A stretch of 21,310 nucleotides of DNA from a virus, in the IMG/VR virus record IMGVR_UViG_3300010430_000521, positions 1-21,310 of that record. The stretch is one strand, 5' to 3'. Shown here piece by piece: positions 1-21,310 of the stretch. The notes under the pieces were generated by a model. The model did no database searches, was not told where the DNA came from, and was given only the letters and a program-made list of their open reading frames with translations. Both the position numbers and the translations under genes were made by a program. Position 1 is the stretch's first letter. The number at the start of each line of letters is the position of its first letter.

Positions 1-1264
1 CTGGATTTGTCGCTACTGTGGAATTGGCGATGTTCATTTTGTTGATAATTCTAGTTACATTGGAATTGTTTTTTAGATGTTTTTGAATCTGGTTCAATTC
101 AGCTTGGCGATTGTTATTTTGGGCTTGTTTAATAGCAATATGACCTTTGGGGATAATGGCCAGACCATTTTCGCGTGCTGTTTTCAGGTGAAGCCTTTGT
201 TCATTTTTTAAAGCTGCTTCTGCAAAGTTATTAACAGCTTCTGATACTGGACTCATAAGCTGGCCTACAACAAGTAGCGAAGCAAGAACTTTACTTAAGT
301 TTGAGCTGGAGGCTTTATCTAGTAGGCCGATGATTACTTCTAAGGAACCAATATTTATGTATCTAACAGAGATTTCATATTCAAGAGGGGGATTATATGC
401 GTTGTTTTTTAAAACAAATTTAATTCGGTCTAAGTTGGCTTCTTCCGTATTAAGTAAGAAAAAAACGTTGGAGTAGCTGAGGTGCAGTGCTCCTAAAAAG
501 AGAGAGAGGTCTCGAGGAGTCCACGGTGTATGATCTTTGAAATGAATTTTTAGCAAATTTGTACTGTGCTGATGTGTAGACTCCGTTTTTTTGTTTTTTT
601 TAGTAGCTTGTTTTTTATAAAAATTCCGTTCGTCCTGAAATATGCAGTTCGAAATTTGTTTTTCGTTTAATTGGTTCGTTAAATTGTTTAGCTGATTTCT
701 TGAGCTAAATAATGTTTGCTCAAAGTAAGCACCAGAGAAATCTGTTGCAGATATGATTGCATCTTTAAAATTAACAAATTTAAGTTTTGAACTGCGGAAG
801 TCTGAATGGCTTATGTCAGCTCTGTAAAACACAGTGTTTTGTAATTGTGCTTCCTGAAGATTGGTTCCGTCGAGTGTCGTGTCAATTAGGCTTGAGCCAC
901 CAAGGTCTGCGCCTCTCAGATTAGAAAAGCTGAGGAATGCACGGTCCATTATTGTGTTTCTTAAAATTGTGTATTGAAGGTTTGCTTTTTGTAAATCAGC
1001 TCGTTCTAAATCGGCCCCGCTTAAATTTGCCTTTTGTAGAAAAGCTCCGTGAAGGATGGCTTCGTGGAGATTGGCTTCTTGCAGGTGAGTTGCTTGGAGT
1101 TCTGCCCCGCAGAGATTTGCCCTAAAAAAGTTGGCATGTCTTAAGTCGAGTTGTTGTAAGTTTGCAAAGTCAAGATTTATTGGTTCGTGTGGATGTTTTG
1201 AGCGAAATTCGTTCCATGCTTTAACATCAGTCTTAAGGAGCTCAATCATCTCATCTTTATTCAT
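1..1264 (-). CDS. Pentapeptide-repeat protein, 3' end beyond the left edge
   Basis: I translated this open frame from the minus strand; it starts at the ATG at 1262-1264 and is still open after 421 codons at the window edge. The N-terminus (MNKDEMIELLKTDVKAW...) is a short helical leader of a kind common in pentapeptide proteins. Then come A(N/D)LxxA-type repeats from about residue 30 to 185 (FRANL, LSGADL, LEGADL-like units), which should fold as a right-handed quadrilateral beta-helix. A Lys/Thr-rich linker (about 210-235) leads to an alpha/beta region (about 240-345) with a hydrophobic helix near 335-350, and then a polar Asn/Gln-rich tail. No transmembrane segment is seen at the N-terminus, unlike the pair at 6292-8674. 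A GAGG Shine-Dalgarno sequence lies 8 nt before the ATG. The gene is AT-rich compared with the phage genes and opposes them, which suggests cargo. The C-terminal domain is not recognised, so function is unknown. Confidence 0.88.
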   Translation of the reverse strand, partial: MNKDEMIELLKTDVKAWNEFRSKHPHEPINLDFANLQQLDLRHANFFRANLCGAELQATHLQEANLHEAILHGAFLQKANLSGADLERADLQKANLQYTILRNTIMDRAFLSFSNLRGADLGGSSLIDTTLDGTNLQEAQLQNTVFYRADISHSDFRSSKLKFVNFKDAIISATDFSGAYFEQTLFSSRNQLNNLTNQLNEKQISNCIFQDERNFYKKQATKKNKKTESTHQHSTNLLKIHFKDHTPWTPRDLSLFLGALHLSYSNVFFLLNTEEANLDRIKFVLKNNAYNPPLEYEISVRYINIGSLEVIIGLLDKASSSNLSKVLASLLVVGQLMSPVSEAVNNFAEAALKNEQRLHLKTARENGLAIIPKGHIAIKQAQNNNRQAELNQIQKHLKNNSNVTRIINKMNIANSTVATNP

Positions 1265-1555
1265 AGCCAACCTCAAATTTGAAAAATAATAATTATGAGG
1301 TTGTTCTATAAGAGGAAGCAAATTGTCAAGAATTAACCACGTAACGCACTAGCATTGCTCACGCATAGCTAGTGCATAAGTCGGGCAGGTCCGGAATTTT
1401 TGTGAATTCCGGGGCGTCGCCGAAAATTTTTCAGGGCATGCCCTGTTTTTTTTGAACCTTTTAAACATGTTATGAATGAAAATTTGCTTGGGTAATGCTT
1501 GAGTATTGCCAATGCAATAAATCCGCAAAGCTGAAAAATTTTTAAGGAGTGCGGT
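1265..1555. other. Hairpin-rich divergent intergenic region
   Basis: This 291-base stretch separates the minus-strand pentapeptide gene from the plus-strand replication gene, so it should hold promoters in both directions. It contains four successive inverted repeats: 1346-1353 with 1368-1375 (8 bp perfect), 1391-1398 with 1405-1412 (8 bp perfect, 6-nt loop), 1432-1445 (perfect palindrome followed by T8) and 1491-1498 with 1503-1510 (8 bp including two G-T pairs, 4-nt loop). For the minus gene a TTGACA lies at 1324-1329, but no well-spaced TATAAT accompanies it. I see no credible coding frame here. Confidence 0.6.
1432..1453 (+). terminator. Terminator-like hairpin with T8 tract
   Basis: The perfect palindrome CAGGGCATGCCCTG is followed at once by eight T residues on the + strand. 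The usable stem is about 5 GC-rich base pairs with a CATG loop, which is short for an intrinsic terminator. No plus-strand gene is seen upstream within the window, so it might insulate the replication gene from read-through or belong to a regulatory leader. Confidence 0.45.
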
Positions 1556-2485
1556 GTGGCTGGTCGAGTTAAAAATGTATCTGACATCCGGCTTGATGTT
1601 GAGTTTGCCGAGGACTTTCGGACCCAGAAGATAATGAGAAAGTTCGGGGCCGAGGGAGCGTTGGGGTTGATCTTTCTTATGTGTTACTGCGCAAAGCATT
1701 ACCCCAGTGATTCCGGTTACTTTCCTAAGAACTTTGACGAGGAGGACCTGTTGTTCGCCTGTAAGGTTCAGCTGGACCGCACTGATTATGTTCAGATGCT
1801 GTTAGACCTTGAAATAATAGGTAAAGATAAAGACCGTTTCTTTATTTGTGAGTGGGACGATATGCAGCCTTGGGCCGCTGAAGCTCGGGCGCGGTCGGAG
1901 AAGGCCAAGAAAGCCGCTGCTGCGCGTTGGAAAAAGGATAAAAAACAGGATGATAAGGATAAAAAGAAAAGCTCGGACCAGTCTGAAGATAAGCCTGATG
2001 CCCAAGCAATGCAGGAGCATGAAAATGGCAATCCTAAAAATATGCCCGACGTCGATTTTAGCAATGCCCCTTCTCCTTCTCCTACTCACTACGTAAATAC
2101 CCCCTGTAGTCCCCCAGAGGGGGAAGAGTTGGTGGAGGCCTTTTGCGAAATTCTGCCCGACTTGCCGAAGCCGGAAGCTGTTACCGATTCCCTGATGAGG
2201 AAAGTCAGGAAATGCAGGTGCGAGGGTGGACCACCGGAGAAAGGGATCTTGTGGTGGCGTTGGTATTTTGGGCTGGTGAAGGATTACCCCTACCTGATGG
2301 GAGAAGTGAATCCGGAATGGAAAGCAAGTCTTCCATGGCTGGTGAAGCCGGATAACATCTCCAAGGTTTTGGGCAGTGGGTTTCAGAGTCGGGAAGAGAT
2401 GGAAGTGAACGAGTTAACTTCCAATTCCGGGCAGGGAATGAGTGAAGCAGAATATGAAGAACGTATTGCTGCTGGTGCAGGTTAA
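1556..2485 (+). CDS. Phage replication organizer-like protein
   Basis: This 309-aa protein resembles phage replisome-organizer or DnaD/O-type replication proteins. Residues about 15-110 look like the DUF4373-type N-terminal domain found in such proteins: a KFGAEGALGLIFLM helix, then a winged-helix-like stretch ending in FICEWDDMQ. An ARSEKAKKAAAARW motif follows, then a highly charged Lys/Asp linker (about 122-165). The C-terminal segment from about 195 contains ILWWRWYFGLVKDYPYLMGE and SLPWLVKPDNISKVLGSGF. That Trp-rich pattern is seen at the C-termini of phage replication proteins that recruit helicase. The start is GTG at 1556, preceded by AGGAG with a 6-nt gap. It is the first plus-strand gene after the hairpin region and may head the operon. 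The role is inferred from motif pattern only. Confidence 0.8.
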   Translation: MAGRVKNVSDIRLDVEFAEDFRTQKIMRKFGAEGALGLIFLMCYCAKHYPSDSGYFPKNFDEEDLLFACKVQLDRTDYVQMLLDLEIIGKDKDRFFICEWDDMQPWAAEARARSEKAKKAAAARWKKDKKQDDKDKKKSSDQSEDKPDAQAMQEHENGNPKNMPDVDFSNAPSPSPTHYVNTPCSPPEGEELVEAFCEILPDLPKPEAVTDSLMRKVRKCRCEGGPPEKGILWWRWYFGLVKDYPYLMGEVNPEWKASLPWLVKPDNISKVLGSGFQSREEMEVNELTSNSGQGMSEAEYEERIAAGAG

Positions 2486-2490
2486 GCGGA

Positions 2491-2504
2491 GGTTAATTTT
2501 AACC
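2491..2504. repeat. GGTTAA-TT-TTAACC palindrome
   Basis: A near-perfect palindrome lies just after the stop of the replication-like gene, in the 80-bp gap before the next CDS. It has no T-tract, so it does not look like a terminator. It could be an operator or protein-binding site. AAGTTA-type motifs follow at about 2524-2540. Confidence 0.35.
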
Positions 2505-2574
2505 ACGTTGAAATTAAGTTTTGAAGTTATAAAGTTAATGCAGTGTGAAAATATAACAGTGTGAGTTGATTGTT

Positions 2575-3186
2575 ATGCATGAAGAGTTGCAGAAACATCC
2601 TTCGTATAAGAGTGGAAAGATTGACCAAGAGATGTTAATTAAGCAGTTAGTTGAGCTTGGATGGAAACAAAGTGTATCTGCTGATTTCTTTGATGTATCT
2701 CAAGCAGCTGTTTCCAAGGCTAAAAAGCGTATTGATCTTGCTGTTTCCAAGGATGTTGCATTGTTCTCGGCTCCGAAGATGATTGATGCCAAGCTTTCAC
2801 TGGCTGATCAGCTCGAAGCTCTGGGGAAACAATGCCGCGAGTTGCTGGAGATGGTTCACGTTGTCCTTCATGGCGATCCGGCTTCGCAGGAGTACCGGGA
2901 CAGTCAATCAAAATTGCGGCGGCTGGCGGGCCAGAAACGCGATCTCGGCGGCTTCTTGATCCAGTTGCAGGCTGAACTTCGTAAGCAGCTCGAATTCGTC
3001 TTCAAGATGCAAAGCGAGATTTACTCGCTCAAGAAGGTTGAGGAATTTCAATCCATCGTTTTGGAGGAGATTCAAAACGCAGCACCTGAAGTTCAGCAGC
3101 GAATTGTCAGCCGGCTAACTGAAATTAATGCGGCTCGGTCGGCTTTGGATTTCGGAATCGGCGGTTCGGAAAAGTCTAACTTTTAA
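2575..3186 (+). CDS. Putative terminase small subunit (HTH plus coiled coil)
   Basis: About 203 aa from the ATG at 2575; a TTG at 2566 would add three residues but has no better ribosome-binding site (GTGAG at 2561-2565 suits the ATG). Near the N-terminus, WKQSVSADFFDVSQAAVSKAKKRI reads as a helix-turn-helix. The rest is a long amphipathic helical region with 'GGFLIQLQAELRKQLEF' and a C-terminal 'APEVQQRIVSRL' segment, a pattern I associate with small terminase subunits that recognise pac/cos DNA and oligomerise through helices. It precedes the recombinase and the large terminase, which fits. The last codons and the stop lie inside a direct repeat (3169-3185). An alternative is an unrelated DNA-binding regulator. 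CDS certain; function moderate. Confidence 0.85.
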   Translation: MHEELQKHPSYKSGKIDQEMLIKQLVELGWKQSVSADFFDVSQAAVSKAKKRIDLAVSKDVALFSAPKMIDAKLSLADQLEALGKQCRELLEMVHVVLHGDPASQEYRDSQSKLRRLAGQKRDLGGFLIQLQAELRKQLEFVFKMQSEIYSLKKVEEFQSIVLEEIQNAAPEVQQRIVSRLTEINAARSALDFGIGGSEKSNF

Positions 3187-3230
3187 TTTTTTGCAAACTC
3201 GAAAAGTCTAACTTTTACATTAAAGTTAGA
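3169..3230. repeat. Direct and inverted GTCTAACTTT repeats
   Basis: A 17-bp sequence, GAAAAGTCTAACTTTTA, occurs exactly twice, at 3169-3185 and 3201-3217. The second copy also forms a perfect 9-bp inverted repeat with 3222-3230 (TCTAACTTT, 6-nt loop, AAAGTTAGA). The first copy contains the end of the putative small terminase gene. Related TTAGAAAAGACT and ACTTAGACTTT strings occur further down the gap (about 3294-3355). The arrangement suggests binding sites for a regulator or recombinase, or part of a packaging/recombination site. No T-tract makes it a clear terminator. Confidence 0.6.
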
Positions 3231-3370
3231 GTCCTGAAAATGGTGTTTATGCTTTAAATTTCAGCTGTTTATTCGAATTTTGCTGAAAATTAGTTAGAAA
3301 AGACTCTTGTTAAAGTGTTGGTTTTATGAAAATATGATTAAAACTTAGACTTTAATAAAAGGAGCCGGAA

Positions 3371-3964
3371 ATGGAAAAAAAGAATCCGAATCATCCCGAA
3401 AAGGGAAGCAAGCTTAAGGTTGATCCGATCACTTCGCTGAAGGACATTGCGAATCTGAAAAAGCTGCTTGAAGACAATCCGCGCGATCTGGCTTTGTTCG
3501 TTCTGGGGATCAACACCAATCTCCGCGCCATTGATCTGGTCCAGATTGAGGCCGAACAGTTCATCCATGCCAAAGCCGGTGACGAGCTGGTGCTTGAAGA
3601 GCAGAAGACAGCCAAGGGTCGCCGGATCACCCTGAATGAGACTGTCATCAAGGCTGTGCGTCCTTGGGCGGTGCAGTGCCGGGACGAGGAACGGATTTTC
3701 CTTTTTACGGGCAGGAACGGCGGCCATATGGCTCCGAACTACGTCAACAAGCTGGTCAAGAAGTGGTGCGAGAAAATCAATTTGAAGGGGCAATACGGCT
3801 CTCATACGTTGCGGAAAACATTCGGCTATCACCAGCGGGTAACATTCGGTGTGGATATCCCGACCTTGATGGAAATTTTTAATCACTCCAGCCAGAAGCA
3901 GACCCTTGATTACCTGTGCGTCCAGCCTGAGGAAATCAAGGATGTGTACATGAATGCATTATGA
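3371..3964 (+). CDS. Short tyrosine recombinase (catalytic domain only)
   Basis: This 197-aa protein carries the full catalytic set of tyrosine site-specific recombinases: Arg52 (TNLRAIDL), Lys79 or Lys82 (EQKTAKGRR), His145 and Arg148 (SHTLRK), His172 (NHSS) and nucleophile Tyr181 (LDYLCV). It lacks the N-terminal core-binding/SAM-like domain of normal phage integrases (usually 300-400 aa), so it is a catalytic-domain-only form. The start follows AAAAGGAG with an 8-nt gap. Its stop overlaps the terminase start in ATGA (3961-3964), so the two are translationally coupled. That placement inside the packaging operon is unlike an integrase beside attP and suggests a late role such as resolution of DNA or processing of packaging substrates. 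Being the phage integrase remains possible. Confidence 0.9.
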   Translation: MEKKNPNHPEKGSKLKVDPITSLKDIANLKKLLEDNPRDLALFVLGINTNLRAIDLVQIEAEQFIHAKAGDELVLEEQKTAKGRRITLNETVIKAVRPWAVQCRDEERIFLFTGRNGGHMAPNYVNKLVKKWCEKINLKGQYGSHTLRKTFGYHQRVTFGVDIPTLMEIFNHSSQKQTLDYLCVQPEEIKDVYMNAL

Positions 3965-5433
3965 GTAAATCGTTGAAAGCAAAAGGCTTGATGGGGAATC
4001 TGCTCATGAATTTGAAGGAGCAGGTTCCACAGGCTGAATCTCAGTACATCGGCACTGGGAAGCCTGATATGCCGCTGAAAGAGTTCATCCGCAATGCATG
4101 GCACGTTATCGAGCCGGGGCGGACCTTTATTGACGGCTGGCATATCGGGGCCATTGTGGAGCATCTGGAGGCGGTCAGTACCGGGGAGATTTCAAGGCTG
4201 CTGATCAATATGCCGCCTCGCCACATGAAGTCGCTGTCCGTGTCAGTCTGCTGGCCGGCTTGGGAATGGACCTTCAATCCGTGGATTCAATTTTTCTTCA
4301 GCTCCTATTCGGCCATGCTTTCAACGCGAGACAATATGAAGACCCGTGAGATCGTGACTTCGCCCTGGTATCAGGAAGCATGGCCTCATGTGCAGCTCAA
4401 GCGGGACCAGAACGCCAAGGACAAGTTTGAAAACAAGGCCGGGGGCTTCCGCTTTTCCTCATCTGTCGGCGGCAGGGCGACAGGTGAAGGCGGGGACCGC
4501 ATAGTAGCTGATGACCCCCACAACATGTCCGAGGTCAATTCTGATGCCAAGCGTAAGGAAGTGCTGGATTGGTGGGACAACACCATGCAGACCCGTCTCA
4601 ATGATCCCAAGACCGGGGCTTTCGTAGTTGTTATGCAGCGCGGCCACCAGCAGGATCTGAGCGGCCATATTCTGGAGAAGGGCGGTTATACCCATCTCTG
4701 CTTGCCGGCACGGTACGAGGGTAACAAGTTCCATACGGTACTGGGTTTCGAAGATCCCCGTGAAGAGGAAGGGCAGCTGCTCTGGCCGGAACGTTTTGAC
4801 GAGGAAACCCTGACTCATATTGAAAATTCTTTCTCTTCACCTACTGAGGCCGCAGGGCAGCTCCAGCAGCGTCCGGTTCCAAAGGGCGGGGCAATCTTTC
4901 AGGTGGACTGGTTCAAGCGGTATACCAAGCTTCCCAAATTCAACCGCATTGTCGAGCACTGGGACACGGCCCAGAAGAAGAATGCCAATGCCGCTTATTC
5001 GGTAGGGCAGCTCTGGGGCGAGGCCTACAACGGCTACTACCTGCTGGATCTGATCCGTAAGAAGATGGAGTACCCGGAGCTGAAGCGCACAATTAAAAGG
5101 CGGTACGCGATTCACAAGGCCTCCGCGATCGTAATTGAGGACAAGTCCAGCGGGATCAGCGTTATTCAGGATTTGCAGGACGAAACCAAGCTCCCGGTCG
5201 TGCCTTGGGCAGTGACCGGGGGCGATAAGGAAAACAGGGCCAATGCGGTAGCCGATACGATCGAGGGCGGCAATGTCTGGTTGCCAGAGTCCGCTGAGTG
5301 GCTGGATGTCTTTCTGGATGAGGTAGAGCACTTTCCCGGCTCCAAATACAAGGATCAGGTGGATGTGATGACGCAGGCCTTGGAATATTTTCTCAGAAGG
5401 GGCGGCTTAACTGAAGGCCGCGACATGTCTTAG
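3961..5433 (+). CDS. terL: Terminase large subunit
   Basis: The 490-aa protein is the ATP-driven DNA-packaging motor with a headful/cos-type nuclease. A Walker A-like loop is NMPPRHMKS (about 83-91), Walker B is RIVADDP (180-186), and FVVVMQRGHQQD (221-232) is the coupling region. The C-terminal nuclease shows EHWDTA (Asp335), VIEDKSSG (Glu393/Asp394) and KYKDQVDVM (Asp465/Asp468), the acidic metal-binding set of the RNase H-like domain. Length is normal for the family. The start overlaps the recombinase stop (ATGA) and lacks a strong ribosome-binding site, so coupling is likely. It should act at the portal vertex with the protein encoded at 10293. Confidence 0.95.
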   Translation: MSKSLKAKGLMGNLLMNLKEQVPQAESQYIGTGKPDMPLKEFIRNAWHVIEPGRTFIDGWHIGAIVEHLEAVSTGEISRLLINMPPRHMKSLSVSVCWPAWEWTFNPWIQFFFSSYSAMLSTRDNMKTREIVTSPWYQEAWPHVQLKRDQNAKDKFENKAGGFRFSSSVGGRATGEGGDRIVADDPHNMSEVNSDAKRKEVLDWWDNTMQTRLNDPKTGAFVVVMQRGHQQDLSGHILEKGGYTHLCLPARYEGNKFHTVLGFEDPREEEGQLLWPERFDEETLTHIENSFSSPTEAAGQLQQRPVPKGGAIFQVDWFKRYTKLPKFNRIVEHWDTAQKKNANAAYSVGQLWGEAYNGYYLLDLIRKKMEYPELKRTIKRRYAIHKASAIVIEDKSSGISVIQDLQDETKLPVVPWAVTGGDKENRANAVADTIEGGNVWLPESAEWLDVFLDEVEHFPGSKYKDQVDVMTQALEYFLRRGGLTEGRDMS

Positions 5434-5442
5434 GGGTGAATT

Positions 5443-6096
5443 ATGAGACTGATTGAAAAACTGAAAGTTGTGACCTCGCCCATGACCGGGCAGCGCAGCC
5501 TGAAAGACCCGGTGACCGGCATTGTGTACCGTAGGGTGTCAGGCGGCGTGGCATGGACGTATGACGTAAGGCCGGGAGGGATCACCGTGTTGGCAGAGCA
5601 CAAGGATCCCGTTCATGGAACTGACCAGCACCGGGTGGATGTGGTGGTGGAATTTATGGATGAAGACACCGAAACCCTCTGCCGCGAAATGGCGGCTTTG
5701 CAGGATGCGCTTAAAGTGGATATCTGGCGTACTCCGTTGACTCATGCTGCTACGCGGCTGGTGCATATGTTCAACGATCGGCGGCATAGGCTGCGCGTAC
5801 CGACCTTGGATCTGGCTTCGCCTCCGGCTATGAACGGTAGCCGCACTTTCCGCGATTATGACCGCTTGGTGGATCGACGGACCCGGAATATCAAGACCCT
5901 CTATTTCGGGGAATCACAGGCCGTGCTGGAGTACAACACCCTCGGGCGTGATGATCTGGGCCGCAAGCTGGAGGAATATCCGGTAGTGGCTTCTATGCTC
6001 TATGCGCTGGCCGGGCTGGATCTGGAAAGTGCTGGGGCGGGATTTGTGGATTCTGTGCGTCCATCCGGGCTTACCAATTCAGCAGGGGGGTATTGA
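5443..6096 (+). CDS. Unrecognised phage protein downstream of terL
   Basis: A 217-aa soluble protein of unknown function, with no signal peptide or membrane segment. It starts MRLIEKLKVVTSPMTGQRSL, behind a GGGGTGA ribosome-binding site. The N-terminal half is beta-rich (WTYDVRPGGITVLAEHK, HRVDVVVEFMDED) and the middle is basic (HMFNDRRHRLRVPTLDL, DYDRLVDRRTRN). It sits 9 bases after terL and runs directly into the helix-turn-helix gene (1-base gap), so it belongs to the packaging operon. Codon use matches the virion genes. A role in packaging or head assembly is a guess from position. Confidence 0.85.
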   Translation: MRLIEKLKVVTSPMTGQRSLKDPVTGIVYRRVSGGVAWTYDVRPGGITVLAEHKDPVHGTDQHRVDVVVEFMDEDTETLCREMAALQDALKVDIWRTPLTHAATRLVHMFNDRRHRLRVPTLDLASPPAMNGSRTFRDYDRLVDRRTRNIKTLYFGESQAVLEYNTLGRDDLGRKLEEYPVVASMLYALAGLDLESAGAGFVDSVRPSGLTNSAGGY

Positions 6097-6097
6097 T

Positions 6098-6295
6098 ATG
6101 GTGGTGCGGCCTGTTGAGATTGTTACGGGTTTAGAGAACATCGGAAGGATTTTCGGAGTAGGGCGCAACACCGTCCGCGCTTGGGCGCAGAAGGAAGGTT
6201 GCCCTATCCGCCGTGTTGAGGGGAAGTACACAGCGGAGAAGGCTGAGCTTTGGGAGTGGGTTAAGGAGTATGCTGGTGGGGAGGTTGGGTGCTAG
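6098..6295 (+). CDS. Small helix-turn-helix DNA-binding protein
   Basis: A 65-aa protein beginning MVVRPVEIVTGLENIGRIF. The segment GLENIGRIFGVGRNTVRAWA (about 11-30) is a clear helix-turn-helix, followed by a wing-like stretch (CPIRRVEGKYTAEKAELWEW) as in excisionase/MerR-like or Nu1-type terminase DNA-binding domains. The start at 6098 is chosen because GGGGGG precedes it by 7 nt and the gene upstream ends at 6096; the frame is open further upstream but there overlaps that gene. Its stop overlaps that of the opposing pentapeptide gene in CTAG (6292-6295). It could be a terminase accessory, excisionase or regulator of the neighbouring cargo. A degenerate copy of its 3' half occurs at about 7390-7434. 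Confidence 0.82.
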   Translation: MVVRPVEIVTGLENIGRIFGVGRNTVRAWAQKEGCPIRRVEGKYTAEKAELWEWVKEYAGGEVGC

Positions 6296-7350
6296 TTTTC
6301 ATAGGGTGCTTCGTACTTCCAGAATTTTTCGTGGTACCAATCTGGTTTTATGAATAAATGAGGGTGGGTTTTTCTGAGTTCTTTTTCTATTCTGGCTGGA
6401 ATTTTGGCTTTGTAAAGATTTTTAGAGTCAGCGAGATTAACATTTTTGAGTTTTGTCCTTGTAAAGTCCGCTCCAGTAAGTTTCGCTCCAGTAAGTTTCG
6501 CTCCAGTAAGGTCCGCTCCAGTAAGTTTCGCTCCAGTAAGGTCCGCTCCAGTAAGGTCCGCTCCAGTAAGGTTCGCTCTACGAAAGTAAGTTTCTAAAAG
6601 GTTGCCCCCTGAAAGATCAGCCCTTGAAAGATCGGCATTTTCAAAGAAGGCATCTACAAGATAGGCTCTTGAAAGATTGGCTTCCAAGAGACGAGCTCTA
6701 GAAAAGTCTGCCCCTGAAATGAGGGCCCCTGAAAGGTCGGCCCTTGAAAGGTTGACTCTTGAAAGGAAGGCGTTTGCAAGGAAGGTTCCTACAAGATTGG
6801 CCCCAGTGAGGTTCGCCGATTCAAGGTCGGCTTTAAAAAGGTCTGCTCCTGAAAGGTTCGCTAAGGATAGATTGCATTCTCTTAGAGTGTTTTTGTATGT
6901 TTCGATTGTGCTAACGAGCATACGTTGTCCAGTCTTGTAGTGCTCGTTATAAAAAAGAGAGTAAAATGTGTGCCAGAATCGTAGTAAATCTGTGTTGTGT
7001 GGAACTTTATTCTCTTGGATATTGTGTAGATTAGCGCACGCTATATGTCTATATCCTGTAGCCATCTGTGTTTGAAATGTAGCTATTTGCATTTCGTAGG
7101 AGCTAGTAGCTCGCTCATACCTATTTGAAGCAATCCCAAATATTATAAAATAGACACTGATAGCCCACGGTACAAAGCTACTAGGTTTCACATACTCGTC
7201 TGCATTCAGCACAGCATTGCTGGGTGGGAATATTTTTTCAACAACAAGACGTACCCCTGAGTAGTGGTATAGACAGTAAAATGGTCTTGGTGAGTTCCAG
7301 ATCAGGATCAGGATTATGATTCCTATGTGGGATGTGATGTATGCTTCCAT
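6292..7350 (-). CDS. Membrane-anchored pentapeptide-repeat protein A (LTGAD-rich)
   Basis: 352 aa from the ATG at 7348-7350; the frame is open upstream to 7509, but alignment with its paralog (METKDWIILSIT...) supports this start ([12 protein letters not shown]...). TM segments lie at about 5-18 and 59-75, with a charged segment between them ([18 protein letters not shown]). A helical stretch (85-155) contains [12 protein letters not shown] and [14 protein letters not shown]. Pentapeptide repeats fill about 159-320 (NLSGADL, NLTGANL, then [10 protein letters not shown]), ending in a short charged tail. The predicted form is a beta-helix held at the membrane. No Shine-Dalgarno sequence is seen, only an AT-rich leader. 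It lies 31 bases after the paralog's stop on the same strand, so the two are probably one operon. It is AT-rich and opposes the phage genes. The function is not recognised; exclusion, immunity or lysogenic conversion are possibilities. Confidence 0.9.
6466..6570. repeat. 15-bp coding minisatellite (7 units)
   Basis: Seven consecutive 15-bp units share the core CGCTCCAGTAAG and differ only in the first three bases (GTC or TTT), at 6466, 6481, 6496, 6511, 6526, 6541 and 6556. Read on the minus strand they encode LTGAD or LTGAK pentapeptides. Degenerate units continue to about 6600. Near identity at DNA level points to recent slippage or unequal exchange, and any change in copy number keeps the reading frame. 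Confidence 0.95.
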
Positions 7351-7381
7351 GAAAAATATGTTTATCTGATTGTTTTTGAAA

Positions 7382-8674
7382 TCACAATGCACCGTCCGCG
7401 TCTGGCGCAGAAGGCTGGGCTTTGGGAGTGGGGTAATGATAGGCCCAAGGGAGAGGAGGGATGTCAAGTTCTGGTGCATAAGTTTTGACATCAGACCATA
7501 GATGTTCAAGTTTTGTTTTAAAGGATTGCTGTGGATCTTTGAATAGTTCTGGTTTTAGTCTTCTGAGAATTGTTTCAACTGGTGCTGGGAGTTTGGTTGC
7601 AGTCAATTCATGCGCATATAGTAAACTATTAACCATGTTTTCTGTATTATTAGTAGAGCCAGTATAAGTTTCTGTGAATGTCGCATTGCGCATGTCTGAA
7701 AATATAATTGTTGCATTGTCCAACATTGGTGAGATAAAATTTGTGTTTTTAAAGTCTGAGTGTATTGCAATTGTGTTGAAGAACATTGTATCTTCAAGTG
7801 TGGAATTGTAAAAAGAGGTGCCAGTTAAAACTGAGTCACTGAAGTTACACGTTTTTATGTGTGAGTTTGAGAAACTTGATTTGGATATCGAGGAATTATT
7901 AAAATTTGTTGAGTCAATATGTAAGTTGTTTAATGAAGAATTATAAATATTTGTGCTTGTTAATGTTGCTATGTGTATGCTTGTTTTTTTAAATTCTGTA
8001 TTGTATATTTCGCTTTTGCTGAAGTCTGTGCAGGTTAAATATGCATTGCTAAAGTCAACATTGTCAATTTTACTATTTTTTAAGTTTGCTTTGTATAAAT
8101 TTGAATTTTGCAAGTGAACATTATCAATGACGCAACTATTTAAATTGGCGTTGTTCAAATCTATATTTGGTAATTTAATACTCTTAAACTGAGCATTAGA
8201 AAGCCCCTTTTTGTATGCCTGTAGTGTTTGAATGATCGTATTTTCACCTTCTTTATATTTACCTTGTACAAAGAGAGACATTATCGTGTCCCAAAAAAGT
8301 AATATTTCTGCTTTAGGTGGGACTTTGTTTTTTTGAATGCTAGTCAGGTTTGCACAAGCTTGAGCTCTAAAACTAGTAGACATCTGAGTTTGCCATGCAG
8401 CAATTTGCATTTCATATAAGTTTACAGCTCGGTCATATCTGGCTGATGCTATGCTGAATATTGCTACGTAAATGCTTATCGTCCATAATATGAATGTGCT
8501 CGGTTTGCGAAAGTTTTCTTTTTGTTCAGTTGGTGGATGTAGTTTTTCAAAAATTGCTCTCAGGCCAGAATAGTTGTAAAAGAAATAGTATGTTCTTGGG
8601 AGTTTGTGATAGAGATAAATGAAAGTTGGGATTAATATTGTGATGCTTAAGATTATCCAGTCTTTAGTTTCCAT
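7382..8674 (-). CDS. Membrane-anchored pentapeptide-repeat protein B (Ser/Asn-rich)
   Basis: A 430-aa paralog of the gene downstream. The N-terminal module aligns throughout: TM1 about 6-22, SGLRAIFEKLHPP, TM2 about 61-77 (FILWTISIYVAIFSIAS), RYDRAVNLYEMQIAAWQTQM, ACANLTSIQKNKVPPKAEILLFWDTI. The repeat domain (about 160-355) keeps pentapeptide spacing but is Asn/Ser/Thr-rich and non-canonical (LNNANLNSCVI, FSNSHIKTCNF), unlike the LTGAD repeats of protein A. The C-terminus (VKTYAPELDIPPLPW, then a Pro/Ala-rich tail) runs antisense over a relic of the helix-turn-helix gene. The start has AAGGA with an 8-nt gap, and a TATAAT box lies about 46 bases upstream. It is strongly AT-rich relative to the phage operon. 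Function unknown. Confidence 0.92.
   Translation of the reverse strand: METKDWIILSITILIPTFIYLYHKLPRTYYFFYNYSGLRAIFEKLHPPTEQKENFRKPSTFILWTISIYVAIFSIASARYDRAVNLYEMQIAAWQTQMSTSFRAQACANLTSIQKNKVPPKAEILLFWDTIMSLFVQGKYKEGENTIIQTLQAYKKGLSNAQFKSIKLPNIDLNNANLNSCVIDNVHLQNSNLYKANLKNSKIDNVDFSNAYLTCTDFSKSEIYNTEFKKTSIHIATLTSTNIYNSSLNNLHIDSTNFNNSSISKSSFSNSHIKTCNFSDSVLTGTSFYNSTLEDTMFFNTIAIHSDFKNTNFISPMLDNATIIFSDMRNATFTETYTGSTNNTENMVNSLLYAHELTATKLPAPVETILRRLKPELFKDPQQSFKTKLEHLWSDVKTYAPELDIPPLPWAYHYPTPKAQPSAPDADGAL
7390..7434 (+). pseudogene. Relic of the 65-aa HTH gene
   Basis: The plus-strand sequence here matches the 3' half of the gene at 6098-6295. ACCGTCCGCG equals 6170-6179, GGCGCAGAAGG equals 6184-6194, and CTGGGCTTTGGGAGTGGG matches CTGAGCTTTGGGAGTGGG at 6243-6260. 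A 48-bp block (6195-6242) is missing, bounded in the intact gene by AGAAGG at 6189-6194 and 6237-6242, which is the expected product of deletion between short direct repeats. A one-base loss near 7400 also shifts the frame. The relic lies inside the antisense 3' end of pentapeptide gene B. Confidence 0.8.
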
Positions 8675-8719
8675 TATTTATATCCTTGGAATAATATTTT
8701 ATCTTCATTTCTTTATCCA

Positions 8720-8725
8720 ATTATA
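8720..8725 (-). promoter_or_regulatory. Candidate -10 box for the pentapeptide pair
   Basis: A perfect TATAAT on the minus strand lies about 46 bases before the start of pentapeptide gene B. The only good TTGACA nearby (8755-8760) is 29 bases away, too far for a standard sigma-70 spacer, so the -35 element is weak or the promoter is activator dependent. Confidence 0.4.
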
Positions 8726-8773
8726 CCGCAGACAACAACCCCTCTTTAAAACCCTGTCAACCCCCTCCCCACT

Positions 8774-8798
8774 GATCTCTGCTGATCTGTGGCGATCT
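8774..8798. repeat. Three GATCT motifs at 10-bp spacing
   Basis: GATCT begins at 8774, 8784 and 8794 within CTGATCTCTG-like units. The spacing is one helical turn, so the motifs lie on one DNA face. This could be a cooperative binding site for a regulator, or simply a short tandem repeat. Confidence 0.4.
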
Positions 8799-8877
8799 CT
8801 CACGTCCTCACCCCAAAACCCCGTGTTACAGAATCCCGTAAGTATGGAGGCTTTGTTTTTGCCTTTATAACCTCGCT

Positions 8878-8912
8878 GGGTGTCCGTGCCTGTCGGCTAG
8901 GTATGGACACCC
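8878..8912. repeat. 14-bp stem hairpin in the leader of the lysis cassette
   Basis: GGGTGTCCGTGCCT (8878-8891) pairs with AGGTATGGACACCC (8899-8912) around a 7-nt loop, with two G-U pairs in RNA. It ends 4 bases before the AGGGAG ribosome-binding site of the next gene. There is no good U-tract after it on the + strand. It may be a 5' UTR structure that limits translation or stabilises the lysis mRNA, or the mark of a cargo junction. Confidence 0.55.
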
Positions 8913-8928
8913 CCTTAGGGAGTTTGTT

Positions 8929-9267
8929 GTGGGTGATTCTGTTCTTGATCCGGAACTTCGGAAAGAAATTACTGCTGCTGTTGCTGAAGGCATAGCTATC
9001 GGCTTGCAGAATACCGGTAACGGTGTTTGCAAGCTGGAGCCGGAAGCAGTTAAAGAAGTCAGTCATTTGATGGGCATGGTCAAAGATCTTGGTGATGGAG
9101 AACACGCCAAGGGTATTGAGCGTATGCGTGAGCACCATAAGGTCATGGGATGTGTGGTGAAAGGGCGCAATACCTTTTGGATGCTGGCGTTTAAGCTGAG
9201 TGCTACAGCGTTAATCCTCTTTCTCGGTGCAGCTGTTGTGCGGCATTTCAATGCGGTGGTTAAGTGA
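8929..9267 (+). CDS. Single-TM lysis-cassette protein
   Basis: A 112-aa protein with a soluble helical N-terminus and one membrane segment near the C-terminus (about 83-104, FWMLAFKLSATALILFLGAAVV), ending in a short basic tail. This topology resembles XhlA-type or other small phage holin-associated proteins, but I cannot name the family. The start is GTG at 8929, with AGGGAG 6 nt upstream. Its TGA overlaps the next start (TGATG at 9265-9269). Next to a DUF5675-like protein and a 3TM-holin-like protein, a part in lysis is plausible. It is the first plus-strand gene after the inserted cargo. Confidence 0.82.
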   Translation: MGDSVLDPELRKEITAAVAEGIAIGLQNTGNGVCKLEPEAVKEVSHLMGMVKDLGDGEHAKGIERMREHHKVMGCVVKGRNTFWMLAFKLSATALILFLGAAVVRHFNAVVK

Positions 9268-9716
9268 TGCGCAAACTTCCACCTCTTGAAGCCACACTCC
9301 TGCGCCGTCCATATACCGATCAGGGAACTATCGGTGTGCTGACCATTTCCGAAGTCCAGTACCAGAGCTATTCCATGGAACTCCCGTGGCGCGAGAACCA
9401 GACTGATATTTCCTGCGTTCCGGTGGACACCTATCTTCTCTTTCCCCGCTGGTCCAATCACTGGAACAGCTTTGTTTATCAATTCAAAGATGTGCCGGAC
9501 CGTTCAGCCGTTCAGATTCACTGGGGCAACGTGGCCGGCGATAAGTCTCTGGGTTTCAAATCCCATTCTCTCGGTTGCGTCCTGCTCGGTTCCTGCGTCT
9601 GCGAGATCTGGGGGCAGCTGGCCGTGGGCAATTCAAAACGAACTTTCCGCAAATTCCTAAAGGCCACACTGGGCCGCAATCTTTTGCTCGACATCAGGGA
9701 GGCGCATCATGGCTGA
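9267..9716 (+). CDS. DUF5675-like phage protein
   Basis: About 149 aa from the ATG at 9267; a GTG at 9264, overlapping the previous stop in GTGA, would add one Met. The pattern fits DUF5675: an early TIGVLTI strand, the motif MELPWRENQTDISCVPVDTY (about 37-56), NSFVYQFKDVPDRSAVQIHWGN (about 67-88), and SLGCVLLGSC (101-110), a conserved His...Gly-Cys arrangement that recalls L,D-transpeptidase or peptidase active sites. Family members are often found in phage lysis regions, but I know of no settled activity. It overlaps the next gene by 8 bases (ATGGCTGA). A cell-wall-directed role is inferred from motif shape and position. Confidence 0.87.
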   Translation: MRKLPPLEATLLRRPYTDQGTIGVLTISEVQYQSYSMELPWRENQTDISCVPVDTYLLFPRWSNHWNSFVYQFKDVPDRSAVQIHWGNVAGDKSLGFKSHSLGCVLLGSCVCEIWGQLAVGNSKRTFRKFLKATLGRNLLLDIREAHHG

Positions 9717-10296
9717 TGCTTCGATGTTTGATATTATCGGTTCCTCATTGCTCGGTATCGGGACCGGGGGCGTGGCTACAATTTTTCAGAACGTCTTTGG
9801 TGGAATTTCCAGCTGGATCAGCGAATGGCAGAAGCGCAAGACTTTGGCCCTGATGCACCAGCAGGAAATGGTCATGGCCGACAAGGAAATTGAAAGGCTA
9901 CGCGCTGAAGGTGATGTGAAGGTTCAGCAGGCCCGCGAAGACCGGGCCATGACTGAAACGATCATTGACGGCCAGAATTATCAGGCTTCGCTGGCGCATG
10001 ACGTGGCTACTTATTCACGAGGCAGAGAGGCCACTTGGGCAGATTTCCTGCTTGTGGTGGCAGATTTTGTGCGTGGCATTACCCGGCCTACTATGACAGC
10101 TTTTCTGTGCTGGGTAACTTGGTCCACCTATCAGCATTTCACTGGCTATCTTTCCGATAACAATGTGCTGGTTGATCCGAACACAGCCAATGAAATGGTC
10201 CGCTATATCGTGACCAATACAGTTTTCATGTCCAGTGCTGCTGTTGGCTGGTGGTTTTCATCCAGACCGCGCAATGCTGCGAAGGCGGCAGCATGA
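9709..10296 (+). CDS. Putative 3TM holin-like protein
   Basis: A 195-aa protein with a hydrophobic Gly-rich N-terminal segment (about 7-35), a highly charged helical middle (QKRKTLALMH through DVATYSRGREA, about 41-108), and hydrophobic segments at about 111-142 and 165-184. The pattern 'RGITRPTMTAFLCWVTW ... WWFSSRPRN' matches my picture of the 3TM-type phage holins, which form inner-membrane lesions so that lysin can reach the wall. It starts within the previous gene (8-base overlap) and its stop overlaps the portal start (ATGA). No classical endolysin is visible in the window, so the DUF5675-like neighbour or a gene outside must supply that activity. Confidence 0.85.
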   Translation: MADASMFDIIGSSLLGIGTGGVATIFQNVFGGISSWISEWQKRKTLALMHQQEMVMADKEIERLRAEGDVKVQQAREDRAMTETIIDGQNYQASLAHDVATYSRGREATWADFLLVVADFVRGITRPTMTAFLCWVTWSTYQHFTGYLSDNNVLVDPNTANEMVRYIVTNTVFMSSAAVGWWFSSRPRNAAKAAA

Positions 10297-12209
10297 GTCA
10301 GGATCTCGGTGTTTTCATAAAGACGCTTTTCAGTGAAGCGGAGTCTGCCCGTTCTTCCAAGGAAGAAGAATGGATGAAGGACTATTTGCAGACCAAAAGC
10401 GAATATGAGCAGGACGATCTCAAGAAGATCAAGCGTTCCAAGATGTACGTGCCGGCTACTCGGGTTAAGCTGAATACTGTGCTTACTCAGGTTATGGATT
10501 TCCTTTTTCCTGCTTCCGATGAACGCAATTGGGATCTCAAGCCTTCGCCCAGACCGGAGCTGCATCCTTCGGTTGTCGCTCATTACCAGCAGCAGGCCGC
10601 CATGCAGGGTGCGGAGCTTTCCACGGAACAGCTTGAAAAGCTGCTGGATAAAAAGGCTAAGGATTCCTGTTCCGCCATGTGCGAAGAGATCTCCGACCAG
10701 CTGGTGGGCGGCTCCGGTCGCAAATCATACCGCTCGGTGTGTAAGTCCGTGGCAGAACAGAAGCTTAAGTACGGTACAGGAATTTTGAAGGGGCCGCTGG
10801 TCCGTGAAGAATTTCGTGAAGCATACGCCGTTACCGAAGACGGTAGCTGGAAGTTGCAGAAAACTGAATCCACAGAGCTGCGTCCATTTTATGAAGATGT
10901 CTCAGTTTGGAATGCATACCCTGACGCCAATGCGACTCGCCTTGGGGATTGCGAATATATTTTTCAGGACCATATCTACAACCGCCAGCAAGTCTTGGAT
11001 CTAAAGGAGTTCCCCGGTTTTAAGGAAGACGTTATCCGTGCCTACCTGCTGGATAATAAGGATGGCGATCTGGACTCATACAAGGCCCTGAAGCTGCAAC
11101 AGAAAATCGGTAGCGGTGAAACCCGCAAGATGGATAAGCGTTACCGGGTCTATGAGTTCTGGGGAACTTTGACCGGAGATCAGCTTGCATCCGTGGGCAT
11201 CCAGATTCCAGACGAAGATCTTTCCGAGATCTTCCCGGCTAATGTCTGGATGTTGGGCGATAAGGTCATCAAGGCGGTTATCAATCCCCTTGAGGGCGCG
11301 ACCATTCCTTATCAGTTTGATTACTTCGTGGAAGATGAAGATTCAATCTGGGGGGATGGCCTGCCCAAGCTGCTGCGTCATCCTCAGAAGGCTTTGAACT
11401 CGGCTATGCGCATGCTGCTGGATAATGCCTCTGTTTCATGCGGACCGCAGGTTGCGGCTAACATGAGCGCGTTTACTCAGGATGAAGATCCGCGCGACAT
11501 CTATGCTTTCAAGTTCTGGCCTTTCCGTTCTGTGGAAGACATGAACAAAGCTCTCAAATTTTTCTCTGTCCCTTCCTACACCAACGAGCTCATGGCTCTG
11601 GTCCGGGTCTTTAACGACATGGTGGACGATATGTCTGTGCCGCGCTTTATGGGCGGTGACGGTTCCCAGATGCGCGGAGCCGGCAAGACTGCCCGTGGGC
11701 TTTCCATGCTCATTGGAGCAGCGCACCAGATTCTCAAGGATCTGGTCAAATCTCATGATGAGAACATTACCCGTCCGTTCTTCAAGAAAATGTATTTCTG
11801 GAACATGCAGTTCAATCCCCGGCAGGACATCAAGGGTGACTTTGAAGTCATTGCTACCGGAACTTCCGTGCTCATGGCCAAGGAAGTGCAGCTTGAACGC
11901 ATGCAGACCATTGCGGCCATCACCGACAATCCCCGTTTTGAAGGCTGGATCGATGACGAAAAGCTGATCAAGGAAATCTGTAAAAACCTTGATTTGCCTG
12001 ACGGTGTGCTGCGTTCAGCACGAGAAAAGCAAAGCTGGGAACGTGAACGTCTGGCCGAAACAGCACGGGCAAATATTCAAGCATTGGTTGAAGAATTGAA
12101 AAATAAGGGTGTGGATGTTCAGCAACATTTGCTGTCCATGCTCCAGCAACAGGCCGGTGCATTGATGCCGGAAGGAGGTCCGCATGAAGCTCGTGGACAT
12201 GCGGCATAA
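10293..12209 (+). CDS. Portal protein
   Basis: 638 aa from the ATG at 10293, which overlaps the preceding stop in ATGA; the frame is open a further 14 codons upstream, but those lie inside the holin-like gene. The size and pattern fit podovirus-type portals: an N-terminal helical region with a Lys/Glu-rich segment, KMYVPATRVKLNTVLTQVMD, VWNAYPDANATRLGDCEYIF, the 'DSIWGDGLPKLLRHPQ' motif near residue 350, and a coiled-coil Gln-rich C-terminus (SWERERLAETARANIQ, QQHLLSMLQQQ). It forms the dodecameric ring through which TerL pumps DNA and to which adaptor proteins attach. The last 26 bases overlap the next gene. Confidence 0.92.
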   Translation: MSQDLGVFIKTLFSEAESARSSKEEEWMKDYLQTKSEYEQDDLKKIKRSKMYVPATRVKLNTVLTQVMDFLFPASDERNWDLKPSPRPELHPSVVAHYQQQAAMQGAELSTEQLEKLLDKKAKDSCSAMCEEISDQLVGGSGRKSYRSVCKSVAEQKLKYGTGILKGPLVREEFREAYAVTEDGSWKLQKTESTELRPFYEDVSVWNAYPDANATRLGDCEYIFQDHIYNRQQVLDLKEFPGFKEDVIRAYLLDNKDGDLDSYKALKLQQKIGSGETRKMDKRYRVYEFWGTLTGDQLASVGIQIPDEDLSEIFPANVWMLGDKVIKAVINPLEGATIPYQFDYFVEDEDSIWGDGLPKLLRHPQKALNSAMRMLLDNASVSCGPQVAANMSAFTQDEDPRDIYAFKFWPFRSVEDMNKALKFFSVPSYTNELMALVRVFNDMVDDMSVPRFMGGDGSQMRGAGKTARGLSMLIGAAHQILKDLVKSHDENITRPFFKKMYFWNMQFNPRQDIKGDFEVIATGTSVLMAKEVQLERMQTIAAITDNPRFEGWIDDEKLIKEICKNLDLPDGVLRSAREKQSWERERLAETARANIQALVEELKNKGVDVQQHLLSMLQQQAGALMPEGGPHEARGHAA

Positions 12210-12507
12210 GCCGGAAAAGAAGAAGGGCAAGGGGTCGCCAGCTGTCGTTGAGTCGGAACATGAAGAATTTCCGTGGGGCTTGCGGCTCAGTCTTGATGAT
12301 GAGGTTGTTTCCAAGTTGGGGCTAAAGCCCAGTGAGCTGAAGGTCGGTTCTACAGTGAAGCTTGAAGCCAGGGCTTTTGTTTGTGGAGCCAGAGCGCAAC
12401 CGGACGGCAAGGACAAGCACATTGAGTTGCAGCTGGTCAAGCTGGGTATCGACACCGCAGGAAGCTTTGAAGACGGATTTAACGAAGGAGCTGAAGATGA
12501 TGACTAG
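12184..12507 (+). CDS. Capsid staple-like protein
   Basis: A 107-aa protein whose core (EFPWGLRLSLDDEVVSKLG, then VGSTVKLEARAFV, then IELQLVKLGI) matches a pattern I associate with small phage proteins annotated as capsid staples or decoration proteins. The tail is acidic (SFEDGFNEGAEDDD) and the N-terminus basic (RHKPEKKKGKG). GGAGG lies 6 nt before the ATG, inside the end of the portal gene. The gene falls between portal and scaffold, consistent with a capsid-stabilising role. The name rests on motif recall. Confidence 0.85.
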   Translation: MKLVDMRHKPEKKKGKGSPAVVESEHEEFPWGLRLSLDDEVVSKLGLKPSELKVGSTVKLEARAFVCGARAQPDGKDKHIELQLVKLGIDTAGSFEDGFNEGAEDDD

Positions 12508-12727
12508 CCAGATGAAAGCAAAAGCAATTCTTGAAGGTGGTGGGGCTGCCGTAAGTCTGCTCCGCGAATATCTTCAACTGCGCATGCGGGAAGAAACGGA
12601 AAATCTGGTCAATGCCCATGTGGATGCTGTTCCGCAATTGCAGGGCAGAATCAAGGCTTATCAGGATATTTTAATGGATCTGACTGCTGCTCCTAAAAAG
12701 CAGGAAAGTCAGGATCCGTATTCATAG
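12497..12727 (+). CDS. Small helical protein between staple and scaffold
   Basis: A 76-aa protein (75 if the second of two adjacent ATGs, 12500, is used). It begins MMTSQMKAKAILEGG and has two helical segments (AVSLLREYLQLRMREETENLV and LQGRIKAYQDILMDL), with no membrane segment. AGGAG at 12486-12490 stands 6 nt from the first ATG. It overlaps the staple-like gene by 11 bases and ends 9 bases before the scaffold start, so it is in the head operon. I cannot assign a function; a small head-assembly factor is possible. Confidence 0.8.
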   Translation: MMTSQMKAKAILEGGGAAVSLLREYLQLRMREETENLVNAHVDAVPQLQGRIKAYQDILMDLTAAPKKQESQDPYS

Positions 12728-12736
12728 GAGGAAATG

Positions 12737-13705
12737 ATGGCTGAAGACAATCTCCATACTGAAGGGCAGGAAATGACTGATTTTGAACGCGGCTTTGAAG
12801 CAGCTGAGTCAGGTGACGAGCTTACCGATGATTCCTTGAATGAGGATGAACTGGAAGTCTCTGATGATTCGGATCTCGGAGCCGAAGACGGGGGTGAGGG
12901 TGACCCCCTGTCCGAAGATGAGGACCTTGAGGCTGATGCCGGGTCCGCTTCAGACCAGATTTTACCTGAAGAGGATGAGTCCGGGGAAGATCCGGATTCG
13001 TCGGACACTGATGACGCAGAACTGCGTGGAAGCGAAGACGTGGACCCGCTGGCCGAAGGCCGGGATATTCTGGATCAGTACTTCGGCAGACAGGAGCAGT
13101 CTGAAGATGATTCCCCTGCGTTGGTAGAAATACCTGAAGACATCAAAGCCGAAGCTGAGGCAATTCTCAGTCTTAATCCGCAATACAGGGATATTCTGCT
13201 GGAGGATTCAGAGCAGGGTCAGCGTTACCGGGCCAACTTGACTGAATTCGGTCCTGAGGCCGTGGTGGGACTTCTGGAATCAGCGCATTTGCTTCGGCAG
13301 GTGAATCCCCGTGTGGATGCGGTGATCAGTCAACATGAGCAGGATCAGCGCAAGGCACATTATGCTGAGATCGGCAAGGCTCATCCCGATTACGTGCAGC
13401 TGGGCGGTAATCCTGAAAAGCTCGGAGAATTTAATGCCGGGTTTAACAACTGGGTCGAAACACTTCCTTACAATGAAGCTCTCAAGGCCAAGCAGGTGCA
13501 GGCTTCCGGCAATGCTGCGCAGGTGTCCGAATTGTTGACCAGATACAAAGAAGCAACGTCCGGGACTAGAGAAGATAAGGTCGCTAAAGAAGCGGCCAAA
13601 AATCTTATCGGACCGTCCGGAAAACGTAAGGCTGTGAGCGGTAATCGCGGACCTGATCAGGATGATTTTGAAGGTGCGTTCGATGCCGCAGCGGCTGAAG
13701 AATAG
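12737..13705 (+). CDS. Acidic phage scaffolding-type protein
   Basis: 322 aa from the ATG at 12737, favoured because AGGAGG then has a 5-nt gap; the ATG at 12734 leaves only 2 nt. Residues about 12-115 are extremely acidic and disordered (DELTDDSLNEDELEVSDDSD, GEDPDSSDTDDAEL). A helical region (about 140-280) contains AEAILSLNPQYRDILL and QVNPRVDAVISQHEQDQ. The C-terminus is basic, then acidic (GPSGKRKAVSGNRG, DDFEGAFDAAAAEE). That architecture and a place directly before the major capsid gene are typical of scaffolding proteins, which template the procapsid and leave before DNA entry. There is no detectable sequence signature for P22-type scaffold, so the call rests on composition and position. 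Confidence 0.87.
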   Translation: MAEDNLHTEGQEMTDFERGFEAAESGDELTDDSLNEDELEVSDDSDLGAEDGGEGDPLSEDEDLEADAGSASDQILPEEDESGEDPDSSDTDDAELRGSEDVDPLAEGRDILDQYFGRQEQSEDDSPALVEIPEDIKAEAEAILSLNPQYRDILLEDSEQGQRYRANLTEFGPEAVVGLLESAHLLRQVNPRVDAVISQHEQDQRKAHYAEIGKAHPDYVQLGGNPEKLGEFNAGFNNWVETLPYNEALKAKQVQASGNAAQVSELLTRYKEATSGTREDKVAKEAAKNLIGPSGKRKAVSGNRGPDQDDFEGAFDAAAAEE

Positions 13706-13713
13706 GAGTTGAA

Positions 13714-14727
13714 ATGACAACTACCATGTATGGCGATATCAGCCCCAGAACAGCCGGATATTCAGTTCCCGGTTTTCTTAAGAGGGCGGACAATTATAAT
13801 ATTTTCGGGAGATTTGCCCAGTCTCTCAAGATGCCCAAGAACAAAGGGCAGATTGTTAAGTGGCGCAGGTACAACGCTCTTCCGCCGGCAACTGTTCCGT
13901 TGGTTGAAGGTGTAACACCTGCCGGTAAGAAGCTTACCAAGACTGACGTTACCGCTACCCTGAAGCAGTACGGTGATTACATCGAGCTGACTGATGTGAT
14001 TCAGGATACTCACGAAGATCCCGTTCTTCAGGAGTCCATGAGCATTCTTGGTGAACAGGCCGGGCAGACTCTCGATATGGTTCTGGGAGGAACTGTAGGT
14101 GCCGGGACTAACGTCATTTATTCCGGCGGCACATCCCGTGGAACGGTTGTTAAGCCCATCACCAAGAGTGTGCAGAGGCTGGCAACCCGTGCTCTTAAGC
14201 GGCAGAAGGCCCGCAAAGTAACCAAGGTCATGTCTTCCAGCGTCAAGTACGGAACAAAAGCTGTTGCCGCTTCCTTTATTGGAATCACTCATTCCGATTG
14301 TGAATCTGATATTCGTGAAATGCCCGGTTTTGTTCCGGTGGAAGAATACGGACAGCTTACTCCTTATGAGAATGAGATCGGTAAGGTTGAAGACGTCCGT
14401 TACGTGGTTTCAACTTCCATTGAGCCTCTTGTCGATGCCGGTGGTGCAAAAGCTGCTTCTGGAACTGAGATGCTTTCCGAGTCCGGAACCAACGCCGATG
14501 TTTACCCTATCTACATTTTCGGAGCCGATGCTTACGGTGATGTGGCTCTCAAGGGTAAGGAATCCGTTGTTCCCAAGGTTGTGAACCCCGAGACCCCCAG
14601 TAAAAGCGACAAACTCGGTCAGCGGGGTAGTGTCGGTTGGATAACTTACTATGCCAGTGCCATTCTTAATGACGCATGGCTTGTCCGCCTTGAAGTTGCG
14701 GTTACTGAAATTCCTCCGGAAGCATAA
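13714..14727 (+). CDS. Major capsid protein, N4-gp56 family
   Basis: The 337-aa protein matches the N4-gp56-type major capsid pattern: MYGDISPRTAGYSVPGFLKR near the N-terminus, then KGQIVKWRRYNALPPATVPLVEGVTP (about 43-68), LKQYGDYIELTDVIQDTHEDPVL (about 83-105) and YPIYIFGADAYGDVALKG (about 264-281), ending in a beta-rich VRLEVAVTEIPPEA. It is expected to have the HK97 fold and build the icosahedral shell. AGGAG with a 5-nt gap precedes the ATG and overlaps the scaffold stop. Codon use is strongly biased, as expected for the most abundant virion protein. Confidence 0.95.
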   Translation: MTTTMYGDISPRTAGYSVPGFLKRADNYNIFGRFAQSLKMPKNKGQIVKWRRYNALPPATVPLVEGVTPAGKKLTKTDVTATLKQYGDYIELTDVIQDTHEDPVLQESMSILGEQAGQTLDMVLGGTVGAGTNVIYSGGTSRGTVVKPITKSVQRLATRALKRQKARKVTKVMSSSVKYGTKAVAASFIGITHSDCESDIREMPGFVPVEEYGQLTPYENEIGKVEDVRYVVSTSIEPLVDAGGAKAASGTEMLSESGTNADVYPIYIFGADAYGDVALKGKESVVPKVVNPETPSKSDKLGQRGSVGWITYYASAILNDAWLVRLEVAVTEIPPEA

Positions 14728-14740
14728 GGGGTGATTTGAA

Positions 14741-15238
14741 ATGAGTAAAAAGGAAGAATCCAAAGATCAGGGCAAGATTGAAACCTTGAGTCCTGAAGAA
14801 GTCGCAGATCTTCGCAAACAGCTTGCAGAAAAGGATGAAGCTCTCCAGCAGGCTAAAGGTGAAAATGTCCTGCTCTCAAGTGAGTTGAGCCTTGAAAAGT
14901 CTGCCCGTGAAAAACTTGAGGCCGAAAACCGCAAGCTTGATAAGCATGCGGCACAGGTTGAAAAGTCTGAACTTAAGCGGCTCCAGAATGAAGAGAAAGT
15001 CACCATTAACATTGCCGAGGGCGAAGGTGATGACGATAAGGATGATGTTTTTGCATCCGTAAATGCTGTCCCCTTCCAGATTAAGCGCGGTGTTGATGTG
15101 TCCGTTCCCATGTCGATCTACAAGGTTCTCAGGGATGCGTCATACACTGCACTTGAAATCGCTGATGGTGGTGACGGCAACGGCGTTAACTACCGGGAGC
15201 GTCAGGTTCCCAGATACAACATCCGGGTAGTCGACTGA
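14741..15238 (+). CDS. Coiled-coil virion-associated protein
   Basis: A 165-aa protein with a long predicted coiled coil (about 17-82, Lys/Glu/Leu-rich, e.g. LRKQLAEKDEALQQAKGE), an acidic hinge (EGEGDDDKDD), and a compact C-terminal domain (about 106-165) with VNAVPFQIKRGVDVSVPMSI and YRERQVPRYNIRV. That C-terminal pattern recurs in small proteins next to phage capsid genes, but I cannot give a family name. A strong AAGGGGTGA ribosome-binding site lies 7 nt before the ATG. The stop overlaps the next start (TGATG). The position after the capsid gene suggests head completion or capsid-associated assembly. Confidence 0.87.
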   Translation: MSKKEESKDQGKIETLSPEEVADLRKQLAEKDEALQQAKGENVLLSSELSLEKSAREKLEAENRKLDKHAAQVEKSELKRLQNEEKVTINIAEGEGDDDKDDVFASVNAVPFQIKRGVDVSVPMSIYKVLRDASYTALEIADGGDGNGVNYRERQVPRYNIRVVD

Positions 15239-15885
15239 TGATCGCTTCGGAAATCATCACCGATCTGCGTAAGGCCCTGCATGACCCTGATGGTGTGCGC
15301 TGGGCTGATAAGACTTTACTTGGTCTTATCACCAAGGCGCAGCGTCACCTGGTCATGCTCCGGCCGGACGCAAGTTCTGTGGTGGAGCGGGTTGAACTTA
15401 CCTCCGGTTCTACTCGGCAGGATGTTCCTGATCAGGGCCGTTTTATCGGTCTGGTCAGGAACATCAATGCCGATGGTTCTCCGGGAATGGCCATTACCCC
15501 GGTTGATCGTGTTTCCCTCGATGAGATCAATCTGGCCTGGCACGGGGAGCCTCCTTCCGAAGTCATTGATAACTACGCATTTGAGGAAAAGGTTCCTACC
15601 GTATTCTGGGTTTCTCCTGCTCCCGCAGCCGGAGTGCGAGTGGAACTGGAGTTCTCGCGCAGGCCTCCGAAGCTTGAATCTCTGGAGCAGAAGCTGATTG
15701 TGCCGGATATCTTTGCTGATCCGCTGGAAGATTACGTGCTTTATCGTTGCTGGGCCCGTAGCAATTCTTCCTCAAGCAGCTGGCAGAAGGGCATGGAATG
15801 CCTGCGCCAGATGTATGTCGCTATCGGGGAAGAAGCTAAGGCCCGTCTGTTGATCAGTCCTAACAGTGAGGTGAAGAATGGTTAA
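15238..15885 (+). CDS. Head-tail adaptor-like protein (DUF6682-type)
   Basis: A 215-aa protein whose N-terminus (IITDLRKALHDPDGVRWADKTLLGLITKAQRHLVMLRPDAS) has the typical pattern of phage adaptor proteins of the DUF6682 type: a helical bundle with an RW-D-LL signature and a PDA motif. A beta-rich centre follows (VERVELTSGSTRQDVP, VELEFSRRPPKLE), then a helical C-terminus (VLYRCWARSNSSSSSWQKG). Such proteins form the ring below the portal that continues the DNA channel. The start overlaps the previous stop by one base, and it overlaps the next gene by 8 bases. Confidence 0.87.
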   Translation: MIASEIITDLRKALHDPDGVRWADKTLLGLITKAQRHLVMLRPDASSVVERVELTSGSTRQDVPDQGRFIGLVRNINADGSPGMAITPVDRVSLDEINLAWHGEPPSEVIDNYAFEEKVPTVFWVSPAPAAGVRVELEFSRRPPKLESLEQKLIVPDIFADPLEDYVLYRCWARSNSSSSSWQKGMECLRQMYVAIGEEAKARLLISPNSEVKNG

Positions 15886-16507
15886 TCAACTTACTGTCGG
15901 CTGGCGTGCGTTTCTTCCTTTGGTGGGGAACTCCCTGCCGCGCTGCCCGGTTCCGCAGATTATTACGGAACTGCGCAGTGCAGCCATCCGGTTCTGCAAG
16001 GATTCCCGTGTCTGGCGACACTCTTCCGATCTCATGGACGTCTACAAGGGTGAATGGCGTTACGTGTTCGAACCCCCTCCTAAAACTACCGTAGTCAGCA
16101 CTCTTGAAGTTTACTTCCGGGGTGAAATTCTGATTCCCCTTGATGACCGGGTTGTGCGCGACGAACCGGGAGTTCCCGATAGTTTCAAGGTTGAAGAACC
16201 CGGTGTTGTGCGGCTTGTCCCCTGTCCTCGCGAGGATGAAGAAGCGGTGCTCCAGACCGTGAATATTCTCGCGCCTTACGTGACCGCCGATGTCTGCCCG
16301 AAATTTCTGCTTGATTACCATGGTGAGATAATCGCTTCAGGAGCCAAGGCCAAGCTCATGATGGTCCCGGACAAGCCGTGGTCCGATCCGGCAAGAGCCC
16401 GGCTTGAGCAGGCTGAATTTAATGCCGGCAAGGCTGAGATCCGGATCAGGGAGATGCGTGGCGGGACTGAATGTAAACAGGAAATCAACAGCCCTTCATT
16501 CTTTTAA
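15878..16507 (+). CDS. Connector/tail-tube-like phage protein
   Basis: A 209-aa soluble protein. The N-terminal stretch PRCPVPQIITELRSAAIRFCKDSRVWRH (about 22-49) is a helical motif I have seen in phage neck/tail-tube proteins. A beta-rich middle (VVSTLEVYFRGEILIPLDDRVV) is followed by a C-terminal helix (DPARARLEQAEFNAGKAEIRIREM) similar to helices of adaptor-type proteins. It overlaps the DUF6682-type gene by 8 bases and likely stacks next to it in the virion neck. The family name is uncertain. Confidence 0.85.
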   Translation: MVNQLTVGWRAFLPLVGNSLPRCPVPQIITELRSAAIRFCKDSRVWRHSSDLMDVYKGEWRYVFEPPPKTTVVSTLEVYFRGEILIPLDDRVVRDEPGVPDSFKVEEPGVVRLVPCPREDEEAVLQTVNILAPYVTADVCPKFLLDYHGEIIASGAKAKLMMVPDKPWSDPARARLEQAEFNAGKAEIRIREMRGGTECKQEINSPSFF

Positions 16508-16516
16508 GGAGTTTTT

Positions 16517-16978
16517 ATGAATACCTGCAAATCTGAATATCTTAAAAACAAGCTGGCAGACCATGTCTTGCGCAATATCCCTTTTGTTTCTCCGGCTACC
16601 ATCTGGCTGGGGCTGTGTTGCTCCGGAATAATTGAAACTGATTCTGCTGAAGTTAAAGAGCAAAAGAACGCAGCGGTGATGACTGCTCTCAGGACCGGGG
16701 ATCTTCCTGCTGCGAAAGAGCTTCCGGAGTCTTCCAACTACGTCCGTCAAAGAGCGACTTTCGGAACAGCTCCGGTGAATGGGCTCGTCAAAAACACCAG
16801 CGAAATCAATTTCCCGCAATTCACAGCCGATGTAGGGCTGGTCACTCATTTTGCCCTGTTTGATGCCCAGACAAACGGCAATGTCCTTTACTTCGGTGCA
16901 TTCAATCTGGGGCGCATGGTTTACATGGGCGATACTTTTCATATCCGGTTGGAAACTCTGGGCGTTGAGGACGGTTAG
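16517..16978 (+). CDS. Fibre-domain-like virion protein
   Basis: A 153-aa protein with a pattern common in small phage tail-fibre or baseplate-type proteins: an N-terminal ATIWLGLCCSG strand, SSNYVRQRATFGTAP (about 72-86), then NTSEINFPQF, LVTHFALFDAQTNGNVLYFGAF and a final MGDTFHIRLETL. The NY-R...FP...FD...GN-L-FG order resembles the Gp80-like or putative 'tail fiber' domains of many phages. AAGGAG with a 5-nt gap gives a strong start. It lies just upstream of two more fibre-type genes. The exact virion location is unknown. Confidence 0.85.
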   Translation: MNTCKSEYLKNKLADHVLRNIPFVSPATIWLGLCCSGIIETDSAEVKEQKNAAVMTALRTGDLPAAKELPESSNYVRQRATFGTAPVNGLVKNTSEINFPQFTADVGLVTHFALFDAQTNGNVLYFGAFNLGRMVYMGDTFHIRLETLGVEDG

Positions 16979-16980
16979 TT

Positions 16981-17274
16981 GTGGTTGTTTCAGGCTGCGT
17001 TGGCGGGTGCGGAGTTTCAGAGTTCTCTCTTGGGGGAGGGTTCTGTCACTTAGAAGTCGAAGGAGCTGCGTTGCTGCAAAGTGGGTCCGCCGTGTCTGCG
17101 ACGGGAAATCTTGATTCGTATGACCTTGGCGATTGCGTGAGTCGGTCTGACATCTTCGCGGAACCGTTTCATATGATGCACATCCTGGCCACGGTTACAT
17201 CCACCAGTTCTGCCATAGCGGACTCACTGGTCAAGCGTCAGGGCATAGGCCCGGCGATCACATTTAAGGGGTAA
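16981..17274 (+). CDS. Small virion-region protein, function unknown
   Basis: A 97-aa frame starting at GTG 16981 (MVVSGCVGGCGVSEFSLGG), with GAGG about 10 nt upstream; a TTG at 16979 is out of this frame. It is rich in Gly, Ser and Val, with three Cys early on, and has no membrane segment. It sits 2 bases after the previous stop and 2 bases before the large tail gene, so it fills the operon exactly, which supports it being real. I do not recognise it. It could be a small structural subunit that works with the fibre-type protein upstream or the large protein downstream. Confidence 0.72.
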   Translation: MVVSGCVGGCGVSEFSLGGGFCHLEVEGAALLQSGSAVSATGNLDSYDLGDCVSRSDIFAEPFHMMHILATVTSTSSAIADSLVKRQGIGPAITFKG

Positions 17275-17276
17275 CG

Positions 17277-19622
17277 ATGATAACATTGAAGAGCTTAGCT
17301 GAAAGTTATCTGACAGCTGAAATTGATGATGTGGCCACAGAGCTTACTATTCCTGCTGAGCATGCCGGAGTGTTTCCGAATCTGCTGGAAGGGGATGGTT
17401 TCGTTTGTGCCGTGGTCAACCGGGCTACCAGAGCAACAGAGTTGGTCAGGGTGACAGCTGTTAACGGTAACAAGCTTACTGTCGTCCGGGGTGTGGAAGG
17501 ATTTACAGCTCTGGCTTTCCCTGTCGGAGCCAGCATTGATCTGCGTATGACTGCCGGAACGTGGGAAGAGATGGCCGGGGAATGCTGGATGCGTCCGAAA
17601 GATGTCGCTGGTGAGCTGGTTCTTTCCACGTATGCAACAGCAACAAGCTTTACCCTTACCGGTGATTTCACAGGCTTCTTTACGGAAAACAGGGCTCTCA
17701 GGTTTAACTCTGGTACTGATATCGGTTTTGTTGATTACGTATCCGTTGATGATGAAGTTACAACCGTCCATGTGAAAGAGGCTGTTGTTCCTGAAGCACT
17801 TAAGCTGGTTGAAGCCGGCCTTGATCCGAATGCCCTCGCTAAACGGTCGCTGACCAATTCAGAGTTGCAGGGATATAAAACTCCGTCTCCGCTGCTTAGC
17901 GGACCGGATACCGCTGTTGAAAGGTCAGTTATTACCCTGACAATCGATGATCATTCTGAAGAACTCCTGAATGAATATGAATTGGATGTGCGCGGATTTG
18001 GTTCCGCTGAAGTCTCCGGCAGTACTGTTGTTTGGACTATGGGAACAGTTGAAGCTGATGAAAATCATGAAATACGGATTTCAAGACGCAGACTTGGTGA
18101 GTTTGTATCTGAGCCGGCAATTCATTCGGTGCTGGTCACAGATTGCCCGTTTACCATTGACGGTCTTGAGATAAACAGTCTTGCTGATGGAGCAGTGGGG
18201 GTAAAAGAGACTCCTACGGTTACGGCCGGTACTGCAACTGCCAGTGATGCGGCATTCAACCATGTCAGCACCAGTTGGTTCGTTTCTCCAGACGGAACCA
18301 AAGCCCACGCTGTTGTATCCAGCATCGATGACATAGTGAATAAGAATAGTTGGAAAATTCCAAAGGGTATGGCCGTAAATACCGTTTACAAACTTTGGCG
18401 AGAAGTCAGGATGAGTAATGGCGCGCTGGTCTACGACATTGCCAGTTCCATGATTTCCTTCACCAGCGCGGAAGCCTTCAACGTCTGGAAAGATTACACC
18501 GCCGCGCTGGACAGTCAGATTAATTCCTTCCTTGCGGATCTTCCTTACAACCTGTCCCTGTGCAAGGTTTCGGATACCTGCTTTTTGACCGCTTTTCGTC
18601 TGGGTTCCGGGCTTACCCTTAAGTGTGCGGCCCTCACCCGTGGCAGTGCGGAAGCTGCTGATTTCTCCGCCGCAACTCCTTTTGATGTCAGCCCGGTTGA
18701 TGTGAATAACAACGGTCTTTCTGCTCTTGTTCCGATGGGACTTAACTCTGTTTTGGCTTTTTTCGATCCTGACCCTAACCTTGACGCAGCGGTAGCTTGT
18801 AGGCTCTTAGCCAAAGGCGCAACCGAGGCTGATTGGGCTGTGTCCGGTTCGGGGATTCCTCTTTCCAGTTACGGCTACCTCGGAAGTGTCAAAGCTGCTG
18901 AAGGTAACGAACTGGGCACGCCTTGTATTTATAGGGAAGAACGTTCCGCAAACACTTACCGCACGGTCGTTTCGGATATCACCAGACCGTCCAATACTTC
19001 CAACGTGCTGACCAAGAAGGAACTTTTTGTCGGCACTGAGAATAACGGCAGCGAAACCGCAATCGTGGGCATGTCCGAGAATGAAATCATTTTCGCGTAC
19101 TCCTACGGCGGTCCCCCGTTCAACGTGAAGCTTTATTCCCTTTCAAGGGCGGACAGCTCTTCTGCATGGGGCGATGCCCAGCTGATCACCAGCTATGAAT
19201 CCCTTGCACAGTCAGCACAGTATCTGGAGCTGATTAAAATGTCCGCCGACCGTTTTGTGCTCTCCTATTACGAAGGGGATTTATCTGACGACCGGGTTCG
19301 CGGGAAGGTCTTTAACCGCGTGGGTGGTGCTTGGACTGCTGGAAATGAGTTCCTGACCAAAGCGGGCAACAATGCCGTGCGTCCTGTTCTGGCTTCGCCC
19401 AATGAGGAAACCGTTGTTATCGTTTACGGAATTTCCAATGCTCAGGCAGAGGTCATGGTTTATGACGGCACAGATTGGTGGACCGGCGATCCGGTGACAG
19501 TTTTTGATTCCAATACCGGGCAGAAGGCTATGCGCGTAGATAATCAGAATAGCTTAGCATTCTTTTTTACAAAGAACCTCTCTCCGGCGGCGGGTAACTT
19601 TAAAAAGATTATAGCGGGGTAG
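17277..19622 (+). CDS. Large tail/fibre protein
   Basis: A 781-aa protein, the longest in the window. The N-terminal ~100 residues (VFPNLLEGDGFVCAVVNRAT, ELVRVTAVNGNKLTVVRGVEGF, LRMTAGTWEEM) form a beta-rich domain seen at the virion-proximal end of phage fibre or tail-tip proteins. The centre (about 210-395) contains Ig/fibronectin-like strands (ERSVITLTIDDHSEELLNEY, VSTSWFVSPDGTKAHAVVSS). The C-terminal half (about 415-780) is made of repeated short beta-motifs with Ser-Ala-Asp-rich turns (VVIVYGISNAQAEVMVYDG), suggesting a beta-propeller that could bind a host-surface ligand. AAGGGG with a 5-nt gap precedes the ATG. Receptor binding is plausible but not shown by any catalytic motif. Confidence 0.88.
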   Translation: MITLKSLAESYLTAEIDDVATELTIPAEHAGVFPNLLEGDGFVCAVVNRATRATELVRVTAVNGNKLTVVRGVEGFTALAFPVGASIDLRMTAGTWEEMAGECWMRPKDVAGELVLSTYATATSFTLTGDFTGFFTENRALRFNSGTDIGFVDYVSVDDEVTTVHVKEAVVPEALKLVEAGLDPNALAKRSLTNSELQGYKTPSPLLSGPDTAVERSVITLTIDDHSEELLNEYELDVRGFGSAEVSGSTVVWTMGTVEADENHEIRISRRRLGEFVSEPAIHSVLVTDCPFTIDGLEINSLADGAVGVKETPTVTAGTATASDAAFNHVSTSWFVSPDGTKAHAVVSSIDDIVNKNSWKIPKGMAVNTVYKLWREVRMSNGALVYDIASSMISFTSAEAFNVWKDYTAALDSQINSFLADLPYNLSLCKVSDTCFLTAFRLGSGLTLKCAALTRGSAEAADFSAATPFDVSPVDVNNNGLSALVPMGLNSVLAFFDPDPNLDAAVACRLLAKGATEADWAVSGSGIPLSSYGYLGSVKAAEGNELGTPCIYREERSANTYRTVVSDITRPSNTSNVLTKKELFVGTENNGSETAIVGMSENEIIFAYSYGGPPFNVKLYSLSRADSSSAWGDAQLITSYESLAQSAQYLELIKMSADRFVLSYYEGDLSDDRVRGKVFNRVGGAWTAGNEFLTKAGNNAVRPVLASPNEETVVIVYGISNAQAEVMVYDGTDWWTGDPVTVFDSNTGQKAMRVDNQNSLAFFFTKNLSPAAGNFKKIIAG

Positions 19623-19625
19623 ACC

Positions 19626-20096
19626 ATGTATACAATTGTTAAAGACGGCGTAGCGGTTTGTGGTGCATCCGAGATAGATGGACTGCCCACTGAGGAAATG
19701 AAACGCGAGGCGGAACGCACCGGCGGTAAAATCGTAGCGGCTAAGATCAATAAGCCGCCTATCAATCCCCGGATGCAGATGCACGGGCAGTACAGCACCA
19801 TCGTCAGGGCTGACCGGGTGGATTATAATTATTCGGTGGTTGAGATTCCAACGGAAACCGTGCGGCAGAACATGGTTGCCGAATCCAAACAGGAAGCAGA
19901 AAAGCGTATTCTCGCCATTGCGCCTATCTGGAAGCAGATTAACGCCATTGCCGATCCTGACCCGGAGATTACCGCAAAGGTCAAGGCCGTGCGTGATGCA
20001 AGTAACGTTCTGGAAGCCGAGATCAAGTCCATGGACCGGGATGCTCTTTCCATACTGAATATTGAAGGCTGGGACGGCTGGCCTGTATCATCCTGA
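19626..20096 (+). CDS. Possible tail-fibre assembly or chaperone-like protein
   Basis: A 156-aa protein. The N-terminus is a short beta-rich region (YTIVKDGVAVCGASEIDGLP) and the C-terminal half is helical: QEAEKRILAIAPIWKQINAI, then AKVKAVRDASNVLEAEI, ending DGWPVSS. A helical tail with I-A-P-W-KQ-N-I followed by an R--SN-L-AEI helix recalls small proteins encoded after phage fibre genes that act in fibre assembly. It is 3 bases from the large tail gene. There is no direct evidence for a chaperone role. Confidence 0.83.
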   Translation: MYTIVKDGVAVCGASEIDGLPTEEMKREAERTGGKIVAAKINKPPINPRMQMHGQYSTIVRADRVDYNYSVVEIPTETVRQNMVAESKQEAEKRILAIAPIWKQINAIADPDPEITAKVKAVRDASNVLEAEIKSMDRDALSILNIEGWDGWPVSS

Positions 20097-20105
20097 TGGT
20101 TTGTC

Positions 20106-21310
20106 ATGTTTGAGCTTAATGTTTTTTCCGGCATGAAACCAGCTCTTGCTCTTCATTTGCTGGAGCAGGGGCAGGCTGAGAAAGCCGTAAATTGTTTGCT
20201 GGAGTCCGGCGAGATCCGTCCTCTTGGAGGGCCGGGGTTGGTTGGCTCTGTGCCGGGGAAGGCTACCACTATTTTTCGTTATCGTGATGAATGGTTGACC
20301 TGGCCGGAGCGAGTGACCCTGCGTGAAGGCCCGATAGCCGGGGATTTAAAGAAACGGATTTATGGAACTGACGCACAGGGAGCGTTTATCTTCTGTTCAG
20401 AAGATGAAACAGACGCGAACTCTTTGGTAAATCGTTATGTTCTAGGCGTACCAGCTCCTATTGCAGCTCCTGCTGTTGCAGTTAGTGGGACTCCTGAAGA
20501 CGGCGCAGAAGTTGTTTCCCGTGTTTATGTTTACACTCTTGTTTCCGATCTGGGCGAAGAGGGACCGCCATCAGCTCCATCACAAAATGTGGAGGTGCAG
20601 AAAGGGCAGACAGTCACTATCTCAGGTATGAATTCATCCGCAGCAGGTTACAGGCCCGTGAGCTTGATGCGTATCTACCGGACTGTCACCGGGACGGAAA
20701 CAACCGAGTTCCAGTTTGTGTCTGAAGTGCAGGCAGAAGAGACTTCTTACACCGATACTAAGGCTGATTCTGATCTGGCTGAGGTGCTGCCGTCCCGCTA
20801 CTGGATTCCAGCTCCTGAAGCTCTGAGCGGTTTGACTGCCTTACCCGGTAACATGTTTGCCGGATTCAAGGGCAACGAAATATTCCTTTCAGAGCCGGGT
20901 TACCCTCATGCATGGCCGGATGGATATTCCATGTCAGTTCCGCACAGGATCATTGCTATGGAAGCAGCCGGGAATACCTTGGTGGTCCTTACAGAAGCCA
21001 ACGTCCATACAATTACAGTTGATGATCCCGCTCTTGCGGTTCCTTCCAAGCTTGATGGGTATCTGCCCTGTACGTCCGCTGCCGGCGTTGCCGCTTCTCC
21101 TTTGGGAGTAATCTTTCCGAGTCTGGACGGTCTTTATCTTGTTGAACCAGGTGCTGCTCCGCGCAGACTGACCTCCGGTGTATTTACGGAAAAAGATTGG
21201 CGCAAGCTTCAGCCGGAGACTTTTAATGCTGTCTGGTATGCCGGGCAGTATATTTGTTTTCATGCTCCCTCAAATGGATTTGTATTCAATCCTTCCACCT
21301 TGTTGCTGTC
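20106..21310 (+). CDS. Tail structural protein, 3' end beyond the right edge
   Basis: I translated this frame from the ATG at 20106 to the edge: 401 codons without a stop. It begins MFELNVFSGMKPALALHLLE. It is beta-rich with FRYRDEWLTWPERVTL, YVYTLVSDLGEEGPPSAPS (a fibronectin-III-like strand with EGPPS turn), MRIYRTVTGTETTEFQFV, GFKGNEIFLSEPGYPHAWP and VLTEANVHTITVDDP. The 'GN-IFLSEPGYPHAWP' string is a recurring signature in podovirus tail proteins thought to form the tail tube or hub. No strong ribosome-binding site lies before the ATG, which is 9 bases after the previous stop, so coupled translation is likely. Confidence 0.87.
   Translation, partial: MFELNVFSGMKPALALHLLEQGQAEKAVNCLLESGEIRPLGGPGLVGSVPGKATTIFRYRDEWLTWPERVTLREGPIAGDLKKRIYGTDAQGAFIFCSEDETDANSLVNRYVLGVPAPIAAPAVAVSGTPEDGAEVVSRVYVYTLVSDLGEEGPPSAPSQNVEVQKGQTVTISGMNSSAAGYRPVSLMRIYRTVTGTETTEFQFVSEVQAEETSYTDTKADSDLAEVLPSRYWIPAPEALSGLTALPGNMFAGFKGNEIFLSEPGYPHAWPDGYSMSVPHRIIAMEAAGNTLVVLTEANVHTITVDDPALAVPSKLDGYLPCTSAAGVAASPLGVIFPSLDGLYLVEPGAAPRRLTSGVFTEKDWRKLQPETFNAVWYAGQYICFHAPSNGFVFNPSTLLL

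Follow-up and report, generated by a model that had tools for sequence, protein, structure and literature searches.

What does a tyrosine recombinase that is reduced to its catalytic domain do when its gene overlaps the gene for the large terminase subunit of a phage? The question is raised by a locus in a virus record of 21,310 bases, classed as linear and perhaps a fragment, the whole of which was analyzed here and is called the window below. The recombinase gene (3371-3964, + strand) codes for a protein of 197 residues that is assigned to PF00589 and phrog_216. Its residues 35-185 match the PF00589 profile (1.2e-19; 71.2 bits against a curated Pfam cut-off of 27.1), and this score together with the R-K-H-R-H-Y catalytic set places it in the tyrosine recombinase/phage integrase family. 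A preliminary description of the DNA had named R52, K79, K82, H145, R148, H172 and Y181 as the catalytic residues, and all seven occupy these positions: R52, K79, H145, R148, H172 and Y181, as well as K149, are the same in all 25 aligned relatives, among which K82 is nearly invariant. That description had also noted the lack of the N-terminal core-binding domain, and the AlphaFold2 model (mean pLDDT 87.6, pTM 0.83) indeed comprises the catalytic domain and, ahead of it, some 20 residues of low confidence. In much of the clade to which the window protein belongs, a conserved NPNHPxxGS-like segment in the N-terminal tail takes the place of the core-binding domain. XerA is the closest solved structure to the model (Z 19.0, rmsd 3.1, 179 aligned residues), followed by Cre and XerH (Z ~16), with YopR/MrpR also among the matches (Z ~12.5). 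The scores against the NCBIfam equivalog profiles of XerA, XerC and XerD stay below their cut-offs (62.5/220, 59.8/335 and 43.2/330 bits, respectively). Comparison with the copy in L003, the closest diverged relative, whose recombinase protein is 71% identical, points to purifying selection on the gene (dN 0.19, dS 1.29, the latter near saturation).

The stop codon of the recombinase gene and the start codon of terL (3961-5433, + strand; phrog_38 2.5e-98; Terminase_6C) overlap as ATGA at 3961-3964, an arrangement that had been reported for the window and that recurs at 4234-4237 in the diverged L003. Further upstream on the same strand lie a gene for a phage replication initiation or DnaD-like helicase-loader protein (1556-2485) and an ORF of 206 codons (2566-3186), the product of which is predicted to be helical with a possible HTH. 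We consider the latter a candidate small terminase or regulator. The former option is suspected because an annotated small terminase directly overlaps terL in four of four TerL relatives examined. The ORF product showed no match in Pfam, among PDB sequences or among phages, and none in a profile comparison with four small terminases; there is a weak match to a PHROG regulator, and its model is poor (pLDDT 50.9), with no significant PDB fold match. Several pentapeptide-repeat protein genes, probably cargo, are interspersed with the phage genes on the opposite strand (1-1330, 6292-7509 and 7382-8674, all -); the first of these is complete in L002, a record of the same phage, and was identified by eye. 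Position 1 of L002 and position 23185 of the 23-kb relative G001, where these two records end, coincide exactly with the start codon of one and the same dnaB-like gene, which suggests that both were trimmed at gene boundaries and that neighboring genes are missing from them. An Rfam search gave no match.

A core-like inverted repeat upstream of the gene

The repeats that the preliminary description had placed just upstream, at 3169-3230, are real and contain a conserved inverted repeat at 3205-3232, which reads AGTCTAACTTT-TACATT-AAAGTTAGAGT and is centered at -152 from the start codon. Its inner arms are perfect over 9 bp (3207-3215 and 3222-3230), extend to 11 bp with one mismatch, and enclose a 6-bp spacer (3216-3221). 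To judge from its sequence, this element is built like the crossover site of a tyrosine recombinase, and the gene would thus possess a putative palindromic core of its own beside it, as in systems of the Cre/lox type.

A version with two mismatches occupies the same place in L003. More generally, a comparable inverted repeat lies between -129 and -156 in 8 of 19 loci of the clade, a range delimited post hoc. Over these 19 loci the best repeat score in the zone from -165 to -125, likewise chosen after the data had been inspected, averages 6.63 against 3.98 (sd 0.27) under a Markov null; the repeat is clear in eight of them and no clear one lies in that zone in the other 11. There is no clear site at -150 in L072, L075, L076, L077, L079, L081, L083, L084 and L086, and that in L184 is weak; L073 and L074 present a possible site at about -549. 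Six of ten re-examined clade loci have no strong repeat within 1.5 kb on either side. We also used the repeat as a prediction for unseen loci: of six further plasmid loci that were fetched, five belong to the clade of the window, and all five have it (mean score 11.9 against 3.8, sd 0.41), with centers at -153, -152, -139.5, -138.5 and -140.5. These five represent three independent lineages, the three Acaryochloris copies being near-identical in protein sequence.

The conservation extends to the arms themselves. The inner pair AACTTT-N6-AAAGTT is found exactly in the window, in a gammaproteobacterial MAG contig (L040, at -147), on the Spartinivicinus plasmid pC (at -145) and on two cyanobacterial plasmids, and with one mismatch in L078, L080 and L085; a repeat of related sequence is located at -148 on pDCAR5. 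In most records there is only one complete core per locus. The exact longer pattern CTAACTTT-N6-AAAGTTAG was tried as a detector of the recombinase and rejected: it occurs at 35 viral loci, and a recombinase accompanies it only in L002, from the same phage. The exact site sequence alone is not diagnostic, because 34 of the 35 loci are devoid of the recombinase. On the Spartinivicinus ruber plasmid pC (L185), three core-like sites that differ in their spacers are spread over less than 8 kb (67986, 71049 and 75898), an array that fits poorly with a single resolution site and is reminiscent of pdif-type modules. In the open-access literature, which was covered by several narrow searches, we recognized no paper describing the core-like site together with the recombinase.

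Plasmid and phage relatives and the integrase question

The nearest named relatives of the window recombinase are plasmid-borne, the best being a protein with 52% identity on pDCAR5, and 984 of 72,556 plasmid records match it at 1e-6, a number to which other tyrosine recombinases may contribute. In the phylogenetic tree, plasmid and phage copies are interleaved: L073, and then pDCAR5 with L078, adjoin the window pair, at supports of 0.81-0.93. A parA gene lies near the recombinase gene on pDCAR5, where one small gene separates them, in L040 and in G021, a virus record of 90,778 bases with terL elsewhere in the record. Among the 32 other records that were searched for ParA, five have a match; the close relatives G001 and G013, perhaps fragments, have none. 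On a 27.9-kb Acaryochloris plasmid (L230) two short recombinase genes are arranged divergently (1557-2126 and 2480-3046).

The pairing of the recombinase with terL, which the preliminary description had emphasized, is of limited reach: the ATGA overlap is kept in L003, but adjacency to a terminase is not universal, and plasmid relatives have the module without a terminase. When selected ORFs were scanned, terminase genes were detected within about 4 kb in L003, L042 (a weak small-terminase match), L043, L072, L074, L075 and L077, and none among the ORFs selected in L076, L078, L080, L081, L084 and L085. The gene order in L074 is recombinase, terL and portal, and its TerL has no significant alignment to that of the window.

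These relatives also bear on another explanation, namely that the recombinase is simply the integrase of this phage and the inverted repeat at 3205-3232 its attP. An attP-like core does adjoin the gene, and neither the window nor G001 encodes a further PF00589 protein, but both of these records are perhaps fragments. A separate full-length integrase is present in the relatives G016 (that is, L074, with a recombinase ~56% identical to that of the window), G025 (L085) and G017, and a repeat of this kind is kept at the corresponding place in plasmid relatives. Across the 23 viral records searched, a frame of 353-372 codons occurs besides the short one in five (G016, G017, G025, G033 and G034), and no such frame was found in the other 18, many of which are short fragments; in six of six named, more distant phages there is a second, full-length PF00589 frame of 336-412 codons. 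As far as gene content can tell, the relatives argue against an integrase function for the window protein, and we regard this explanation as unlikely.

Half-site copies and a predicted operator

The left half-site motif of the core, AAAGTCTAACTTT, recurs outside it. It is exact at 3203 and at 3171-3183 (+ strand), the latter copy lying within the 3' end of the upstream ORF with the same spacing in L003, and it is found inverted with one mismatch at 3341-3353 (- strand), just upstream of the ribosome-binding site. The window contains no further copy with up to two mismatches, and in G001 the sole copies of the motif keep the same spacings of 32 and 138 bp. With up to one mismatch allowed, the half-site of the locus itself recurs between -60 and -14 in five of nine loci (the window, L071, L080, L085 and pDCAR5), against a null mean of 0.07 and none of 1000 draws reaching five. 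By eye, the start-side copy reads AAGTT against AACTT in the core in the window and the cyanobacterial plasmids; it is exact in L071. A promoter scan of the recombinase start gave no consensus overlapping the operator-like copy, and we do not claim a candidate seen by eye, which has a 20-bp spacer.

The recombinase probably represses its own operon through the half-site at 3341-3353, its predicted operator, because this conserved half-site adjoins the start of the gene itself. The conserved copy suggests, in turn, that the protein controls its own operon rather than simply following terL, as the overlap of the two genes had earlier been taken to mean.

Repression could even be the sole role of the protein, which would then be a recombinase-derived DNA-binding regulator of the recombinase-terL operon. 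The half-sites at the gene start in five of nine loci agree with this, and MrpR of the phage SPbeta, to which the model shows the structural match mentioned above, is a precedent for the same fold serving as a repressor (PMC10516654). MrpR is without most of the catalytic residues (PMC10516654), but all of them are invariant in the window family, which is thus not a catalytically dead repressor of the MrpR type. Furthermore, a repeat with a 6-bp spacer and arms of 9-14 bp would be unnecessary for simple repression, and we judge a purely regulatory role to be quite improbable.

The inverted copies at 3203 and 3341 also call to mind a fim-like switch, in which the promoter segment between them would be flipped. 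They flank the intergenic region at a spacing of 138 bp that is conserved in two phages, and the protein has the size of a Fim recombinase, but most records have only one complete core per locus, the start-side copy differs from the core in other loci, and the segment has a single orientation in the three copies compared (the window, L002 and L003), so that such inversion appears highly unlikely. Equally improbable is that the repeats are cos or pac sites recognized by the terminase and unrelated to the recombinase: they do sit in the interval from the replication block to terL, a common location of packaging sites and small-terminase genes, and the annotated cos of phage SM1 is ~700 bp from such a recombinase, but the same kind of repeat is found at the same distance from the gene on plasmids with no terminase match or nearby terminase annotation.

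A candidate resolution module and its known counterparts

The account that we favor, with some reserve, is that the locus represents a Cre/Xer-like resolution or circularization module of plasmid type, captured beside the terminase and probably autoregulated. A pair of recombinase monomers would occupy the inverted repeat at 3205-3232; two such sites, in dimers, in concatemers or at both ends of a terminally redundant genome, would be brought together and exchanged to yield monomeric circles. The additional half-site beside the start (3341-3353) would allow the protein to repress its own operon, terL included. In evolutionary terms, a plasmid-type multimer-resolution system may have been taken up by phages, in this case at a position flanked by the replication block and the large terminase. 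If the phage packages by headful, the position of the site beside the packaging locus would place it within the terminal redundancy; P1, a headful phage, has lox near pac, within its terminal redundancy. Binding, recombination, autoregulation and the outcome, be it resolution or circularization, are what we infer for the module. The preliminary description had proposed that the protein resolves or circularizes DNA by acting on the upstream repeats and is not an integrase; this proposal stands in part, favored by the conserved core-like site at those repeats, the plasmid-borne and ParA-linked relatives and the separate full-length integrase in relatives.

Against the resolution module stand several observations: neither a recombination product nor a substrate with two sites was observed, the repeat is unclear in 11 of the 19 clade loci, the close relatives G001 and G013 lack a ParA match, the window lacks a second integrase, and recombinases of the catalytic domain only are without the usual clamp. 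A stronger version, in which the clamp-less recombinase works on its own core (in relatives, the arms reach up to 14 bp) and also represses the terL operon via the slightly altered half-site at its start, is a tentative proposal with a rather small chance of being right. If true, one small protein would tie unit-genome formation to the onset of packaging, and the module that it employs would also serve the maintenance of plasmids. Such genes are widespread both on plasmids and in phages, and their usual label is integrase; with a core site defined and an operator predicted beside them, this vague label becomes a testable resolution module, and phage packaging loci are linked to plasmid maintenance. 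A further question is how arms of up to 14 bp would be recognized by a recombinase without a clamp.

Among known systems, Cre/loxP of P1 offers the parallel of a single tyrosine recombinase, encoded by a phage and provided with a palindromic core of its own, and of a related fold (Z ~16); in some relatives of the window recombinase, partition genes lie near the gene. It differs in that the window protein, as modeled, has the catalytic domain only and not the two-domain clamp of core-binding and catalytic domains, that its gene adjoins terL, and that its site has a spacer of 6 bp, as opposed to 8 bp in lox. The Xer/dif systems (XerA, XerH and XerCD) share the 6-bp spacer between the arms, as in dif, and XerA has the closest fold (Z 19.0), but the window protein is far below the Xer cut-offs (62.5 against 220 bits) and about two thirds the size, and its site adjoins the gene.

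The short late-region 'integrases' of Streptococcus phages (SM1, SpSL1 and Javan) have the same size and catalytic signature, lie near HNH/terminase or portal genes and have an inverted repeat near the gene; they differ in the location of this repeat, ~100-150 bp downstream of the gene, and show ~30-35% identity. In the loci of this type (L103-L182), the repeat downstream of the short recombinase combines a constant center, ATATAAGA, with covarying arms. Of 86 loci, 56 have it within 700 bp (35 distinct sequences, many of them from nearly the same phage), and its arm symmetry is 0.71 at the true center against 0.12-0.36 elsewhere. In SM1 it lies ~106 bp after the gene, and the annotated cos ~700 bp after the gene.

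The gp50 protein of Tyrovirus, a late-gene tyrosine recombinase of function unknown to its authors, likewise has, adjacent to its gene, a repeat in which two arms of 11 bp enclose a 6-bp core, but it possesses an N-terminal integrase domain, is encoded between neck and tape measure genes, and has the repeat downstream (PMC9703825). Famint3 is a mixed phage, prophage and plasmid family with the motif RK-Y (HTLRKT in the window protein), for which plasmid multimer resolution was suggested; we liken it by description, and in the excerpts of its source it is restricted to Firmicutes and no crossover site is described (PMC3414803). MrpR (YopR) resembles the window protein in being a phage-borne, DNA-binding protein of the tyrosine-recombinase fold and differs in its lost catalytic residues, its core-binding domain and its role as a repressor (PMC10516654). 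Finally, most circular plasmid prophages carry Xer-like recombinases, which are thought to resolve dimers (PMC8026635).

What the first reader, a model, noticed from the sequence alone, without database searches (positions are those of the whole stretch)
7382..7440. Decayed copy of the HTH gene lies inside the antisense 3' end of pentapeptide gene B
Bases about 7390-7434 match the 3' half of the intact HTH gene (6170-6260) with a 48-bp deletion between two AGAAGG repeats and a one-base frameshift. The last ~20 codons of pentapeptide gene B are read from the opposite strand of this relic. So an [HTH gene / opposing pentapeptide gene] unit seems to have been duplicated, one HTH copy decayed, and its antisense strand was taken over as new protein sequence.
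Basis: seen in the sequence. Interest (0 to 1): 0.66.

Follow-up and report, generated by a model that had tools for sequence, protein, structure and literature searches.

The report
Phage protein tail from antisense gene remnant
In a phage genome the last 27 or so amino acids of one pentapeptide-repeat protein are read from the opposite strand of a broken copy of a neighbouring DNA-binding-protein gene, most likely left behind when two related phages recombined; it is a clear small example of known ways in which phage genes are shuffled and proteins gain new ends.

Summary
A 61.7% GC island at 7388-7468, set in 22-33% GC DNA, is a remnant of the 3' part of the HTH gene (6098-6295). 45 of 50 aligned bases match, with a 48-bp deletion between GCGCAGAAGG and GCGGAGAAGG and a 1-bp loss. 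The score is about 10 sd above shuffles. The last 27 codons of pentapeptide gene B lie antisense to it.

The relative L004 has the single-copy layout: one HTH gene and one convergent pentapeptide gene with stop codons overlapping on TTAG. In the window, HTH and gene A overlap on CTAG. At the matching spot in the relic (TGTCAAG) both stops are gone, so B runs on to 7382.

The relic differs from the HTH gene by 10%, but A and B differ by 42% in nucleotides over their non-repeat N-termini, near saturation at fourfold sites. They therefore cannot share one duplication date. The better reading is recombination between two related phages carrying alternative cassettes, HTH/A and HTH'/B, at the same site, then decay and stop loss. 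Whether the tail does anything is unknown; it is predicted unstructured. Interesting, but ordinary in kind.

The parts
6098..6295 (+). intact HTH gene (65 aa, HTH_17-like), third gene of a terL - 217-aa protein - HTH block
   Evidence: ORF; weak Pfam HTH_17 match E 8e-4, below the curated cut-off; 81% aa ortholog in L004 and a weak 31% relative in L005 at the same place
6292..7350 (-). pentapeptide gene A (352 aa), convergent with HTH; the two stop codons overlap on CTAG 6292-6295
   Evidence: ORF; Pfam Pentapeptide E 1.5e-41; L004 pair overlaps the same way on TTAG
6185..6194 (+). left direct repeat GCGCAGAAGG of the 48-bp deletion, as it stands in the intact gene
6233..6242 (+). right direct repeat GCGGAGAAGG of the 48-bp deletion, as it stands in the intact gene
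7351..7387 (.). AT-rich gap (21.6% GC) between the start of A and the relic; holds B's stop (7382-7384) and the probable left recombination joint
   Evidence: not clearly alike to the L004 upstream region (P 0.39)
7388..7468 (+). HTH relic: GC island (61.7%); 7390-7439 is 90% identical to the HTH gene over 50 aligned bases, 7440-7468 a degraded HTH 3' end including the lost stop (TGTCAAG, 7462-7468)
7382..8674 (-). pentapeptide gene B (430 aa), upstream of A on the same strand; N-terminal hydrophobic helices, pentapeptide solenoid, helix, then tail
   Evidence: ORF; Pfam Pentapeptide_4 E 4e-19; model; Foldseek hits to pentapeptide solenoids
7385..7465 (-). codons 404-430 of B (DIPPLPWAYHYPTPKAQPSAPDADGAL), antisense to the relic
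   Evidence: codon coordinates; predicted unstructured: pLDDT below 50 for residues 411-430

Best explanation
The stretch is the scar of a recombination between two related phages (or prophages) that carried different pentapeptide genes in the same slot, each convergent with the same HTH gene. One parent had HTH/A, the other HTH'/B. A joint between the DNA just upstream of A and the middle of HTH' placed B, trailing the 3' part of HTH', upstream of A, giving HTH - A - (HTH' relic) - B with A and B on the same strand. The spare HTH' then decayed: 48 bp were lost between two near-identical 10-mers (slippage type), one G was lost, and the shared stop site was destroyed. Because the stops of HTH and its convergent partner overlap, that change removed B's stop too, and B now reads 27 codons into the antisense strand of the relic until 7382. 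Shown: the relic, the deletion and its repeats, the overlapping stops in both intact pairs, the antisense frame, the mismatch in age. Inferred: the donor phage, the order of events, the exact joint, the form of B's former stop. Not shown: that the tail is translated, selected or useful; on present evidence it is a tolerated passenger.
For: Homology far above chance. GC island whose limits match the relic. The single-copy convergent unit in L004 with stops overlapping on TTAG, against CTAG in the window. In the relic register the stop tetramer reads TGTCAAG, with no stop in either gene's frame. Age conflict: relic vs HTH 5/50 sites and 2/16 third positions; A vs B 42.5% of N-terminal sites and 16/25 fourfold sites. 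The relic groups with the window HTH rather than L004's (9 shared sites vs 2), so its split is recent, while A is no closer to B than to the L004 gene. The slot is variable in content: L004 has two other small genes next to its pentapeptide gene, L005 has none there. Phage recombination on short, diverged homology is well documented (PMC3945230).
Against: No phage carrying HTH/B alone was found in viral contigs or genome contigs. The age argument rests on 50 aligned bases. The left joint cannot be placed exactly and shows no homology, so that side must have been illegitimate or has since been erased. A long B C-terminus before the relic (residues 380-403) has no counterpart to fix where B once stopped. 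No expression data.
Confidence: 0.62

Rival explanations
1. One reading: the whole HTH/pentapeptide unit was duplicated in tandem in this phage lineage, one HTH copy decayed, and the two pentapeptide genes diverged.
For: The tandem layout HTH-A-relic-B is what it predicts; A and B are homologous along their whole length, 35% aa; L004 shows the single unit.
Against: A and B are far too diverged for the age of the relic, and no closer to each other than A is to L004's gene. Rescue needs either very fast divergence of both non-repeat N-termini or gene conversion of HTH' by HTH shortly before it decayed.
Confidence: 0.22
2. B came in independently and a short piece of the HTH gene was later copied to its 3' end by template switching or another ectopic copying event.
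For: The relic covers only the 3' part of the HTH gene and lacks the start; its 5' edge shows no homology to anything.
Against: It would be a coincidence that the copied piece sits at the 3' end of B in the same convergent orientation, ending about where the HTH stop overlaps the partner's stop, as in both intact pairs.
Confidence: 0.13
3. The match is chance or a conserved short motif rather than a relic.
For: The matched part is only about 50 bases.
Against: Score 23 against a shuffle maximum of 13, z about 10, GC island in AT-rich DNA, E 4.7e-8 by blastn in the genome search.
Confidence: 0.01
4. The relic is kept because the B-A transcript carries it as an antisense RNA against HTH mRNA (about 35 nt, 89% complementary).
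For: B and A lie on the strand opposite to HTH, so the B-A transcript is complementary to HTH mRNA at the relic.
Against: No Rfam match, promoter-like sites at chance level; transcription of A through the overlapping stops would already give a perfectly complementary antisense RNA, so the relic adds little.
Confidence: 0.02

Closest known systems
Stop-codon-mutation (SCM) origin of gene overlaps in prokaryotes (PMC2174442)
   Same: Loss of a stop between neighbouring genes and read-through to the next stop; the convergent 4-base stop overlaps CTAG and TTAG are two of the tetramers listed there.
   Different: Here the neighbour is itself dead, so the result is a longer protein over a relic rather than two overlapping live genes.
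Recent de novo C-terminal extensions by stop loss, Saccharomyces and Drosophila (PMC4494051)
   Same: Short new C-terminus made from formerly non-coding sequence after loss of a stop.
   Different: Here, in a phage, and the source is the antisense strand of a recognisable gene relic rather than ordinary non-coding sequence; polymorphism of the stop could not be shown.
Relaxed homologous recombination and mosaicism among temperate phages (PMC3945230)
   Same: Exchange of cassettes between related phages on limited, diverged homology; leftovers of genes at the joints.
   Different: No donor was found and the recombinase is unknown; at one end no homology remains.

Membership tests
Pentapeptide repeat proteins (Pfam PF00805 / PF13599) | tandem A(D/N)LXX repeats scoring over the curated cut-off | tested here: met
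   A: PF00805 139.9 bits, B: PF00805 66.5 and PF13599 68.8 bits, cut-offs 20.2 and 38
Pentapeptide repeat proteins (Pfam PF00805 / PF13599) | right-handed four-sided beta solenoid | tested here: met
   B residues about 160-335 modelled as regular short strands, pLDDT mostly 85-95; best Foldseek hits are designed and natural pentapeptide solenoids, E to 3e-11
Qnr / MfpA gyrase-protecting pentapeptide proteins | match over the curated NCBIfam equivalog cut-off | tested here: not met
   Best Qnr score 29.4 bits for B and 61.5 for A, cut-offs 240-500
HTH_17 / excisionase-like helix-turn-helix | Pfam HTH_17 over the curated cut-off | tested here: not met
   20.0 bits against a cut-off of 27, E 8e-4; family likely but below threshold
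Stop-loss C-terminal extension | ancestor or relative with an earlier stop at the extension point | tested here: inconclusive
   A and L004 homologs stop where their HTH gene stops, but no close B homolog without the tail was found
Stop-loss C-terminal extension | extension derives from identifiable formerly non-coding sequence | tested here: met
   Relic of the HTH gene in antisense
Stop-loss C-terminal extension | extended protein is made | not testable with these tools
   no expression data held

The most novel reading that the evidence does not exclude
The antisense-derived tail is a functional new C-terminus: stop loss at a stop site shared by two convergent genes turns the decay of one gene directly into new protein sequence for its partner, and phages that shuffle convergent HTH/pentapeptide cassettes make such tails repeatedly.
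Probability: 0.06. Interest if true: 0.62.

Novelty: new member of a known kind. Interest (0 to 1): 0.36.

Why it matters
It is a readable example of two processes at one spot: cassette stacking by recombination at a shared flanking gene, and birth of a protein C-terminus by antisense read-through into a dying gene. Overlapping stops of convergent genes mean that one small mutation can unstop both genes, which predicts that such tails should be found wherever convergent pairs are duplicated or recombined. The wider lesson for genome reading is that tandem paralogs with a relic between them need not come from a local duplication: the age of the relic and of the paralogs should be compared first.

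Tried and rejected
Chance match: rejected. Assembly artefact: unlikely, since an independent contig has it. Selection on the tail: untestable, as none of the 27 differences between the two contigs falls between 4966 and 9496. Further relatives: A, B, HTH, the 217-aa protein and alignments of these found only L003, L004 and L005 in viral contigs. Two scans of genome contigs gave none. tblastn against phages and plasmids gave only repeat-level matches for B, and nothing for HTH in phages. The terL profile scan reached 80 distant phages (44% identity or less); no HTH, 217-aa-protein or A/B hits to them appeared in the tblastn table for those queries (that printout was cut near its end, in the rows for the L004 pentapeptide gene). 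RNA families: none. Promoter and terminator scans: at chance level. Defence families for A, B and neighbours: none convincing. A frameshift as the way B passed its old stop (there is a TGA in another frame at 7466-7464) was considered; it cannot be told from a substitution or insertion at the stop itself.

Full report
SETTING. The window is a 21,310-base virus record of a tailed phage. A large terminase gene (3961-5433; Terminase_6C, E 4e-19) is followed by a 217-aa protein gene (5443-6096) and a 65-aa HTH gene (6098-6295), all on the + strand. Facing them on the - strand lie two pentapeptide-repeat genes, B (8674 to 7382) and then A (7350 to 6292). B is upstream of A with 31 bases between them, so they could be one transcript.

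OBSERVATION. The relic is real. The repeat finder, not told where to look, returned both of its pieces. The best alignment scores 23, against a maximum of 13 in 1000 dinucleotide shuffles and 11 for the next best place in the window. A gapped alignment lies about 10 sd above shuffles. The 48-bp deletion and its repeats are exact: GCGCAGAAGG at 6185 and GCGGAGAAGG at 6233 in the intact gene, one GCGCAGAAGG at 7405 in the relic. A single G is lost just before it. Past the high-identity part, weaker likeness runs to the HTH stop (P = 0.011).

Composition agrees. 7388-7468 is 61.7% GC, against 57.1% in the HTH gene, 32.8% in the rest of B and 21.6% in the gap next to A. A second contig, L003, 99.76% identical over 11 kb, has the same relic.

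ANATOMY OF THE STOPS. In the intact pair, HTH ends in TAG at 6293-6295 and A ends in the reverse complement of 6292-6294, so the two stops overlap on CTAG. In the relative L004 (terminase 89% identical) there is one HTH gene (6412-6621) and one convergent pentapeptide gene (6618-7595), overlapping on TTAG. Both tetramers are among those listed for convergent prokaryotic gene pairs in PMC2174442. At the matching place in the relic the sequence is TGTCAAG (7462-7468) and neither frame stops. B therefore continues through codons 404-430 (7465 to 7385) on the antisense strand of the relic and stops at 7382-7384. The structure model, built on three sequences only, gives a confident pentapeptide solenoid and pLDDT below 50 for residues 411-430. 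The solenoid matches known pentapeptide proteins.

HISTORY. If the unit had been duplicated whole, the relic and B would have parted from HTH and A at the same time. They did not. Relic and HTH differ at 5 of 50 aligned bases and 2 of 16 third positions. A and B differ at 42.5% of nucleotides in the non-repeat N-terminal part and at 16 of 25 fourfold sites there (24 of 42 over the whole genes), as saturated as window and L004 are at the HTH gene (16 of 25). Fisher tests give P = 2.5e-6 for all sites, and 0.0015 and 0.003 for third positions against fourfold sites. The relic shares 9 bases with the window HTH against L004, and 2 (in one codon) with L004 against the window. In proteins, A to L004 is 49.7% and A to B 45.6% over the N-terminal 165 residues, and 44% and 35% over the whole. 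So the HTH copies split recently and the pentapeptide genes long ago.

The simplest account is that two related phages carried different pentapeptide genes in the same slot beside the same HTH gene, and that recombination put both into one genome with part of the donor HTH between them. Phage recombinases act on short and diverged homology, and mosaic exchange with prophages is common (PMC3945230). The slot is indeed variable: L004 has two other small genes next to its pentapeptide gene and L005 has no pentapeptide gene there, while a possible distant HTH relative (31% identity, profile probability only 24%) keeps its place in L005.

LIMITS. The age argument rests on 50 bases. No HTH'/B donor was found. 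With three pentapeptide sequences and no outgroup a rooted tree cannot be made. Nothing shows that the tail is made or useful, and the two near-identical contigs do not differ in it.

VERDICT. Observation confirmed. The antisense origin of B's last 27 or so codons is well supported. The duplication story is replaced, at about 0.6 confidence, by recombinational joining of two alternative cassettes followed by decay and stop loss. Both ingredients are known: stop-loss extensions (PMC2174442; PMC4494051) and phage mosaicism. The combination at one spot is a clean but ordinary case.

Noticed in passing
3371-3964 (+): A short (197 aa) tyrosine-recombinase-family gene (Phage_integrase E 1e-19, PHROG integrase E 1e-40) sits inside the packaging block, its end overlapping the start of the terminase gene by 4 bases.
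   Followed up: no
2-1321 (-), complete in L003 1998-3449: A third pentapeptide gene (483 aa in L003) with a different C-terminal half runs off the left end of the window, near the replication genes and away from A and B.
   Followed up: partly
L004 7638-8015 and 8036-8443 (-): In the relative, two unrelated small AT-rich genes (about 30% GC) lie next to the pentapeptide gene where the window has B; the site looks like a slot for accessory genes.
   Followed up: partly
7350-7509 (-): The reading frame of A stays open upstream through the relic and into the B region (possible TTG start at 7509), and no clear ribosome-binding site precedes the ATG of A.
   Followed up: no
9497-9656 and 10901-10937: The 27 differences between the window and L003 are clustered (10 in the 150-aa DUF5675 gene, 7 in the gene at 10251-12209), and all those inside genes are synonymous, as after local exchange with a sister phage.
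   Followed up: no
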